Source: Bacteroidales bacterium (GTDB lineage Bacteria > Bacteroidota > Bacteroidia > Bacteroidales > P3). Taken from it: a DNA stretch of 64,000 nt. The DNA is taken from the NCBI GenBank assembly GCA_017616895.1, contig JAFZXE010000010.1, positions 1 to 64,000 of the forward strand, read 5' to 3'. Shown in pieces: positions 1 to 64,000 of the stretch. The position numbers were made by a program, and so were the translations under genes. Below the pieces are notes generated by a model, which worked only from the letters and a program-made list of their open reading frames with translations, did no database searches and was not told the DNA's origin. How positions within the stretch are numbered: position 1 is the first letter of the stretch; each line of letters opens with the position of its first letter.

Positions 1-22
1 AAACGCCAAGTAACCATTAAAC

Positions 23-134
<112 letters not shown>

Positions 135-140
135 CTTCTA

Positions 141-180
141 AAGAGCATCACCTCAAAAAGTGATGCTCTTTCTTTGTTTT
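141..180 (+). terminator. Rho-independent terminator of the rRNA operon
   Basis: An 11-bp perfect stem (AAGAGCATCAC with GTGATGCTCTT) and an 8-nt loop are followed by a T-rich run, directly after the 5S gene. Confidence 0.93.
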
Positions 181-280
181 GGTAATACGCCAAATAATTC
201 AATCGTCAGATAGTGAAAAACAACCAACATTCTGGTGACATGATTGTCGCCAGAACTACAATTTAGATATGTTACAATTT

Positions 281-526
281 CTAGAGGACGATGTTCTCCA
301 TCTTCGCCCTTGCTTCCAGGATAGCCATGTAGTCTTTCATGGTTCTCAACTGGAGGTCGTAGATGCTCCTGGGGCAGTCGGGCACGAACGGCAACTTGCC
401 GCTGTCCCACAGTTTCAGCACCGCCTCGAGGTTTTCCTTGCGGTTCTGCACGTGATAGTACTCAGCTTTCATGCGCTCTTTGTAGTCGGCCGAAAGCATT
501 AGGTTTGTGATGCTCTGTAAATCCAT
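281..526 (-). CDS. Small crAss001_48-like protein (function unknown)
   Basis: This 81-residue protein is charged and mostly helical. Its C-terminal half, with CPRSIYDLQLRTMKDYMAIL near residues 51-70, resembles the small crAss001_48-related family found in crAss-like phages and Bacteroidales mobile DNA, where a helix ending in L..QL..M..Y..IL is typical. That family has no known function. It sits alone between the rRNA terminator and the ion-channel pair and is followed by no clear terminator. The resemblance is from memory of the family, not from a search, so it may be an unrelated small helical protein. It could be a leftover of a phage or integrative element that entered next to the rRNA operon. 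Confidence 0.6.
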   Translation of the reverse strand: MDLQSITNLMLSADYKERMKAEYYHVQNRKENLEAVLKLWDSGKLPFVPDCPRSIYDLQLRTMKDYMAILEARAKMENIVL

Positions 527-603
527 AATGGTATTTGTTTAAGGGTTTACAGTATAACGAAAATAAGTTCTGTTTATTGTGCCGTCATCCGACTCACCCG
601 ACA

Positions 604-789
604 TCACGACGCCTCAAACAACTCAATCCACCCTTCTCCGCCACGAGCCGGGAATAGTAGCATCAGGGAAAACATCACAGCCAATAGAACCAACCCCACA
701 ACAACAACGATACCAAGCACTTTTATCAAGACATCGACGGCCTTGTGCTTTCCTTTCTGACTTTTGTATTCTTCGTAATCCTTTGTCAC
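604..789 (-). CDS. Small single-pass membrane protein coupled to the ion channel
   Basis: This 61-residue peptide has a charged N-terminus (about residues 1-16, rich in K and E) and one long hydrophobic segment at about 20-47, so it is probably a single-pass inner-membrane protein. Its GTG start overlaps the TGA stop of the upstream channel gene in the sequence GTGA, which predicts translational coupling. No in-frame ATG precedes the membrane segment, so GTG is the likely start. I do not recognise a family. Position suggests an accessory subunit or regulator of the channel, but this is inference. Confidence 0.5.
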   Translation of the reverse strand: MTKDYEEYKSQKGKHKAVDVLIKVLGIVVVVGLVLLAVMFSLMLLFPARGGEGWIELFEAS

Positions 790-1601
790 GATCTTCTTCC
801 TTCGTTTTTTTCCAAAAGATTTCGGATTTCTTCGATTTTTCTATCCATCTCGTTCAGCTGCGCCTTCACATCGTCGTTGTTGTCGGCTGCAAGCGCATCT
901 ACGAAGATGGAGTTAATGAGCGACATACCTATAATGCCGCCTCCGAAAAGGATAATACAGAAGTAGAGTCGCACAATATGCACCCATACGGGGTGCATTC
1001 CGCCCACCACCGCGTTGGGTATTTCATACCATCCTTCGACGGTAAACAACTGAAACATCGCATATATCCCGTTCAGAGGATTTCCGAAATACTGTGGTGC
1101 GGCATGTGAGAACACCGCACTGTTGAACATGGCTACCACAACAATGATAACCAGATAACCCAACAGGAATGCCGCCGACTGTCGCAACGCTAGCTTGAAA
1201 CCCGCCCATATAGCCGTGATATTCTTAAACCGACGGGCTGTACGAAACAGTTTGAACACCCTCAACGCACGGAAGGCAATGATGAAACTGTATTCCGCCA
1301 TATCTGGCACGAAGTATGCCAGCAGAGCCGGCAACGTGACGATAGTCACCGTGCCGTCAAGCACGTTCCAGCCGTCACGCCAATAGTCTTTTGCCCCCAG
1401 CACAACGTGTTTCACCACCATCTCCACCACAAAGACAGCAGAGCATACTATATCTATCACGTTGAGCACGACGCTCTCTATGCCGCATTCCTGAAGAAAG
1501 ACGACTATAACATTGAGCAGCACGACGCTCAACATGAGTTTTTCGTTGAAGAAAGGGTTTTCCTTTTCATTGAAGAAAGTTTTTTTCAATAGCTTTTTCA
1601 T
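786..1601 (-). CDS. Voltage-gated-type cation channel (ion transporter family)
   Basis: The protein (271 aa) has the six-helix plan of bacterial single-domain voltage-gated channels in the inner membrane. An S4-like helix carries regularly spaced basic residues (R111, R114, K117, R120, R123/R124). The pore region contains TVEGW at 187-191, which corresponds to the TLESW selectivity filter of NaChBac-type sodium channels, with the key glutamate E189 kept and glycine in place of serine. The last 35 residues are a charged coiled coil, as in family members where this segment holds the tetramer together. The family normally conducts sodium, but ion choice cannot be read with certainty from this variant filter. 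The gene overlaps a downstream small membrane-protein gene by 4 bp. Confidence 0.88.
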   Translation of the reverse strand: MKKLLKKTFFNEKENPFFNEKLMLSVVLLNVIVVFLQECGIESVVLNVIDIVCSAVFVVEMVVKHVVLGAKDYWRDGWNVLDGTVTIVTLPALLAYFVPDMAEYSFIIAFRALRVFKLFRTARRFKNITAIWAGFKLALRQSAAFLLGYLVIIVVVAMFNSAVFSHAAPQYFGNPLNGIYAMFQLFTVEGWYEIPNAVVGGMHPVWVHIVRLYFCIILFGGGIIGMSLINSIFVDALAADNNDDVKAQLNEMDRKIEEIRNLLEKNEGRRS

Positions 1602-1650
1602 CTGTGAGGTTTTTTGAGATTGGTGTGTCAGGTGTTATCGTTTTTCGTGT

Positions 1651-1697
1651 AAAAAAAGTCCGACTTGTCGGACGGGGCTGACAGGTCGGACTTTTTC
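1651..1697. terminator. Bidirectional terminator-like hairpin upstream of the channel and downstream of glyA
   Basis: A stem of AAAAAGTCCGAC and GTCGGACTTTTT, with extra TGTC/GACA pairs inside, has an A-run on one side and a T-run on the other. It lies just after the glyA stop codon on the minus strand. Confidence 0.9.
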
Positions 1698-1711
1698 TAA
1701 AAGAATCTCTC

Positions 1712-2992
1712 TTACCAGGCGAAGAGGGGACGGTTCTGCATCATCTCGTTGACCTGGCCGGTGATCTTGGCGCGTACGGCCTCGTCGGTCGGGTTGCAGA
1801 GCACGGTGTCGATCATGTCAACGATCACCTGCATGTCGCCTTCCTTCAATCCGCGGGTGGTGATGGCGGGCGTTCCGACGCGCAGGCCGCTGGTCTTGAA
1901 AGCGCTGCGGCTGTCGAAGGGCACCATGTTCTTGTTGACCGTGATGTCGGCTGCCACGAGTGCGTTCTCGGCTTCCTTACCGGTGAGTTCGGGGAACTTG
2001 GTGCGCAGGTCGATAAGCATGAGGTGGTTGTCGGTGCCGCCGCTGATGACCTTGTAGCCCTTGTTGACGAAGGCTTCGCACATGGTCTTGGCATTCTTCA
2101 TCACCTGCTGTATATACTGGTCGTAGCTGTCGGTGAGAGCTTCGCCGAGAGCGACGGCTTTAGCAGCGATGACATGTTCGAGGGGGCCGCCCTGAGTGCC
2201 GGGGAACACGGCGCTGTCGAGCAGTGCGCTCATCTTCTTTATCTCGCCCTTCGGGGTGGTCTTGCCCCAGGGGTTGTCAAAGTCCTGACCCATGAGGATC
2301 ATACCGCCGCGAGGTCCGCGGAGGGTCTTGTGGGTGGTGGTGGTGATGATGTGGCAGTATTTCACGGCGTTGTTCAGATAGCCCTTGGCGATGAGGCCTG
2401 AGGGGTGGCTGATGTCGCCCATGAGGATGGCTCCGATCTTGTCGGCGATCTCGCGCATGCGGGCCCAATCCCAGTCGCGGCTGTAAGCCGAGCCGCCACC
2501 GATGATGAGTTTCGGACGGTGTTCGAGGGCTTTCTTCTCCATGTCGTCATAGTCAACGGTGCCGGTCTCTTCCTTCACCTGGTATCCTACCACCTTGTAG
2601 TTTATGCCGCTGAAGTTGACGGGGCTGCCGTGTGAGAGGTGACCGCCGTGGTTGAGGTCCATACCCATGAAGGTGTCGCCGCTGTTGAGGCAAGCCAGGA
2701 ACACGGCCATGTTGGCCTGTGCACCGCTGTGGGGCTGCACGTTGGCCCAGCAGGCACCGTAGAGCTGCTTGGCGCGCTCGATGGCGATGGTCTCGCTCTG
2801 GTCAACCACCTGGCAGCCGCCGTAGTAGCGTTTTCCGGGATAACCCTCGGCGTATTTGTTGGTCATAACGGAACCCATAGCTTCCATCACCTGGTCGCTG
2901 ACGAAGTTCTCGGAGGCAATCAGCTCGATGCCTTTGGTTTGACGCTCACGTTCCTTCTGGATGAGGTCAAAAATCTGCGTATCTCTTTGCAT
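1712..2992 (-). CDS. glyA: Serine hydroxymethyltransferase
   Basis: GlyA converts serine and tetrahydrofolate to glycine and 5,10-methylene-tetrahydrofolate in the cytoplasm and is the main source of one-carbon units. The 426-residue length is normal. The pyridoxal phosphate lysine lies in [14 protein letters not shown] near residue 223, and the N-terminal [10 protein letters not shown] and [13 protein letters not shown] motifs that bind substrate and folate are intact. The gene stands alone: a -7 box (TATCTTTG) lies about 45 bp upstream and a strong hairpin terminator follows. Nothing unusual was seen. Confidence 0.98.
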
Positions 2993-3033
2993 ATCAATAA
3001 AATTATTTTGTAATTATTTTTAATTTACTAAAC

Positions 3034-3044
3034 TGCAAAGATAA
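3034..3044 (-). promoter_or_regulatory. Bacteroidales -7 promoter box for glyA
   Basis: Read on the minus strand this is TATCTTTGCAG, a match to the TAnnTTTG box used by the primary sigma factor of Bacteroidota, about 40 bp before the glyA start. No convincing -33 TTG was seen at the expected spacing. Confidence 0.6.
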
Positions 3045-3095
3045 ACATAATAATTGATAAACCGTAACCCAAATAGGAAAAACATCATAGATTAG

Positions 3096-3124
3096 TTGTT
3101 ATTCGGACAAAAGACGTATTTTTG
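3096..3124 (+). promoter_or_regulatory. Bacteroidales promoter for the nitroreductase gene
   Basis: A -33 TTG (3096-3098) is followed after 18 bp by TATTTTTG (3117-3124), fitting the TTG / TAnnTTTG pattern. It overlaps a possible upstream TTG start at 3122, which argues that translation begins at the ATG at 3155. Confidence 0.75.
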
Positions 3125-3154
3125 CATTTGAAAAACGAACAACAAAGACATACC

Positions 3155-3901
3155 ATGAACACAATAGACCTTTTGAATAATCACCGAAGCATACGCCGTT
3201 ATAAAAGCACACCCGCGCCACAGGAGTTGATAGACCGACTGATAGAAGCCGGCGCTCGAGCGTCCAACACGGGCAACATGCAGCTCTATTCCGTAATCGT
3301 CACACAGCAGAAGGAGAATATAGAAGCTCTGTCAAAACTGCACTACGGGCAAGGGAGCACAGCACCGCTGTTTCTTACCATCTGCGCCGACGTGAACCGC
3401 TACCACCATTGGTGTCGGCTGAGGGGATGCGACGAACCTTACGGCAACCTGCTGTGGCTGCTGTCGGCAACGGTAGATGCCAGCTTGTTTGCACAGAACA
3501 TCTGCGTAGCAGCGGAGTCGGAGGGGCTGGGATTCTGCTATCTTGGCACAGTGATGTACAACACGGCGCAGATTGCAACACTTCTTGAGATACCTAAAGG
3601 CGTGGTGCCCGTGATAACACTCTCTATGGGATACCCCGACGAACAACCCGAACAGAGCGAACGCCTGCCACTGGAGGGTATCGTCCATCATGAGAAGTAT
3701 CACCACTACAGCGACGAAGACATTGAAGAGATTCACCGTTTAAGAGAAGAGTGGCCGTTCAACCGCGAGATGGTAAAGCAGAACGGGGTTCGAAACCTGG
3801 CCGAGCTGTTCACCACCAAACGCTATCCGAGGAAGGACAACGAGGCGATATCGGCAGCCCTGAAAGAGTTTATCGCGCAGGCAGGATTCGACAGCAAATA
3901 G
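3155..3901 (+). CDS. Nitroreductase-family FMN-dependent NAD(P)H oxidoreductase
   Basis: This 248-residue cytoplasmic protein belongs to the nitroreductase fold. The N-terminal HRSIRRYKSTPAPQ motif forms the usual FMN phosphate contacts (RSIRRY), the stretch RASNTGNMQLYSVI continues the flavin site, and EGLGFCYLG near the middle is the second conserved motif. The C-terminal extension of about 60 residues after the core suggests the NfsA/FRP-like branch, whose members use NADPH to reduce flavins, nitro compounds or quinones. The physiological substrate is not known. A longer reading frame from TTG at 3122 is rejected because it would start inside the promoter. Confidence 0.85.
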   Translation: MNTIDLLNNHRSIRRYKSTPAPQELIDRLIEAGARASNTGNMQLYSVIVTQQKENIEALSKLHYGQGSTAPLFLTICADVNRYHHWCRLRGCDEPYGNLLWLLSATVDASLFAQNICVAAESEGLGFCYLGTVMYNTAQIATLLEIPKGVVPVITLSMGYPDEQPEQSERLPLEGIVHHEKYHHYSDEDIEEIHRLREEWPFNREMVKQNGVRNLAELFTTKRYPRKDNEAISAALKEFIAQAGFDSK

Positions 3902-3910
3902 CCATCAAAT

Positions 3911-3939
3911 TTGTTTTCTCGTAGTTTTTTGTACCTTTG
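3911..3939 (+). promoter_or_regulatory. Bacteroidales promoter for the acyl-CoA synthetase
   Basis: TTG (3911-3913), an 18-bp spacer, then TACCTTTG (3932-3939). The spacing is identical to the promoter of the preceding gene. The start codon follows 53 bp downstream. Confidence 0.75.
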
Positions 3940-3992
3940 CAAATTCTTTAGACAAAGTTTATCATAACAACAAACAATACAAACCGAAAACC

Positions 3993-5858
3993 ATGAACAT
4001 TGAAATAACTCGCACATTCGACCTTCTCGACCATCTTATAACCAACCATCCAAAGGACGACATCCTCGCAGGAAAGCAGAGTGGCGAATGGGTCAAATAC
4101 AGTTGTCACGACTACTACAAGTACGCACACTACTTGGCCTACGGCTTCATCGAAATGGGACTCGATGCAGGCGACCGCATCGTGACCATATCGCCCAACT
4201 GTCCCGAGTGGAACTTTGTGGATATGGCGATGTCGATGTCTGGCATTATACATGTGCCGGTCTATCCTACCCTCAGCACCGAGAACTACCTCCACATCCT
4301 GACACACAGCGAAGCAAAAGCAGTCTTTGTAAACAACAACACTCTGCTGAAACGCCTTCGTCCGGCATTGGACAAGATGGAGCAGAAACCCATGATTTTC
4401 ACCCTTGCCAACATAGAAGGCGAGCGCCGTATGCTCGAAATCCTCAAGGCCGGCATAGCCAGCAAGGAAAAGAACATGCCCATCATCGAAGAGCGCAAAC
4501 TGACAATAAAACCCGACGACTGGTGCACACTCGTCTATACCTCTGGCACCACCGGCGCCCCGAAAGGCGTGATGCTCTCACACCGCAACCTGTGCTCGAA
4601 CTTCACCGCCCACTCAAAGGTGAACATTCTTGACAGCAACGCAAGAGTACTCAGCTTCCTGCCGCTCAACCACGTCTATGAGCGCTCTATGAACTACCAC
4701 TACCAGTATCTCGGCGCAAGCATATACTATGCCGAGAACATGGGCACAATAGCAAGGGATTTGGCCGACATCGCAGCCGACGGATTCTGCGCGGTGCCGC
4801 GTGTGATAGAGATGTTCTACGACAAACTCTACGCCGCAGGCAAGGACATGAAAGGTCTCAAACGCAAAATATATTTCAGAGCCATCAATCACGGCTGCCG
4901 CTGGGACTACGGCAAGGTGAAGTACAACCTGTGGTTCAAACTCGGCCACATAGTCTATGACAAGCTGGTTTACAGCAAGTGGCGCGAGAAGTTCGGCGGT
5001 CACCGCATGGTCATAGTCACAGGCAGCAGCAGCATACCTCCACGACTGGTGAAACTCTTCTCAGCTGCAGGGCTGAACATCTACGAAGGCTACGGCTTGT
5101 CTGAGACCTCTCCCGTGATAGCCGTAAACAACCCGCACGACCATCTGGTCAAGATAGGCACCGTGGGACCGATATTGACGAACGTAGAGATGAAGTTTGC
5201 CGAGGACGGCGAGATACTCACACGCGGACCTCATGTGATGCTGGGCTACTACAAAGACCCCGAATACACCAAAGAGGTAATCGACGACGAAGGCTGGTTC
5301 CACACAGGCGACATCGGAAAACTGGTGAGCGGGAAATACCTCAAAATCACCGACCGCAAGAAAGACATCTTCAAACTGTCGGCAGGCAAATACATCGCAC
5401 CCCAGGTGCTGGAAAACCGTTTCCGCGAGTCCGAATATATCGACCAGATAATGATTATCGGCGAGAACGAGAAGTTCTGCTCGGCCATCATTTCGCCCAA
5501 CTTCAACACCCTGCACTACTGGGCGCTGAAACACAACCTGCACTATCGCGACAACGAAAGTCTGGTCAACATGGAGGCTGTCCACAAGAAATTCCAAACC
5601 ATAGTAGATAGCATCAATCCTGAGTTCGCTGCCCACGAGCAGGTGAAGCGCTTCCGTCTGGTGAGCGAGGAATGGACCACCGCAAACGGGCTCCTCTCCC
5701 CTACCCTCAAAATCAAGCGCAACGTGCTGCACGAAAAATACAAAACCGTCATCAACGAAGTCTATCAGAAAGAAGAGCCCAAGTCCAACCCCATCATCTC
5801 GGCGTTCAAATCCATAGAGCTGCCGTCATTGAACCTCACGGGAAAGAAGAAAGAATAG
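3993..5858 (+). CDS. Long-chain fatty-acid--CoA ligase (AMP-forming)
   Basis: The enzyme (621 aa) activates fatty acids with ATP and CoA through an acyl-adenylate, feeding lipid synthesis or degradation, probably at the inner face of the membrane. The adenylation signature YTSGTTGAPKGVML sits at about residues 178-191, the A5-type motif YEGYGLSETSP at about 363, and GWFHTGDIG followed by TDRKKDIFKLSAGKYIAP at about 432-467, including the hinge aspartate and catalytic lysine region. Length and motif order match FAAL/FadD15-like long-chain ligases common in Bacteroidales. The gene has its own promoter and is followed by a terminator hairpin. Confidence 0.93.
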   Translation: MNIEITRTFDLLDHLITNHPKDDILAGKQSGEWVKYSCHDYYKYAHYLAYGFIEMGLDAGDRIVTISPNCPEWNFVDMAMSMSGIIHVPVYPTLSTENYLHILTHSEAKAVFVNNNTLLKRLRPALDKMEQKPMIFTLANIEGERRMLEILKAGIASKEKNMPIIEERKLTIKPDDWCTLVYTSGTTGAPKGVMLSHRNLCSNFTAHSKVNILDSNARVLSFLPLNHVYERSMNYHYQYLGASIYYAENMGTIARDLADIAADGFCAVPRVIEMFYDKLYAAGKDMKGLKRKIYFRAINHGCRWDYGKVKYNLWFKLGHIVYDKLVYSKWREKFGGHRMVIVTGSSSIPPRLVKLFSAAGLNIYEGYGLSETSPVIAVNNPHDHLVKIGTVGPILTNVEMKFAEDGEILTRGPHVMLGYYKDPEYTKEVIDDEGWFHTGDIGKLVSGKYLKITDRKKDIFKLSAGKYIAPQVLENRFRESEYIDQIMIIGENEKFCSAIISPNFNTLHYWALKHNLHYRDNESLVNMEAVHKKFQTIVDSINPEFAAHEQVKRFRLVSEEWTTANGLLSPTLKIKRNVLHEKYKTVINEVYQKEEPKSNPIISAFKSIELPSLNLTGKKKE

Positions 5859-5883
5859 CAAACGGACAGCTGACGTTACGAGT

Positions 5884-5925
5884 AAGCCCCGAAGTCACAG
5901 ATGACTTCAGGGCTTATTGTTTTGT
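5884..5925. terminator. Terminator between convergent genes
   Basis: The stem AAGCCCCGAAGTCA pairs with TGACTTCAGGGCTT around a short loop, followed by ATTGTTTTGTT. It lies between two convergent genes and may serve both. Confidence 0.85.
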
Positions 5926-5939
5926 TGACAAATTAAGCG

Positions 5940-6353
5940 CTAAAAAGCCTTTGGCGTGAATTCAATTATCACGTCGCGCTCGTCGAAGCGGATGTCCTGT
6001 AAGGTCACATTCTCGAGTATCTGCCGCAACTGGGGGTTCTTGTCGAGGTGGAAGATGAGCCTGCTGCCATCGACGGCTTCGAGCATGTCGGCGCCAGGCT
6101 GGCCTTTTGCGTGCTCGATGGCCTGCTTGACCATAAACTCTATGCCCATACCGCCGCTGTAGCTGAGCAGGACTGACGAGTTGTCAACACGCTCGACTGT
6201 AACGTCGAGACCGACATTGGTTGTCTTGAAAAGGACGTTGATGTCGTAGCCAACGCGCACGGAGTGCTCGCTATTGTACGAGAACAGTATTGTCTTGTTG
6301 GCCTTGCGATAGACCAAGCTTTGGATTTCGGTGTAAGAGATTCGGAACTGCAT
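5940..6353 (-). CDS. Conserved hypothetical protein
   Basis: The protein has 137 residues, no signal peptide and no membrane segment, and looks like a compact alpha/beta domain rich in beta strands (MQFRISYTEIQSLVYRKA, then repeated V/I-rich strands). A charged last third ends in RDVIIEFTPKAF. I recall similar short uncharacterised proteins in Bacteroidales but cannot assign a family or function. It lies alone between the acyl-CoA ligase terminator and the tRNA-Gln gene on the same strand, so it could be read from the tRNA promoter region. Confidence 0.7.
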   Translation of the reverse strand: MQFRISYTEIQSLVYRKANKTILFSYNSEHSVRVGYDINVLFKTTNVGLDVTVERVDNSSVLLSYSGGMGIEFMVKQAIEHAKGQPGADMLEAVDGSRLIFHLDKNPQLRQILENVTLQDIRFDERDVIIEFTPKAF

Positions 6354-6420
6354 AGATGGATTATTATCAGGGTTTTGAACTACAAGAAAAGCCCTCTAAA
6401 AGAGAGCTTTAATTTTTTCG

Positions 6421-6491
6421 TTGTCCCACCAAGATTCGAACTTGGGCAAGCAGAACCAAAATCTGATGTGCTACCATTACACCATGGGACA
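6421..6491 (-). tRNA. tRNA-Gln (anticodon TTG)
   Basis: Read on the minus strand the gene starts TGTCCCATGGTGTAATGG and ends GGTGGGACAA. The 7-bp acceptor stem (TGTCCCA/TGGGACA) is perfect, the anticodon loop within CAGATTTTGGTTCTG gives TTG, and the T arm contains GTTCGAATC. The length is 71 nt without CCA. Confidence 0.95.
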
Positions 6492-6568
6492 GCATTTTCG
6501 CACCTACAAGGTGTCACGAAAACGGCTGCAAAAATACAAATAAAATTGGAATTGGAAAAATAAAACAC

Positions 6569-6609
6569 GACTTTGATATGGCTTTGATATGACTTTGATA
6601 TGACTTTGG
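6569..6609 (+). repeat. Tandem repeat, unit about 11 bp (GACTTTGATAT)
   Basis: Four near-identical units of GACTTTGATATG follow one another. The same unit occurs in inverse orientation upstream of uvrB at 37671-37746. It is the first part of an 800-bp stretch (6492-7295) without a protein gene. Confidence 0.85.
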
Positions 6610-6754
6610 TTGCGTTCCCAAAAATGAATCGTTAATACCACATCGGCCATCCTCAAAAAAGATCATACCGATACAATATTCACAAAGAGGCCTCGTTTTG
6701 TAGTATATTTTGGTGCGGTATTCCCATTATTTTCATTCCAACAGGCAAATCACA

Positions 6755-6811
6755 AATTCTAGGGTAATTCTAGGGAAACTCTAGGTTAATTCTAGGTTAG
6801 TTCTAGGTTAA
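6755..6811 (+). repeat. Tandem repeat, unit 11-12 bp (TTCTAGGGTAA)
   Basis: Five units of the form TTCTAGGGTAA or TTCTAGGTTAG follow each other with 10-12 bp period. The same sequence family heads the larger array at 22613-22792. Between this repeat and the promoter at 6985 I see no gene, only unstructured sequence. Confidence 0.85.
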
Positions 6812-6984
6812 GGTAATATCAACTAGTACTCAACGCCTACTCACCTACGACACACCTCCTACATTGCACTATCCTGTCCACCATTGTGGAACTTCCTGTT
6901 CGCGGGATTTGCCCGCCAGCCGTGGGTTATGGCCTTGAGCACCGCTGGTTACAGTTACAGTTGTTGCAGCTCAAAACACATCAT

Positions 6985-7015
6985 TTGCAACATAACAAAA
7001 AAGGTTGTATCTTTG
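6985..7015 (+). promoter_or_regulatory. Bacteroidales promoter of the structured leader
   Basis: TTG (6985-6987), a 20-bp spacer and TATCTTTG (7008-7015). The first transcribed base would be near 7022, giving a leader of about 270 nt ahead of the leucine-rich-repeat protein. Confidence 0.7.
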
Positions 7016-7070
7016 CACCCATAAATCAAAACGATTATGACATAACGCAATCACATAGATAAAGACATGC

Positions 7071-7206
7071 TGAAGCGATTTCGCTTTTCTTTGCATCGTT
7101 GAAATCTCGACAATTTCACATATTCCTGCACAAGAAAGGAGAAACGCTCACGAATACCGTGAGCTTTCTTGTTTGTAGGAATAGGTTGTCGAGAACCTCA
7201 GCGATG
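7071..7206 (+). ncRNA. Structured RNA leader or small RNA, type shared with 21418-21590
   Basis: The transcript can fold into a long rod. An outer stem pairs CATCG...ATCTCGACAA (7094-7113) with TTGTCGAGA...GCGATG (7186-7206); an inner stem pairs TATTCCTGCACAAGAAAG (7121-7138) with CTTTCTTG...TAGGAATA (7164-7183); the tip is GCTCACG AATAC CGTGAGC (7146-7164). A small hairpin GAAGCGA/TCGCTTTTC precedes it. Promoter position and stem conservation by base pairing support an RNA function. The rod with internal loops recalls 6S RNA, but I cannot confirm that. It may instead be a regulatory leader of the next gene. Confidence 0.55.
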
Positions 7207-7295
7207 AACAAATCAAGTTCACGGCTTTTTTATGCTCCTCTCAAAAACAAAATCCCACCGAATCAATAAATGTTTAATCCATAAAATTACAACCC

Positions 7296-10043
7296 ATGAA
7301 AAAATTATTACTAACCCTCATGCTCCTCGCTGTAACCATCATGCCAGCGGTGGCATACCAATTCTCCGCAGTGGCTCCAAGCGGCCAAACCCTCTGTTAC
7401 AACATCGTTGGTGGGGACGCCCAAGTGACTTACGGTGGAGAACCTAGATATTCAAACATAACGGGATCGTTGACTATTCCCTCCACTGTCTCGTATAATG
7501 GAGTTACATACTCTGTGACATCTATTGACAATTATGCCTTCGACGCTTCAGGGAGTGGTAATGCAGGTTTGATCTCTGTCACTATTCCCAACACCGTGAC
7601 ATCCATTGGTTACCGTGCATTCTATAGTAACACGGGATTGACTTCCGTATCCATTCCCAACTCTATAACATCTATTGGTGGTGAAGCATTTGGGGGGTGC
7701 TATGGATTGACCTCCGTCACACTTCCAAATTCTCTCTCGGAAATTGGATATGGGGTGTTTAATGAATGCAGAGGCCTTACCTCTGTCACACTCGGCAATT
7801 CTGTTACATCCATCGGTGGTTATGCCTTCTATTGTTGTTCGAGCCTCACTTCCATCACAATTCCCAACACTGTCACAGAAATTGGAAATTGTGCTTTCCA
7901 GGGATGCACAAATCTGAATACCGTCATTTTACCCAATTCACTTATATCAATAGATAACTATGCTTTTAGCGAGTGCAATAAGTTGACATCTGTCACACTC
8001 GGCAATTCTGTAACAACCATCGGAATCTATGCTTTTTCGGCGTGTAATAGGCTGTCAGAGGTTCGCTATACAGGTGATATAGCCGATTGGTGTGGAATAA
8101 ATTTTTCAGACGCCACTTCCAACCCATTATATTATGCTCACAATTTGTATATAAACAATTCAGTGTTAACCGATTTAGCCATTCCTAATTCTATAACAGA
8201 AATAAAAAATTATACATTTTACAATGCCTATTGCCTGAATTCTATTTCAATTCCGAGTAGCATAACCTCGATTGGGGAATACAGTTTTGGAGGATGCGTT
8301 GGTATCTGTGGACCATTGGAGATTCCGAACACTGTGACAACTATCGGACAAAATGCTTTTAGGAATGTAAAGTACATTATATATGAGGGTGAGGCTTCCG
8401 GAAGCCCTTGGGGTGCATTGTGCACTGATGGTTATATTGAAGATGTTTTTTTGTACAGGGATGCAACAAAAAAACATATTATCAGCTGTTGCCCGTCAGC
8501 AACAGGTGCAATTGCAATACCCTCGACGGTGGAGACCATAGGATATTGCGCATTCATGGGATGTACAGGAATCACCTCAATATCCATTCCTAACTCTGTT
8601 GTTTCGATAGGTGACTATGCTTTTTACGAATGTTCTGGCTTGACATCCGTCAATATTCCTAACTCCGTTACAGAAATCGGATATGCAACGTTCGCCAGTT
8701 GCACAGCACTCTCCACGATATCCATTCCGAACACCATTGTCTCAATAGGTAATTATGCGTTCTATGGGTGTTCAAGCCTGGATTCCGTCGCACTACCAAA
8801 CTCTATTACAAGTTTACGATCGTATTCTTTCGCATATTGCGAAAGTCTAACATCGGTAACTATTCCCAATTCGGTCACAGAAATTAAAGATAGGGCTTTT
8901 ATTATGTGTAGTGCATTGACAACCGTTACAATCGGTAGTGGTGTGACATCGATTGGTACATCACCTTACGGTGCCTTCGATTATGACTCTGCTATTACTA
9001 AAATTATATCAAAAAATCCTACCCCACCGATTATTGTTGAAGATGAATTCTATGGAGTAAACACCGATATTCCCGTATATGTGCCCTGTGGAAGTTCTTC
9101 CGCTTATTCCTCAGCGGAAGGATGGTCCAGGTTTTCTAACTTTATCGAGACGATGACCTTTTCGATCGCCGTTTCATCGGCAGACGAAGGTATGGGGACG
9201 GCCCAAATTGTCACCGAACCCACTTGCGAGAATCCTCAGGCATCCGTTTCAGCCACAGCCAACAATGGCTACCGTTTCGACCACTGGAACGACGGCAACA
9301 CCGACAACCCACGTACAATAACCGTCATGTCAGACATCGAGTTGACCGCCTATTTCTCACCGATAGGAGAACCTCCTGCAACCACCTATAATGTAACTGT
9401 CCAGTCTGCCGACTTGTCTATGGGCGATGTTATAGGCGGTGGCACGTATGCCGAAGGCTCTCAAATATCTGTTTCTGCAACTGCCCACGAAGGCTACCGT
9501 TTTGACCACTGGAACGACGGAAACACCGACAACCCGCGTACAATAACCGTTATGTCAGACATCGAGTTGACCGCCTATTTCTCACCGATAGGAGAACCCC
9601 CTGCAACCACCTATACTGTGACTGTCCAGTCTGCCGACCCCGCAATGGGTAGTGTAATAGGTGGTGGCTCTTATGTCGAGGGTAGCGAGACTACCGTCTC
9701 TGCCACAGCCAATAACGGCTACCGTTTCGACCACTGGAACGACGGCAACACCGACAACCCGCGTACAATAACCGTTACAGAGAATATTGAACTCACCGCC
9801 TACTTTGTTGCAACCGGTGGCACACAAGGCATCGACGACATCACATCCGACCAAATCAAGATCTACTCCCGCAGCAGCGAGATTGTGATCGAAGGATGCG
9901 AAAACGGGGATGTTCTGGTTTATGACGTTATGGGTCGCATCGTCCACAAAGGCCGCATAGAAGCACCCATACATGTTAACAACATAGGTGTATATATGGT
10001 TAAAGTCGGCAACCAACCGCCAAGAAAGGTGGTTGTGAGATAA
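7296..10043 (+). CDS. BspA-like leucine-rich-repeat surface protein with T9SS sorting domain
   Basis: A secreted protein of 915 residues. A Sec signal peptide (about 1-20, MKKLLLTLMLLAVTIMPAVA) is followed by about 18 LRR_5/BspA-type repeats (units ending in VTIPNSVTSIGYYAF), spanning roughly 50-600. Three divergent InlB-type B-repeats (core GYRFDHWNDGNTDNPRTITV) follow at about 625-840, and a T9SS type A C-terminal domain ends the protein (YDVMGRIVHKG...GVYMVKVG, about 848-915). BspA-like proteins bind host proteins or other bacteria at the cell surface; the ligand here is unknown. The B-repeats are almost identical at DNA level, so copy number could vary by recombination. The gene follows a structured leader and sits next to a FISUMP lipoprotein. 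Confidence 0.9.
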   Translation: MKKLLLTLMLLAVTIMPAVAYQFSAVAPSGQTLCYNIVGGDAQVTYGGEPRYSNITGSLTIPSTVSYNGVTYSVTSIDNYAFDASGSGNAGLISVTIPNTVTSIGYRAFYSNTGLTSVSIPNSITSIGGEAFGGCYGLTSVTLPNSLSEIGYGVFNECRGLTSVTLGNSVTSIGGYAFYCCSSLTSITIPNTVTEIGNCAFQGCTNLNTVILPNSLISIDNYAFSECNKLTSVTLGNSVTTIGIYAFSACNRLSEVRYTGDIADWCGINFSDATSNPLYYAHNLYINNSVLTDLAIPNSITEIKNYTFYNAYCLNSISIPSSITSIGEYSFGGCVGICGPLEIPNTVTTIGQNAFRNVKYIIYEGEASGSPWGALCTDGYIEDVFLYRDATKKHIISCCPSATGAIAIPSTVETIGYCAFMGCTGITSISIPNSVVSIGDYAFYECSGLTSVNIPNSVTEIGYATFASCTALSTISIPNTIVSIGNYAFYGCSSLDSVALPNSITSLRSYSFAYCESLTSVTIPNSVTEIKDRAFIMCSALTTVTIGSGVTSIGTSPYGAFDYDSAITKIISKNPTPPIIVEDEFYGVNTDIPVYVPCGSSSAYSSAEGWSRFSNFIETMTFSIAVSSADEGMGTAQIVTEPTCENPQASVSATANNGYRFDHWNDGNTDNPRTITVMSDIELTAYFSPIGEPPATTYNVTVQSADLSMGDVIGGGTYAEGSQISVSATAHEGYRFDHWNDGNTDNPRTITVMSDIELTAYFSPIGEPPATTYTVTVQSADPAMGSVIGGGSYVEGSETTVSATANNGYRFDHWNDGNTDNPRTITVTENIELTAYFVATGGTQGIDDITSDQIKIYSRSSEIVIEGCENGDVLVYDVMGRIVHKGRIEAPIHVNNIGVYMVKVGNQPPRKVVVR
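9269..9810 (+). repeat. Three near-identical B-repeat blocks inside the LRR gene
   Basis: Blocks starting near 9269, 9492 and 9716 share long nearly identical stretches, for example CGACCACTGGAACGACGG and ACCGACAACCC. The first two extend over about 120 bp with only a few differences. Such direct repeats invite expansion or loss. Confidence 0.85.
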
Positions 10044-10166
10044 CCCTTAACAAAAAAAAACCGAGAAAGAACAGTCCGTAAGTTTCCGTGCCGCCTAGCA
10101 ACGGGCAAACGGACTAGAAAAAAAATCGAATCAACGAACAACACTTATTAACAAAAAAAGCACACG

Positions 10167-10943
10167 ATGAGAAAACTGTTTTACATTGCAGCTGTTGCGC
10201 TGCTGACATTGGGGACGGTCTCTTGCCAGAAGGAGGATAGTAAAGACGGTTCGAACAACATGAATACCGACACAACCCCTAACAATCCTACGAATCCCAT
10301 GGACACGACAACCACACCGACAATTCTTATCAGTTGGGTTGACCTTGGGTTGCCAAGTGGACTTTTATGGGCGGAATGCAACCTTGGAGCGACTACGCCA
10401 GAGGAATATGGCAATTACTATGCATGGGGAGAAACATGGACGAAGCGTGTGTACACTTGGACGACATACTTCTATGGCGACTACGATTCGGAAAGCAGCA
10501 CCTACATGATGAGCAAGTACAACACCCGTGAGGATTACGGCACAGTTGATAACAAGACCACTCTTGAGCCTTCTGACGACGCAGCCACGGTCATATTGGG
10601 CAATGGCGCAAGGATTCCAACTGAGGTGGAGTGGCGTGAGTTGTTGAATAACACTACGTCCAAGTGGACAACGGTGAACAATGTTCACGGGCGAAAATTC
10701 ACTGCGACTAACGGCAACAGTTTGTTTCTGCCCGCTGCTGGTAACATGGATGGCAGTGGTCTTGACGCTGCTGACGGAGGTGGCTTTTATTGGACTTCGT
10801 CGCTCGCTGGCGATACAGACGAAACATATTATTATCCGAATTTCGCATGCGCACTTGGCTTCAATTCTGGTAAACAATTATTGTCTAACAGCTACTACCG
10901 CTACTATGGGTTCTCGGTCCGTGCGGTGCGTTCTGCACATTAA
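10167..10943 (+). CDS. FISUMP-domain lipoprotein
   Basis: A lipoprotein of 258 residues. The signal ends in LGTVSC with the lipid-bearing cysteine C20, followed by a low-complexity linker rich in N, P, T and D (about 21-52). The body (about 55-256) resembles the Fibrobacter succinogenes major paralogous domain: WVDLGLPSGLLWAECNLGA, GNYYAWGET, ARIPTEVEWRELL, LFLPAAG, YWTSS and a final FSVRAVRSAH are its usual landmarks. The domain is frequent in cell-surface proteins of Bacteroidota and Fibrobacter; its function is unknown. It follows the LRR surface protein after 123 bp and ends in a hairpin. Confidence 0.88.
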   Translation: MRKLFYIAAVALLTLGTVSCQKEDSKDGSNNMNTDTTPNNPTNPMDTTTTPTILISWVDLGLPSGLLWAECNLGATTPEEYGNYYAWGETWTKRVYTWTTYFYGDYDSESSTYMMSKYNTREDYGTVDNKTTLEPSDDAATVILGNGARIPTEVEWRELLNNTTSKWTTVNNVHGRKFTATNGNSLFLPAAGNMDGSGLDAADGGGFYWTSSLAGDTDETYYYPNFACALGFNSGKQLLSNSYYRYYGFSVRAVRSAH

Positions 10944-10980
10944 ACAGCAAATAAACAACTTCTAATTATTACATTTTCAT

Positions 10981-11011
10981 GAGAAAGGGCAGCCCGAAGC
11001 TGCTCTTTCTC
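10981..11011 (+). terminator. Terminator-like hairpin after the FISUMP gene
   Basis: GAGAAAGGGCAGC pairs with GCTGCTCTTTCTC around CCGAA. No long T-run follows, so its strength is uncertain. Confidence 0.65.
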
Positions 11012-11108
11012 GATTTACGCCTATCAACATCAAACAATTGAATCAACTGGTTAACATCCATTATTGGCAAAAATCATCATCGTCTGTGCTGAAATCGATA
11101 ATTTTATG

Positions 11109-11116
11109 TAAATTTG
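11109..11116 (+). promoter_or_regulatory. -7 box for the toxin-antitoxin pair
   Basis: TAAATTTG fits TAnnTTTG and lies 27 bp before the antitoxin start. A -33 box is not evident. Confidence 0.5.
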
Positions 11117-11142
11117 CAAATCGAAAATAAGGAAAAACAGAT

Positions 11143-11424
11143 ATGGAAACAAGCGCCACATACCAAAGAACTTCGCCGGAGGATGCACTTTGGACACTCT
11201 ATCGTCAGCAAACGTTGAAAGTGCGCCACGCATTCCTCGCGCGTGTCCAGCGGGAAGATGTTGAGGCAAACGAAACCCTCCAGATGCCGGGGACGTACAG
11301 CCGTGAGGAAATGATGGAGGTGTCGAAGCAGCGTATGCGCGACGTCATTGCCGGGCGGGAGCAGACCCTTACGCATGACGAAGTAATGCAGATTGTTGAC
11401 AACACCATTTCCGAAGCGGTATGA
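11143..11424 (+). CDS. Putative antitoxin of a type II toxin-antitoxin pair
   Basis: A 93-residue acidic helical protein that directly precedes a ParE/RelE-type toxin and overlaps it by 4 bp (ATGA). The second half (TYSREEMMEVSKQRMRDVIA, then LTHDEVMQIVDNTI) resembles the flexible toxin-binding tails of Bacteroidales antitoxins. I see no classical DNA-binding domain with confidence. In such pairs the antitoxin neutralises the toxin and usually represses the operon. The assignment rests mainly on gene order and the partner. Confidence 0.7.
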   Translation: METSATYQRTSPEDALWTLYRQQTLKVRHAFLARVQREDVEANETLQMPGTYSREEMMEVSKQRMRDVIAGREQTLTHDEVMQIVDNTISEAV

Positions 11425-11747
11425 AAGTGAATTGGTCGGAGCGTGCCGCCACAGAATTTGCAGAAACGGCAGCCTACGTCGCCCGTGAGTTTGGCGGTCA
11501 AGCAGCTGTCAAGATGCGGAATGCCATCAATGAGGCAGTTGCCAGCATCTCACAGTTTCCAAATATCGGGAAGTCCAGTTTCACCGACGAGGAAACAGGT
11601 GTCGAGTTCCGCGAATTGACTTGTCGTCTTAACAGCGTGGTGTACGCCATATACAAAGACGAGATATACATTGTCAGTATTTGGAGCAACCGTCAGGACC
11701 GTGCAAGACTGTATTCAGCCTTGAAAGAAGAAGCAAAGGGTATGTAA
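11421..11747 (+). CDS. ParE/RelE-superfamily toxin
   Basis: A 108-residue protein with the ParE/RelE plan: an N-terminal strand (MKVNWSERAATEFAETAAYV), two helices, then FPNIGKSS, a strand pair (FRELTCRLNSVVYAIYKDEIYIVSIWSNRQD) and a C-terminal basic helix. The FREL..R..VVYAIY..DEIYIV..W pattern is the family signature. RelE members cut mRNA on the ribosome, ParE members poison gyrase; sequence alone does not decide which. It is coupled to its antitoxin and followed by a perfect terminator hairpin. Confidence 0.85.
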   Translation: MKVNWSERAATEFAETAAYVAREFGGQAAVKMRNAINEAVASISQFPNIGKSSFTDEETGVEFRELTCRLNSVVYAIYKDEIYIVSIWSNRQDRARLYSALKEEAKGM

Positions 11748-11798
11748 TTATATGACATAAGCAGAAGAATGGTCATAAAGACATATTGATTTCCCGTT

Positions 11799-11830
11799 GT
11801 GCCGGATTCGGAAATCCGGCACTTTCTTTT
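11799..11830 (+). terminator. Terminator hairpin after the toxin gene (copy 1 of a repeated hairpin)
   Basis: A perfect stem of GTGCCGGATT/AATCCGGCAC with loop CGGA is followed by TTTCTTTTG. The same 24 bp occur at 21319-21342. The remaining bases up to the promoter at 11990 show no gene. Confidence 0.85.
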
Positions 11831-11989
11831 GTATTGGCCAAAAGGAATCTTCGTTTAGCGACATCCATTTCCCTAAACTGCAGCAACTTTTGGCAAAAAT
11901 CATCGCATTTTTGAAAGAAAAAAAGGGTTACGGTTACAAAATGTATGGAATCGGGTGAAAAAGCGGGGCTGCCAAATGCAAAAAATATG

Positions 11990-11997
11990 TAATTTTG
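11990..11997 (+). promoter_or_regulatory. -7 box for the DUF1573 gene
   Basis: TAATTTTG fits TAnnTTTG and is followed by a leader of about 75 nt before the ATG at 12077. Confidence 0.6.
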
Positions 11998-12076
11998 CAG
12001 TCCGAATGCAACAAAAGAAAACGGATAACGTTAATAAGTAAATAATACAAAGTAAAACTCTAAAGCAATCATAAAC

Positions 12077-12499
12077 ATGAAAAAACTGTTTTTATTGAGC
12101 CTTGTCGCCGTACTGAGCTTCGGCGTGGCAAAAGCACAGGATGCACAGCCCGAGAACGTGTCGGGTGCAAAGATTTCGTTCACCGAGATGGAGCACAACT
12201 ACGGAACCATCCAGAAGGGTGGCAACGGCGAGTGCGAGTTTGTGTTCACCAACACTGGCAACGAGCCTCTGATACTGTCGAACGTTAAGGCTTCGTGCGG
12301 CTGCACGGTGCCGACCTGGCCGAGAGAGCCCATAATGCCCGGCAAGTCGTCGAACATCCATGTGAAGTACAACACCAACAACGTAGGCGGATTCAACAAG
12401 ACCATCACCGTGACCTCGAACGCCGTTGACAACCCGCGCCTGGTGCTGAAAATCAAAGGAACGGTCGAAGCTCCGTCAACCCCGACAGAACAGAAATAA
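12077..12499 (+). CDS. DUF1573 domain secreted protein
   Basis: A 140-residue protein with a Sec signal peptide (about 1-20, ending VAKAQ). The mature part is a single DUF1573 immunoglobulin-like beta sandwich: HNYGTIQKGG, FVFTNTGNEPLILSNV, KASCGCTVP and GGFNKTITVTSNA are the family landmarks. It is probably periplasmic or outer-membrane facing. Function is unknown; related ASH/SPD-2/hydin-like domains are structural. The gene has its own promoter and terminator, so it is monocistronic. Confidence 0.9.
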   Translation: MKKLFLLSLVAVLSFGVAKAQDAQPENVSGAKISFTEMEHNYGTIQKGGNGECEFVFTNTGNEPLILSNVKASCGCTVPTWPREPIMPGKSSNIHVKYNTNNVGGFNKTITVTSNAVDNPRLVLKIKGTVEAPSTPTEQK

Positions 12500-12542
12500 G
12501 CTATTGCTTGGTTGCGTGAGCCGTTCAGGCAATAAGACAACA

Positions 12543-12590
12543 GGCAGTGCGGAATTGGGACCAAATCCAATGCCGCACTGTCGTTTTTGC
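12543..12590 (+). terminator. Terminator after the DUF1573 gene
   Basis: GGCAGTGCGGAATTGG pairs with TCCAATGCCGCACTGTC and is followed by GTTTTTGC. Confidence 0.85.
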
Positions 12591-12603
12591 ATAACATTTG
12601 TAG

Positions 12604-12630
12604 TTCAAAATTCGTAATTCAAAATTAATA
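12604..12630 (+). repeat. Short tandem repeat of the ATTCAAAATTC family
   Basis: Three units of the form TTCAAAATTCG or TTCAAAATTA lie just before the aminotransferase start. The same family occurs at 39795-39818 and 42198-42230. Confidence 0.7.
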
Positions 12631-12632
12631 TC

Positions 12633-13832
12633 ATGCCCCAGATTTCAAAAAAAGGCAACGAGCTGCCTCAGTCGGCAATCCGCAAACTCGTACCCTTCTC
12701 AGACGAAGCTAAATCACGCGGAATACATGTGTATCACCTCAATATCGGCCAACCTGACATCGAGACCCCTAAGGGCGCTCTCAAAACCCTGGCCGAGACC
12801 AAGATAGGCGTTCTGGCCTACAGCCACAGCGCTGGCAACCTGTCCTACCGCAAGAAACTGTGCGAGTACTATGCCAAACACGACATCCACGTCACTCCCG
12901 ACCAGATTATCGTCACCACCGGCGGCTCGGAGGCTCTGCAGTTCGCCTTCACCGTCTGCCTGAACCCTGGCGACGAAATCATCATCCCCGAACCCTACTA
13001 CACCAACTACAACACCTTCGCCAAGCTGTGCGACGCCACCATCAAGACCATCCCGAGCGACATCCACAGCGGTTTCGCTCTGCCTCCCATCGAGGCCTTC
13101 GAGAAAGCCATCACCCCGCGCACCCGCGCCATCATGATTTGCAATCCCAACAACCCCACCGGTTACCTCTATACCAAAGAGGAGCTGCTCAAGGTCGCCG
13201 AGATAGTGAAGAAACACGACCTGTTCCTCTTCGCCGACGAGGTGTATCGTGAGTTCTGCTACGACGGACACGAGCATTTCAGCGTCATGCAGCTCGAAGG
13301 ACTGGAGAAGAACGTGGTGCTTTTCGACTCCGTGTCGAAACGCTACAGCGCCTGCGGTGCCCGCGTGGGTTGCATGGTGACGAAGAACGAGGAGGTCTAT
13401 AGCATCGCCATGCGTCTGGCACAGGCCCGTCTCTCGCCGCCGAGCTTCGGTCAGATATTCGGCGAGGCCGCCGTCGATACCCCGCAGGAGTATTTCGACG
13501 CCGTAGCAAAAGAGTATGTGGCTCGCCGCAACGTCATAGTCGAGGGTATCAACAAAATTCCCGGCTGTTTCTGTCCCAACCCCAAAGGTGCATTCTACAC
13601 CGTGGTGGAACTGCCCGTTGACGACAGCGACAAGTTCTGCAAGTGGCTTCTCACCGACTTCAACTACAACGGCGAGACCGTGATGATGGCTCCCGCCACC
13701 GGCTTCTATGTCAACCCCGAAGACGGACGCCACCAGGCTCGTATAACCTACTGCCTCTGCATCGAGGACCTCAAACACGCGGTCAAATGTCTCGAAGAGG
13801 CTCTGAAGGTCTATCCGGGAAGAATCAAATAA
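12633..13832 (+). CDS. Pyridoxal-phosphate aminotransferase, class I/II (aspartate aminotransferase-like)
   Basis: A cytoplasmic enzyme of 399 residues of fold-type I. Landmarks are the N-terminal HLNIGQPDIETP substrate loop, the TTGGSEALQFAF cofactor contact (about 93-104), NPNNPTG (about 171-177), the FADEVYREF aspartate, and the Schiff-base lysine K236 in SVSKRYSACGARVGC. It transfers amino groups between an amino acid, probably aspartate, and 2-oxoglutarate. Substrate range cannot be settled from sequence. An ATTCAAAATT repeat precedes it and a repeat-rich hairpin region follows. Confidence 0.92.
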   Translation: MPQISKKGNELPQSAIRKLVPFSDEAKSRGIHVYHLNIGQPDIETPKGALKTLAETKIGVLAYSHSAGNLSYRKKLCEYYAKHDIHVTPDQIIVTTGGSEALQFAFTVCLNPGDEIIIPEPYYTNYNTFAKLCDATIKTIPSDIHSGFALPPIEAFEKAITPRTRAIMICNPNNPTGYLYTKEELLKVAEIVKKHDLFLFADEVYREFCYDGHEHFSVMQLEGLEKNVVLFDSVSKRYSACGARVGCMVTKNEEVYSIAMRLAQARLSPPSFGQIFGEAAVDTPQEYFDAVAKEYVARRNVIVEGINKIPGCFCPNPKGAFYTVVELPVDDSDKFCKWLLTDFNYNGETVMMAPATGFYVNPEDGRHQARITYCLCIEDLKHAVKCLEEALKVYPGRIK

Positions 13833-13920
13833 GTTGTAAGCTGTGAGTTGTAAACTGTAAGTACCTGACAAGGTTATATAGTGCAAGCCACTTTAAACTT
13901 ACAACTTACAACTTAAAACT
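13833..13920 (+). repeat. Direct and inverted short repeats of the TTACAACTTA / AAGTTGTAAG family
   Basis: AAGTTGTAAGCTGTGAGTTG at the left and ACTTACAACTTACAACTTAA at the right can pair into a hairpin between the two flanking genes. Each arm is itself a short tandem repeat. Confidence 0.75.
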
Positions 13921-13924
13921 AAAA

Positions 13925-14389
13925 ATGACTCAATCCGAAAAACGTCAACATGTGATCTGCTCCTGTATCAAACATCAGGAGCAGATTGCTTTTGTGGCCA
14001 AGCAGGAGATGGATTCGGCGCAGCAGCAGAGCAACGACTACGGAGCCAACGTCGATCGTTACGACTCCTACCGCACCAAGATGATGCGCAGCCGCGATAT
14101 GTACGCCAAACAGCTCTCCAACGCCAATGCCGGCTTGCGTGTGCTGGGCGACCTGCTGAAGATGCCTCCATTCGACACCGCCGACCACGGAGCAGTCGTA
14201 ATCACCGACCGCCAGCGCTTCTTTATGAGCATAGGACTCGGCAAATTCCAGGTGGAGACCGATGGCAAAAAGGAAGACTTCTACGCCATCTCGGCACAGA
14301 CACCAGTATATATAGCGCTGAAAGGCAAAAAAATCGGCGACTCGATATCCATCAACGGATTGACGCAGACGATTAAGGAAATCTTTTAG
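13925..14389 (+). CDS. GreA/GreB C-terminal-domain-like protein
   Basis: A cytoplasmic protein of 154 residues. An N-terminal helical half (about 1-85) with many Q, S and R may form a coiled coil, and the C-terminal part (GKFQVETDGKKEDFYAISAQ, then GKKIGDSISINGLTQTIKEI) resembles the beta-rich end of GreA/GreB elongation factors. In some databases such Bacteroidales proteins are labelled 3-oxoacyl-ACP synthase, for which I see no support. The acidic pair at the tip of the GreA coiled coil is not apparent, so transcript-cleavage activity is doubtful. It could regulate RNA polymerase through its secondary channel, but this is inference. Confidence 0.6.
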   Translation: MTQSEKRQHVICSCIKHQEQIAFVAKQEMDSAQQQSNDYGANVDRYDSYRTKMMRSRDMYAKQLSNANAGLRVLGDLLKMPPFDTADHGAVVITDRQRFFMSIGLGKFQVETDGKKEDFYAISAQTPVYIALKGKKIGDSISINGLTQTIKEIF

Positions 14390-14392
14390 AGC

Positions 14393-17300
14393 CTACAGTC
14401 GTTTTAACTTGACCGTACCAAGACTTCGTGACAGTGCTTTCTCTGCCGCGAAGTCTTTTTTATTGGAGGAAAGCTCGTCTTTGTTGGTTGGTTCACTATT
14501 ATACCACAGATTCCACCCTGTGAGCGGTATTGACTGGTACTCTCGTTGGCGGTCGAGCAGCGAAAGATTCGTCGGGAATAGTTTTGCGTTGTCGAACTTC
14601 ACCCTGCTGTATCCTGGCGCCGACACCTCGAAATGGGTGCAGATGTCGTTGCTCACCAGACGGAAACGCCCTTTACTGTCTGAATAGGTGTTCACCCCCA
14701 CGCTCCAGTCGTCGTTCCATCCGCGTATAACCGCTCCTTCGACAGGACGTCCTTTATCATCCACCACCGTTCCCGTGGTTGCGAGATTGCGGTAGGCGAG
14801 CATGTTGTAGTAGTTGACGGGCTGGTCGGACTTGTAAGACTTGTCGGACAGGTCCATCTTGTCAAACAGGTTGGATATATTCCATTTGCGGCGTCCTTGT
14901 GCATCACGCAAGCCCGTGTATTGTGCCTCGAAGTTGACTCCAGAGGGACAATCCTGAAACTCCCACCAGCCATAACCTATTGCGCCGTTAGCCCGCGCAT
15001 AGAGGTAGGTTTCTTTCATAAAACGTGCCTGATCGCTATAGCTTACGCTGTCGCCGTCGGATGGCAACCCCGTCTCGCCCACCATCCAGGGTTTGTCGCA
15101 GTAGTGGCTGTACCACCACATCTCGGCCTGCACCCTCAGCGGATGGTAGGTGTGCATCTCGATAAAATCGACCGGCAGCATCGAGGGGTCCCACTCAAAC
15201 ACCTCGATAGGCTCGGCGGTAGCGACGGTGAAAAGCTGATGCGGTGCATAACGCCGCACCATATCACGCCACTCTCGCACTATTTTAACAGCGTCCTCCT
15301 TTGGGCGGTCGGGCACAGGGTCGAAATAAAGCGGCTCGTTCATGAAGTCGTAAGCCCACAAAGCCGGCATGTCGGCCAACGACCGCAGCAAGCCTATGGT
15401 ATATGCCTTCCAGTAATCATCCAGCGGAGGCTTAATAAGCAGCATGACGCGCAATCCAGCGCTGTCGGCCTGCTGAACCATACGACGTGTAGCAGCATAC
15501 ATCGCCGCCGTGTCTCCCCCCTCTCCCATCACATCCAAACATACCCTCACGGCATTGAACCCCCACGAGGCGATGGTGTCGAAATGCTCACGAATGCCGC
15601 TGCCTGTGTACCAAGGTGCTGGCACTACCTCGCCGTCGCTGTAGAATGCCTTGTAATTGAGCATGAACGGGAACCAAGGCTTGCCGTCGGCGTAGAAGCC
15701 AGCTCTGTTGATATAGACATACTTGGCGACGTCATGGTTAGGTACTGGTATATTGTTCAGGAGCAACGTATCGCCCATCGTAGTTGCAATATCGACATCT
15801 ACAGGTCGAAGCATGATTTGTTGGAAGTGGGCCACGCTGGGTTTCATGTAGCGGTTGCGCACCTCCATTTTGACATGAGAATAGCCTTTAGGCACGTCTA
15901 AGCGGAAGCGCAGCATTCCTTTGTTGAGTCGGGTATCGACAGCAGCGAGGCTGTCGGCTAATATCCAACCCATACTTGTTTGATCCTTCACACCTTCCCC
16001 GCTAAGGGTAATCCACCACCAGCATTGTCCATATTGGGGAGTGAGAATAGGGGTCATCCAGAAACTAAGCTCTTGACATTCTGCATCGAGCAAGTCGCAA
16101 TCTATAAGCGTTAGTTTTTTGTGTACATCGCCTATAACATCAGGTGAGGTGACATAGTTATTTGAGATGGCTTGTGTTCTGCGTTTGCGCAAGTCATCCT
16201 GCGTTTTGCGTGTTACGGTTTTGAACGCACTGATGGGTAACTCATAAAGCGAAACATCTGAAAAAACATTTATTAGAGAAGCTTCTTGCAGCAGCATTTT
16301 CTCGGTGGATGAGAGCTTTGTGCTGTCGTTGCTTGCCACCACCAGCAGAGGACGGTTGGATGGCAATTGTTGGACAAGGTCGAAATCATTCCATGCCGTC
16401 CGTGTCAGAGCAACACGATCCCATGCTTGGCGAATTACGCCGCGAGAGTTGTAGTTACATATTTGAGGCAGGCCCGTGCGTACAGAAATCATCGCACAAC
16501 GCTTGTACAAATCGAGGTCAGGATAGAGGTCGGTCAGTTCGCTGCCAATATTGAATCCCGGCATGCAGAGCAACGCCTGGTATCTTTCGGTATCGAAGTT
16601 CTGCATCCAAGCGTTTTGAGGTAGCTGGTTGTCGTAGTCAACCCAATCTTCCCAGCGATTGTAGCCATACCATGCCTTGTTTTTCAGATTGCCGGCCAGA
16701 GCCTCCGTACATGCTATGACTATCGCCAGCACAAATATCACGGTGCGTCCCGTCTGCTTGTTTCGAAGCCACCAGTGATAAAGCATATAACTTGCCACTA
16801 TGCCGATGACATAGCAGAAAAGCCATTCAAGGCGAGCAAGTGCACGAATGTGCAGCAGCATCGAAGGCAGGTATGTGGCGAAATTACGCGGCAGCCACCG
16901 CAGCGGTACGCCGAGGGCGTAGATGAGCAGCGCCACAGATGCCACCAGCAGTACGTTGAGTTCGGTGTTGCCTGTAGCGTTAAAGTCTTTACGGCGACGG
17001 CGGCTGAACAGCGCGCGTAGTGCCAAAAACAGCAATATAATAGCCACAACATCGGCCACCAAGCCGATATAGCTGCATCCTTCCCAATTCACCTCACCAA
17101 AGAGACGGCTATGGTTGTCACAGTACCATTTCGCGTAGGGCAACATCAAACCTTCGATTGAGGCCATATATTTGTAATAGCCAAATGGTACAGGGTTGCG
17201 TTCGCCTTCGGGTATTCCGATAGATGTGGCGACCAAGAATAACGTTGTAGGAAGCACAAACTGCAGAAGGAACGACACCGCGCAACGTTGCCACCTAACG

Positions 17301-17977
17301 TCCTTTTTATGGCATCTCCAAACCATCCACCCCAATTCAAATATCGCTACAACAGCGAAAAATACATAGTAATAGGGATGAGCCAAGCCGAACACAAAAG
17401 CGGTCACACCGAAAGCCACCGCCCAGACGTGGCGCCACGTCTGCATGTGGCACACCGAGAAGTAGAGCAGCATCGGGATGACGCAGTAGTAGCTAAGGGA
17501 GATATGTCCGCCCATCCTCAATAGTTGTGGCGACATCAGCGTTATTACCAAAGCGCTGCCGACGCTATACCACATAGGCAGCCGCAGTCGGGTAAGAAGC
17601 AGATAAAGGAATAGTGCACACAATATTACACCTACGATGATCCACAGATTCATCAGCGGGAGCACCGCCCGTTCTACATTCTGGACCCCCATGTTTCGCA
17701 ACAGTTGCAGCGGCATCGCGATCCAAGGTTGCAGGCCGCTGTAGGTGTAGTGTTCTCCCTGCGGGTAGTTCATCGCATGACTCACCATCAGGTCGTCATC
17801 GTGGGCGGCATGATAGGTGGTGGTATATAGGTCTTTGATGAAGTCTGTACCGACAGATGTGAAGAAATTGGTCTTCCATCCACCGCCTAGCCAATCGAAG
17901 CCCCACAGGAGACCAAACAATAGAATAGCCGCCACCGTGGTGGCGACTATTCCTATAATATGATTATGCTGACGCAT
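14393..17977 (-). CDS. Polytopic membrane protein fused to a GH5-like glycoside hydrolase
   Basis: This 1194-residue protein has three parts. Residues about 1-460 hold ten or more hydrophobic helices and resemble large polytopic glycosyltransferase-like or YfhO-like membrane proteins. About 480-720 is a soluble linker. About 725-1060 is a (beta/alpha)8 hydrolase of the GH5 type: FNAVRVCLD, then YDFMNEPL (acid/base glutamate near 880) and WMVGETGLPS (nucleophile glutamate near 966). About 1095-1160 is a carboxypeptidase-regulatory-like beta domain (TGTVVDDKGRPVEGAVI). The start codon overlaps the stop of the M16 protease gene (TAATG), predicting coupling. The hydrolase would face the periplasm. 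Substrate unknown; membrane-lipid-linked or surface glycan is a guess. Confidence 0.75.
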   Translation of the reverse strand: MRQHNHIIGIVATTVAAILLFGLLWGFDWLGGGWKTNFFTSVGTDFIKDLYTTTYHAAHDDDLMVSHAMNYPQGEHYTYSGLQPWIAMPLQLLRNMGVQNVERAVLPLMNLWIIVGVILCALFLYLLLTRLRLPMWYSVGSALVITLMSPQLLRMGGHISLSYYCVIPMLLYFSVCHMQTWRHVWAVAFGVTAFVFGLAHPYYYVFFAVVAIFELGWMVWRCHKKDVRWQRCAVSFLLQFVLPTTLFLVATSIGIPEGERNPVPFGYYKYMASIEGLMLPYAKWYCDNHSRLFGEVNWEGCSYIGLVADVVAIILLFLALRALFSRRRRKDFNATGNTELNVLLVASVALLIYALGVPLRWLPRNFATYLPSMLLHIRALARLEWLFCYVIGIVASYMLYHWWLRNKQTGRTVIFVLAIVIACTEALAGNLKNKAWYGYNRWEDWVDYDNQLPQNAWMQNFDTERYQALLCMPGFNIGSELTDLYPDLDLYKRCAMISVRTGLPQICNYNSRGVIRQAWDRVALTRTAWNDFDLVQQLPSNRPLLVVASNDSTKLSSTEKMLLQEASLINVFSDVSLYELPISAFKTVTRKTQDDLRKRRTQAISNNYVTSPDVIGDVHKKLTLIDCDLLDAECQELSFWMTPILTPQYGQCWWWITLSGEGVKDQTSMGWILADSLAAVDTRLNKGMLRFRLDVPKGYSHVKMEVRNRYMKPSVAHFQQIMLRPVDVDIATTMGDTLLLNNIPVPNHDVAKYVYINRAGFYADGKPWFPFMLNYKAFYSDGEVVPAPWYTGSGIREHFDTIASWGFNAVRVCLDVMGEGGDTAAMYAATRRMVQQADSAGLRVMLLIKPPLDDYWKAYTIGLLRSLADMPALWAYDFMNEPLYFDPVPDRPKEDAVKIVREWRDMVRRYAPHQLFTVATAEPIEVFEWDPSMLPVDFIEMHTYHPLRVQAEMWWYSHYCDKPWMVGETGLPSDGDSVSYSDQARFMKETYLYARANGAIGYGWWEFQDCPSGVNFEAQYTGLRDAQGRRKWNISNLFDKMDLSDKSYKSDQPVNYYNMLAYRNLATTGTVVDDKGRPVEGAVIRGWNDDWSVGVNTYSDSKGRFRLVSNDICTHFEVSAPGYSRVKFDNAKLFPTNLSLLDRQREYQSIPLTGWNLWYNSEPTNKDELSSNKKDFAAEKALSRSLGTVKLKRL
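14421..14462 (+). terminator. Terminator inside the 3' end of the convergent gene
   Basis: AGACTTCG pairs with CGAAGTCT and is followed by TTTTTTATT on the plus strand, 30 bp after the stop at 14389. It lies inside the coding sequence of the convergent minus-strand gene, whose stop is only 4 bp from the plus-strand stop. Confidence 0.55.
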
Positions 17978-20898
17978 TAATATCCAAAGATGTCTTCAAG
18001 TTTCAGTTTCTTCACCTTGCCGAACTTGGCGAGGGCGTTGAAGTCCATATCGGCTTCCTTGCCGAGGCACATATAGACTTTCTTCTGACCTTTGATATAC
18101 TTCTTGTTGAAGTCGATGACGTTCTGCATGGTCACCTTCGGATAGGCCTCGAAGAGTATCTTGGCGCGCGGTTTCTTCGGGTCGAAGCCCATCTTCTCGT
18201 AATAGAGGTAGCTGTTGATGATGCCCATCTTGGTGGTGCGCGAGGTGCGTATGCCGCTTATCTCGGCATCCTTGGCCATAGCGAAGTTGGCTTCGGCCAC
18301 AGGCATCTGGTCAAACAGCTCGTTGAAGGCGTTCATGGCGTCTATCAGCTTGTCGTTCTGTGTGGCTATGATGGCTGCGTTGGTGAAGTAGCCGTCCTTG
18401 TCGTTAGGTGTGGCGTAGTAGCTCTGCGCGCTGTAGGCCAACGAGCGTTTCTCACGCATCTCCTGGAAGACGATGGCGTTCATCGAACCGCCGAAGTACT
18501 CGTTGAAGATGTCCATCACGGCTTCGTTCTTGGTGTTGAACTTCTCGCCGCGGAAGTGCTCGCGCATATAGGTCTGGTTGGCATTGTAATCAACAAAATA
18601 GACGGTGTTCTCGCTAACTGCCTTCGGAGTGATTTTCTTGTTGGCGGGAGCCTTCTGCAACTTGGCAGGGGTCTTATGTATGCTGGCGATGGTCTTGGCG
18701 ATGATGTCGTCGGGTTCGGGACCATAGAAGAGCACGCGGTGCTGATAGCCGCAGAGCGAGTGGAGCGCGTCGGTGAGCTGGCTGCACTTCATCTCTTTCA
18801 GCTGTGCCTCGCTCAGCATGTCTTTCGAGGGGCTGTCCTCGCCATAGATGCCGTAGTTGCCCAGCGCGCGGAAACAGCTCTGCTGGTTGTGCTTGGCGTT
18901 CTCGCGGCCTTTCAGTATGCGAGCCACAAGCATCTGCAGCGCCTGGTCGTTGGGTTGTGCGTCGTTTACAATCTCCTCCACGAGCTTCATGGCGGCCTCC
19001 ATATTCTCGCTCAAGCCGCTGATGCTTATGTTGATATTCTCAGCTCCCACGCTCACACTGTAGTTGCAGGCGAGTTTGTAGAATTCCTCCTGCAGCTGCT
19101 CGGGAGTGTGCTTCGAGGTGCCGAGGTAGTCGAGCACATCGGCTGCCAGGTCGAGAGTCTTTCCCAACTGACCGGCACGCTCGCCGAAGTCGAAACGATA
19201 GACGAGGTTGAAGGTCTTGTTCTCCTTGTTCTGCACATACAGCATCTCGGTGCCGTTAGACAGTTTGCGCTTGGTCATGTCTTTCGAGAAATCGACGAAG
19301 ACAGGCTCGATAGGAGTCACCTGACGGGCTTTGATATCTTTCAGGAAAGCGCTCTCGTTGTCGCGACCCACCTCGATAGGAGTGATGGGAGGCTTGGAGA
19401 CCTTGAGTATCGGCTCGGGTTCGCCCTGCAGCTTGTTCACGATAACGTAGTTGTTGTCCTTGAACAGACGGTTGGCGAAATCCACAATTTCTTTCTTCGT
19501 AATCTTCGAGAGCTCGTTTATCTCGTTGCACACATCGCCCCAGTTGCGGTGTTCTACGAAAGCGTAGGCCATCTGGCTGGCGCGGCTGTTGTTGCTCTCG
19601 GCGCGTTTCATGATGGAGAGCTTCATGTTGTTGATGGCGGCTTCGAGCATCCAGTCGTCGAATTTGCCTTGCTTCACCAGCGCAATCTGCTCGTCAAACA
19701 GTGCCTGCACCTGCTCGAGGGTCTGACCCTGCATAGGCTGACCGCCGAACATGAATGCACCGTAGTCGTTCAGCGTATAGGTGCCTGCGTAGGCGCCCAT
19801 GCACTTCTGCTGCTGGTTGATATTCAGGTCGATAAGACCGCATTTGCCGTTGTTCAGCACACTCTCCAGCAGGTCGGCCAGCATGGCGTCATGACTGCCG
19901 TTGCCGCTGTCCAGACGGTAGGCGCGGATGGTGTTCTCAGCGTCAAGGCCGGTGACGGTCTTGGTGATGACGCTGGTGATAGGCTGCTCGCGCTCGAACT
20001 TCAGCTCAGGCACGTTGCCAGGCTTCATGTTGCCCCAGTACTTGTCGATAATCTTGATAGCCTCGTCGGGGTCGAAATCGCCGGCCATGCTGATGCAGAT
20101 GTTGTTAGGCACATAGTAGGTGGCTACGAAGTTGCGTATGTTCCTCATCGAAGGGTTCTTCAGGTGCTCCTGGCTTCCGAGGGTTGTCTGGTTGCCGTAG
20201 GGATGATGCGGGAAGAGGGCGGCGAACATCGCCTCGTTGGCCTTGCGGTTGTCCTTTGTGAGGCTCATGTTCTTCTCCTCGTAGATGGTCTCCAGCTCGG
20301 TGTGGAACAGACGCAGCACCAGGTTCTGGAAACGGTCGGCCTGTATCTCACACCAGGTCTCAATCTGGTTGTTGGGTATGTTCTCCACATACATCGTGTA
20401 GTCGTTCGATGTGAAGGCGTTGGTGCCCGTCGAGCCGATGGCGGTCATCGCCTTGTCGTACTCGTTGGCGACGGCGATCTTCGAAGCCTCGTAGCTCAAG
20501 CTGTCGATTTTATGGTAGATGGCGGCGCGGGTTGTGGCGTCGTCAAACATACGGTAAGCCTCAAACAGGTCTTCAATCTTCTGTATCAAAACTTTCTCCT
20601 TCTCCCAGTCGGTGGTGCCGAGCTTCTGGGTACCCTTGAACATCATGTGCTCGAGATAGTGAGCCAAACCCGTCGTCTCGTGCGGGTCGTTGCGCGAGCC
20701 GGCGCGTACTGCGATATAGGTCTGCACCTTAGGCGCATCCTTATAGACGCTCATAAAAACTTTCAACCCGTTGTCGAGCGTATATTCACGCACACCCAGC
20801 GGGTCGTTCGGATAGGTCTTGTACGAATACTTCTGTGCCGACACCGTCCCGGCAAACAGGACGAACAGCATCAAGACTAATGACAAACGTTGTTTCAT
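17977..20898 (-). CDS. M16-family zinc metallopeptidase (insulinase/pitrilysin type)
   Basis: A secreted or periplasmic peptidase of 973 residues with a signal peptide (about 1-21, ending TVSAQ). The inverted zinc motif HYLEH is at 80-84 (H80, H84 ligands, E83 catalytic) in GLAHYLEHMMFKGT, and the downstream glutamate ligand lies in ETIYEEKN near 203-208. A second M16 half (about 510-970) lacks the motif, as usual for two-domain members where it helps enclose the peptide. The family degrades peptides in a closed chamber. The gene is upstream of and overlaps the membrane/GH5 fusion gene by one base. Confidence 0.93.
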   Translation of the reverse strand: MKQRLSLVLMLFVLFAGTVSAQKYSYKTYPNDPLGVREYTLDNGLKVFMSVYKDAPKVQTYIAVRAGSRNDPHETTGLAHYLEHMMFKGTQKLGTTDWEKEKVLIQKIEDLFEAYRMFDDATTRAAIYHKIDSLSYEASKIAVANEYDKAMTAIGSTGTNAFTSNDYTMYVENIPNNQIETWCEIQADRFQNLVLRLFHTELETIYEEKNMSLTKDNRKANEAMFAALFPHHPYGNQTTLGSQEHLKNPSMRNIRNFVATYYVPNNICISMAGDFDPDEAIKIIDKYWGNMKPGNVPELKFEREQPITSVITKTVTGLDAENTIRAYRLDSGNGSHDAMLADLLESVLNNGKCGLIDLNINQQQKCMGAYAGTYTLNDYGAFMFGGQPMQGQTLEQVQALFDEQIALVKQGKFDDWMLEAAINNMKLSIMKRAESNNSRASQMAYAFVEHRNWGDVCNEINELSKITKKEIVDFANRLFKDNNYVIVNKLQGEPEPILKVSKPPITPIEVGRDNESAFLKDIKARQVTPIEPVFVDFSKDMTKRKLSNGTEMLYVQNKENKTFNLVYRFDFGERAGQLGKTLDLAADVLDYLGTSKHTPEQLQEEFYKLACNYSVSVGAENINISISGLSENMEAAMKLVEEIVNDAQPNDQALQMLVARILKGRENAKHNQQSCFRALGNYGIYGEDSPSKDMLSEAQLKEMKCSQLTDALHSLCGYQHRVLFYGPEPDDIIAKTIASIHKTPAKLQKAPANKKITPKAVSENTVYFVDYNANQTYMREHFRGEKFNTKNEAVMDIFNEYFGGSMNAIVFQEMREKRSLAYSAQSYYATPNDKDGYFTNAAIIATQNDKLIDAMNAFNELFDQMPVAEANFAMAKDAEISGIRTSRTTKMGIINSYLYYEKMGFDPKKPRAKILFEAYPKVTMQNVIDFNKKYIKGQKKVYMCLGKEADMDFNALAKFGKVKKLKLEDIFGY

Positions 20899-20957
20899 TG
20901 TGTTATGTTGTTAGTTAATAATTCAAATAATGTGCAAAACATTCAGCGATGGGGATT

Positions 20958-21116
20958 TTATAAGCCATATTTTTCGCGAAGTTCATCTTGTGCGACGAAT
21001 CGGCCAGCCTTATAATCCTCGTCCGACTCTTTTAATACAGCCGCAAACTCCTCTTTTGTATAAGTACAAGGTAGTTTAATACCACTAATCGTTGCTTCGA
21101 CATCAGCCATTTCCAT
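20958..21116 (-). CDS. Orphan antitoxin-like small protein
   Basis: A 52-residue protein starting MEMADVEATISGIKL. Its tail (TYTKEEFAAVLKESDEDYKA, then GRFVAQDELREKYGL) matches the C-terminal pattern of Bacteroidales type II antitoxins (K/E-rich helix, DYKAGR, DELR). No toxin gene follows: the next gene, 60 bp on, is the M16 protease. A longer frame up to 21230 encodes a hydrophobic stretch and is rejected because the upstream small gene overlaps there. It may be a remnant of a toxin-antitoxin locus or a protein acting on a distant toxin. Confidence 0.5.
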   Translation of the reverse strand: MEMADVEATISGIKLPCTYTKEEFAAVLKESDEDYKAGRFVAQDELREKYGL

Positions 21117-21258
21117 ATAATTTCTTCCTATAATAATAACGAAAACACTCATAAAAAATTGCATAATGGTCATAGCCGCACAAAGGCCAACTCTCAAAAA
21201 ACCTCTGATTATCAAACACAAGAATCTCATCCAATAATTTCAAATCATGCTTTTCCAT
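21103..21258 (-). CDS. Small unknown protein overlapping the antitoxin-like gene
   Basis: A 51-residue frame (MEKHDLKLLDEILVFDNQRF...) with many aromatic residues and a C-terminal YYYRKKLYGNG. Its end overlaps the start of the antitoxin-like gene by 14 bp in another frame. A three-unit 14-bp repeat abuts its ATG. I do not recognise a family. It could be the first gene of a two-gene module or the 5' part of one protein broken by a frameshift before MADVEATIS. Confidence 0.35.
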   Translation of the reverse strand: MEKHDLKLLDEILVFDNQRFFESWPLCGYDHYAIFYECFRYYYRKKLYGNG

Positions 21259-21290
21259 TACGGAAATTCCGTTACAGAAATTCCGTAATC
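21257..21290 (-). promoter_or_regulatory. Repeated operator-like sequence at the start of the antitoxin-like locus
   Basis: On the minus strand TTACGGAATTTC, TAACGGAATTTC and TAATGGAAAAGC follow each other with a 14-bp period, the last containing the start codon; GGAATTTCC is also partly palindromic. Such repeats next to a toxin-antitoxin-like gene often bind the antitoxin. Confidence 0.4.
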
Positions 21291-21311
21291 TAAAGTAAGC
21301 CGCATCAAAAA

Positions 21312-21342
21312 AAAAGAAGTGCCGGATTCGGAAATCCGGCAC
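21312..21342 (-). terminator. Terminator hairpin on the minus strand (copy 2 of the repeated hairpin)
   Basis: The same 24-bp stem-loop as after the toxin gene at 11799-11822 is here followed on the minus strand by CTTCTTTTTTTTT. No minus-strand gene ends here, so it may be carried along with the antitoxin-like locus. Confidence 0.65.
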
Positions 21343-21390
21343 AACGAGAAAATAATAACAGCAATATTCACCAATACAACACAAATTTAG

Positions 21391-21398
21391 TATCTTTG
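21391..21398 (+). promoter_or_regulatory. -7 box of the second structured leader
   Basis: TATCTTTG, giving a predicted start near 21405 and a leader of about 200 nt before the ATG at 21609. Confidence 0.65.
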
Positions 21399-21417
21399 CA
21401 ATCGGTTTCAAAGGAAA

Positions 21418-21590
21418 CCACGAAGCGTTATGCTCGTCTCTTGCTGGAAGGAACGTGAGAAATTCTATAGTACTGCAAGGACAAGAGTAACGGTTCACGC
21501 TCAAGCGTGGGCTGTTTTGCATCTTCTAAGTACAAGGTAATTCTCACGACCTCTTCCAGACGAAGTGGCATTCAGCGCCACGCTTCGTTT
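21418..21590 (+). ncRNA. Structured RNA leader or small RNA, type shared with 7071-7206
   Basis: An outer stem pairs ACGAAGCGT (21420-21428) with ACGCTTCGT (21580-21588). A long stem pairs CTGGAAG-ACGTGAGAA (21444-21462) with TTCTCACG-CTTCCAG (21541-21559), with GTACTGCAA/TTTTGCA and AGTAC pairs and a CACGCTCAAGCGTG hairpin inside. An alternative 3' hairpin (CGAAGTGGC with GCCACGCTTCG, 21561-21587) would compete with the outer stem and is followed by TTTGTT, so a switch between two folds is possible. Order of stems and the ACCTC internal loop match the leader at 7.1 kb. Function is unknown. Confidence 0.5.
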
Positions 21591-21608
21591 GTTAATTACC
21601 ACAGTACC

Positions 21609-22373
21609 ATGAAAAAATACTTCTTAATTCTCGTTATCAGCATAGTGTCGTCTATGTCGTCATTTGCGCAAGACACCATCATCTTACGTAATGGAGACGA
21701 AGTTGTAGCAAAGGTTACCGAAGTAAGCGACAATGAACTAAGATATTTACTTTGGAACAACCTCGATGGCCCGACCTACATAAAAAGGGTTTCTGATATT
21801 TATTCTGTGACATATAAAAGTGGGCATAAAGACTTTTTTGGGAATATAGACATCAGCAATAATGAAGAATTAGAGAAAGAAGGCGAACGTGTAAATGATG
21901 AGTTTTTTAAAATGTATTCGGAAAATGGGGCGATGAAAATGAGTGGAGGAATACTAAAAAAAGACTATTTGCAACAAATACTTTTAACGGACGAGTATGA
22001 GACATATACATCAGCACGCAAACAATATTGCATCGGGAAAGGATTTGTACTCTCAGGGGTTATGGTAAGCTCTGTTGGAGCTCTGTTACTTATAGGGGAA
22101 TCTGCTGTAGAATCGAATTATACCCCTTCTGAAAAAAAGGCACTTAATGCAGTTTCAATATCTGCAATAGTCGTTGGCTCTATTCTAGTGAACGTTGGAG
22201 TTCCTTTATGGGCAGTGGGGTCTGGTCGATTGCATTGGGTTGCAAGGAATTATAATAACCGTATGTCTGGTAATACTGTTTCATTGTCGGTAGAACCAAC
22301 GCTATTCCAATGTCCCAAAGAACTCGGAAATCAATCGACAGCTTATGGATTAGGTCTTACCTTGAATTTTTAA
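21609..22373 (+). CDS. Secreted/membrane hypothetical protein
   Basis: This 254-residue protein has a signal peptide (about 1-18, ending SSFAQ), a short beta-rich domain (DTIILRNGDEVVAKVTEVS, then LRYLLWNNLDGPTYIKRVSD) of a kind often seen in Bacteroidales envelope proteins, and two hydrophobic helices at about 145-165 and 175-200. The start at 21609 is chosen because it begins the signal peptide; an upstream frame from 21507 would run through the structured leader. Family and function are not recognised. The gene is the only one behind the second structured leader and ends in a hairpin overlapping its stop. Confidence 0.75.
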   Translation: MKKYFLILVISIVSSMSSFAQDTIILRNGDEVVAKVTEVSDNELRYLLWNNLDGPTYIKRVSDIYSVTYKSGHKDFFGNIDISNNEELEKEGERVNDEFFKMYSENGAMKMSGGILKKDYLQQILLTDEYETYTSARKQYCIGKGFVLSGVMVSSVGALLLIGESAVESNYTPSEKKALNAVSISAIVVGSILVNVGVPLWAVGSGRLHWVARNYNNRMSGNTVSLSVEPTLFQCPKELGNQSTAYGLGLTLNF

Positions 22374-22384
22374 CAAGGTTTTTA
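22359..22384 (+). terminator. Terminator overlapping the stop codon
   Basis: ACCTTG pairs with CAAGGT around AATTTTTAA, followed by TTTTT. The stem begins inside the last codons of the gene. Confidence 0.7.
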
Positions 22385-22612
22385 ATAACCTTTCCGCCGC
22401 TATCTATCTTGTGTCCCAAAACGCCATATCCAAAATCCTTATTGACTATTGACTAATGACTGATTTAACATCCAACAACCAAATTTGACCTATTTCTTCA
22501 AAAATTCTGACATATTTCTTTCCCAAGAATACAATATCATACCTTCCCCCTCGTTCCTTATTATATCTTTGATATAATACCCCCAACGATTTTATTCAAA
22601 TAGAGTCCTCTC

Positions 22613-22792
22613 CTAATTCTAAGGTAATTCTAGGGTAACTCTAGGATAATTCTAGGGTAATTCTAGGTCAACCCCGACTCAACTCCGACTTAACTCTGAC
22701 TTAACTCCCAAGAAACTCCGCATTAACTCCCAACTAACTCCGCATTAACTCCGCACCAACTCCCAACCAACTCCCAATCAACTCCCAACAAG
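22613..22792 (+). repeat. Degenerate tandem repeat array, 10-12 bp period
   Basis: The left part has five TTCTAGGGTAA-type units like those at 6755-6811; the right part passes into about eleven units of AACTCCGACTT, AACTCCGCATT and AACTCCCAACC. The whole 600-bp stretch from 22385 to 22988 holds no protein gene that I can support. Confidence 0.85.
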
Positions 22793-22988
22793 CCAACCTC
22801 GACATCCCCCCATCCTCAAATCAGCAATCAATCAATCTAGTGCTTCTAGTTTTTCTAGGGCATCTATCCAACCGCAACCAACTCCATACTTAAACCCCAA
22901 CCCAATCACCAAAATTAACATTTATAAAGATTTCCTGAAAAATAAAAGCCACATCGTGCCGTTTATTATTGGTATTAATGTGCATTAT

Positions 22989-24002
22989 ATGCAAAACAAA
23001 GTTCTGATAATCTATACTGGCGGCACTATCGGTATGGTGCAGGGCAAGGACGGCTCGCTTCACCCCTTCGCTCTCGAGGGCATCTATCAAGCTGTGCCTC
23101 AGCTGGAAATGTGCGACTACAAGATTGACTCGTGTCAGCTCGACAACATCATCGACTCGTCGAACATGACGCCCAAAGTGTGGGTGGATATAGCCGAGAT
23201 AATCGAACGCGAGTACGCCAACTACGACGGATTCCTGGTGCTTCACGGCACCGACACGATGGCCTACACCGCCTCGGCTCTGAGCTTCATGCTCGAAAAC
23301 CTGGGCAAGCCTGTGGTGCTGACGGGAAGCCAGCTGCCGCTCGGCATGCTGCGCAGCGACGGCCGTGAGAACATCATCAGCGCCCTCGAAATTGTCGCAG
23401 GGAAAGAGGTGATGATTCCTGAGGTGTGCGTCTTCTTCGAAAACCGCCTGTATCGCGGCAACCGCAGCACGAAGGTCAGCGCCGAGAACTTCGACGCCTT
23501 CAAGTCATACAACTACCCCTCGCTGGCCAAGGTGGGAATCACGATGACCTATAAAAACCACCTCATCATGCCGCAACCGGAGGGAGCCCTGAAGGTGTGG
23601 AAGCGGTTTGACGAGCACATCGCGGTGCTGAAGCTGTTCCCCGGAATCACCAAAGAGCTGGTTGACAGCATACTTCATACACCAGGACTCAAAGGAGCCA
23701 TAATCGAGGCCTACGGCTCGGGCAACGCCCTCACCGAAGAGTGGTTCATCAACTCGCTGCAGGACGCCATCCATCGCGGCATCGTGCTCATGGATGTAAC
23801 CCAGTGCAAAGCCGGCTCGGTGAAGCTACGCCAATACGCGGCCAGCTGCGATATGGAGCGCATCGGCGTCATCAGCGGTCACGACATCACCATCGAAGCC
23901 GCCGTCACCAAGATGATGCACGTGCTCGGCAACTACGGCAATGACGCCGAAAGAGTCAGAAGAATGCTCGAAACCCCGCTGCGCGGAGAGATGGAAATGT
24001 AA
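22989..24002 (+). CDS. ansA: L-asparaginase, type I
   Basis: The enzyme (337 aa) hydrolyses asparagine to aspartate and ammonia. Both catalytic threonine motifs are present: IYTGGTIGM with T13 and LHGTDTMAYTAS with T88-D89, followed by VLTGSQLPLGMLRSDGREN and the lysine-containing loop. No signal peptide is seen, so it is the cytoplasmic type I form. ATG at 22989 was chosen; a GTG at 22956 would add 11 residues (PFIIGINVHY) that do not resemble the family. It is followed by porT after 12 bp, with which it may share a transcript. Confidence 0.92.
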   Translation: MQNKVLIIYTGGTIGMVQGKDGSLHPFALEGIYQAVPQLEMCDYKIDSCQLDNIIDSSNMTPKVWVDIAEIIEREYANYDGFLVLHGTDTMAYTASALSFMLENLGKPVVLTGSQLPLGMLRSDGRENIISALEIVAGKEVMIPEVCVFFENRLYRGNRSTKVSAENFDAFKSYNYPSLAKVGITMTYKNHLIMPQPEGALKVWKRFDEHIAVLKLFPGITKELVDSILHTPGLKGAIIEAYGSGNALTEEWFINSLQDAIHRGIVLMDVTQCKAGSVKLRQYAASCDMERIGVISGHDITIEAAVTKMMHVLGNYGNDAERVRRMLETPLRGEMEM

Positions 24003-24014
24003 CAACAACAGATA

Positions 24015-24722
24015 TTGCGCCGACTCTCGCTCATAATACTCCTCGTCTGCCTAAGCCTTAGCGCCCACAGCCAGATAAACAACCTCAGCTCGTTCGACGG
24101 GCGTCTGCTGCACTATGGCATACAGGTGGGCTATACGCAGTCGAAGTTCGACCTCAAGTTCTCGGAGAACAGCGCGCTGAGGGATTCGATGCAGGGAGTC
24201 ACCTCATACTACAACGCCGGCTTCCACATAGCCGTCATCGGAGACCTCCGCATCTGGAAGTATTTCAACCTGAGGCTTCTGCCGGGCGTGACAATCATCA
24301 ACCGCGAGCTCAGCTATTCGTGGGAACACGCCTTCTTCGACGCACACCCGCATCTGGACATACGACGCAACGTCGAAAGCGTCTATGGCGAAATACCGTT
24401 GGAGTTCCGCTACCGCGCTATGCGTTGGCGCAACTTCCGTCCTTACATCACAGGCGGCATAACATACGGCTTCGATTTCGCATCTCTGCGCAAGAACAAG
24501 AACAATAACGACGAAGCCATCGTGAGACTCAACCCCCACGAGGTGCACTACACCGTCGGCGTCGGATTGGACTTCTTCCTCAAATACGTCAAGTTCGCCA
24601 TCGACCTCAAAGCCGGCTTCGGCATCATCAACCTATGGGTCGAGGACGACGACATATACAGCCGCTCAGCCGACTACCTGAAGTCGAGGACCTTGATGAT
24701 CAGCTTCACGTTTGAGGGGTGA
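24015..24722 (+). CDS. porT: PorT-family outer-membrane beta-barrel protein
   Basis: A 235-residue protein with a signal peptide (about 1-19, ending SAHSQ) followed by alternating strands typical of an eight-strand outer-membrane barrel (LLHYGIQVGYTQSKFDLKF, RIWKYFNLRLLPGV, YGEIPLEFRYRA, FRPYITGGITYGFDF, LDFFLKYVKFAIDLK). The pattern and size match PorT, a component needed for type IX secretion in Porphyromonas gingivalis. No ATG precedes the signal peptide; the only plausible start is TTG at 24015, in the same frame as and 12 bp after the asparaginase stop. It fits the T9SS-tailed proteins encoded elsewhere in this window. Confidence 0.8.
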   Translation: MRRLSLIILLVCLSLSAHSQINNLSSFDGRLLHYGIQVGYTQSKFDLKFSENSALRDSMQGVTSYYNAGFHIAVIGDLRIWKYFNLRLLPGVTIINRELSYSWEHAFFDAHPHLDIRRNVESVYGEIPLEFRYRAMRWRNFRPYITGGITYGFDFASLRKNKNNNDEAIVRLNPHEVHYTVGVGLDFFLKYVKFAIDLKAGFGIINLWVEDDDIYSRSADYLKSRTLMISFTFEG

Positions 24723-24757
24723 TTAGCAGTCAGCGGTCAGCAGTTAGCAGTTAGTGG
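24723..24757 (+). repeat. Short tandem repeat of the AGCAGTC / AGCGGTC family (7-bp units)
   Basis: TTAGCAGTCAGCGGTCAGCA continues with GTTAGCAGTTAG. Further copies lie at 39751-39787, 41079-41126, 56098-56160 and, inside rnr, 57391-57430. Confidence 0.8.
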
Positions 24758-24767
24758 ACAGTAATTT

Positions 24768-26267
24768 ATGAAACTTATAGAAGCAGATCTTACGCCTGAA
24801 CAATACCGCGAGGTTGAATTGGACACTCGAGTGCGTATCGTGAAGCGAAGCCTCGACTCACGACGTGGGGTGAAGTACCACACGGTGATGGAGGTGTATG
24901 AGGAGGGCGAAGAGATGCCTGTTATCGACTACCGCTCGGCATATCGCGACTGCCGCAACGGGAAGAGGGTGGTGATTGTGGGTGCAGGACCTGCGGGATT
25001 GTTCGCCGCCTTGAGGGCATTGGAACAGGGGTTGAAACCTGTGATAGTGGAGCGCGGGAAGCGGGTGTCGGAGCGCAAATACGACATAGCAAAGCTAACC
25101 AAAGAGCATCAGGTGAACCCCGACAGCAACTGGTGCTTCGGCGAAGGTGGTGCAGGCACCTACAGCGACGGTAAACTCTACACACGCAGCACCAAACGAG
25201 GCGACGTGAGCGCGGTGCTGAAGAAATTCATCGAACACGGCGCCGACGAGAAGATTCTCATCGACGCTCATGCCCATATCGGCACCGACCGCCTGAGCCC
25301 CATAATCGCAAAGATGCGGGAAACGGTGGTGTCGCACGGCGGAGAATACCATTTCGACACACGCGTGACGGACCTTATCGTGAACGACGGCGTAGTGAAA
25401 GGCGTCATCGACAGCAAAGGTACCCGATATGAGGGTATTGCCGTCATACTCGCCACCGGACATTCGGCTCGCGACATATACCACCTATTCCATCAGAAAG
25501 GATGGCTTCTCGATGCAAAACCGTTTGCATTAGGCGTGCGCGTGGAGCATCCCCAAGAACTGATAAACACAATACAATATCACTCGCGCCACTACTCGCC
25601 TCTTCTGCCTCCAGCCGCCTACAGTCTCACCACACAGGTCGATGGGCACGGGGTATTCTCTTTCTGTATGTGTCCCGGCGGCATCATCGTGCCAGCCACC
25701 ACAGCCGAAGGCTATCAGGTGGTGAACGGCATGAGCAACTCAAAACGCAACTCCCCCTTCGCCAACAGCGGCATAGCCGTTACGGTATCGATGAACGACG
25801 TGCCGGAATACGCACAATACGGCGAATTGGCCCTGCTGCACTTCCAGGAGGACGTAGAGCGTGCGATGTATGCCGCCACAAGTATGAATGCAACGGCACC
25901 TATGCAGACGCTCACCGATTTCTGCGACGGACGCCTGACCGCCAAACCAAACAAGACGAACTATATGGGCGGAGTCACCTCTGCCCCACTCCACGAGCTG
26001 CTGCCGCCATTCGTAGTACGCTGTCTGCAACAGGGATTTAAAGACTTCGACCGCAAGATGAGAGGATTCTTCACCACCGAGGCATCTCTATTGGCCGTCG
26101 AAAGCCGCACCTCGTCGCCCATACGCATGCCGCGAGGCACCGATATGCAGCACCCACAACTAAAAGGACTCTACCCCTGCGGCGAAGGCGCCGGCTACGC
26201 CGGCGGCATCGTCTCCTCCGCAATGGACGGAATAAACGTTGTGGAGGCCATTTTGGCCAATCTTTAG
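24768..26267 (+). CDS. FAD-dependent dehydrogenase (uncharacterised COG2509-like family)
   Basis: A cytoplasmic flavoprotein of 499 residues. After an N-terminal lid domain, the FAD dinucleotide-binding motif VVIVGAGPAGLFAALRALEQ lies at about 66-85, then WCFGEGGAGTYSDGKLYTR at about 121-139 and the second flavin motif PCGEGAGYAGGIVSSAMDG near the end. These match the widespread uncharacterised FAD-dependent dehydrogenase family common in anaerobes. Substrate is unknown. It has no signal peptide. A 7-bp-unit repeat separates it from porT. Confidence 0.88.
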   Translation: MKLIEADLTPEQYREVELDTRVRIVKRSLDSRRGVKYHTVMEVYEEGEEMPVIDYRSAYRDCRNGKRVVIVGAGPAGLFAALRALEQGLKPVIVERGKRVSERKYDIAKLTKEHQVNPDSNWCFGEGGAGTYSDGKLYTRSTKRGDVSAVLKKFIEHGADEKILIDAHAHIGTDRLSPIIAKMRETVVSHGGEYHFDTRVTDLIVNDGVVKGVIDSKGTRYEGIAVILATGHSARDIYHLFHQKGWLLDAKPFALGVRVEHPQELINTIQYHSRHYSPLLPPAAYSLTTQVDGHGVFSFCMCPGGIIVPATTAEGYQVVNGMSNSKRNSPFANSGIAVTVSMNDVPEYAQYGELALLHFQEDVERAMYAATSMNATAPMQTLTDFCDGRLTAKPNKTNYMGGVTSAPLHELLPPFVVRCLQQGFKDFDRKMRGFFTTEASLLAVESRTSSPIRMPRGTDMQHPQLKGLYPCGEGAGYAGGIVSSAMDGINVVEAILANL

Positions 26268-26310
26268 CAATTTGACTGCGAAAGCTATCTAAAGCGTCAG
26301 TTTTTTTTCG

Positions 26311-26318
26311 TAGTTTTG
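26311..26318 (+). promoter_or_regulatory. -7 box for the EF-hand membrane protein
   Basis: TAGTTTTG fits TAnnTTTG and lies 36 bp before the ATG at 26355. Confidence 0.6.
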
Positions 26319-26354
26319 CAATTCTATTGTAGAACAAACAAACAAACAACAAAT

Positions 26355-28427
26355 ATGGCTAAATTAATTGCAAAGAAAGACGGCTACGACTGGAAATACA
26401 GCGTCGTAGGCGGCGTCACACGCGTGAACATCGAAAGCGGAGAGGACATCGCTCACCTCTACGAACTTGACCAGAAACTGTGGACGGTGCTGAGCTGTCC
26501 GGTGAAAGGGCTGGAATTCGACGAGAAAACTCTTCAGCTGATGGATCTCGACGGCGACGGCAAGATTCGTGTCAACGAGATGATAGCCGCCGCAGAGTGG
26601 CTGAAGAAGGTGCTGAAAAGCATGGAGTATCTGCTGGAGGGCAAGGACAGCATAGACTTCGCCGACATACAAGCCGACACCGAAGAGGGACAGAAGGTGA
26701 TGGAGGCTGCCAACCTCATACTCGCCAAACTCGAAAAAGAGCAGCAGAGCATTTCGCTGGCTGACGTGAGCGAATATATGGCCATATTCGAGGAGAAATG
26801 CAAGGCCGAATACACGGCCGAAGAGACCGAGCCGTTCACGCCCCCATACGGCGAGCAGAGTGACGCGGCCGAGAAGTCGGTGAACGACATCCGCCAGAAG
26901 ATGGCCGACTACTTCATGCGCTGCAAGCTGGCTCAGTTTGACGAAGATGCCACCGAAGCGCTGGACGTGCAGGTTGAGAAGATAGCCGCCATAAGCGGTG
27001 GCAACCTCAGTGAGAATGTTGCCGAGATAGCCGAATACCCGCTCTCACGCCCAAACAAAGAGGGACAACTCAATATCACCAAAGGCCTCAACCCCGCTTG
27101 GCAGGCGGCTATGGCCGAACTGAAAACGCTGGTGCTGGATGTCGATTTTGCAGGAAAAGAGACCTTGAGCGAGGCGGAGTGGAACGCGGTATTGGCCAAG
27201 ATAGACGCTTACACTGCGTGGAAGAACGCTGGCGAGACGGCGATGAACGAAGCCATTGCCGCACAACTGGCCACCCACGCTGCGGCCATAGAGCCGGTAG
27301 AACGACTCGTGCGCTACTGCCGCGACTACTACAAGCTGGTACACAACTATGTGGTGTTTAAAGATTTTTATAGACGCGACGACAGCGAGCAGGCGGTATT
27401 CCAAGCTGGCAAACTGTATATCGACCAGCGTTGCTGCGAACTCTGTGTAAAAGTGAGCGATATGGGCAAACAGCTAAGCACCGCAGGCTTGAGCGGATTA
27501 TATTTGCTCTACTGCACCTGCACCTCGAAGGTGAAAGGCGAAAAGATGGACATCGTTGCCGCTTTGACCGACGGCGACGTGAACGGATTGTGCGAAGGCA
27601 AAAACGCCCTCTTCTACGACCGCAATGGATTGGATTGGGATGCCACAGTAACAAAGATTATCGACAACCCGATAAGTGTGCGTCAGGCTTTCTGGAGCCC
27701 TTACCGCAAGTTCGGCAACTGGGTGACGGACAAAATCACAAAGTCAGCAGCCGAGAAAGAGAGCAAGCAGTTTGATGAGATGACCGCCAAAGCCGACAGC
27801 TCGACCACCGAATTGGCCACCAATATGGCGAAAGCCAAGAACCAGATGGCGGCAGCCGAAAGCGCACAGGCGAAGAAAGCCACACCATTCGACATAGCCA
27901 AGTTTGCAGGTATCTTCGCTGCCATCGGTATGGCTATCGGTTTTATCGGAACCGCTTTGGCCAAATTAGCCACAGGCATCACGGCACATTGGTACAACCT
28001 GCCGCTGATGATATTGGCTGTGATAGTGATTGTCAGCGGGCCTTCGATGTTCCTTGCTTGGCTGAAACTGCGTCGCCGCAACCTGGGCCCAGTGCTTAAT
28101 GCCAACGGATGGGCCATCAACTCGAAAATAAAAATCAACACCGCCTTCGGCGCTACGCTGACCAGCATGGCGAAATATCCGAAACTGGTGGCGAAAGACC
28201 CGTTTGCCGACAAGAAGACTCCGCTGTGGCGTAAGATTATCTATTGGATACTCTTCCTCGCCGCCGTTGCCTTCTGTGTACTCTACTTCACCAAGAACCT
28301 CCCGTGGCAGAAGAAAGCAGCCGAGGCAGAAGCGACAAAGACCGAGCAGGTGGAAGCAACAGCAGAAGCTCCGACGGCAGAAGCAGCCGCAACACCAGAG
28401 ACAGCAACAGATGCAGCGGCAGAATAG
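26355..28427 (+). CDS. Large EF-hand-containing membrane protein
   Basis: A 690-residue protein with one canonical EF-hand calcium loop at D64-E75 (DLDGDGKIRVNE), long alpha-helical cytoplasmic-type region (about 80-510), then three hydrophobic segments at about 515-545, 552-578 and 620-640, and a C-terminal tail of alternating A, E, T and P. No signal peptide. The start at 26355 is chosen because the -7 box overlaps the longer frame at 26316. I recognise no family function; the calcium loop suggests metal-dependent behaviour. Monocistronic, followed by a strong terminator. Confidence 0.8.
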   Translation: MAKLIAKKDGYDWKYSVVGGVTRVNIESGEDIAHLYELDQKLWTVLSCPVKGLEFDEKTLQLMDLDGDGKIRVNEMIAAAEWLKKVLKSMEYLLEGKDSIDFADIQADTEEGQKVMEAANLILAKLEKEQQSISLADVSEYMAIFEEKCKAEYTAEETEPFTPPYGEQSDAAEKSVNDIRQKMADYFMRCKLAQFDEDATEALDVQVEKIAAISGGNLSENVAEIAEYPLSRPNKEGQLNITKGLNPAWQAAMAELKTLVLDVDFAGKETLSEAEWNAVLAKIDAYTAWKNAGETAMNEAIAAQLATHAAAIEPVERLVRYCRDYYKLVHNYVVFKDFYRRDDSEQAVFQAGKLYIDQRCCELCVKVSDMGKQLSTAGLSGLYLLYCTCTSKVKGEKMDIVAALTDGDVNGLCEGKNALFYDRNGLDWDATVTKIIDNPISVRQAFWSPYRKFGNWVTDKITKSAAEKESKQFDEMTAKADSSTTELATNMAKAKNQMAAAESAQAKKATPFDIAKFAGIFAAIGMAIGFIGTALAKLATGITAHWYNLPLMILAVIVIVSGPSMFLAWLKLRRRNLGPVLNANGWAINSKIKINTAFGATLTSMAKYPKLVAKDPFADKKTPLWRKIIYWILFLAAVAFCVLYFTKNLPWQKKAAEAEATKTEQVEATAEAPTAEAAATPETATDAAAE

Positions 28428-28452
28428 AATCGGCCATTCATATTCAAACAAG

Positions 28453-28490
28453 TCGGTGTGCAACAGGTTTTGCGCACCGATTTGTTTTAT
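28453..28490. terminator. Terminator between convergent genes
   Basis: TCGGTGTGCAA pairs with TTGCGCACCGA around CAGGTT and is followed by TTTGTTTTATT. It lies between the EF-hand gene and the convergent trmO. Confidence 0.85.
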
Positions 28491-28493
28491 TGC

Positions 28494-29141
28494 CTATTGA
28501 ACAGAGAGGACGGTAAGGCTGTCGCCGTTTACCGTAAACTTCACCTCACGACCAGCATAACAAAGTGAATAGATCCGGGAGGCATCATCTTGGTAACGCG
28601 GACGAGGGTCGAGCGAGAGTATTTCCATGAGGCCACGCTGTATGTCGGTCGGTAGGTTAACCGTATCGGGAAAGACAACATTTAGACGACGGTCAGCGGG
28701 ATGCGGGGCGAAACCGCTACGAGCATCAGGATGACTGTCGGCGTAAGGGATGTACGGCTTGATGTCGTAAATGGCGGTGTTGTTGCGAAGGTCGGCACCT
28801 TCGACATAAAGGACAGGGCCACAGTCCTCGAAAGCGACACGTAATAGGCGAACTGATGACAGTCCTATCGTGTTCGGGCGAAAAGGGCTACGAGTAGCGA
28901 AGACGCCCACACGCTGGTTGCCACCCAAACGAGGAGGGCGTACTGTGGGATGCCAAACCTCATCAGTATCGAACCGCCAAAGGAGCCAGATATAGTCAAA
29001 CTCCTCCAACCCTCTAACCGCCTCAGGATAGCGAAAGCCTTCGTCGAAAACAATGCGACACTCGACAGACGTCATACCCGACTGACGAGGGATGCCAAAC
29101 TTGTCGTCAAAGGGAGTTTCGATATGGGCAATCGGTGTCAT
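28494..29141 (-). CDS. trmO: tRNA (N6-threonylcarbamoyladenosine37-N6)-methyltransferase
   Basis: TrmO/TsaA uses S-adenosylmethionine to methylate t6A37 in some threonine tRNAs. The 215-residue protein shows the family pattern: an N-terminal PIAHIETPFDDKFGIPRQSG, LEEFDYIWLLWRF, GVFATRSPFRPNTIGLS (the RSPxRPNxIG cofactor site) and YDIKPYIPYAD. It is the last gene of a four-gene minus-strand operon and its ATG overlaps the comB stop (ATGA). Confidence 0.93.
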   Translation of the reverse strand: MTPIAHIETPFDDKFGIPRQSGMTSVECRIVFDEGFRYPEAVRGLEEFDYIWLLWRFDTDEVWHPTVRPPRLGGNQRVGVFATRSPFRPNTIGLSSVRLLRVAFEDCGPVLYVEGADLRNNTAIYDIKPYIPYADSHPDARSGFAPHPADRRLNVVFPDTVNLPTDIQRGLMEILSLDPRPRYQDDASRIYSLCYAGREVKFTVNGDSLTVLSVQ

Positions 29142-29851
29142 AGCAGAACAAGGCGTCCTTCATCAAAAGAAGGTACAACAGGACAGGTATCCATTTGAAA
29201 AGCGAATCGTATATCACGTTCACACCCCATGCCCTGCAGTCGCTGTACATGAGTTGCAGCAGCACAGAAACCGTATGGGTCGGACTCGGCTTGACGCCAT
29301 AGTCGAACGGCGAGCGTGGTCGCATCATCTAAAATCCGAAAGTGACCAGATTCAACAAGGCGAGCAGCCAAAGCACCGCAAAAGATGGTATCCTCAAGGC
29401 TCGCACTATTGAGCCAACCGCTGCAGAGAAGGACAACATTGTCCGACTCGGAAACAAGTTTTTCCGCAAGCGCAGTCAGGTTGGAAAATGAACCGACTAG
29501 AGTACGACCAGCTTGAACTGCAGCAAGTATTGCGACTGTTCCGTTGGTAGTGCTGTAGGCCAAGCGACGTCCTTTGAGGTTCATTGTAAGATACTCAGTT
29601 GGAGAGTTTCCACACTCAGCACCCGCCAATTTACGGCCACCCCTCTCGGCAGCGAGAGTGTAACCACGAGATTGATAAGCAGGCAACTCTTCGAGCGCCG
29701 AAAGAGGCACTATTTCAGAGGCGCCTGCAAAAAAGGCAGCACAAATAGACGTCGTTGCACGCAAGATATCAACCGCCACGGTGGTATGCCCACTAGGCGT
29801 GATTCTGAGCGGGAAAAGCGTTGGGGAGAGGACTGTCTCGATGGTGTTCAT
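29138..29851 (-). CDS. comB: 2-phosphosulfolactate phosphatase family protein
   Basis: ComB hydrolyses 2-phosphosulfolactate in coenzyme M synthesis; homologues also occur widely in bacteria without coenzyme M, where the substrate is unknown. The 237-residue sequence has the typical VAVDILRATTSICAAFFAGA motif at about 26-45, then AGAECGNSPTEY and YSTTNGTVAI. Here the true substrate is probably not phosphosulfolactate, since a gut Bacteroidales would not make coenzyme M. The gene lies between trmO (4-bp overlap) and the DUF799 lipoprotein gene (1-bp gap). Confidence 0.9.
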   Translation of the reverse strand: MNTIETVLSPTLFPLRITPSGHTTVAVDILRATTSICAAFFAGASEIVPLSALEELPAYQSRGYTLAAERGGRKLAGAECGNSPTEYLTMNLKGRRLAYSTTNGTVAILAAVQAGRTLVGSFSNLTALAEKLVSESDNVVLLCSGWLNSASLEDTIFCGALAARLVESGHFRILDDATTLAVRLWRQAESDPYGFCAAATHVQRLQGMGCERDIRFAFQMDTCPVVPSFDEGRLVLL

Positions 29852-29852
29852 C

Positions 29853-30638
29853 CTAATCGTTGACGAAGCACTCCTGCTCGTACTGTTCCATCGTGATTTT
29901 CTCTATCTGGATAGTGCCGTCCTCGCTGAAATAGTAGGAAAAATAGGACGGATGAGCCTTGAAGTAGCGATCCTCCTCGAACTGACGACGGTCGGAGCTG
30001 GTAGGAAGGTTGCGAAGGACGTAATCGTTCACCTGTTCGACCAGGAAACAGCGCTGAGCGGAAGCGTTGCTGAGTTCCATGTCGGCAGCGAACTCGGCAT
30101 CGAACTTGCTTGTCTGCGGTTCACCCTTGAAGTTTAACTGCACCAACTTACTGCCCCTCACCCAAACGTGCATCAATTCCGAGTTAGATGTGGTGGAGAC
30201 AAGCACATATTCGACATACACAATCCACTCGTCCTGCTCCTTTGCCCATTTGTGGATGATGGGGAAAAGGATTGCATCGATGCCATAGACGTTCTTGTAA
30301 GACTTGAGGTCGCCAATCATCATTTTTTCCTGCGAGCGAGTCTCCTCGGAGGCGATCTGCATGGAAGCCGCAGGGCCAATCACATAGTAGCCCTGTCTGG
30401 CTATAGGCTTTTGAGCCGTCTGGAACATGTATTTGGCGGCAAGGTCGATCTCGTTGTTGTATTTGGTGTCGCCCGGATATTTGACGACACGGCGCTCGGC
30501 ATTGTCGGTAATAGGAGCCACATAGATGGTGAGCGGTTTTTCGCTATATAAGTCGTTATAAGAAACCGCCTTCTGCGGTCCCTTGCAAGAAAGGACGGCG
30601 GAAGAAAGTATGACAAGTATAAGAATGGTTCTACGCAT
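29853..30638 (-). CDS. DUF799/GNA1162-family lipoprotein
   Basis: A 261-residue lipoprotein with cysteine C18 in VLSC. The body fits the DUF799 (GNA1162-like) family: PLTIYVAPITDNAE, QKPIARQGYYVIGP, then YGIDAILFPIIHKW. Such proteins are usually encoded with a DUF4810 protein and a CsgG-like protein and are thought to form an outer-membrane complex. The DUF4810 gene lies directly upstream (54-bp gap), but no CsgG-like gene is seen in this window. Function is otherwise unknown. Confidence 0.82.
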   Translation of the reverse strand: MRRTILILVILSSAVLSCKGPQKAVSYNDLYSEKPLTIYVAPITDNAERRVVKYPGDTKYNNEIDLAAKYMFQTAQKPIARQGYYVIGPAASMQIASEETRSQEKMMIGDLKSYKNVYGIDAILFPIIHKWAKEQDEWIVYVEYVLVSTTSNSELMHVWVRGSKLVQLNFKGEPQTSKFDAEFAADMELSNASAQRCFLVEQVNDYVLRNLPTSSDRRQFEEDRYFKAHPSYFSYYFSEDGTIQIEKITMEQYEQECFVND

Positions 30639-30692
30639 GAGGGTAGATTATAAATTGCGTTATTGTGTTAATGTGTTAGTGAATGAGCAGCG

Positions 30693-31625
30693 TTACTGTT
30701 TGTTTTTCTTAGCAGCGGCACGCTCGGCACGCTCACGTTCACGTTCGAGAGCTGCGGCCTCACGCTGACGTTGACGTTCCTCAGCGGCTTTGGCGCGAGC
30801 CTCTTCCTTTTCTTTGGCAGCTTTCTCTTTGGCGGCAGCCTTCTCGGCGGCGGCCTGCTTACGAGCAGCCTCTTTTTCTTTCTGAGCCTGCTTGCGGGCG
30901 GCCTCTTTCTCCTTTTGAGCCTGTTTCTTGGCTTTTTCTTTCTCCTTCTGAGCCTTCTTCTTGGCCTTTTCCTTTTCTTTCTGAGCCTGTTTCTTGGCCT
31001 TGGCACGTTCTTCGGCACTCATAGCCCTCTCCTCGTCGGTCTTGGCATTTTTGCCACGTTCGAGGGCGGCGACCTCCTTGGCCGACATCTCGGGGTTCTG
31101 TGACACAGCGACTTCAATGGCAGCCGGGTCGTCGTCGAACTCATCGGACACATCGGGAAGTATGGGTTCCAAGCTTTCATCGGCATCGTTGAACATGAAA
31201 GAAGCCAGGAGTTTGTCGTCGGTCTTTAGGCTCGAAGGCATGGAAACTGTGTCGGCAGCAAGAGAGCCGACATACTTTGCTTTCATGGCATCAACGAACT
31301 TAGCCGAAGCTGGATAAAGAGTGCGCTCTTTGTTGAACCATTTGTTGGCATCCTCGAGAAGGCCGAGTTTTGCGAGACTGACGGCATAGTCGGCACAGGT
31401 TCCAGGATGTAGGTCTTTGTTTTTCTTGGCGCGTCCAATGGTCTCTGCTTGAGACTTGGCTAAGGCAAGGAGATTTCCGTTGGTGTTGTTTTTCTGATAG
31501 AGCATCAGCGAGCGCGACTCGTTGGCGAGATAGTTTTCTTCCCTGCAAGACGAGAGGGAGAGAGAAGCAAAAGCCAGTGTCACGAGGATAGCGATCCTGC
31601 CTATTTTAATGCGATTAATGGTCAT
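30693..31625 (-). CDS. DUF4810-family lipoprotein with a long basic/acidic helical tail
   Basis: A 310-residue lipoprotein with cysteine C27 in LSSC. Residues about 30-125 fit DUF4810, a helical TPR-like unit (CADYAVSLAKLGLLEDANKW, FNKERTLYPAS). The last 115 residues are a charged repetitive helix built of KEKEKAKKQAQ-type units, likely a long coiled coil or peptidoglycan/DNA-like binding tail; this extension is unusual for the family. First gene of the operon with DUF799, comB and trmO. The repeats at DNA level could change length by slippage. Confidence 0.82.
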   Translation of the reverse strand: MTINRIKIGRIAILVTLAFASLSLSSCREENYLANESRSLMLYQKNNTNGNLLALAKSQAETIGRAKKNKDLHPGTCADYAVSLAKLGLLEDANKWFNKERTLYPASAKFVDAMKAKYVGSLAADTVSMPSSLKTDDKLLASFMFNDADESLEPILPDVSDEFDDDPAAIEVAVSQNPEMSAKEVAALERGKNAKTDEERAMSAEERAKAKKQAQKEKEKAKKKAQKEKEKAKKQAQKEKEAARKQAQKEKEAARKQAAAEKAAAKEKAAKEKEEARAKAAEERQRQREAAALERERERAERAAAKKNKQ

Positions 31626-31652
31626 CTACTGTCAGTGTCTAATGTCTCAATA

Positions 31653-32025
31653 AAAAAACGGCAACCTGTAAGCCGGGTTCTGTAACCGACTTGCGTCGGT
31701 TTTCTATCATTTATCTAGGGCGGCTGTTGCCAGCCGTCTCAATCGACCTACCCCCCGGCAGCGGGCGAGCCAACCCTTAATTGCCGGTATATTTGGTCTT
31801 TCAACCCATAAGGTTTACCCCCGACGGCATCACTGCCGACGACGTGAGCTCTTACCTCGCGATTTCACCCTTACCGGCGAAGCCGGCGGTATATTTTCTG
31901 CGGCACTCTCTGTTGTGCAAGACTTGCGTCAGACACACCTTCCCGTTAGGAAGTATGGCGGCTCTGAGTTGCCCGGACTTTCCTCCCGCCGCGTGAGCGG
32001 CCGGCGATAGAACCGTTGCCGTTTA
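31653..32025 (-). ncRNA. rnpB: RNase P RNA (bacterial type A)
   Basis: On the minus strand the RNA contains GAGGAAAGTCCGGGC (P4 5' strand) and ACAGAACCCGGCTTACAG (P4 3' strand and 3' domain), plus the GGTAAGAGCTCACG hairpin typical of type A. The ends AAACGGCAAC and GTTGCCGTTT pair as P1, followed by a T-run terminator. The RNA processes tRNA 5' ends. Length is about 370 nt. Ends are estimated from the pairing. Confidence 0.95.
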
Positions 32026-32031
32026 TGTTTG

Positions 32032-32061
32032 CAAAGATACACCATTTTTTTCTTATAACAA
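32032..32061 (-). promoter_or_regulatory. Promoter of rnpB
   Basis: On the minus strand TTG (32061-32059), a 19-bp spacer and TATCTTTG (32039-32032). It begins about 7 bp before the RNA 5' end, the expected distance. Confidence 0.85.
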
Positions 32062-32154
32062 AAATCGGCACAACATTTTGGCAACAATATAGGAGTTTGG
32101 TGTTGTTTTGAAAAAAGATAGAGTCAAGAGGCGCTAGGATTTCAAAAAATATTA

Positions 32155-32162
32155 TAAATTTG
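32155..32162 (+). promoter_or_regulatory. -7 box for the M6 protease
   Basis: TAAATTTG fits TAnnTTTG and lies about 70 bp before the ATG at 32235. Confidence 0.55.
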
Positions 32163-32234
32163 CAAATTCTTTCTTTGATGCCGAACTAAATTATAACGGC
32201 TAAAAAACGAACGTGAACAAAAAACGGAATTGAA

Positions 32235-35030
32235 ATGAAACGCATAATTCTTGTAATCTGGAGCATTGTATTGTTACTCACGGTGGCACAGAAGGCAGAG
32301 GGCAGCCCTGCATTCCCCGGTCTGATTAGCTTTGAGCAGCCGGACGGGGCGAAGGTGAACATCTATCTGCGAGGCGACGAGAAGGTGCACTGGGCCGAGA
32401 CGGAGGACGGATATTCGCTGATGTACGACGAGAAGGGGTACTTGTGCTATGCCATGCGTACCGCCAACGGCGACATGGTGGCCTCGGAACTGCGAGCCAC
32501 TGAAATAAGCGAGCGTCCGGCGGAGGTAAGGATGATGCTATTGACAACACCGAAAAAGCTGAGATATAGCCACCAACAGGTGTCAAACTACCTAGCAGTG
32601 TGGAACCAAGTGGCGGCGGTGGAGCCGAAGGGAGGAAGAAGCAAGGCGCTGGTGGGACAGAAGAAGGCGCTGGTGGTGTTGTTTCAGACGCCCGACTGCC
32701 GACTGACCTACCGTAGGTCAGAGTTTCTAGCTCTGTTCAATCATGCTAATTACACCGAACACAATGCACATGGAAGCGTATATGACTACTACTACAGCGC
32801 CTCGAATGGGCAGTTCACACTGACTGTTGACGTGATAGGTCCAATTACGGCGGACCACAACATGGCGTACTACGGCAGCGACAACAGCGAGGGGGCGTAC
32901 TCGTTTGCGACAGAGGTAGCGAACAAAATAGAGGGAATGGCAAACTTCGCCGACTACGATAACGATGGAGACGGAGTGATAGACGGAATGCACATCATTT
33001 TCGCCGGACACGGCGAGGAAGCTGGAGCAAGTTCTGACAGGATTTGGTCGCACCAATGGTATGTATGGGACGCACCGACATATAACGGCGTGACATTTGG
33101 GAGATATTCGTGCTCACCAGAATTAAGCGGAAACTTCGGAAATAACATAACACGAATCGGCGTGATTTGCCACGAATTAGGTCATGTGTTTGGTGCTCCC
33201 GATTACTACGATACCGACTACGAGGGTAGCGGTGGAGAGTATAACGGACTTGGAAACTGGGACATCATGTCGAGTGGCTCGTGGAACGACAACGGGAGAA
33301 CACCGGCACGCCACGGGGCATATACGGCAGTGAACATCTATCAATGGACAACGGCTACCGTATTGACTGACCCACAGGCTATACGCATTCCGCAAACGTC
33401 AATACAACATGACGTATATCGGATAAACACTTCAACTAACGGAGACTATTTCCTTCTGGAAAACCGTCAGAAGAAGGGATTCGACCTATCAATTCCAGGG
33501 CACGGACTTATTGTCTATCATGTGCACTCGAACGCTCACGGCTCTTCAGTGTCTAACAGCACACATCCACAACAGCTGTATGTCATGAGTGCTTCAAACG
33601 GTATTCAGGCACCCGACTCATCGCCTTCTTCATACGGAATTACCAACTCTAACAGCACGCCATTTCCCGGCACACAACACAAAGACTCGCTGACGGACAA
33701 CAGCACGCCCTGGCTGAGGCCGTGGTCGGGAGCGGCGAACAACACTCCGCTGTGGAACATCCAGGAGAGCCCGTCGGACAGCTCGGTCTTTTTCTACTTC
33801 AAACAGGTGTCACCCATAACGCCGACATATCTGGAAGCGCACTACACTTCAGAATACACAGCGACAGCCAACTGGGACGCCATAGGTGCGTACCCATCGC
33901 TGGTGCTGGTATCGAGAGACGCAAACTTCTTCACACCTGTTGACGAATACACCACGGGCGACACACTTGAGAACGGCAACATTGTGGTATATAGCGGGAA
34001 CGCGCTGAACAGAGTCGGTTTTACGATTGATTCGTCCGAGGTGCCCGACACATTGTATTTCAAACTGTTCGTCAACATAAACGGAGACTATATAGAAGGT
34101 CCCGTGGCGATGGCTGTGCCATACGAATACTACCAGCCGAGACCGGCGACAATCGAAGCCACCTACACAGAGGAGAGAACCGTGGAGGTGAACTGGACGA
34201 CCTCGGAAGAGTGCCAGATGCTGGTACTTATGTCGAGCGACAATGTGTTCGACACGCCTTACGGTTCATACACCGTAGGTGATGTTACAGCAAACGGCGA
34301 CGTGGTGTTCTATTACGGCGACGAGGTGTTCAACGGGACATACAACGTGCCAGAAGATGCAAGCCCCGATACCATATACTTCAAGCTGTTCTGCCGCCTG
34401 CACGGCGACCAGTATTCAGACGGACTTGTCGATGCAGCGTTGCCTTACGAGTTCTTCAAGCCACGTCCGACAATGCTGAATGTGGCATATACGGAAAGCA
34501 ACCACATAGAGGCAGCGTGGGCATCGTCGGAGCCTTGCAGGATGTTGGTGCTGATGTCGGCAGACAGGGTATTCGACACGCCCTACGGCACATACACCAC
34601 GGGAGAATACACACCTGGCGGCGACATGGTATATTACTATGGCGAGGAGCTGCACAACCGAGGATACAACATTCCGAGAGGAAGCATAGCCGACACTATG
34701 TACTTCAAATTTTTCTGCCGCTACTATGGCGACGACTACTCGAACGGAATAACGGCAACGGCAGTGCCGCTGGCGGTAAATGGCATTGACGAGGCTGAAA
34801 ACACCGAATTCGTCATCATGCCGAACCCTGCAAGCGACAGAATTACGGTGCAGCTGACAGGCGGAGAGGATGCGAAGCTGGTTATAACCGATATGCTTGG
34901 CAGACAAGTCGTAACGAAACAGATGAACGGCAGCATAACCATAGACACCTCGAACCTGCCACGCGGGACATACGTGGTGGCAGTGGAGACTGCGGAAGGT
35001 CGAAGCATAAAGAAACTGATGCTGCAATAG
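32235..35030 (+). CDS. M6-family secreted metalloprotease with T9SS sorting domain
   Basis: A secreted zinc protease of 931 residues. Signal peptide (about 1-22), propeptide-like part to about 140, catalytic domain about 145-450 with HELGHVFGAPDYYD (H313, E314, H317, and the downstream aspartate) and DYDNDGDGVIDG before it, a likely calcium site. Three homologous beta-repeat units follow at about 530-830 (each containing LVLMSSDNVFDTPYG-like and YFKLFCRLHGD-like strands). The end is a T9SS type A domain (FVIMPNPASDRI, LVITDMLGRQVV, LPRGTYVVAVET). It would be exported by the type IX system, likely to degrade host or dietary protein. Confidence 0.93.
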   Translation: MKRIILVIWSIVLLLTVAQKAEGSPAFPGLISFEQPDGAKVNIYLRGDEKVHWAETEDGYSLMYDEKGYLCYAMRTANGDMVASELRATEISERPAEVRMMLLTTPKKLRYSHQQVSNYLAVWNQVAAVEPKGGRSKALVGQKKALVVLFQTPDCRLTYRRSEFLALFNHANYTEHNAHGSVYDYYYSASNGQFTLTVDVIGPITADHNMAYYGSDNSEGAYSFATEVANKIEGMANFADYDNDGDGVIDGMHIIFAGHGEEAGASSDRIWSHQWYVWDAPTYNGVTFGRYSCSPELSGNFGNNITRIGVICHELGHVFGAPDYYDTDYEGSGGEYNGLGNWDIMSSGSWNDNGRTPARHGAYTAVNIYQWTTATVLTDPQAIRIPQTSIQHDVYRINTSTNGDYFLLENRQKKGFDLSIPGHGLIVYHVHSNAHGSSVSNSTHPQQLYVMSASNGIQAPDSSPSSYGITNSNSTPFPGTQHKDSLTDNSTPWLRPWSGAANNTPLWNIQESPSDSSVFFYFKQVSPITPTYLEAHYTSEYTATANWDAIGAYPSLVLVSRDANFFTPVDEYTTGDTLENGNIVVYSGNALNRVGFTIDSSEVPDTLYFKLFVNINGDYIEGPVAMAVPYEYYQPRPATIEATYTEERTVEVNWTTSEECQMLVLMSSDNVFDTPYGSYTVGDVTANGDVVFYYGDEVFNGTYNVPEDASPDTIYFKLFCRLHGDQYSDGLVDAALPYEFFKPRPTMLNVAYTESNHIEAAWASSEPCRMLVLMSADRVFDTPYGTYTTGEYTPGGDMVYYYGEELHNRGYNIPRGSIADTMYFKFFCRYYGDDYSNGITATAVPLAVNGIDEAENTEFVIMPNPASDRITVQLTGGEDAKLVITDMLGRQVVTKQMNGSITIDTSNLPRGTYVVAVETAEGRSIKKLMLQ

Positions 35031-35052
35031 CAGAAATTCTGCACAAACAATA

Positions 35053-35088
35053 AACGCCTGTACGATGAAACGTGCAGGCGTTTTTGTT
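35053..35088 (+). terminator. Terminator after the M6 protease
   Basis: AACGCCTGTACG pairs with CGTGCAGGCGTT around ATGAAA, followed by TTTGTTG. Confidence 0.9.
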
Positions 35089-35142
35089 GTTTAGTTGTCA
35101 ACTGCCACATAGGCGGTTGTTGGGGGATACCTGGAGTGGTGT

Positions 35143-35745
35143 TCAGATATGATGGAACCTCATTCCGCACTTGCAAGCCGATTCGCCGTCGGTCTCGTCT
35201 TTGTCACCCACCATCAATGTTTCCGACGGGGCGACACCGAGTTGCTGGCATACGGCGAGAAGCGATTCTTTGCAAGGTTTCAGGCCTCCCATCCTGGGTG
35301 CGTCGGCCACCACGTCGGCCCACTCCCTTTTGAATCCCAAGGTAGCGAGCCGCTCTTCGACACATCCATAGTCGGAATAGACGGCAACCTTTATGCCTTG
35401 TGCCTTCAAAGCAGGCAACAATTCAGACACCCAAGGGCGAAGTGTATAATGTTTTTTCAGCACCTTAATCATGGTCGGCATGTAACGGTGGTCGTACCAC
35501 CATTTCACCCTTTTTGCGGAGAGATGGGAGAGGATAGCCACCTTGCCGTAAAGGGTTTCGTAGTAGGTGCGTTCGTCACCAAAATAGACGCCCGAAAGGG
35601 TTTTGCGAGCCTTGCGCTCGTTGTTCAAGACGAACATATAGAGCGGATCGGCCAAGACAAGATGAAGCGGCAGGCGTGACTTGTCGAACAGGGTCCCGTC
35701 AACATCAAAGACCACAGCCTTGATACCTTCTAAATCTAACTGCAT
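35143..35745 (-). CDS. HAD-superfamily phosphatase
   Basis: A 200-residue hydrolase of the haloacid dehalogenase type. Motif I is FDVDGTLF with D14 and D16, motif II the serine in AVYSDYG, motif III the lysine of GGLKPCKES and motif IV GDKDETDGE. The cap is inserted after motif I (subclass I). It hydrolyses small phosphomonoesters; substrate unknown. It is last in a minus-strand pair, 22 bp after the GH3 gene. Confidence 0.9.
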   Translation of the reverse strand: MQLDLEGIKAVVFDVDGTLFDKSRLPLHLVLADPLYMFVLNNERKARKTLSGVYFGDERTYYETLYGKVAILSHLSAKRVKWWYDHRYMPTMIKVLKKHYTLRPWVSELLPALKAQGIKVAVYSDYGCVEERLATLGFKREWADVVADAPRMGGLKPCKESLLAVCQQLGVAPSETLMVGDKDETDGESACKCGMRFHHI

Positions 35746-35767
35746 CGGATTATGATGTTTCGCCCGA

Positions 35768-37459
35768 TTATTTGATTACGAGATCTTTGAACTTAGCATG
35801 ACGTTTTTCGTCCTGCAGCAGGAGGTTGAGCTTGAACTGTCCGTCGCGAGCGCCTTCCTTGATGCAACGCTCTTTGAACTGCTCGAACGACTCTTTCACC
35901 AGGCGGAAAGTCAAAGCATCTTTCAAACGCAACGAATCACGCTTAGCCTTGTACTCGATGTTGATGTCCTTCAACGCCGCATCGACGGCCTCGGTGAATC
36001 TCTCTGCCTGTTCCTGGCTTACCGACTGGTCGGCAAACTCGTAATAGAAGTTGTAGCGCGAAGCCTCGAGTTCAGCGAATCCGATGAAGAAACGAGTCTT
36101 CAAGCCGGTGTCGGCTTCTGCTTTGTGGACAGCCTCTATAAACTGACGCTCGTAGAGTTTTTCGCCAGTCATAGTCACGATGCCGTGTGTTTTCTGAATC
36201 ATGTGCATCGTAGGCGTGTTGTTGTAGTTCGGGCCAACTTCGAGGAGGTCGTTCATATTGTAGCGATAGAGGCCAGCGTAGGTGGTCACGTATGGACAGT
36301 AGCGCTTGCCCTGTTCGAGTTCATGCAGCTGGTAGAAGGTCGGATTGGGGTTGTCCATATCCTCTTCCTTGATGAACTCGTAGTAGTGGTAGTGGGGGAA
36401 CATGACGGTGTTGAGCGTATCGTCCATCACCAATCCGAAACGGCACTCGGACGAGAAGTAGCCGAACTCCTGATGCAGCATGTGCTCGGGGAAAGAATGC
36501 TCGAACTTGTCGAGATAGACCTTCGTGTTGCCGCATTTCCATGTGTTGAGAATCTGCAGGTTGGGCCAATAGTGCTTAGGCAGCACATCGCCGTATTTTG
36601 CACGCAGGTCGCGCAGTTCCTTAGCACGTTTCGGGTTGGGTTTCAGGCAAGCCTCGAGTTCCTTGCGGATTTCGGGGTCGATATTCAGGTCGGCCTTCAG
36701 CGTACCTTTTTCGATATCGTTGACATAGTCGTCGTAGTAGCGGTTCACGTTGTTCTGAAGCTCCACTATGGTCGAAGGGTTGGCGGTGACGATGAGGGTG
36801 ATGTCCTGCTCGATGCCCATACGCATAAGCACGTAGTAGCGCGAGGTGTAGTCGGCAATCGAATAGACACACTGCGGGTTGGAGTAGAGTTTCTTCACGA
36901 AAGCGGGGCAGTCGCGCTGGGTGACACCCGACACAGAGCCATAGACGGTGCCGTCGGGAGCGTAGCCTTCGATCACCTTGCCCACGATGGAGAGAATTTT
37001 GCCGGCAAAGACCTTGTGGCGGTTCTGGATGAAGTTGTAGAGCCACACCTTGGTCATCTTGCCGTAGATGGTCTTGAGATATTTCTCGGTGATGGGAATC
37101 CATTTAGGTTCGGCCGTCGAGCCAGAGGTGGTGGCGTAGAGAACCGGCTTGCCCGGGAAGAGGATGTCGCTCTCGCCGTTCTTGTGACGGTCAACGTAGG
37201 GACGGAAGTCCTCATACTCGTTGGGGTGTATCTGTTCGCGATAGCGTTTGTAGAGTTCTTCGTCGGTTTCAGCAGCCAGGATATAGTCGAACTTGTGTTC
37301 CTTGCCATACACCGTGTCTTTTGCGTAAGTCAGAATGCCTCTGAGCGTCTGCTCGCTCGCCTTGCGGGGATTTTTGGTTGCCTTCTGAAGCGCAATGTAC
37401 TGTATGCCGCCAGCCATACCCAGCAGCAGGTTCGGAACAATCATATTACTAATTTTCAT
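35768..37459 (-). CDS. GH3-family (auxin-responsive-promoter-like) adenylate-forming enzyme
   Basis: A cytoplasmic enzyme of 563 residues related to plant GH3 acyl-acid amido synthetases. The phosphate-binding loop YATTSGSTAEPKWIPIT lies at about 108-124, followed by the GH3-typical YVTTYAGLYRYNMNDLLEV near 395 and a C-terminal ligation domain (GIVTMTGEKLYE onward). Such bacterial GH3 proteins probably activate a carboxylic acid with ATP and join it to an amine; substrate unknown. A TATCTTTG box lies 35 bp upstream. The HAD phosphatase gene follows. Confidence 0.87.
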   Translation of the reverse strand: MKISNMIVPNLLLGMAGGIQYIALQKATKNPRKASEQTLRGILTYAKDTVYGKEHKFDYILAAETDEELYKRYREQIHPNEYEDFRPYVDRHKNGESDILFPGKPVLYATTSGSTAEPKWIPITEKYLKTIYGKMTKVWLYNFIQNRHKVFAGKILSIVGKVIEGYAPDGTVYGSVSGVTQRDCPAFVKKLYSNPQCVYSIADYTSRYYVLMRMGIEQDITLIVTANPSTIVELQNNVNRYYDDYVNDIEKGTLKADLNIDPEIRKELEACLKPNPKRAKELRDLRAKYGDVLPKHYWPNLQILNTWKCGNTKVYLDKFEHSFPEHMLHQEFGYFSSECRFGLVMDDTLNTVMFPHYHYYEFIKEEDMDNPNPTFYQLHELEQGKRYCPYVTTYAGLYRYNMNDLLEVGPNYNNTPTMHMIQKTHGIVTMTGEKLYERQFIEAVHKAEADTGLKTRFFIGFAELEASRYNFYYEFADQSVSQEQAERFTEAVDAALKDINIEYKAKRDSLRLKDALTFRLVKESFEQFKERCIKEGARDGQFKLNLLLQDEKRHAKFKDLVIK

Positions 37460-37493
37460 AGTGTTGAGTTTATATTTTTTACAAAAATTTTTG

Positions 37494-37501
37494 CAAAGAT
37501 A
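37494..37501 (-). promoter_or_regulatory. -7 box for the GH3-family gene
   Basis: TATCTTTG on the minus strand, about 35 bp before the start codon. Confidence 0.6.
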
Positions 37502-37670
37502 ATCTATTTCATTGAAAACAGGGTGTTTTGGAACAAACTTTTTATTTTGGTACTATAAATGATACGCTGAAAAGGTGATAAAAAAGATGCATATATAGCT
37601 GAATATGAATGATATTGTGAATAAAACCCATTTAAACCAAGCGTTCAACAGCATATAAATCAAGGTTTTA

Positions 37671-37746
37671 ACATATCAAGTCCGTATCAAAGCCATATCA
37701 AAGTCATATCAAAGTCATGTGAAAGTCATATCAAAGCCGTATGATA
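37671..37746 (+). repeat. Tandem repeat, unit about 11 bp (CATATCAAAGT)
   Basis: About six units of the form CGTATCAAAGC or CATATCAAAGT, ending in TATGATATG. It is the inverse orientation of the unit at 6569-6609. The rest of the 350-bp stretch before uvrB holds no gene. Confidence 0.85.
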
Positions 37747-37782
37747 TGAAAAGATTAGGCATGCGGGTGTGAAAAATATGTG

Positions 37783-37790
37783 TAATTTTG
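37783..37790 (+). promoter_or_regulatory. -7 box for uvrB
   Basis: TAATTTTG, 20 bp before the uvrB start codon. Confidence 0.65.
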
Positions 37791-37810
37791 TAGCCCCAAA
37801 CTAATGAGGG

Positions 37811-39865
37811 ATGGACTTTGAACTGATATCTGAATTTGCGCCTATGGGCGACCAGCCGGAAGCTATACAGCAACTGGTTGACGGCATCAACGCCGGCCAA
37901 CGGGCACAGGTGCTGCTGGGCGTCACGGGGTCGGGTAAGACGTTCACCGTAGCCAACGTGATCGCCAAACTGAACCGTCCGACGCTGGTGATGAGCCACA
38001 ACAAAACCCTTGCGGCTCAGCTCTACGGTGAATTCAAACAGTTCTTTCCAAACAACGCGGTGGAGTATTTCGTGAGCTACTACGACTACTACCAACCCGA
38101 GGCATATATCCCTGCAACAAACACCTACATCGAGAAAGACCTGCAGATAAACGACGAACTCGACAAGCTACGCCTGCGCGCCTCGTCGGCGCTTCTGAGT
38201 GGTCGCCGCGACGTGATAGTGGTATGCTCGGTGAGCTGCATCTACGGCATCGGCAACCCAGAAAGTTTCAAAGAAAGCACCATTCATATCAAATCGGGCG
38301 AGAAACTGGTGCGCGACCACCTGCTGACACAGCTGCTCGACGCTCAGTATGTGCGCAACGAGATAGAGTTCGTCAACGGACGCTTCCGCGTCAAAGGCGA
38401 CACCGTCGATATCTTCCCCTCCTTCGCCGACTTCTGCTACCGCGTCTGTTTCTGGGACGACGAGATAGAAAGCATCGAAAGCTTCGACCCCGTGAGCGGA
38501 CAGACGCTGGAAAAAATGAATGAAGCGTATATCTATCCCGCAAGCAACTTCATAACCTCGAAGGACAGCATGTCTGAGGTGCTACACCAGATTCAGACGG
38601 ACATGTTCGAGCGACGCGACTGGTTCAAAGAACAGGGGCGCAACCTCGAAGCGGCAAGACTCGAAGAGCGGGTGAACTACGATATCGAGATGATTGCCGA
38701 ACTGGGCTACTGCAGCGGCATCGAGAACTACTCGCGCTATTTCGACGGACGCCGCGAAGGCAGCCGCCCATTCTGCCTCATCGACTATTTCCCCGACGAC
38801 TTCCTGCTGGTGGTCGATGAAAGCCACGTAACCATACCGCAGATTCGAGCCATGTATGGCGGCGACCGCAGCCGCAAGACGTCTCTGGTGGAATACGGAT
38901 TCCGTCTGCCGTCGGCACTCGACAACCGCCCGCTGACCTACGACGAGTTCTACGACCTGACCCACCAGACGATATATATCAGCGCCACACCGGCCGAGTA
39001 TGAGCTGGCGGAGGCCGAAGGCGTGGTGGTGGAGCAGGTGATACGTCCTACAGGTTTGCTCGACCCTGTGGTGGAGGTTCGTCCCGCCATCAACCAAGTG
39101 GACGACCTGCTCGACGAGATTGAGAAGACCGTCTATAAGAAAGAGCGAGTGCTGGTGACCACGCTGACCAAGCGAATGGCCGAAGAGCTGTCGTCATACC
39201 TTATAAACCTCGGCATACGCACCAAATACATCCACTCCGATGTCGATACGCTCGAACGTGTGGAGATTATGCGTGATCTGCGTATGGGAGTGTTCGACGT
39301 GTTGGTGGGTGTGAACCTCCTGCGCGAAGGACTCGACCTGCCCGAGGTGTCGTTGGTGGCGATACTCGACGCCGACAAGGAGGGATTCCTCCGCAGCGAC
39401 CGTGCGCTGATTCAAACCATAGGACGTGCGGCACGTAACATCCACAGCAAAGCTATCCTCTACGGCGACACGATAACCGGAAGCATGCAACGCGCCATAG
39501 ACGAAACCAACCGCCACCGCGAGAAGCAGATAAAGTACAATATCGAGCACCACATAGTTCCGAAGCAGATAGTGAAAAGCACCGAAGCCATCCTCGGTAG
39601 CACATCGGTGATAGAGCGAGCCGCAGAGGAACGCAACGAAAACAAAGCACCCGAACCGCCCAACATACCCAACATCGCCGCTTCGCCCTACGCGCTCAAC
39701 ACCCCAGCTTCACACAGCAGCCGAGCCGCCGAAGAGCAACAGAATTATAGCAGACAGCAGTCGGCAGTCAGCGGTCAGCAGTCAGAGGAATCCCCAATTC
39801 AAAATTCAAAATTCAAAAAAGCTCGATTCCCGCAGCAAAGAGCAGCTAAGAAAAGACATCCGTGA
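37811..39865 (+). CDS. uvrB: UvrABC excinuclease subunit B, reading frame broken before the UVR domain
   Basis: UvrB is the DNA-damage-verifying helicase of nucleotide excision repair; it is loaded by UvrA and then recruits UvrC. Walker A GVTGSGKT is at 37-44, the damage-binding beta-hairpin [12 protein letters not shown] at about 93-104, VVDESH and the helicase motifs follow, and the conserved core runs to about residue 600. The last 60 residues of this frame are not UvrB-like: QQSAVSGQQ and [10 protein letters not shown] are translated short repeats. The true C-terminal UVR domain lies in another frame at 39822-39980. As written the protein lacks the UvrC-binding helix-loop-helix. Confidence 0.95.
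39751..39818 (+). repeat. Two short tandem repeats inside the end of uvrB
   Basis: First AGCAGTC/AGCGGTC units (39751-39787), then three ATTCAAA units (39797-39818). Both families occur in intergenic regions of this window. The stretch lies between the conserved UvrB core and the out-of-frame UVR domain. Confidence 0.85.
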
Positions 39866-39980
39866 AGCACAGCGCAAGATGCAGATAGCCGCAAAAGAGA
39901 TGGATTTCATGGCTGCCGCCAAATACCGCGACGAGATAAAAGCGATGCAAGCCGCCCTCAACGACGCCCGCGGCGACTAA
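39822..39980 (+). pseudogene. uvrB: Detached UVR domain of uvrB in the +1 frame
   Basis: Read in the frame one base ahead of uvrB, the sequence encodes [17 protein letters not shown], then AAKEMDFMAAAKYRDEIKAM and a stop. This is the UVR (UvrB/UvrC) motif with the usual aromatic/alanine core and RDEI. The frame stays open upstream through the repeats but has no start codon. A one-base gain or two-base loss in the repeats or in the A6 run at 39815-39820 would explain the break. It could also be joined by ribosomal or transcriptional slippage, or reflect a sequence error. Confidence 0.8.
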
Positions 39981-40032
39981 CCCCACCCATTAGACCTAAA
40001 GGACCCGCTTGACTTATTAGACTTATTAGACC

Positions 40033-40071
40033 TATCAACATAAAACATATCAACGTAAAACATATCAACAA
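40033..40071 (+). repeat. Short tandem repeat (ATCAACATAAAACAT family)
   Basis: Three units of ATCAACATAAAACAT form. The reverse complement family (GTTGATATGTTTTAT) lies at 42147-42196. Confidence 0.75.
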
Positions 40072-40075
40072 AAAT

Positions 40076-40109
40076 AAAAGGACTCCATTTCTGAAGTCCT
40101 TTTATTTTT
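40076..40109. terminator. Bidirectional terminator between uvrB and tRNA-Cys
   Basis: AAAAGGACT pairs with AGTCCTTTT around a short loop (with a few further pairs), with A-runs and T-runs on both sides. Confidence 0.85.
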
Positions 40110-40110
40110 G

Positions 40111-40181
40111 AGGTCGCTTCCGGATTTGAACCGGAGTAGCAGGTTTTGCAGACCTGTGCCTAGCCCCTCGGCCAAACGACC
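40111..40181 (-). tRNA. tRNA-Cys (anticodon GCA)
   Basis: On the minus strand the gene begins GGTCGTTTGGCCGAGGGG and ends AAGCGACCT. The 7-bp acceptor stem closes with one G-T pair, the discriminator is T as expected for cysteine tRNAs, and CAGGTCTGCAAAACCTG gives anticodon GCA. Length 71 nt without CCA. Confidence 0.94.
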
Positions 40182-40202
40182 TTTTTACTTGCTAAAGTTT
40201 TG

Positions 40203-40210
40203 CAAAAGTA
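40203..40210 (-). promoter_or_regulatory. -7 box for tRNA-Cys
   Basis: TACTTTTG on the minus strand, about 22 bp before the tRNA 5' end. Confidence 0.6.
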
Positions 40211-40246
40211 CACATTTCTTGCAAACTGACAAAATATTTTTGCTCA

Positions 40247-41020
40247 TCAGCCGTAAACTTTCACCTCAATACCCTCTTTTCTAATTATTTGCGCATACCG
40301 CTCAAGTTCTTCTACCGAGAGTTTCCGCAAGTCTTTTTCGGGGGTTGCGCGGTCGAGTGCGTACAACATTACATATCTTGGACGTATCCGTTTCAGATAG
40401 CCAAGATAGGGTGTGAACTCGCTGTCGATGATGTTGCTTACACGCTGGCCATCGCTGTAGCCGTCAAACAGCAGCGTCTGTATGATGCCTCTGTTGCCGA
40501 ACGCGATGAGGTTGTTTAGCAGCTCATCCCACGAGCATCCCATCTCGTTGTTTTTGTTTATCAGCTGCCGCATGTGCTCTGTCCCTGCATCGAGCTTCAG
40601 CACAGGGTTGTCGAGCTTCATCACCGCGTCGAATATCTCCTTGCGTTTCAGCTGTGTGGCGTTGGTGAGAAGCGTGGTGGCGGCTTCTGGATAGTATTTG
40701 TCGCGCATCTCCCTAACCACATCCACCATCTCGGGGAAGTGAGGATAGAGCGTCGGCTCACCGTTGCCGGCAAAGGTGAACGAATCCACTTTCGCACCCT
40801 CCGCCTTCAGCTGCTCAAGCCGTTTCTGGAGAAGACCTTTCAACTCGTCGGGTGTGGCATATACCATCTCCTGGTTCTCGCTTTCGCGGTTCCAGCCACA
40901 TTCGCAGTAGATGCAGTCGTATGAGCAGTATTTATGTTTGAGCGGCAGGAGGTTCACCCCCAGCGAAGAGCCGAGCCGCCGACTGTGTATAGGTCCTACT
41001 ATGGAATTTTCGAATAACAT
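40247..41020 (-). CDS. Radical SAM protein
   Basis: A cytoplasmic iron-sulfur enzyme of 257 residues. The CxxxCxxC cluster motif is CSYDCIYC (C32, C36, C39) after SLGVNLLPLKHK; FTFAGNGEPTLYP follows, with the GxGEP part as in SAM-binding strand 2. The motif order resembles the family with YfkB-like or other small-radical-SAM annotations; the product is unknown. The frame extends upstream to 41071, but the extra 17 residues (MSIHNSQFTIHSSQFTI) are translated from an ATTGTGAA repeat, so ATG at 41020 is the start chosen. Confidence 0.85.
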   Translation of the reverse strand: MLFENSIVGPIHSRRLGSSLGVNLLPLKHKYCSYDCIYCECGWNRESENQEMVYATPDELKGLLQKRLEQLKAEGAKVDSFTFAGNGEPTLYPHFPEMVDVVREMRDKYYPEAATTLLTNATQLKRKEIFDAVMKLDNPVLKLDAGTEHMRQLINKNNEMGCSWDELLNNLIAFGNRGIIQTLLFDGYSDGQRVSNIIDSEFTPYLGYLKRIRPRYVMLYALDRATPEKDLRKLSVEELERYAQIIRKEGIEVKVYG

Positions 41021-41027
41021 GATTGTG

Positions 41028-41078
41028 AATTGTGAAGAGTGAATTGTGAATTGTGAATTGTGAATTGACAAATGAATC
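41028..41078 (+). repeat. Short tandem repeat (ATTGTGA family)
   Basis: Five units of GTGAATT or GTGAAGA form follow each other. It adds an artefactual start to the radical SAM frame. Confidence 0.75.
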
Positions 41079-41156
41079 TGCTAACTGCTAATTGCTGACT
41101 GCTGACCGCTAACTGCCGACCGCTGCCTACTCAACCGCCCTGTGCGGGCACGCACC
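41079..41156 (+). repeat. Dispersed repeat element (AGCAGTC units plus a GTGCGTGCCCGCAC hairpin)
   Basis: On the minus strand this reads GGTGCGTGCCCGCACAGGGC, then GGTTGAGTAGG and 7-bp AGC-type units. About 60 bp match 56068-56130 with one visible difference. The hairpin end is also present at 62598-62620. Here it forms the 3' end of ddl. Confidence 0.85.
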
Positions 41157-42137
41157 CAGCGCTGTCTCTATCGCCATCTCGTACAGTTCTTTTGTGCTTA
41201 TGCCCATCGCGCGTGCCTGCTTCGGAACTATGCTTTCGGCGCTCTGTCCGGGTATGGTGTTTACCTCGAGGAAGTAGAGTATCTTACGCTCGGTGTCGTA
41301 GATGTAGTCGAAGCGCACTATGCCGCTACAGTTGAGCATATCGTAAAGTTTGTCCGAGGTTTGCTGAATCAACGTTGCGACCTCCTCTTCCACTTCGGCG
41401 GGAGTTATCTCGTTGGAGAAGCCGTTGTATTTAGCGTCGTAGTCGAAGAAGTCGTGGTTGCCCGTCGGCACAATCTCGGTTATCGGGAAGACGTATTTGC
41501 AATCCGTCGAACGGAAGACGCCACAGTCGAACTCACGCCCTTTGACGAACTGTTCCACCATCACCTCGTCGGCTTCGGTAAACGCTTCTTTTACGGCAGG
41601 CAGCAGCGCATCTTCGCTCTTCACCTTCGTCGTAGCCACGCTGCTTCCGCCCGTTGCGGGCTTCACGAATACGGGCAATCCAAGCTGTCCGACTATCGCC
41701 TTTGCATCGACCTCCTGTCCCTTGTAGAGCAGCACCGACTTAGCTACGTTCACCACACCCAAGCTCCGCACCATCGCGTTGCAGTATCCCTTGTGGAAAG
41801 TCATCGACGAGGTATAGAATCCGCAGGTGGTGTAGCGGATGCCCAGCATATCGAAATAGCCTTGCAACACGCCGTTCTCACCAGGATTGCCGTGTATGAG
41901 TATGAAGGCGAGGTCGAAGGTAACCTTCTTGCCGTTCATCGTCACGCTGAAGTCGTTCTTGTCCAGCGGCAGACGGTTGTCTTTGTCGTCGAGGCCGTAC
42001 CAGCCTTCGCGCTCAATCACCACACGCACCACGTTGTATTTCTCGTTGCCGAGGGTTTTGTAAACCTGAGTACCGCTGTTGATCGAGATGTCGTGCTCAC
42101 CAGAGTAGCCACCCATTACTATTGCTATGTTTTTCAT
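41127..42137 (-). CDS. ddl: D-alanine--D-alanine ligase
   Basis: Ddl joins two D-alanines with ATP for peptidoglycan synthesis in the cytoplasm. The 336-residue ATP-grasp protein shows MGGYSGEHDISINSG at 8-22, the HGNPGENG substrate loop, FVKPATGGSSVATTKV near 155-170 and FLEVNTIPGQS at the metal site near 288. The last residues ACPHRAVE are encoded by the GTGCGTGCCCGCAC repeat, whose TAG serves as stop, so the natural C-terminus has been replaced. This is probably harmless because the active site is complete. Confidence 0.95.
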   Translation of the reverse strand: MKNIAIVMGGYSGEHDISINSGTQVYKTLGNEKYNVVRVVIEREGWYGLDDKDNRLPLDKNDFSVTMNGKKVTFDLAFILIHGNPGENGVLQGYFDMLGIRYTTCGFYTSSMTFHKGYCNAMVRSLGVVNVAKSVLLYKGQEVDAKAIVGQLGLPVFVKPATGGSSVATTKVKSEDALLPAVKEAFTEADEVMVEQFVKGREFDCGVFRSTDCKYVFPITEIVPTGNHDFFDYDAKYNGFSNEITPAEVEEEVATLIQQTSDKLYDMLNCSGIVRFDYIYDTERKILYFLEVNTIPGQSAESIVPKQARAMGISTKELYEMAIETALGACPHRAVE

Positions 42138-42139
42138 GA

Positions 42140-42230
42140 GATATTTTGTTGATATGTTTTATGTTGATATGTGGATACGTTTTATGTTGATATGTTTTTT
42201 CAAAATTCAACTTTCGAAATTCAAAATTAG
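42140..42230 (+). repeat. Short tandem repeats between GSCFA and ddl
   Basis: GTTGATATGTTTTAT units (42147-42196) followed by TTCAAAATTCAA-type units (42198-42226). Confidence 0.75.
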
Positions 42231-43147
42231 TCAGCGTTAAGCGCTGTCTCAAGCTCTGCCAGCTTCTTCATGTATTGCTCATATTCCACCGAGTCGGTGT
42301 GCAGCGGACGGTGCTGCTTCATGCGGTTCAGTTTCTGGTACTTCGAGCCGCGTTCTATCGTCTCCTGGCTCATATAGGTCTCCTGGAAGCGTTGCCACAC
42401 TATCTCTTCGGCCAACGGCGACGGATGAGTCATATCGTCGGCGTAGAAGCGGTAGTCGCGCAGCTCGTCGAGCACTATCTCGTATGCCGGGAAATACTCC
42501 GCCAGCCCTTCGTTGCAGAGCTGCTCCACCGCCAGCAGCAAGGTCGCCTTGCTCAGCTGGTTGCCGTGAGCCCCGTCGGCCAGATGGCGTATGGGGCTTA
42601 CGGTGAATATCACCCTGTGGCCCTCGTTCTTGAAGCGTTCCAACAACGGTTCCCACACGGTCACGATACCTTCGACGTTAAGCATCGAACGCTCAAACAG
42701 CGTCGCCGGCAGCTTGTGGCAGTTGCTCACCACCTGGTTGTTGTGTTTGAACACGAAGGCGGTGCCGAAGGTGAAGACCATCACCGACGGCTGCTGCATG
42801 AGAGAGTGCACCTTGTGGAACGAGTCGAGACAGTCGGCCATCAGCACGTTGCGGTCGTTGTTTGAGAAACGTCCGTGATGGAGCCACGAATGCCACAATC
42901 CGTTGTGGAACACCACGTCGTCCGAAGCCAGCGGCATCGGGTCGATACTGCGTCGCAGACATTGCTCTATCGACATCGGGTTGTAGAGCGTCCCGAAGGG
43001 ATTGGACATCACATCAAACCCACACTCTCCCATCCGTTCGCCTATGGCGTCGCTGAAGCAGCTGCCCATAAGCAACAGACGGCTCTCGTGGTCGATTTTC
43101 TGCGAGCTTGCCGCAATCTGTACCGGGGTTTGTAGCGCAAAGGTCAT
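42227..43147 (-). CDS. GSCFA-domain protein
   Basis: A 306-residue protein with the name-giving motif LLLMGSCFSDAIG at about 24-36, followed by NPFGTLYNP, GLWHSWLHHG and THPSPLAEEIVWQRF near 240. The GSCFA family is related to SGNH hydrolases and is typical of Bacteroidota; the serine of GSCFS would be the nucleophile and the late DxxH (DMTHPS) the acid pair. Substrate is unknown. ATG at 43147 overlaps the dnaE stop (TGATG); a GTG one codon earlier is less likely. Confidence 0.9.
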   Translation of the reverse strand: MTFALQTPVQIAASSQKIDHESRLLLMGSCFSDAIGERMGECGFDVMSNPFGTLYNPMSIEQCLRRSIDPMPLASDDVVFHNGLWHSWLHHGRFSNNDRNVLMADCLDSFHKVHSLMQQPSVMVFTFGTAFVFKHNNQVVSNCHKLPATLFERSMLNVEGIVTVWEPLLERFKNEGHRVIFTVSPIRHLADGAHGNQLSKATLLLAVEQLCNEGLAEYFPAYEIVLDELRDYRFYADDMTHPSPLAEEIVWQRFQETYMSQETIERGSKYQKLNRMKQHRPLHTDSVEYEQYMKKLAELETALNAD

Positions 43148-46100
43148 CACTGGTTTATTTTAACGTTGTATATACATTTCACGTCGCCTATGGCTTTCAG
43201 GAACGCCCTGATATCCACCTTATGTCCCCTCGGCATCATCGTAAGCGACATATCGTTGTGCGTCACGAACACCTTGAGCGGAATCGAGCCCTTGCACGAG
43301 TTGAGCGTCTTCGACATGAAGCCGCAGAACTCTTTGTCGATAAACCGCAGCGGCACCGCGATGCTGAGCCCTCTCGCATAACGCGACATCACGTCGCCCA
43401 GCAGCATCACGTCGGTTATCTCCAACTTCGGAGCCGACTCGGTGACTGTTCCGTCGGGTTGCTTCCTCTTGAAGGTTTTCACCATAGCCGTGCAAAATAC
43501 GAAAAGCCCTTTCTCGCAGTATTGCTTCAAGCGCTGGTAGTCTTTACCCCACAGCATTATCTCGTAAGTGCCCGAGTAGTCCTCTATCACCATACGTCCG
43601 AAGGGGTTGCCGTTCTTCTGCGAGATGCCCGTCTTCACGTCCGCCACCATGCCACCGAACTTTATGGGCGACAGCTTTATCTTTTCATACTCCTTGAGGG
43701 CAGTCACCGGGGTGTTGACGAAGGTGGCCATCTCATATTTGAATTCGTCGAGCGGATGTGCGCTGAGGTAGAAGCCTATCACCTCTTTCTCGTAGCGGCA
43801 TTGCTCTATGGTGCTCCACGGCTCGCATTGCGGCGCGTCGGGATGGCTGTCCTCCTTTATCTCGTCCGAGACGTCGAATATCGAAATCTGAGCCGAGTTG
43901 GCGTTCTCCTGGTTTCTCACCGCCCAGCGCACCAGCTTCTCCAGATAGGTCGGACAGCTTTCGTTGTCCACCTCTTTGTAGAAATACTGCGCCCTGTGCA
44001 TCTCGCCCAACCCGTCGAAGGCGCCCGCCTTCACCAGCACCTCTATGTTCTTGCGGTTGATGGTGTGGAGGTCAACCCTCGCCAGGAAGTCGAAGATGTC
44101 GGTGTATGGACCGTTCTCCTCGCGCTCTTTTATTATCACCTCGGCGGCGGCTTCGCCCATGCCCGAGATAGCTTGCAAGCCGAAACGAATCTGCCCGTTG
44201 ACTTTCACCGCAAAATTCTTTTCCGACTCGTTCACCGACGGCAGCAGCACGTCCAACCCATGTTTGCGGCAGTCTTCGATAAGCTGCGTGGTGCGCGTGA
44301 TGTCGTCCTGACCGCTGGTCAGCACCGCCGACATATACTCGGCCGGGTAGTTGGCTTTCAGATAGGCCGTCTGATAGGCCACCCACGAGTAGCAGGTGGC
44401 GTGCGACTTGTTGAACGCATACGAGGCGAATTTCTTCCAATCCTCCCAAATCTTGTGCAGCACCTCGTGCGGATGCCCGTTCTTCTCGCCTCCCTCGTAG
44501 AACAGCTTCTCCAGCTCGTTCATCTTGTCGATCTGCTTCTTTCCCATCGCCTTGCGGAGGGTGTCGCTCTGACCGCGCGTGAAGCCCGCCAGCTGACGGC
44601 TCAGTAGCATGACCTGCTCCTGATACACCGTGATACCGTAGGTGTCCTTCAGGTACTTCTCCATGCAAGGTATGTCGTATGTGATGGGCTTGCGGCCCTG
44701 CTTGCGGTCGATGAAGTCGGGTATATAATCCATAGGACCCGGACGGTAGAGGGCGTTCATAGCGATGAGGTCCTCAAACACGTGCGGTTCCAGCTCGCGC
44801 AGGTATTTCTGCATTCCCGGCGACTCAAACTGGAAGGTGCCCACCGTGTTGCCCTCGCAGAAGAGCTGATAGGTCTTCTCGTCGTCGATGGGTATGTGGT
44901 CGATGTCGATATCGACCCCGTGGCGGCGTTTGATGTTGGCGAGCGCGTCCTTGATGATGGTGAGGTTTTTCAACCCCAGGAAGTCCATCTTTATCAAACC
45001 CACGTTCTCCACCACGTGGCCGTCATACTGCGTCACCACCACGTCCTGCCCCGTGTCCTTGTCCTTGATGGTACACACCGGGGCGAAGTTCGTCAGGTCG
45101 TCGGCGCCTATGATCACGCCGCAGGCGTGTATGCCAATCTGGCGGTTCGTGTCCTCCAGCTCCTCGGCATATTCCAGCATCGGCTTCAGCGCGTTGTCCT
45201 CCGGTTTCTCCGCCGTGCCCTCCATGATGGCTTTCAGCTCGGGCACATACTTGTAGCAGTTGTGCAGGTTTATCTTCGGCGGTTTCTCCATCTTCTCGCC
45301 CTTCTCGTCCTTCATCCCTTCGGGGAACTTCTCGGGAATGTAGCTTTTCAGTCGCGCCACCGTGTCGAGCGGCACATCCTCCACCCTACCCACGTCGGCA
45401 ATCGACGACTTGGTGGCCATAGTGCCGTAGGTGATGATGTGCGCCACCTTCTCCTTGCCGTATTTCTCGGTTATCCAGTCGAGCACCTTGCCGCGACCCG
45501 CGTCGTCGAAATCGACGTCGATATCGGGCAGCGATATGCGGTCGGGGTTCAGGAAACGCTCAAACAGCAGGTCGTATTTCAGCGGATCGACGTCGGTAAT
45601 CTTCAGACAGTAGGCCACCACGCTTCCCGCCGCACTTCCACGTCCGGGACCCACGCTCACGCCCAGTTCCTCGCGCGCCGCACGTATGTAGTCGCTCACG
45701 ATGAGGAAATAACCCGGAAATCCCATCGTCTTGATGGTGTGCAGCTCAAACACTATGCGCTCTCTGATTTCCTCCGACAGAGCAGCCTTGATGTCCTCCT
45801 GCTCCGTCAGCTCCTCGTGGTCGGGCAGGTAGCGTTTCCGTGCGCCCTCCCACACCAGCTTCTCCAGGTAGTCGGCCTCGAACTTTATGCGGTACAGCTT
45901 CTCGTAGCCGCCCAGCTTCTTTATCTTCTTCTCCGCCGCTTCCTGATCCATCACCACCTCGTGGTTCTGGTTCTGCGTAAACTCGTCGAAGAGGTCTTTT
46001 TCCGTCAGCCGTTCGCGCCATTGCTGTTCGGTGCCGAAGCTCTCCGGTATGTCGAACATCGGCATGATGGGGTCGGAGTCGATGCTATAGGTCTCCACCT

Positions 46101-47088
46101 TGTCCGCCACCTCGCGAGTGTTCTCCAGCGCCTCGGGCAGGTCGTCGAAGATGGCAGCCATCTCGTCGGGACTTTTCAGCCACTCCTGCTTGGTGTAGCG
46201 CATACGGTTCGGGTCGCTCACCTTCTCCTGCGTGCTGATGCAGATGAGGTGGTCGTGCGCCTCGCCGTGCGCCTCCTCCACGAAGTGTACGTCGTTGGTG
46301 GCGACGATTTTTATGTCGTATTTCTTCGCCAGCTCTATCAGCACCTTGTTCACCCGCTGCTGTTTCTCGTAGGTGTCGGTGGCGGCGTTGGGTTTGTCGG
46401 TCTTGTGGCGCTGCAGCTCCAGGTAGTAGTCGTCGCCGAAGAGGTTTTTGAACCACACCACCGCCTTCTCCGCCCCTTCCAGGTCGCCCGCCAGAATCTT
46501 CTGCGGCACCTCGCCGCCGATGCATGCCGAGCAGCAGATGATGCCCTCGTGGTATTTCTCCAGCACGTTGTGGTCGATACGCGGACGCGAATACATGCCG
46601 TCGGTATATGCGATAGAGCTCAGCTTGCAGAGGTTCTGGTAGCCCTTCTTGTTTTTCGCCAGCAGGATGAGGTGCCAACCGCTGCTATCCACGATGCGTG
46701 GGCGACCCGTTTCGGGGTTTATCTCCGTCACGTTCTTGTCGTGGTCGTAGAGGGTGCGGCGAGCGCAGTAGGCCTCGATGCCGATGATAGGTTTGAACAG
46801 TTGGTCTTTGAGCATCTCCATCTGAGCTTCCGCCTCCTGTTTTTCTTCTGGTGACGCGCCGTCGTTCTGCAGGATGGCCTGCTGTTCTTTGATTTTGTCC
46901 TTCACCTTGCCGTTTTCCTTGTTCACGGTATCGACCAAATCCTTGATGCCAAACATGTTGCCGTGGTCGGTGAGCGCCATCGCGTACATACCGTTGGCCT
47001 TGCATTTCTTTATGAGGTCGGGTATTTTGGACATACCGTCCAAAATCGAGTAGTGCGAGTGAACATGTAAATGGGTGAAATACGGCAT
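43147..47088 (-). CDS. dnaE: DNA polymerase III alpha subunit
   Basis: The replicative DNA polymerase, 1313 residues. The N-terminal PHP domain begins FTHLHVHSHYSILDG and continues ALTDHGNMFGI; the polymerase catalytic aspartates lie in PDIDVDFDD near residue 520 after VGPGRGSAAGS; the helix-hairpin-helix and OB-fold parts follow, with a long insert near 620-640 (GMKDEKGEKMEKPPK). It is longer than E. coli DnaE, as is usual in Bacteroidales. It is coupled to the GSCFA gene downstream. A weak TATCTTTA box precedes it. Confidence 0.97.
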   Translation of the reverse strand: MPYFTHLHVHSHYSILDGMSKIPDLIKKCKANGMYAMALTDHGNMFGIKDLVDTVNKENGKVKDKIKEQQAILQNDGASPEEKQEAEAQMEMLKDQLFKPIIGIEAYCARRTLYDHDKNVTEINPETGRPRIVDSSGWHLILLAKNKKGYQNLCKLSSIAYTDGMYSRPRIDHNVLEKYHEGIICCSACIGGEVPQKILAGDLEGAEKAVVWFKNLFGDDYYLELQRHKTDKPNAATDTYEKQQRVNKVLIELAKKYDIKIVATNDVHFVEEAHGEAHDHLICISTQEKVSDPNRMRYTKQEWLKSPDEMAAIFDDLPEALENTREVADKVETYSIDSDPIMPMFDIPESFGTEQQWRERLTEKDLFDEFTQNQNHEVVMDQEAAEKKIKKLGGYEKLYRIKFEADYLEKLVWEGARKRYLPDHEELTEQEDIKAALSEEIRERIVFELHTIKTMGFPGYFLIVSDYIRAAREELGVSVGPGRGSAAGSVVAYCLKITDVDPLKYDLLFERFLNPDRISLPDIDVDFDDAGRGKVLDWITEKYGKEKVAHIITYGTMATKSSIADVGRVEDVPLDTVARLKSYIPEKFPEGMKDEKGEKMEKPPKINLHNCYKYVPELKAIMEGTAEKPEDNALKPMLEYAEELEDTNRQIGIHACGVIIGADDLTNFAPVCTIKDKDTGQDVVVTQYDGHVVENVGLIKMDFLGLKNLTIIKDALANIKRRHGVDIDIDHIPIDDEKTYQLFCEGNTVGTFQFESPGMQKYLRELEPHVFEDLIAMNALYRPGPMDYIPDFIDRKQGRKPITYDIPCMEKYLKDTYGITVYQEQVMLLSRQLAGFTRGQSDTLRKAMGKKQIDKMNELEKLFYEGGEKNGHPHEVLHKIWEDWKKFASYAFNKSHATCYSWVAYQTAYLKANYPAEYMSAVLTSGQDDITRTTQLIEDCRKHGLDVLLPSVNESEKNFAVKVNGQIRFGLQAISGMGEAAAEVIIKEREENGPYTDIFDFLARVDLHTINRKNIEVLVKAGAFDGLGEMHRAQYFYKEVDNESCPTYLEKLVRWAVRNQENANSAQISIFDVSDEIKEDSHPDAPQCEPWSTIEQCRYEKEVIGFYLSAHPLDEFKYEMATFVNTPVTALKEYEKIKLSPIKFGGMVADVKTGISQKNGNPFGRMVIEDYSGTYEIMLWGKDYQRLKQYCEKGLFVFCTAMVKTFKRKQPDGTVTESAPKLEITDVMLLGDVMSRYARGLSIAVPLRFIDKEFCGFMSKTLNSCKGSIPLKVFVTHNDMSLTMMPRGHKVDIRAFLKAIGDVKCIYNVKINQ

Positions 47089-47190
47089 AGTGTGCTACTT
47101 TTTGATGATGATTTGAGATTGTAAAGATAAAATAAAAAAAACGATTGTGCGCTGCGAAGTTATTCACAGATTGTCAGCAAGTATAACATA

Positions 47191-47796
47191 TTAAATTTCT
47201 ATCACTTGCGTTGGCCGTTCTGCCATCAGGGAATAGTGGTCGTTGACCACGCTTCCGTTGACGAAGGCTATGTCTTTCCACACATTTGTCCCATAGGCAT
47301 TATGTACATGACCGAAGAGATGCAGCTTAGGTTTCAGTTCCGTCACTTTCTCGAGCAGCTTTGTACTTCCGAAATGACGCCCGGCGCTGTCGAGATCCAG
47401 AATGCCCATAGGTGGCTGGTGGGTTATCAGAACGTCAACGCCTTCGGGAATAAGATCGTAGTTTTCTACAACAGATAGCTTGCCGTTCTTCATGCCCATC
47501 TGCATCGGAGCACCGTAGAAGAGTTTGCCTTCGATGCTGACGCCGCTATCCGAGAGAAAGTGAACATTGGGCGGAAGTCCTTCGATATTTGCGTCCCACA
47601 TCGCAACATCATGATTTCCTGCGACGAAGATTTTATGCTTGTGAGGTTGGTCACAGAGCCAATCGAGAAAATCCAATGCCTCGTTGTCACTGCCCGCGAA
47701 GGAGAAGTCGCCGCTGTGTACCAGCACATCGCCGTCGGGCAAAGGGGCAAGTTCGCGGTGTTTGCCGTGAGTGTCAGATATGTGAATAATCTTCAT
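47191..47796 (-). CDS. Calcineurin-like metallophosphoesterase
   Basis: A 201-residue phosphoesterase with the full metal-binding set: ISDTHGK (D8, H10), VHSGDFSFAG, VAGNHDVAMWD, LITHQPPMG and LFGHVHNAYG. The family includes phosphodiesterases for nucleic acid ends, cyclic nucleotides or small phosphoesters. Its start overlaps the stop of the preceding HEAT/LRV-like gene by 4 bp (ATGA), so the two are likely made together. It stands at the downstream end of the lower-GC block with nuclease-like genes. Confidence 0.9.
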   Translation of the reverse strand: MKIIHISDTHGKHRELAPLPDGDVLVHSGDFSFAGSDNEALDFLDWLCDQPHKHKIFVAGNHDVAMWDANIEGLPPNVHFLSDSGVSIEGKLFYGAPMQMGMKNGKLSVVENYDLIPEGVDVLITHQPPMGILDLDSAGRHFGSTKLLEKVTELKPKLHLFGHVHNAYGTNVWKDIAFVNGSVVNDHYSLMAERPTQVIEI

Positions 47797-48986
47797 AGTT
47801 CGATATCAAACATGTTGTCAAGTTCGTTCTTTCTCATTTGTTCCACCGCATATTTTACGATTTCGAACTGCTGGCTTTTAGGAGCGTCGGCCAATTCAGG
47901 TTCCCAAGCGATAATCGCATCCAAGGCACCCGTTATCCACCACCTGTTTTGGTAAGCGTTGGCGGCTTTTCTCGGATTACGGTAGGCGACAAGGTCGCGC
48001 TCCAAGCGTTCTTTTTCCGGATCATCACCGCATCGGTAGATTTCGTCGATACGATCACGCCATTGCGCCATCCAGCAGTTGCTTTTTATCAGCCATCGCC
48101 GCTTTGTCTCGTCGGTGATTTTGTAGTAGTACAACATATCGCACACCCTTACACCACCCGACCAATAGGCGTTTCCTTCCTCATCGATTATCCAGTCGAA
48201 CAAAGAGTTTGCGTCATCCATCACATCGCTGTGATCAAGGAGCATTGCGAAAGCGCTGTCGAGGAGGTCTTCTCTGCATATTTCGTCCTCGTTGGCCGAG
48301 CGTTCCGCTATGGAGAACAAAGGATTCAACCCCACCTTGTCGGCATATTTGCGCAGCAAGAAGGCGCCTAAAGATTCAGGCGTGCCGCACGTTATCTGTC
48401 CTTGTTCCACTCCGAGTTGCTTCGCAACCATATCCTTTATCTCACGTCCGTTTATGTTATGCGAAGCCAGAATCAGAGTTCTCTCCAAGTTACACTTTTC
48501 CCGTTCCAGAGTCGCACAAACCAGTTCGGGACAGCAGGTTTTCTCAACCCAAATCCGCATGTTACCCCCATCGAGCGGCCAACCCTCGTCGAACAGACGT
48601 CTGAACGCACGATTGCGCTCGTCAGGAGACACAAGTCCCTCAATATGGACGTTATTCAACAACTCGAGCAACCCCTCATAATCCACCTCGAAGGTTGTGT
48701 ATCTATCATACACATCCTCCCAGCTCATCGACTCGCATTGCTTTGCGGCCCAACTGACGCGAGGGTCAGGGTCGTTGGACAGTTCATCCAATCTGCATTT
48801 CTGCCAAGCGACCTCCATCCGCACATCGGCGGAGGAGTCGGATGCAAGTCGGCTCAACCCGCATCGCATCCTCGCAGCAAACCAACGATGCCGCCAGTCG
48901 GGCGAGGATACCAGATCGGCCATCCAGCCAGCAGGCACGTCGAATGTGCGTTCATCCAAATATTCTCTATAATCCTGTTCTGTCAT
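47793..48986 (-). CDS. HEAT/LRV-repeat-like protein of unknown function
   Basis: A cytoplasmic protein of 397 residues. The first 90 residues contain two or three short helical repeats of the LRV/HEAT type (LASDSSADVRMEVAW, LSNDPDPRVSWAAKQ), which usually bind protein or nucleic acid. The rest is helical with many tryptophans and no known motif. Upstream lies the two-nuclease cassette (77-bp gap) and downstream the coupled metallophosphoesterase. It may be a partner of one of these. Function not recognised. Confidence 0.75.
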   Translation of the reverse strand: MTEQDYREYLDERTFDVPAGWMADLVSSPDWRHRWFAARMRCGLSRLASDSSADVRMEVAWQKCRLDELSNDPDPRVSWAAKQCESMSWEDVYDRYTTFEVDYEGLLELLNNVHIEGLVSPDERNRAFRRLFDEGWPLDGGNMRIWVEKTCCPELVCATLEREKCNLERTLILASHNINGREIKDMVAKQLGVEQGQITCGTPESLGAFLLRKYADKVGLNPLFSIAERSANEDEICREDLLDSAFAMLLDHSDVMDDANSLFDWIIDEEGNAYWSGGVRVCDMLYYYKITDETKRRWLIKSNCWMAQWRDRIDEIYRCGDDPEKERLERDLVAYRNPRKAANAYQNRWWITGALDAIIAWEPELADAPKSQQFEIVKYAVEQMRKNELDNMFDIEL

Positions 48987-49054
48987 AAAATCCTAACCCA
49001 ATGTCGATATAACCTATAATTTAACTTTCTCAAACGCACTTTAGCGCTGACCGA

Positions 49055-49074
49055 GGTACAGAGTTATCTGTACC
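49055..49074 (-). other. Perfect hairpin overlapping the stop of the nuclease-like gene
   Basis: GGTACAGA and TCTGTACC form an 8-bp stem with a 4-nt loop across the stop codon. There is no T-run, so it may stabilise the mRNA end or be a weak terminator. Confidence 0.5.
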
Positions 49075-50050
49075 AATACCTTTTCTTGAGGTATTCTATC
49101 AGTTCTGGATGCAGATTGTTTTCTTCAAGCGGAGAGAGAAGGTCCTGCGGGTCGATGATTTTGAATTTTGATTTGTCTTTTAGCATCGGGACAAATTCGT
49201 TCTCAACCGCATTTCTCAACTCTGTGTTACCATTCGGAATCACGTTTATGTGGACGAAGTCGTCAGCATAGCCGTTTGCCACCAGCTGCTCGCACAAGAG
49301 AGCTTGGCGCATCAGCTCGTAGTTTGGTTCTATGAAATAGACGGAATGAGGGATGCCATTGGTTGGCGTTTTGAGTCTTTTCGAAGTTTCGATTAATTTA
49401 GAGTACCGATTAAGACGTTCACGTTTAGTCTTGTCCTCCCTGGTGTAATACTCGGTGTATTTCCACTCAATAGGAATGAGCCAGGTTTTACCAGCAAGCT
49501 CCGCCATAACCATAGCGTCAATTGAGGTACATAATGTTCCTCGTTTAGCCCCATCATCTATTTCGTGTAGCCACTCGTCGTTTTTGAATGCGAACTCGAA
49601 TGAGATATACGATTCAGGGTCGTTATCTATAAGTGACGGTAATACTTTGTCAAAAGACATTCCAGTCGCCCCATCGATTATCGCCTTGAGTGACTTTGGA
49701 TCTGTACGCAATTCAAATAAATGGTTGAGGCAATGAATCTGAGAAGACAGAAGATGACCTGTTGGAAAATACCCGTCTTCTTTTTGACGCCACCAAGAAA
49801 TCTTCTGCTTTTCAAAGTACTGCATGGACTTTTCACGAATGGCAGAGTATAGGTTGCATTTGCTATCCTCTGGTTTTAGAATAAATCTACAATTTGAAAT
49901 AGTTTCGGTTATTTCTCCATCTTTGCTTGTTTTATTCCAATGCCCACCATTTCTTGCACCGCCAAAGATACCTTCACATCCATTGTCTTTCTGCTGATAA
50001 TACAACTCAACCTGTTTTCGTTTTTCTATTTGTCTAAATTCGGTATCCAT
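49064..50050 (-). CDS. Putative PD-(D/E)XK restriction endonuclease (PGN_0703-like)
   Basis: A 328-residue protein that resembles the PGN_0703 family of putative restriction endonucleases. The family hallmark HLLSSQIHCLNHLF is at 99-112. A nuclease core is suggested by D178 in SIDAMVM and E195-W-K197 in LIPIEWKYTE, the D...ExK order. No methyltransferase is near, so it is not a classical modification-dependent pair. It lies 3 bp after the other nuclease-like gene in a four-gene operon opposite a WYL regulator. The target could be foreign or modified DNA, but this is inference from motifs remembered, not from a search. Confidence 0.6.
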   Translation of the reverse strand: MDTEFRQIEKRKQVELYYQQKDNGCEGIFGGARNGGHWNKTSKDGEITETISNCRFILKPEDSKCNLYSAIREKSMQYFEKQKISWWRQKEDGYFPTGHLLSSQIHCLNHLFELRTDPKSLKAIIDGATGMSFDKVLPSLIDNDPESYISFEFAFKNDEWLHEIDDGAKRGTLCTSIDAMVMAELAGKTWLIPIEWKYTEYYTREDKTKRERLNRYSKLIETSKRLKTPTNGIPHSVYFIEPNYELMRQALLCEQLVANGYADDFVHINVIPNGNTELRNAVENEFVPMLKDKSKFKIIDPQDLLSPLEENNLHPELIEYLKKRYWYR

Positions 50051-50053
50051 GTC

Positions 50054-50959
50054 TTACTTTTTAGGAAGTGTAATAATATTGTTTGCAAATAACCCATAGC
50101 CCATAAATGAAGATGTTATGAATTTGCATTCATTCATTTCATGTAGTTCGTTATTAAGGGCATCGCTATACACTTTATAGTTCGCTAATAAACATATAAA
50201 TTCGATGTTCTCATAATCCGGTTTTAGTTCAAAATTCGATGTCATTCCTTCTATTTTAGAATTAGCACGGACCAATCCCAATTCACACTTTTGCTTGAAT
50301 ATCTCAATCATATCATCGCAAAAGGCTTCGAGCTTACCCTCATTCTTTTTTTTCTCGATAAAAGTATTAAAATCCTTCTGATGTTTTCGCAGTCCCGAAC
50401 TGTTCTCGGATGTTCTAATTGAATTTATACCTTGCTTTACCTCAATTATTGCTAACGAGACATCATCCTTTCTCCTTGCAGCCCCAGTAGAGTCCCATCT
50501 AAGAGCGATTAAGTCGAATCGACCATCTTCTATTTTTCCACTTTCCTCATACTCCATATCCACAATGAAATAATCTGTGTCTTGAGAATTTGGAGAATAG
50601 TTGTTTTCCTTTACAACAAGTTGCTGGATTTCTTTCTCGCCCAGATGGTTTTTCTTCGCAGTACAGATGTGGTAATCTACCAAATGCTTTGCCTCGAGAA
50701 TATATGAATTAAAATTTTCAGGATTGACACTAAGTTTAGTGCCATCACTATAGTTAGAATCCAGCCCATCCCATTCATATTCAGTAGATTTTGTTTCTCT
50801 AACAGAAAGCAATGCTCCTCCACGATAGTAGATTGTAAAATAGTTTCCTCTGAACTCCATATCCAAAGTGTCATCGTTCTTTACATACTCCAACAAACGG
50901 TGGAGATGACTTTCTTTGTTTTTCAACTCATTAAAGAGTGATCTTGTTAATTGTCTCAT
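50054..50959 (-). CDS. Putative PD-(D/E)XK nuclease-like protein
   Basis: A 301-residue protein, AT-rich and unlike its neighbours in codon use. A probable PD-(D/E)XK core is D149 in GRFDLIALRW and E173-V-K175 in AIIEVKQG, with a preceding strand (YFIVDMEYEE). Around it are long charged helices. I do not recognise a named family. Together with the next gene (3-bp gap) it forms a pair of distinct nuclease-like proteins, which suggests a two-subunit effector. Alternatively it is a regulator with a degenerate nuclease fold. Confidence 0.6.
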   Translation of the reverse strand: MRQLTRSLFNELKNKESHLHRLLEYVKNDDTLDMEFRGNYFTIYYRGGALLSVRETKSTEYEWDGLDSNYSDGTKLSVNPENFNSYILEAKHLVDYHICTAKKNHLGEKEIQQLVVKENNYSPNSQDTDYFIVDMEYEESGKIEDGRFDLIALRWDSTGAARRKDDVSLAIIEVKQGINSIRTSENSSGLRKHQKDFNTFIEKKKNEGKLEAFCDDMIEIFKQKCELGLVRANSKIEGMTSNFELKPDYENIEFICLLANYKVYSDALNNELHEMNECKFITSSFMGYGLFANNIITLPKK

Positions 50960-50987
50960 AATACATGTATTTTGATGATTAATAATT

Positions 50988-51194
50988 TTATTTTGCCATA
51001 AAGAGGAGTATCAGCACTATGGCTGCTACTATCCACCAGATTAGGCTGATTTTGGTGGATTTCCCTTTTGCAGCTTTGCTTTGACGGTGTTCTTCTTTGC
51101 ATTTCTCCGAACAATAACGTCCGCCGAAGCTTATGTATCCGTCGGACACACCGGTTCCTTGAATCGGACGGCCACACCATTTGCATCTTTCCAT
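50988..51194 (-). CDS. Small zinc-ribbon protein with one membrane helix
   Basis: A 68-residue protein. The N-terminal half has a four-cysteine ribbon (CKWCGRP, then YCSEKCKEEH) and the C-terminal half a single hydrophobic helix (about 48-66, ISLIWWIVAAIVLILLFMAK). It would be an inner-membrane protein with a cytoplasmic metal-binding head. It begins 1 bp after the preceding small gene's stop and precedes the nuclease-like pair by 28 bp. Function unknown; similar modular proteins occur in many bacterial loci. Confidence 0.7.
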   Translation of the reverse strand: MERCKWCGRPIQGTGVSDGYISFGGRYCSEKCKEEHRQSKAAKGKSTKISLIWWIVAAIVLILLFMAK

Positions 51195-51195
51195 T

Positions 51196-51492
51196 TTATT
51201 GTATTATATAGATTTTCTTTTTGTTTTCTCTGATATATTCTTCCACTTTATGCCTTACACGTACTGACGCATCGTCCATTAATTTTTCGATACCGTACCC
51301 CAATTCGATGGCCTTTAAACGATCAGATACTTTACTGGAGTCGACCAGTTTATCATACGCTTTAATCGAACCGTACATGTGGTACCGGTTTCTTGGTTTC
51401 GATTCGTCAATCACAAGTGGTACACTACTGTCGCTAATCATTTTTGCAAATTCAATTCCGTCCATTTTGGTTTTTTCTTTTTTCGATTTCAT
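51196..51492 (-). CDS. Small unknown protein with a HEAT/LRV-like unit
   Basis: A 98-residue basic protein. A middle helix pair (SDRLKAIELGYGIEKLMDDA, then SVRVRHKVEEYIRENKKK) resembles one LRV/HEAT unit, the same motif style as the N-terminus of the protein at 47793-48986. First gene of the minus-strand cassette, 40 bp from the -7 box TATCTTTG. A start 9 codons later (MDGIEF) is equally possible. Function not recognised. Confidence 0.55.
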   Translation of the reverse strand: MKSKKEKTKMDGIEFAKMISDSSVPLVIDESKPRNRYHMYGSIKAYDKLVDSSKVSDRLKAIELGYGIEKLMDDASVRVRHKVEEYIRENKKKIYIIQ

Positions 51493-51531
51493 ATTCTTTA
51501 GTTTTTATTGTTATTCCCTTTGATTTTTTTG

Positions 51532-51590
51532 CAAAGATACGCTTGGGGTGTGTAAATTTATTTCATACCCAAGAAAAAATATTATTTTTG
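51532..51590. promoter_or_regulatory. Divergent promoters with a palindrome between them
   Basis: TATCTTTG on the minus strand (51539-51532) and TATTTTTG on the plus strand (51583-51590) flank the imperfect palindrome CTTGGGG...ACCCAAG (51542-51573). A regulator bound there would cover both promoters. The WYL protein encoded divergently is the obvious candidate. Confidence 0.6.
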
Positions 51591-51611
51591 CAGAGTAGAA
51601 ATCTCATTATC

Positions 51612-52523
51612 ATGAATATCCTTAACAAGTATATCTGGCTCATAGACACGCTTTCGCGTGCGGGATTGGCGGGACTCAGCTTTGATGAAATCAGCGACAA
51701 ATATACGAAATCTGACTTTATCTCTGGCGGGGGTAACTACAATATCCGCACTTTTCACAACCACCGGCGCGATATAAAGGAGATTTTCCATATCGACATC
51801 GAGTGCCACCTCGACACATATCGATACTATATCGCAGACAATCAGTCGATACGCAACACGACATCGGTCCGCAAATGGCTGCTTGAATCAATATCGCTCA
51901 ACAACCTGCTGGCGGAGAACGAGAAGATACGCGACCGCATAATACTCGAGGACGTCCCTTCGTCGGAGCCGAACCTCACACTATGCCTGCAAGCCATACA
52001 GGAAAACCGCAAAGTGAGCTTCCAATACACCCGTTTCCAGAAACGTGACGAACTGTATTACAAAGACTTTATGCCGGTATGCCTGAAGATGTACAAACGG
52101 CGGTGGTACCTCTACGGCGGGCATACGCTCGAAAGATGCAAGATCTACGCGCTTGACAGGATGTCGGACATGACGATACAAGCCGACACATTCGTGATTC
52201 CGGAGGATTACAACCCGTCGGAATATTTCGAAGGATTCTTTGGCGTTTATCTTGACGAGAGAGTTGAACCGCAAGTCATAGAACTCAAGGTTGACGCCGT
52301 CTCGGCCAAATACCTGCGCTCGCTGCCTTTGCATGTGAGCCAGGAGGAAGTCACGGCCACCGAGAAATACAGCATTTTCCGGCTGTATCTTCGTCCGACG
52401 CAGGATTTCATACACGAACTGCTGACCTACGACAACAAAATCGAAATCCTTAAACCAAAATCTCTAAGAGCTCAAATCAAATCGACTCTGCAGAATATGG
52501 CCTCGCTGTATGAGGAGAGTTGA
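51612..52523 (+). CDS. WYL-domain transcriptional regulator
   Basis: A 303-residue DNA-binding regulator. The N-terminal part (about 1-75) looks like a winged helix (AGLSFDEISDKYTKS, then NIRTFHNHRRDIKEIFHIDI); the WYL domain (about 120-240) holds QENRKVSFQYTRFQ and the RRWYLYG box at about 164-170; a WCX-like C-terminal part follows. WYL regulators sense nucleic-acid ligands and often repress phage-defence operons such as BREX or CBASS. The ATG at 51612 is chosen because upstream codons to 51444 lie across the promoter region. It is divergent from the nuclease-like cassette. Confidence 0.9.
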   Translation: MNILNKYIWLIDTLSRAGLAGLSFDEISDKYTKSDFISGGGNYNIRTFHNHRRDIKEIFHIDIECHLDTYRYYIADNQSIRNTTSVRKWLLESISLNNLLAENEKIRDRIILEDVPSSEPNLTLCLQAIQENRKVSFQYTRFQKRDELYYKDFMPVCLKMYKRRWYLYGGHTLERCKIYALDRMSDMTIQADTFVIPEDYNPSEYFEGFFGVYLDERVEPQVIELKVDAVSAKYLRSLPLHVSQEEVTATEKYSIFRLYLRPTQDFIHELLTYDNKIEILKPKSLRAQIKSTLQNMASLYEES

Positions 52524-52613
52524 GCGATTGATTTCGGGTGCAAAGGTACGACGAGGGAATTGCGGTTTACGAATAATAAGCCTCTCCCCTGCCCTACAGT
52601 TCGCCCTCACCAG

Positions 52614-52670
52614 CCCACGGTTGACCAATGCCACATCCACGGTTGGCCCACGGTTGACCCACGGTTGGCC
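52614..52670 (+). repeat. Tandem repeat (CCACGGTTGACC family)
   Basis: Four units of CCACGGTTGACC or CCACGGTTGGCC. A second short repeat (AAACCTGAGC units) follows at 52731-52761. The remaining stretch to the terminator at 52915 shows no gene. Confidence 0.75.
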
Positions 52671-52914
52671 TAGAGACGTATCTAAGACGGTTTTACATCG
52701 GCTCAACACCAAGTCTGTTCAATAGTTCTCCAAAACTTGAGCAAAACCTGAGCAAAACCTGTAACACTATTTCATTGTTCCACAAGATGTTGCAAGCCAT
52801 ATTTCTGCCATTTTTCATCATGCTAAAAAAGGTTAATCTACATATTGTCAAGCATTTGTCTTTCAAAAAAAAAGACAAGCAAAATTCCATTCATAAAACC
52901 GAATTGTGACTTGA

Positions 52915-52954
52915 CAAAAAGAGACGGCGTGACAAGCAAGTGTCACGCCGTCTC
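52915..52954 (-). terminator. Terminator of the coiled-coil lipoprotein gene
   Basis: GAGACGGCGTGACA and TGTCACGCCGTCTC form a 14-bp stem, followed on the minus strand by TTTTTGTC. Confidence 0.92.
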
Positions 52955-52977
52955 GGTCGTTTGCGGATCAGAAATAC

Positions 52978-53838
52978 CTATCGGGTCGAGATGACCAGGT
53001 AGTCGGTGTATTTCCAGAACTGGTCGGGATCGAGCACCTTGAGGTAGGAGATGACCTTCGAGTCGTTGGGGTCTTCAACGAGCTGATAGGAGGTCTCGGG
53101 GTGCTTGGAAACGACTTTCACCTTCTTGGCGTTGATGGAGATGGAGGTCACCTGTGTGCGGTCAATCTCGGTGAAGACGCTGGTTTCCATCGAAGTGGTG
53201 GTCTGCTGACGACGTTTGCTGACGCCAATCTTATCGATCACGCCGAGGGATTTGAGGTCTTTGAAGGTTCCAACCACATAGTAGGCCTTGTTGGCTTCGG
53301 CAATCTTCCTTGCGATGGTGTGGTCTTTCTCTTCGTTGGAGGCGGTCAGGTCTGCCACATTCTGGTTGAGGACGCGGATGGTGGCGTTCTTGTTCTGCAG
53401 TTCTTCGTTGAGTTCGGCAATCTGCTGCTCCTGCTCGGCGATACGGGCTTCGAGCTTGGTGACGAACTCCTGAAGTTCTTTGTTCTTTTTGTTGGCTGCG
53501 CCAAGACGGTTGTTGAGGTTGGCGAGCTTGGCTTTGTTGTCGGCGAGGAGCTTCTCGATGCTGGTGATCTGCTCGTCGATTTGGCCGCGCACGTTGGTGC
53601 TGCCTTCGCCGTCGCGACGGAGTTCCTGAACGGCACCATACTGAGAGGAGACCTGGGCGAGGTTGTCCTCGATGGCGTTGAGGGCTGCGAAGACGGAATC
53701 GACTTCGGCCTCTTTGGAGTTAACCTGTGCAAGAAGGTCGGCGTTCTCCTCGCGGAGCTGGTTGAGTTCCTTCTGGTTGCATGCGGCGAAAAGGATGCTC
53801 ACCACAGCAATGGCTAGAGTTAAAAGTGTTTTTTTCAT
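52978..53838 (-). CDS. Coiled-coil lipoprotein
   Basis: A 286-residue lipoprotein with cysteine C20 in LFAAC. Residues about 22-185 form a long alpha-helical coiled coil (LREENADLLAQVNSKEAEVD, ANKKNKELQEFVTKLEAR), then a short beta-rich end (YYVVGTFKDLKSLGVIDK onward). It resembles conserved Bacteroidales lipoproteins of unknown function. It is monocistronic with a strong terminator and lies divergent to the M3 peptidase gene; no promoter box is clear. Confidence 0.85.
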   Translation of the reverse strand: MKKTLLTLAIAVVSILFAACNQKELNQLREENADLLAQVNSKEAEVDSVFAALNAIEDNLAQVSSQYGAVQELRRDGEGSTNVRGQIDEQITSIEKLLADNKAKLANLNNRLGAANKKNKELQEFVTKLEARIAEQEQQIAELNEELQNKNATIRVLNQNVADLTASNEEKDHTIARKIAEANKAYYVVGTFKDLKSLGVIDKIGVSKRRQQTTTSMETSVFTEIDRTQVTSISINAKKVKVVSKHPETSYQLVEDPNDSKVISYLKVLDPDQFWKYTDYLVISTR

Positions 53839-53934
53839 AATATTAATTGTTTTAGTTTTTCGTATCTGAAACGAAATAAAAACGTGTAAATCGGGTTATT
53901 ATTGTGATGCAAATTTACGAATAATATAATACCC

Positions 53935-56061
53935 ATGAACAAATTGGTGAAAAAAATTATGATTATGACCTTTGCCGCAACCGCTTCGATGGCTGCCAAC
54001 GCTCAAAACAACCCGCTGCTAGAGAACTGGAACACAAAGCATCAGACGCCTCCGTTCTCGAAAATCAAGGTGGAGCAATATGTGCCCGCAACCCGTGAGG
54101 CTATAAAGGAGGCGGAAGCCGACATAAACGCCATAATCAAGCAAAAAGAGAAGCCGACTTTCGAAAACACCATCGTGGCGATGGAGAAGGCTGGCGAGAA
54201 ACTCACACGCGTGAGCGAACTGCTCTTCAACCTGAACGAGTGCTGCACGTCGGAAGAGATGCAGAAGTCGGTGATGACTCTCGTACCCGAAATCACCCGC
54301 TATTCGAACTGGGTGAGTATGAACGAGAAACTCTTCGCCCGCGTGAAAAAGGTGTATGACAACCGCGAGAAACTGAACCTCACCACCGAGCAGATGGTGG
54401 TGCTGGAGGACACCTACCGCGGCTTTGTGCAGAACGGCGTGAACCTGCCGAAAAAGGATAAGGAGAAGTTTGCCAAGATTTCGGAGGAGTTGTCGCAGCT
54501 GACGCAGAAGTTCAACCAGAACGTGCTGGCTGACAACAACGAATACTACCTGCAGGTGACCAACAAGAAAGACCTGCGGGGATTGCCCGAGAACGCCATC
54601 GCAGCCGCAAAAGAGGAAGCTGAGCAGCGCAAGCTGGAGGGCTGGGTGTTCACGCTCGACTACCCTTCGTTCGGGCCCTTCGTGACCTACGCCGACAACC
54701 GCGAGCTGCGCGAGCAGATGTGGCGCGCATACAACAGCCGCGGATTCCGCAAGAACGCCAACAACAACGACGACCTCATTCGCCACATCTCGCAGCTGCG
54801 CATGGAGAAAGCCCGCCTGCTGGGTTATGACAACTACGCCGCCTACGCCTTGAGCGACAAGATGGCAAAGGATGTGGCCACCGTGGGCAAGTTTATGCAG
54901 GACCTGCAGAACAGCGCCTACCGCCAGGCTCTGCTCGACGTGAAAGAGGTGAAGCAGTTCGCCTCCGACCACGGGGTGGAATATGAGCTGCAGCGCTGGG
55001 ACTTCTCCTATTGGAGCGAGAAGTTGAAGAAACAGAAATACAGCTTCGACGCCGAGCTGCTGCGTCCCTACTTCCAGCTGGACAAGGTGCGTCAGGGCAT
55101 CTTCGACCTATACGGCACTCTCTACGGAGTGAAATTTGTGGAGGCCAACGACATCGAGGTCTATCACCCCGACGTGAAGGTATATGAGGTGTATGACGGC
55201 AGCAGATTCATGGGTGTGCTCTATCTGGACATGTATCCGAGGGCTTCGAAACGCAGCGGCGCCTGGATGACCGAGTTCCGCGGCGAGAGCAACCTCGACG
55301 GCAAAGAGATAAGGCCGCTGATACAGGTGGTGTGCAACTTCACCAAGCCCGTGGGCGACAAGCCGTCGCTGCTGAGCTTCGACGAGGTGGAGACCTTCAT
55401 GCACGAGATGGGCCACGCGATGCACGGCATGATGACCGACGTGCACTACCCCTCGGTGGCGGGAACCAACGTGAAGCACGACTTCGTGGAGACGATGTCG
55501 CAGGTGATGGAGAACTGGTGCTACGAGCCGCAATTCCTCAACACCTTCGCCAAACACTACGAGACGGGCGACACCATCCCGGCCGACTACATCAAGAAAA
55601 TCAAAGCCAGCGAGAACTTCCTCTCGGGTTACTACTGCATACGCCAGCTGAACTACGGCAACATAGACATGGCCTACCACACGCTGCAGGCTCCGCTGAC
55701 CGAAGACCTCGAGAGTTTCGAACACCGCAACATGGTGGAGTTGCTGCCCGTGGTGAAAGGTGCCATCAGCTCGCCGGCGTTCACCCACATCTTCTCGGGC
55801 GGATATGCCGCCGGCTACTACGGATACAAATGGGCCGAGGTGCTCGACGCCGACATCTTCTCGAAATTCAAGAAAGAGGGCATCTTCAACAAAAAGACTG
55901 CTACCGACTTCCGCAACATGATACTCTCGCGCGGCGGCTCGGACGACCCGTCGGTGCTGTTCCGCAACTTCATGGGTCGCGACCCGGACAACACGGCATT
56001 CCTCATCCGCAGCGGCTTCGTCAAAGAACGCCAGATGGAGAAGACAAAGATTGGGAGATAG
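53935..56061 (+). CDS. dcp: M3-family peptidyl-dipeptidase (Dcp-like)
   Basis: A zinc dipeptidyl carboxypeptidase of 708 residues that removes dipeptides from peptide C-termini. A signal peptide (about 1-23, ending ANAQ) places it in the periplasm. The zinc motif is FMHEMGHAMHGMM with H490, E491, H494 and the downstream glutamate in FVETMSQVMENW. Gly-rich FSGGYAAGYYGYKW near 620 is the usual substrate contact. The stop is followed directly by a GTGCGTGCCCGCAC repeat element. Confidence 0.92.
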   Translation: MNKLVKKIMIMTFAATASMAANAQNNPLLENWNTKHQTPPFSKIKVEQYVPATREAIKEAEADINAIIKQKEKPTFENTIVAMEKAGEKLTRVSELLFNLNECCTSEEMQKSVMTLVPEITRYSNWVSMNEKLFARVKKVYDNREKLNLTTEQMVVLEDTYRGFVQNGVNLPKKDKEKFAKISEELSQLTQKFNQNVLADNNEYYLQVTNKKDLRGLPENAIAAAKEEAEQRKLEGWVFTLDYPSFGPFVTYADNRELREQMWRAYNSRGFRKNANNNDDLIRHISQLRMEKARLLGYDNYAAYALSDKMAKDVATVGKFMQDLQNSAYRQALLDVKEVKQFASDHGVEYELQRWDFSYWSEKLKKQKYSFDAELLRPYFQLDKVRQGIFDLYGTLYGVKFVEANDIEVYHPDVKVYEVYDGSRFMGVLYLDMYPRASKRSGAWMTEFRGESNLDGKEIRPLIQVVCNFTKPVGDKPSLLSFDEVETFMHEMGHAMHGMMTDVHYPSVAGTNVKHDFVETMSQVMENWCYEPQFLNTFAKHYETGDTIPADYIKKIKASENFLSGYYCIRQLNYGNIDMAYHTLQAPLTEDLESFEHRNMVELLPVVKGAISSPAFTHIFSGGYAAGYYGYKWAEVLDADIFSKFKKEGIFNKKTATDFRNMILSRGGSDDPSVLFRNFMGRDPDNTAFLIRSGFVKERQMEKTKIGR

Positions 56062-56067
56062 CTGTCA

Positions 56068-56235
56068 GGTGCGTGCCCGCACAGGGCGGTTGAGTAGGTA
56101 GCGGTCGGCAGTTAGCGGTCAGCAGTCAGCGGTCAGCAGTCAGCAGTCAGCAGTCAGTAGTTACATTTGTCTAATCACTATTCACTATTCACTAATCACT
56201 TTTCACTAATCACTATTCACTATTCACTAATCAAC
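56068..56235 (+). repeat. Dispersed repeat element and short tandem repeats between dcp and rnr
   Basis: 56068-56098 is the GTGCGTGCCCGCAC hairpin plus GGTTGAGTAGG; 56098-56160 is nine 7-bp AGC-type units; 56170-56235 is CACTATTCACTAAT units. The first 60 bp match the minus strand at 41095-41156 with one visible difference. Confidence 0.9.
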
Positions 56236-56242
56236 ATCATTA

Positions 56243-58540
56243 ATGAACGACAAGTTAGCACAACAGATAATAAAGATCTTCGCCAAGAACCCCTTCGACA
56301 CCTTCAACCCGAAGCAGATCGCCTCGCGTGTGGGTGCCCACGACAAGGCGGCGCGCGCTCAGGTCGATGAGGTCATCTTCCTGCTCGCCACCGACGACAT
56401 ACTCGTGGAGGAAGGGCGCGGAAAATACAAGATTAACCCAAAGAACATCAACGAGACACCGCGCAACCAGGTGGTCGGCACCATCGACATGAAGCAGACG
56501 GGCAAGGCCTACGTCATACCCGACGAAGAGGGACAGGAGGACATAATGATTGCGCCCAACTACACCCATCACGCCCTGCACGGCGACACGGTGAGGGTGT
56601 CGATGTTTCCGCAGCGCAAGATGCACAAGCCCGAAGGCGAGGTGGTGGAGGTGATAAAACGCGCCCGCACACGCTTCGTGGGACGCATACAGAAGATGGA
56701 CAAATTCGCCTTTCTGCTGTGCGACAACCGCAACATGGTGGTGGATATCTTCATCCATCCCAGCGACCTCGCCGGCGCCGAAGACGGCGAGAAGGCCATC
56801 GTGGAGATGACCGACTGGCCCGAAAGGATGAACAACCCCGTGGGAAAGGTGGTGAAACGGCTGGGACGTCCGGGCGACAACAACGTGGAGATGCAGTCGA
56901 TATTGGCCGACTACGACTTCCCACTCGACTTCCCCGAGGCTGCCGAGAAAGAGGCCGCCGCCATAAAGAACCCCACGAAGAAAGAGCTTGAAGGCAGAAA
57001 AGATTTCCGCAAGGTGACGACTTTCACCATCGACCCCGCCGACGCCAAAGACTTCGACGATGCGCTCTCGTACCGCAAGCTCGACAACGGACTTTTCGAG
57101 GTGGGCGTGCATATCGCCGACGTCTCCTACTACGTCACTCCCGGCTCGGCCATCGACCGCGAGGCTTACGAGCGCGGCACCAGCGTATATCTGGTTGACC
57201 GCACCATCCCGATGCTGCCCGAGAAGCTCTGCAACGGCGTATGCTCGCTGCGTCCCAACGAGGACAAGCTCTGCTTCAGCGTGGTGCTGCAGATGGACGA
57301 CACCGCAAAGGTGCACAACACCTGGTTCGGCAAGACGGTCATACACTCCGACCAACGCCTCGCCTACGAGGATGCACAGGAGATAATAGATAGCGGTCAG
57401 CCGACAGCAGGCAGCGGTCAGCAGGCAGCCGTGGGCAACGCCATACTGGAGCTACACAAGCTGGCGACAATACTGCGCAACGCACGATACAAAGAGGGTG
57501 CGATAAACTTCGAGAGCCAAGAAGTAAAATTCCGCCTCGACGAGAACGCAAAACCCATTGGAGTATATATCAAAGAGCAGAAAGAGGCCAACTGGCTGAT
57601 TGAGGAGTTTATGCTGCTGGCCAACCGCAGCGTGGCGGAACGCATAGGAAAAGTGGACAGGTCGAAAAACAAAGGCGGAAAGCCACAGAAAGCAAGAACC
57701 TTCGTCTATCGTGTGCACGACGAGCCGAACCCCGAAAAGCTCAACACTTTCGTGGAGTTTGTGGCGAAGCTGGGCTTCAAGATGAAGGTGGGCAACCGCA
57801 AGGCGCTGGCCGACTCATACAACCGCCTGTTCAGCGACATAGCGGGTCGCGGCGAAGAGTATATGATTGACACCATCGCCATACGCACGATGTCGAAAGC
57901 CTACTACTCGACCGAGAACATCGGCCACTACGGGCTTGCGTTCCCCTTCTACACCCACTTCACCTCGCCCATACGACGCTATCCAGACCTGATGGTGCAC
58001 CGTCTGCTGGAGCGATATCTCGCGGGCGGCACTTCGGTCAGCGCCGAAGAGTATGAGGAATACTGCAAACATTGCTCGCAGATGGAGAAGAAGGCCGCCG
58101 ACGCCGAACGCACGAGCATCAAATACAAGCAGGCAGAATACCTCAGCGACAAGCTGGGACAGGTGTTTCCGGCACTCATCTCGGGCGTAAGCAAATGGGG
58201 CATATATGCCGAAATCGAGGGTAACAAATGCGAAGGCATGATACCCATCGGCTCGCTCAAGGGCGACTACTATATGCTGGACGAGGACAACTACCAGGTG
58301 ATCGGACGCAAGACGGGCAAATGCTACAAGCTGGGCTCGCCGGTGATGATAAGGGTGAAAGGTGTCGATATGCTGAAGAAACAGATCGACTTCGAGCTTG
58401 TGGATGACGATGAAGAAGAAAAGCCGACTCGGCCGAACGGGAATAAAAAGCACGGCAAGCAGAACCGCCCGGAAAACAAGAAAAACGGGAAATCCGAAAA
58501 AAACGAGAAAAAGGGCAAAAAAACAAGAAAGAAAAGATAG
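56243..58540 (+). CDS. rnr: Ribonuclease R
   Basis: RNase R is a 3'-5' exoribonuclease that degrades structured RNA. The 765-residue order is complete: N-terminal helix-turn-helix, two cold-shock domains, RNB catalytic domain starting TFTIDPADAKDFDDALSY near 258-275 with the catalytic aspartates, RYPDLMVHRLLERY, a C-terminal S1 domain (GQVFPALISGVSKWGIYAEI) and a basic tail rich in K. Near residues 383-398 the sequence SGQPTAGSGQQAA is an in-frame insertion encoded by the AGCGGTC repeat, inside the RNB domain loop. It does not touch the catalytic residues. Confidence 0.96.
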   Translation: MNDKLAQQIIKIFAKNPFDTFNPKQIASRVGAHDKAARAQVDEVIFLLATDDILVEEGRGKYKINPKNINETPRNQVVGTIDMKQTGKAYVIPDEEGQEDIMIAPNYTHHALHGDTVRVSMFPQRKMHKPEGEVVEVIKRARTRFVGRIQKMDKFAFLLCDNRNMVVDIFIHPSDLAGAEDGEKAIVEMTDWPERMNNPVGKVVKRLGRPGDNNVEMQSILADYDFPLDFPEAAEKEAAAIKNPTKKELEGRKDFRKVTTFTIDPADAKDFDDALSYRKLDNGLFEVGVHIADVSYYVTPGSAIDREAYERGTSVYLVDRTIPMLPEKLCNGVCSLRPNEDKLCFSVVLQMDDTAKVHNTWFGKTVIHSDQRLAYEDAQEIIDSGQPTAGSGQQAAVGNAILELHKLATILRNARYKEGAINFESQEVKFRLDENAKPIGVYIKEQKEANWLIEEFMLLANRSVAERIGKVDRSKNKGGKPQKARTFVYRVHDEPNPEKLNTFVEFVAKLGFKMKVGNRKALADSYNRLFSDIAGRGEEYMIDTIAIRTMSKAYYSTENIGHYGLAFPFYTHFTSPIRRYPDLMVHRLLERYLAGGTSVSAEEYEEYCKHCSQMEKKAADAERTSIKYKQAEYLSDKLGQVFPALISGVSKWGIYAEIEGNKCEGMIPIGSLKGDYYMLDEDNYQVIGRKTGKCYKLGSPVMIRVKGVDMLKKQIDFELVDDDEEEKPTRPNGNKKHGKQNRPENKKNGKSEKNEKKGKKTRKKR
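57391..57430 (+). repeat. AGCGGTC-type repeat inserted in frame in rnr
   Basis: AGCGGTCAGCCGACAGCAGG and further units match the intergenic 7-bp repeat family. Length is a multiple of three, so the frame is kept. Confidence 0.8.
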
Positions 58541-58570
58541 CCCCAGCGAGAGATATCGAAAAAAGGAAAG

Positions 58571-58600
58571 AACTGGATTTGCTATAATCCAGTTTTTTTC
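58571..58600 (+). terminator. Terminator after rnr
   Basis: AACTGGATT and AATCCAGTT form a 9-bp stem with a TGCTAT loop, followed by TTTTTTC. It overlaps the -33 box of the next promoter. Confidence 0.85.
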
Positions 58601-58609
58601 TTATTTTTG
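58579..58609 (+). promoter_or_regulatory. Promoter of the starch-synthase-like gene
   Basis: TTG (58579-58581), 20-bp spacer and TATTTTTG (58602-58609); start codon 26 bp on. Confidence 0.7.
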
Positions 58610-58635
58610 CATATTGAAACATATATGCTATACTT

Positions 58636-59460
58636 ATGAGCAAAGGAAGAATATTGTATGTAAATCAGGAAGTTGTACCTTTTACCGAAGAAACAGACAA
58701 CGCTCGATTTGGGAGGTATGTGCCGCAGTATGCGCAAGAACACGGACGCGAGATTCGTGTGTTTATGCCGAGGTTCAGCTCAATCAGCGAACGCAAGAAC
58801 CAACTGCATGAGGTGATTCGACTGTCAGGCATGAACCTAATAGTGAACAGCTGCGACCATCAGCTTATCATTAAAGTGGGTTCTATCTCTTCGGCCCGCA
58901 TGCAGACATATTTTATCGACAACGATGAATATTTCACCAAAAACGGCAACCTGTTCGACGAAAACAAACACCTGTGCGCCGACGCCGACGAAAGACTTAT
59001 GTTTTTCTGTCGCGGCACACTCGAAGCCGTTAGGAAACTGGCGTGGCGTCCCCATGTGATACACTTCTCCGGCTGGTTCAGCGGTTTGATTCCATTCTAC
59101 ATGAGGAGGATAAACAAAGACAACGCTTTCTTCAACGGCACAAAGTGCATTGTGACGCTGACCGACGACCAGTTTAGCGACAAATTCAACGACCAAATAG
59201 ATAAAAAGCTGAAGAACGACGGAGCGACGGCAAAAGACCTGCGCATGTACGAAAACCTCGACTATATGACACTTATGAAGGCTGCCATCTCCTACTCCAA
59301 CGGTGTTGTGATTGCATCGCCAAACGTGGCGCCTGAACTCATAGCTCACGCTCAGGAACTGAAGAAACCCATACTGGAATACGACTCCAACGAAGCGATT
59401 TTCTACGAGAAAATCAACGAGATGTACGATACCATTGCAGGATCGAACATGGACAATTAA
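58636..59460 (+). CDS. Half-length glycogen/starch synthase-like protein
   Basis: A 274-residue cytoplasmic protein that matches only the N-terminal GT5 half of glycogen synthase (RILYVNQEVVPFTEETDNAR, FMPRFSSISERKNQLHEVIR, VIHFSGWFSGLIPFYMRR). The catalytic Lys-X-Gly-Gly that binds ADP-glucose in GlgA is replaced by sequence such as TDNARFGR, and the C-terminal GT-B half is missing. In Bacteroidales such short proteins are usually annotated as glycogen/starch synthases. Synthesis of glycogen by this protein alone is doubtful. It precedes the DUF4270 gene by 13 bp. Confidence 0.8.
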   Translation: MSKGRILYVNQEVVPFTEETDNARFGRYVPQYAQEHGREIRVFMPRFSSISERKNQLHEVIRLSGMNLIVNSCDHQLIIKVGSISSARMQTYFIDNDEYFTKNGNLFDENKHLCADADERLMFFCRGTLEAVRKLAWRPHVIHFSGWFSGLIPFYMRRINKDNAFFNGTKCIVTLTDDQFSDKFNDQIDKKLKNDGATAKDLRMYENLDYMTLMKAAISYSNGVVIASPNVAPELIAHAQELKKPILEYDSNEAIFYEKINEMYDTIAGSNMDN

Positions 59461-59473
59461 AAAGGCACAAAGA

Positions 59474-60769
59474 ATGCGACACACTATATTTCACTACTCC
59501 GCCAAAATACTGGCAGCACTATGTATCTTGACAATCGTTGCGGCATGCGAGGAGAAAGAGTCGGAGCTGGGTTCGTCACTTGTTGACCCAGCAACATTGT
59601 ACAACGGCACGAGGGACACGGTATATCTGGAGGGCTACACCGTTTACGACGATTCGCTGCTCACTTCCGACTATCTGGATTGTCTTATCGGACGCTACGA
59701 CGACGCAACGATGGGAACGACCCGCGCCTACCTATACGCCCAAATAACGGTTTCGGACAACAACGGGTTGAACGTCCTCGATGGAACCGAAGTTGACTCT
59801 GTTGCCCTGAGCCTTTCCATCAGCGAGATACACACATCATCGACAGCCACATCGCACACGCTCCATGTAAAAATTCACCAACTGGCTGAAGCTATCGGCG
59901 ACGACCCATACTATGCCAACGACACCTTGACGACCGACTATTCAACCTGCTTCTACGACGGAACGGTAAATGTGGAGAACGACGCGAAAGAGATTCGACT
60001 GTTGCTGAACAATACCATTTACCCGTATATGGGGCAACAGATCAGTTCAAGCGACTTCTTGAACAACATAAAGGGTGTGCGTATTGAAATGAACGACTCG
60101 GAGAGCGACGAGGCCGTGATGGTGACGATTAACATGGTAACCACGAAACTGACGGCATACTACAGCCGTAGAATCGACGACGACTCGGTCGCAACAACTC
60201 AGTATAGTTTCATTTTCGGCCATCAGTCGGGACTTACCACAAGACATTTCACCCACTTCAAGCACAATTTCGAAGGCAGCTCATTAGCCCGTTTCGCAAC
60301 CCAGGAAGGTCGGAACGACACCATTGGCGGCAACGCCGGCACATATCTTAAGCCAATGGGTGGAACCCGCGTGATATATAAACTCAACACAGCGTGGTAC
60401 AGAAAGTTCCGCAGCGAACACCCGTATGCCGTACTTAACTATGCCGAACTTCTGCTGCCCGTAGCCAGCGGCGACACAACCACTTTGCCAACCCGCCTGT
60501 TGGCATATAAGGGTACCGGACGTAACGCCACACTGGTAGGCGACGCAACCGATGGGTCGCGATATACTGGATTTGACGGATATTTCAACTCCGAGCAGAA
60601 ATACTACAGAACGCGCATTGTGCGTCACCTGCAGCAAATCCTGTCCACCGACAGCGATCCAGGCACCACCCTCGCCATCGATGCACGCCGGTCGTCTCCT
60701 AAAAGCGCTACCATCAAGGGAAACTCTCAAGCCGACCGACCAAGAATAGCTCTTATATACAGCGAATAA
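59474..60769 (+). CDS. DUF4270 lipoprotein
   Basis: A 431-residue lipoprotein with cysteine C25 in LTIVAAC. The mature part begins with EEKESELGSSLVDPATLYNG, which is typical of DUF4270 proteins (the early G.S.VDP motif), followed by many beta strands; one strand cluster ends in GTRVIYKLNTAW. DUF4270 proteins are common Bacteroidales surface lipoproteins of unknown role. ATG at 59474 begins the signal peptide; the frame from 59435 would overlap the preceding gene. Likely co-transcribed with the starch-synthase-like gene. Confidence 0.88.
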   Translation: MRHTIFHYSAKILAALCILTIVAACEEKESELGSSLVDPATLYNGTRDTVYLEGYTVYDDSLLTSDYLDCLIGRYDDATMGTTRAYLYAQITVSDNNGLNVLDGTEVDSVALSLSISEIHTSSTATSHTLHVKIHQLAEAIGDDPYYANDTLTTDYSTCFYDGTVNVENDAKEIRLLLNNTIYPYMGQQISSSDFLNNIKGVRIEMNDSESDEAVMVTINMVTTKLTAYYSRRIDDDSVATTQYSFIFGHQSGLTTRHFTHFKHNFEGSSLARFATQEGRNDTIGGNAGTYLKPMGGTRVIYKLNTAWYRKFRSEHPYAVLNYAELLLPVASGDTTTLPTRLLAYKGTGRNATLVGDATDGSRYTGFDGYFNSEQKYYRTRIVRHLQQILSTDSDPGTTLAIDARRSSPKSATIKGNSQADRPRIALIYSE

Positions 60770-60841
60770 ACAACACATACAACCCTTTATAGTTTCGGTT
60801 CATTAACCTTTCAACGAAATTAACATTCCAACCTGTTCAAT

Positions 60842-62038
60842 ATGAGAAAAAATCTAGTTTTCGTTCTGGCACTTATCTCGGCCATCGTTCTTCAGGCACA
60901 GACCTTCAAATACACGAAATACTACGACGCGGCAAAGCAGAAACCCGCCGTCGAAGGTCTTATGTATTCTGACAGCACCCGCACAGGCGACTGGACATGG
61001 TGGCACCCGAACGGACAGGTATATCAACGCGGCACCTACAACGAGGATGGCGACAAAGCCGGCCTCTGGCGCATCTTCTACGACAATGGTGCCAAGTGCG
61101 CCGAAGAATGCTACGACAACGGCGCTACTCGCCAGTGGTACGAGAACGGCAAGTTGAAAAGCGAGGTGCCTGTGGTGAAAGGCAAGAAACACGGCATGTA
61201 CCGCGCATATTTCCAAAACGGAAAGGTTCAAGAGGAGATAAACTTCGTCAACGGCAGCCGCGAAGGAGCCACCAAGGAGTGGTTCGCCAACGGTAAAGTA
61301 AAGTTTGAAGGCACATACAAAGACAACGAGCTCAACGGTCAAGCCACTTGGTGGACAGCCACAGGCAAGAAAGACATGGAGGGACGACTTGTCGATGGCG
61401 AGCAGGAAGGCGAGTGGATTTTCTATTGGCGTACCAATGGCAAGAAAGGCATCGTGGGCAACTATCAGGGCGGAAAGGAAAACGGCACCTGGACATACTA
61501 TTACGAAACAGGTCAGAAATGGCGCAGCGGTGAGTATGTCGATGGTAAACGCCGCGGCCTCTGGACAACATGGTACGAGAACGGAAAGAAACTGCACGAA
61601 GGCAAATATTTCAACGACCTCGAAGACGGTGCCTGGACAGCTTGGTATGAGAACGGAAAGGTTGACTACAAAGGCATCTTCCGCGGAGGAAAGAAAGACG
61701 GCGAATGGACAGGCTACTATGAGGACGGACACCCTCGCTATGTAATCAACTACAGTAACGACCAGCGCAACGGCACCTCGACCAGATACTACACCAACGG
61801 CAAAGTCGAAAGCGTTGAGAACTACAAGATGGATGTGCGTGACGGCAAATACGAACGCTACAGCCAAGCCGGCGGATTGGAGGAAAGCGGCACATTTGTC
61901 GATGGCCAGAAAGACGGCACCTGGAAGTGGTACGATAGAGGCGTGGAGGTGTTCATCGGCAAGTTCGAGGACGGCAAGATGGTATCAAAGGAAGACAAAA
62001 TCCCATCGAAGACCGAAGTGCGCAAACGCAAGGGATGA
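60842..62038 (+). CDS. MORN-repeat secreted protein
   Basis: A 398-residue protein with a signal peptide (about 1-19, ending VLQAQ) and about 13 MORN/YwqK-type repeats of 22-24 residues with the core W.YENGKL..EG.Y..G...G.W (for example RQWYENGKLKSEVPV, WTAWYENGKVDYKGIF). Such repeats form a long beta hairpin ladder; they occur in YwqK-like antitoxins of Firmicutes and in surface proteins of Bacteroidota. Here it is probably an envelope protein of unknown function. Its stop overlaps the maf start (ATGATG). Confidence 0.9.
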   Translation: MRKNLVFVLALISAIVLQAQTFKYTKYYDAAKQKPAVEGLMYSDSTRTGDWTWWHPNGQVYQRGTYNEDGDKAGLWRIFYDNGAKCAEECYDNGATRQWYENGKLKSEVPVVKGKKHGMYRAYFQNGKVQEEINFVNGSREGATKEWFANGKVKFEGTYKDNELNGQATWWTATGKKDMEGRLVDGEQEGEWIFYWRTNGKKGIVGNYQGGKENGTWTYYYETGQKWRSGEYVDGKRRGLWTTWYENGKKLHEGKYFNDLEDGAWTAWYENGKVDYKGIFRGGKKDGEWTGYYEDGHPRYVINYSNDQRNGTSTRYYTNGKVESVENYKMDVRDGKYERYSQAGGLEESGTFVDGQKDGTWKWYDRGVEVFIGKFEDGKMVSKEDKIPSKTEVRKRKG

Positions 62039-62598
62039 TGAAAATCCTTTTAGCATCCAAGTCTCCACGGCGACGCAAGTTGGTGGAGACTTTTAATTTA
62101 GAAGTCGAGTGCGTCGATATCGAAGTCGAAGAGGTGCTCGACCACGAGGTTGCTGCTGACCAAGTGGCCGAGACGCTTGCTTGCCTAAAAGCCGACGGCT
62201 ATAAAAAAACTCTCGCCGAGGATGAAGTGCTGCTTACCGCCGATACCGTAGTCGTGGTGGACGGCAAAGTAATCGGCAAGCCCCACGACCGCGACGAAGC
62301 AATTGAAATGATACAGTCGCTATCTGACAAGACACACTCGGTATATACAGGCGTAAGTTTGCGCAGCAGCACAAAACGAATATCTTTCACCGAACGCACC
62401 GACGTGCATTTCCGCAAGCTTTCCGATGAAGAGATTGCCTACTACGTCGATACCTATAAACCCTACGACAAAGCGGGCGCCTACGGCATCCAGGAGTGGA
62501 TAGGCATGATAGGCATCGACCGAATAGAAGGCGACTACTACAACGTCGTAGGACTTCCAGTCGCACATACATATCAATCATTAGTTTCGAGTTTTTAG
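62035..62598 (+). CDS. maf: Maf-family nucleotide pyrophosphatase
   Basis: Maf hydrolyses dTTP, UTP or modified nucleotides to monophosphates and was linked to septum control. The 187-residue protein shows LLASKSPRRRKLVETF at 5-20, the acidic TADTVVVVDGKVIGKP site at about 68-83 and YGIQEWIGMIGIDRIEGDYY near 160. Two adjacent ATGs (62035, 62038) overlap the MORN stop; either start gives a normal protein. A GTGCGTGCCCGCAC hairpin starts at the stop codon. Confidence 0.93.
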   Translation: MMKILLASKSPRRRKLVETFNLEVECVDIEVEEVLDHEVAADQVAETLACLKADGYKKTLAEDEVLLTADTVVVVDGKVIGKPHDRDEAIEMIQSLSDKTHSVYTGVSLRSSTKRISFTERTDVHFRKLSDEEIAYYVDTYKPYDKAGAYGIQEWIGMIGIDRIEGDYYNVVGLPVAHTYQSLVSSF

Positions 62599-62704
62599 GT
62601 GCGTGCCCGCACAGGGCGATTATTTATAGTTTCCGGTCACAATTTCACACATTCACAACTTAACATCTTCACAAATCACCATTCACTATTCACACATTCA
62701 CCAT
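62598..62704 (+). repeat. Dispersed hairpin repeat and short tandem repeats before nadB
   Basis: GGTGCGTGCCCGCACAGGGC (62598-62617) is the third copy of the hairpin element, followed by TTCACA/CACTATTCAC-type short repeats (62645-62704) up to the nadB start codon. Confidence 0.8.
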
Positions 62705-62706
62705 CC

Positions 62707-64000
62707 ATGCGTTACGAAGTTGATTTTTTAGTCATAGGTTCAGGCATCGCCGGTTTGAGCTTCGCGCTCAAAGTTGCCGACTATGGAAAAGTATGCATAC
62801 TCACTAAAACCAACGCCGCCGAAGGCTCTACCAAATATGCTCAGGGCGGCATCGCTGCCGTGATGTACGACACCGACAGTTTCGACAAACATATTGCCGA
62901 CACCCTCGTCGCCGGCGACGGCATCTGCAACCGCGAGGTGGTCGAGATGACTATCCGTGAAGCCCCCGAGCGCATCAAAGAACTCGTGCAATATGGCGTC
63001 AATTTCGACCGCGACGGCGGCGGACGCTTTGACCTTCACCGTGAGGGCGGCCATTCCGAATATCGAATCCTACACCACAAAGACAATACTGGTGCAGAAA
63101 TAGAACGCGGCCTCTTGCAAGCCGTCCGCGACCATCCTAACATCGAGCTGAAAGAAAACCAGTTTGCCATCGATCTCATCACCCAGCACCACCTCGGCGT
63201 GCGTGTCACAAAGCACACTCCAGGCATCGAGTGCTACGGTGCCTACGCCCTCAACAGCGCCACACATGAAATCGACACATACTTAGCCAAGGTCACCCTT
63301 CTCGCCACCGGCGGCATGGGCAACGTCTATACGACAACCACCACTCCTATCATCTCAACCGGCGACGGCGTAGCAATGGTACATCGTGCGCGCGGAGTGC
63401 TTTCCGATATGGAGTTTGTGCAGTTCCATCCCACCTCGCTCTACAACCCGTCGGAGAAACCCGCCTTCCTAATCACCGAAGCGCTACGTGGTGCGGGAGC
63501 CATACTGAAAGATCACAACGGCAACGAGTTCATGCAGAAATACGACTCGCGCCTCTCGCTTGCTCCGCGAGACATTGTCGCCCGAGCCATCGACAACGAG
63601 ATGAAGATTGCCGGAGTTGACCATCTATACCTTGACGCCCGACAAATCGACAAAAACGAGCTCATCAACGGTTTCCCAACCATCTACGCCAAATGTCTTG
63701 AACAGGGTATCAACATCACCAAGGACATGATACCCATCCGTCCTGCAGCACACTACCAGTGTGGCGGTATCACTGTGGATAAAAACGGGTGCTCGTCAAT
63801 CAAACACCTCTATGCCGCAGGCGAATGTTCCTGCACAGGTCTTCACGGCGGCAACCGATTGGCCAGCAACTCACTACTCGAAGCCGTCGTTTATGCACAT
63901 AATTCGGCGATGCACGCCATAGCCGCAGTACCCTCTATACATATCTGCCACGAAGTCCCCGACTGGAATGCCGAAGGCATGGTGCTCAACGAAGAGATGG
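62707..64000 (+). CDS. nadB: L-aspartate oxidase, partial (runs off the window end)
   Basis: NadB oxidises L-aspartate to iminoaspartate, the first step of bacterial NAD synthesis. The open frame starts at ATG 62707 and is still open at base 64000, giving 431 codons. The FAD motif GSGIAGLSFA lies at 11-20, STKYAQGGIAAV at about 46-57, VQFHPTSLYNP near 238 and GLHGGNRLASNSLLEAV near 378-394, all typical of NadB rather than succinate dehydrogenase. The partner nadA is not in the window. It follows maf after about 110 bp of repeats. Confidence 0.95.
   Translation, partial: MRYEVDFLVIGSGIAGLSFALKVADYGKVCILTKTNAAEGSTKYAQGGIAAVMYDTDSFDKHIADTLVAGDGICNREVVEMTIREAPERIKELVQYGVNFDRDGGGRFDLHREGGHSEYRILHHKDNTGAEIERGLLQAVRDHPNIELKENQFAIDLITQHHLGVRVTKHTPGIECYGAYALNSATHEIDTYLAKVTLLATGGMGNVYTTTTTPIISTGDGVAMVHRARGVLSDMEFVQFHPTSLYNPSEKPAFLITEALRGAGAILKDHNGNEFMQKYDSRLSLAPRDIVARAIDNEMKIAGVDHLYLDARQIDKNELINGFPTIYAKCLEQGINITKDMIPIRPAAHYQCGGITVDKNGCSSIKHLYAAGECSCTGLHGGNRLASNSLLEAVVYAHNSAMHAIAAVPSIHICHEVPDWNAEGMVLNEEM

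Follow-up and report, generated by a model that had tools for sequence, protein, structure and literature searches.

The window analysed here, a stretch of 64,000 nucleotides from a gut bacterium of the order Bacteroidales, contains what is probably an operon that is held off until needed and that includes two partner DNA-cutting enzymes (Table 1). Six genes (heat98, zr68, nuc301, nuc328, heat397 and MPE) follow each other in one direction, with the gene of a WYL regulator on the opposite strand. The four co-directed genes and the opposing WYL gene of the original prediction were recovered by a renewed call of open reading frames (ORFs). Its boundary, however, was wrong, as heat397 continues the run after a gap of 77 nt and MPE overlaps by 4 nt, so that both also belong to the cassette. 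The neighbouring dnaE was rejected as a cassette gene, because it is the only DnaE match of assembly G000 (88% complete) and because the cassette is absent at ten other dnaE loci of the same genus.

Table 1. Coordinates of the cassette genes, the intergenic region and the adjoining dnaE within the window.
Feature	Position	Strand	Assignment
dnaE	43147..47088	-	outside the cassette, next gene downstream; full-length Pol III alpha
MPE	47191..47796	-	calcineurin-like phosphoesterase; PADLOC PDC-S10 2.9e-74; related to MPPED2 (3rl4, 1.8e-31)
heat397	47793..48986	-	cassette-specific; repeat-like N-terminus (by eye); probable UvrD-derived stretch at ~170-234
nuc328	49064..50050	-	REase-ARP family nuclease, more constant partner; PF22558 2.6e-41; PDDEXK_13 1.3e-16; D, E-W-K block
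nuc301	50054..50959	-	partner nuclease, PD-(D/E)XK-like; E108, D134, E136, R147, D149, E173, K175 invariant
zr68	50988..51194	-	treble-clef protein; VATC 5.4e-6 (at cut-off); DUF2116 7e-6 (just below)
heat98	51196..51492	-	small protein, no known family in profile searches; one clear homologue in 190 family genomes
Divergent intergenic region	51493..51611	.	two TAnnTTTG boxes facing away, weak inverted repeat between them
WYL regulator	51612..52523	+	WYL-WCX transcriptional regulator, opposite strand; Pfam WYL 42.2 bits (cut-off 21.8), WCX 37.2 (23.9)

The block had been described as richer in A + T than its surroundings. Relative to a GC content of 0.516 (sd 0.050; the 37 window ORFs of at least 200 aa kept by a simple ORF caller), this is true for a core of nuc301 (0.354), nuc328 (0.414) and heat98 (0.360), but not for the WYL gene (0.485), heat397 (0.513) and MPE (0.502). 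A conserved unit of four genes was rejected: heat98 has a homologue (E < 1e-20) in only one other of 190 family genomes, where it lies beside a WYL, a REase-ARP and an MPE protein, and zr68 is present in one of two orthologous loci (G484, 87% identical). Thus, half of what had been named as grounds for abandoning the prediction was indeed found, as the set of four genes is not conserved, whereas the nuclease pair recurs and nuc301 matches the expected fold. Comparison of the window with the orthologous loci of G416 and G484 yielded dN/dS values of 0.13-0.27 for WYL, zr68, nuc328, heat397 and MPE, and these genes are hence under purifying selection.

Both domains of the WYL regulator exceed their Pfam cut-offs, which confirms this part of the prediction. 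Upstream of it, TAnnTTTG boxes, which we take to be a promoter motif, occur on each strand, as they do in all three relatives inspected (L041, L042, L039). The divergent promoters proposed earlier are in agreement with these boxes, but were not confirmed by a sigma-70-type scan, which found 9 promoter-like sites compared to 10.4 in shuffled sequences. The palindrome said to lie between them was rejected as evidence of an operator, as 105 of 500 shuffles match the observed inverted repeat.

No sequence family could be assigned to nuc301, neither by Pfam nor by a sequence search for solved structures. This search gave no convincing solved relative of nuc301 or nuc328; a PPR chain came up at 0.00036, with no single stretch passing alone. 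The proposed PD-(D/E)XK-like character of nuc301 was nonetheless borne out by D149, E173 and K175 being invariant in all 23 aligned sequences and by an AlphaFold model with the alpha-beta core and D...ExK active site of this superfamily. The closest fold neighbours of the model are NucS/EndoMS, and its core fold is also common to FokI, Can2/Card1, HamA, N.BspD6I and NucC. Unlike these nucleases, with which it has no sequence family in common, nuc301 has many relatives with an adjacent or fused partner nuclease. Matches to nuc301 occur in 4 of 395 phylum genomes, including G165 and G920, with none in a plasmid search.

The second nuclease, nuc328, is a clear member of REase-ARP (PF22558, 142.5 bits; PF20796, 61.3 bits; cut-off 27 for both). 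The residues D178, E195 and K197 named in the original prediction lie inside a conserved block, whose D, E and K are invariant across 35 sequences. What distinguishes nuc328 within this family is the second PD-(D/E)XK-like protein, adjacent in the window and fused in relatives. No PADLOC model recognises either nuclease, and a comparison of the two demonstrated no sequence homology. nuc328 was not found in a phage search and had a single distant match on plasmids. A literature search under the names REase-ARP, PGN_0703 and PDC-S10 yielded nothing, including no REase-ARP biochemistry.

Among the best 80 of 239 nuc328 loci, which include those of G416 and G484 themselves, 10 have a nuc301 homologue fused to nuc328 and 14 have one next to it. 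A second PD-(D/E)XK-like family takes this position in another 16 (8 fused, 8 adjacent), and a recognised partner is missing at half of the 80. These counts are not independent, as the 80 contain near-duplicates (e.g., L131/L132, L108/L118, L072/L073, L092/L095); moreover, many contigs stop near the gene, and the "fused" gene of L061 may be split, as another piece of nuc328 comes after its ORF. In an order-wide sample, 3 of 15 strong nuc328 loci had a recognised partner, two of them (L192, L200) on contigs already among the 80. The second family is PD-(D/E)XK by motif only; its profile comparison with nuc301 aligned the motif columns at a probability of 1.9%, which does not demonstrate homology. 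Even at one locus the partner is exchanged for other proteins: it is nuc301 in the window, a distant nuc301 fused to nuc328 in G416 and DUF6946 in G484. There, identities to the window proteins (G416/G484) are 81/79% for WYL, 83/85% for heat397, 87/85% for MPE, 68/68% for nuc328 and 38%/absent for nuc301. nuc328 is the more constant member of the pair.

A WYL regulator lies within 5 kb of 15 of 40 paired and 6 of 40 unpaired nuc328 loci. The idea of a WYL-controlled two-nuclease system is thus supported by the recurrence of the pair and by this proximity, although it had been framed with the wrong boundary. A HAD-associated family occurs at 23 of 40 paired and none of 40 unpaired loci, its profile being built from paired-locus members and at least 5 of the 23 matches covering an N-terminal part without HAD domain. 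At six loci the pair is located between HsdM- and HsdS-type genes (L085, L101, L108, L131 and L132 by clustering, with L101 checked by Pfam; L196 by eye), and an HsdR-type SWI2/SNF2 domain was present in all six genomes tested.

Two labels given to the smaller genes had to be revised. The HEAT-like assignment of the 98-aa heat98 has chance-level matches only and no family support, and zr68, previously termed a zinc-ribbon protein, is better described as a treble clef from its VATC and DUF2116 matches; its C-terminal stretch is hydrophobic (by eye). heat397 occurs in 3 of 190 family genomes, its own included, and always within the cassette. Its alignment to the UvrD of the same genome scores 70, which none of 300 shuffles reaches, while its match to PF00580 (0.0019) stays below the cut-off and the UvrD-like stretch has no Walker motifs (by eye). 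Residues ~170-234 are, judged by this alignment, probably a UvrD fragment. Gabija, defined by the nuclease-ATPase GajA and the helicase GajB, was rejected, as GajA had no match and the weak partial GajB match to heat397 (0.0045) is better read as this UvrD-like stretch. The original prediction had also claimed that methyltransferases and other known defence genes are absent. Indeed, the Pfam matches of the seven window proteins include no methylase, and the cassette thus lacks the cognate methyltransferase of a restriction-modification system. The second half of the claim is not quite right, because MPE matches PADLOC PDC-S10. PDC-S10 is no more than a candidate family; here, its member is one module of an operon.

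Taken together, it appears fairly probable that the locus is a modular nuclease cassette directed against phages (or plasmids) and repressed by its WYL regulator, the defensive role being what we infer from its make-up. The WYL protein would keep the operon off until an infection yields its ligand or single-stranded DNA. nuc328 and its partner would form one cutting complex, with the partner setting what is recognised. MPE, or a HAD phosphatase in many relatives, may process ends or remove the inducing nucleotide, and heat397, heat98 and zr68 might adapt the complex to the trigger or site. As there is no methyltransferase, sparing of the own DNA would have to depend on repression or on a trigger specific to infection. 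CapW is a WYL-type regulator of defence operons. BrxR/CapW-type operons likewise have a WYL regulator beside defence-like genes, and BrxR is described as a proven defence repressor (PMC9122601); the cassette differs from them in that its nucleases match no PADLOC model.

An operon for DNA or RNA repair and end processing rather than immunity is improbable; it would combine NucS-like cutting with the phosphoesterase and, among relatives, with an MBL nuclease of RNase J type. This reading would fit with the fold neighbours of nuc301, with an MBL protein following nuc301 at all 12 examined loci without adjacent nuc328 (7 of which have MPE) and with HAD_SAK_2, which is named for RNA repair proteins. 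MPE is also described in bacterial Lhr repair clusters (PMC8301817), where the phosphoesterase is likewise clustered with nucleic-acid enzymes. However, Lhr-Core/MPE clusters have an Lhr helicase beside MPE, whereas all helicase models stay below the cut-off in the seven proteins of the cassette, which also differs by its WYL control and variable nuclease. For housekeeping repair it would also be unusual to be distributed sporadically (8 of 393 order genomes and 8 of 190 family genomes; a family-search match in G566, of 44 residues with a stop, was unsupported at locus level), to exchange a nuclease partner, to be under WYL control and to be inserted into restriction-modification operons.

Distinctly improbable is a variant of the ARG-centred conflict systems, which reverse viral ADP-ribosylation and would be reduced here to WYL regulator, phosphatase and REase. 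ARG is described as surrounded by WYL/Nudix regulators, calcineurin-like/HAD phosphatases and a rapidly evolving REase in operons (Iyer et al., 2022; PMC9503650), and WYL regulator, phosphatase and REase indeed share one operon in the window. Also, the family name REase-ARP in Pfam is probably a reference to the work of Iyer et al. Yet the ADP-ribosyl glycohydrolase as well as Macro and NADAR families are absent from the Pfam matches of the seven window proteins, and it is the nuclease pair that is central to the cassette.

Related cassettes of this putative defence system contain fragments of DnaE, GyrA and sigma-70. Fifteen DnaE- or sigma-70-like ORFs lie within 4.5 kb of nuclease genes, versus none among 429 more distant ORFs, in a count that covers loci not fetched for DnaE or sigma-70 (four matches of L141-L143, fetched via DnaE, are excluded), uses a limit chosen with the fragment at 4.1 kb in L093 in mind, drops ORFs cut at locus ends (including two DnaE-like ones of G501 in L144 and L145, with no nuclease gene near on the fetched stretches) and enters several contigs twice, which adds ORFs and no match. 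Only one GyrA-like ORF, that of L141, exceeded the threshold used for this count. phmmer with the L124 fragment had matched the DnaE-like ORF of L093 and L117; a likeness to GyrA was rejected for the N-terminus of the former (4 of 200 shuffles), for L117 (85 of 200) and for a 121-aa ORF of L044 (15 of 200). A scan against five host proteins spoke against mimicry by the remaining window proteins: heat98, zr68, nuc328, MPE and WYL stayed at z ≤2.8, and nuc301 reached z 3.1 with UvrD. No work on host-like fragments in such cassettes was among the literature matches listed, as far as titles and abstract openings indicate.

Tentatively, the DnaE, GyrA, sigma-70 and UvrD fragments, alone or fused to a nuclease, could serve as baits, which would bind phage attackers of the real host proteins and thereby unleash the nuclease pair. 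This would be a bacterial counterpart to the integrated decoys of plant immune receptors. It is somewhat unlikely that they are instead tethers of the nuclease to replisome, gyrase or RNA polymerase, or dominant-negative poisons which jam these and abort the infection. Such roles would agree with sigma70 region 2 being fused directly to nuc328 in L074, with the fusion of a REase-ARP-like to a DnaE-like domain in L080 and with the mini-DnaE of L142 matching the Pfam palm (DNA_pol3_alpha) and finger models, but less with the loss of the catalytic D-x-D in 7 of 10 DnaE-like ORFs covering the site (by eye). That the fragments are functionless debris of recombination, picked up by a variable locus, would account for short pieces such as the 100 aa of L104 and for the window cassette adjoining dnaE. 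This reading has a low probability, as dN/dS is 0.22 for the mini-DnaE of G482-G485, 0.26 for the L077-L102 pair and 0.32-0.34 for GyrA-like pairs (saturated for two sigma-70-like pieces), as one GyrA stretch recurs in five loci and as the DnaE matches of five ORFs (L093, L100, L104, L117 and the second of L124) all stop at residues 922-925.

With this analysis, the orphan nuclease nuc301 and REase-ARP, a predicted restriction endonuclease, become a recurrent and often fused pair, which in many cases lies near a WYL regulator. The pair lends itself to cloning and testing. If the host-like fragments are indeed decoys, they would point to what phages of Bacteroidales target, namely Pol III alpha, gyrase A, sigma-70 and UvrD, and would show how a nuclease without methyltransferase discriminates infection from self.

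The genes of the candidate WYL-controlled two-nuclease defence cassette described in the original prediction are genuine and lie at the positions assigned to them; the unit extends further than proposed, however, as heat397 and the phosphoesterase gene (MPE) had been overlooked.

Gene layout of the cassette and its downstream neighbour
Gene	Coordinates	Strand	Remarks
heat98	51492-51196	minus	first in transcription order
zr68	51194-50988	minus	second in transcription order
nuc301	50959-50054	minus	third in transcription order
nuc328	50050-49064	minus	fourth in transcription order
heat397	48986-47793	minus	starts 77 nt after nuc328
MPE	47796-47191	minus	4-nt overlap with heat397
dnaE		minus	full-length; begins 102 nt past MPE
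WYL	51612-52523		points away from the minus-strand run

A consensus scan of the minus strand revealed no terminator-like site between nuc328 and heat397. Family searches assigned nuc328 to Pfam REase-ARP and PDDEXK_13, zr68 to the treble clef proteins and MPE to the calcineurin-like phosphoesterases (PADLOC PDC-S10; MPPED2-like), and both the WYL and the WCX domain of the regulator exceeded the cut-off. The same searches yielded no family above cut-off for the PD-(D/E)XK-like nuclease nuc301 or for heat98, whose description as HEAT-like has no family support. The AT-richness ascribed to the block applies to heat98, nuc301 and nuc328, but WYL, heat397 and MPE are of ordinary composition. A second AT-rich stretch of the window (21001-23000; GC 0.38-0.39) carries a 254-aa ORF at 21609-22373. 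Promoter-like boxes of the form TAnnTTTG occur on either strand in the window and in the loci L041, L042 and L039. The predicted palindrome between the divergent boxes is no better than chance: 105 of 500 shuffles gave an inverted repeat as good.

In the window genome and in two genomes of the same genus, G416 and G484, dnaE is located downstream of the cassette; nothing resembling the cassette was found at the 10 other dnaE loci examined in this genus. Identities between the window and G416/G484 are 81/79% for WYL, 83/85% for heat397, 87/85% for MPE, 88/88% for dnaE and 68/68% for nuc328, with zr68 being 87% identical in G484 and missing from G416. In G416, nuc301 (38% identity) and nuc328 form a single ORF, and in G484, which lacks nuc301, a DUF6946 protein occupies its place. 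Judged by these identities and by the exchange, the nuclease partner occupies a variable position in a stable frame. A further genome of the genus (G471) contains WYL, heat98, a REase-ARP protein and MPE on a contig other than that of its dnaE. Counting the window's own genome, searches with nuc301 gave matches in 8 of 393 genomes of the order and in 8 of 190 of the family (one of these eight, a short match in G566, was not upheld at the locus check), and the nuc301 profile matched 4 of 395 genomes of the phylum. For nuc328, 9 of 190 family genomes (one with a 34-residue piece only) and, by profile, 33 of 374 order genomes gave matches, while heat397 occurs in 3 of 190 family genomes, always within this cassette.

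The nucleases are paired, swap partners and keep company with restriction-modification genes. A scan of genome contigs yielded 239 relatives of nuc328, the best 80 of which were retained for partner counts: 24 had a nuc301 homologue (10 as a fusion, 14 as a neighbouring gene), 16 had a second partner family with a D...ELK motif (8 as a fusion, 8 as a neighbouring gene), and 40 had neither, among them L064 with DUF6946 and L074 with a second REase-ARP protein. Within 5 kb, a HAD_SAK_2-associated family (assigned from two scanned members) was present at 23 of 40 paired loci and at none of the 40 unpaired ones; paired loci were also the source of the profile used, and at least 5 of these 23 matches are N-terminal parts lacking the HAD domain. 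The corresponding counts were 15 versus 6 for WYL and 4 versus 3 for MPE. In a wider sample of the order, 3 of 15 strong nuc328 loci fetched had a partner, two of them on contigs already known. In Prolixibacteraceae and relatives the pair sits between HsdM- and HsdS-type genes (Pfam-checked in L101), and an HsdR-type SWI2/SNF2 match was found in 6 of 6 genomes tested. At L085, L101, L108, L118, L131, L132 and L196 the pair follows the HsdM-type gene of a type I restriction operon, with an HsdS-type gene after it wherever the contig continues. Accessory ORFs scanned, some from HsdM/HsdS loci, include SIR2-like and SLOG-type families, individual loci being unassigned. All 12 examined nuc301 loci without adjacent nuc328 have an RNase J-like MBL gene within three genes downstream, together with MPE in seven and a nearby WYL gene in five. 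At L194, where MBL replaces nuc301 as partner of nuc328, a single run comprises WYL, nuc328, MBL, MPE and a second WYL.

Several cassettes include ORFs matching just part of a housekeeping protein. DnaE-like ORFs (L011, L052, L061, L077, L080, L093, L100, L102, L104, L117, and two each in L124 and L129, one of the latter at 0.0003 only) cover the palm (about 434-556) and/or the fingers (about 700-925) and mostly lack the PHP and C-terminal domains, with L117 retaining much of the N-terminal part. Inspected by eye, the alignment shows the catalytic D-x-D in L093, L117 and the second L124 ORF but not in L011, L052, L080, L100, the first ORF of L124 or either ORF of L129; L141 retains it, and L142 and L143 retain half of it. 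The reverse test detected further DnaE-like matches in 4 of 59 genus genomes, at 43-55% identity and thus far below the housekeeping level. In three of these genomes (G474, G482, G485) the ORF neighbours a divergent WYL gene and belongs to a run that also includes two or more of nuc301, MBL and MPE, the MBL of G485 being a fragment; in the fourth (G501) WYL is near, and nuc301, MBL and MPE are absent on the stretch fetched. A mini DNA polymerase III alpha of palm and fingers forms an operon gene with a divergent WYL alongside at L142:8073-9710, L143:7842-9479 and L141:7843-9273. G501 also has a second, longer DnaE-like gene (L144:1-2175), cut by the contig end and ~4 kb from another WYL gene. 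At L080:8031-10271 a REase-like N-terminal domain (Pfam REase-ARP 1.7e-6) is fused to a DnaE-like domain, and L124:3051-4817 was assigned to such a fusion by likeness to L080.

Other host proteins are represented as well. At L074:6557-7897, downstream of WYL and the second REase-ARP protein, nuc328 and sigma-70 region 2 (2.2e-13) form one fused ORF, whereas in L129 this region stands alone (2.4e-11). Five ORFs (L124, L129, L052, L141, L043) all align with one stretch of the GyrA of the window genome, starting near residue 385 (alignment scores 62-97; 0 of 200 shuffles each); their comparison with ParC gave nothing. For three further ORFs, GyrA likeness was unconvincing in the same shuffle test. 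Residues 170-234 of heat397 align with UvrD of its own genome at a score of 70 (shuffles: mean 32.9, sd 4.8, 0 of 300), and as this stretch matches only weakly in three libraries, below the cut-off wherever one exists, heat397 probably, rather than certainly, carries a UvrD-derived fragment. With DnaE, UvrD, GyrA, ParC and RpoD as queries, 19 partial matches were found among 1175 ORFs lying no more than 4.5 kb from a nuclease or MBL gene and none among 429 ORFs further off, the limit having been set after the L093 fragment was known at 4.1 kb and several contigs being in the set twice; removal of L141-L143, fetched for DnaE, leaves 15 (13 DnaE, 2 sigma-70). Pairs of fragment ORFs that could be compared exhibit dN/dS of 0.22 to 0.34, i.e., purifying selection. 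The fragments would fit decoys for phage proteins attacking the host replication or transcription machinery, with tethers and dominant-negative inhibitors as competing explanations. Host-protein fragments of this kind were not described among the matches listed in literature searches of titles and abstract beginnings.

The closest published description found is the ARG-centred system (Iyer et al., 2022; PMC9503650), which shares regulator, phosphatase and REase with the window cassette, but is defined by a glycohydrolase which the latter lacks. The phosphoesterase may act in end processing or in the removal of an inducing nucleotide, and the MPPED2-like and HAD_SAK relatives would suggest nucleotides or RNA ends as substrates. 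The best-supported reading is that of a WYL-repressed nuclease cassette, in which the WYL protein would act as repressor, complexes may be formed and the nucleases would serve in defence.
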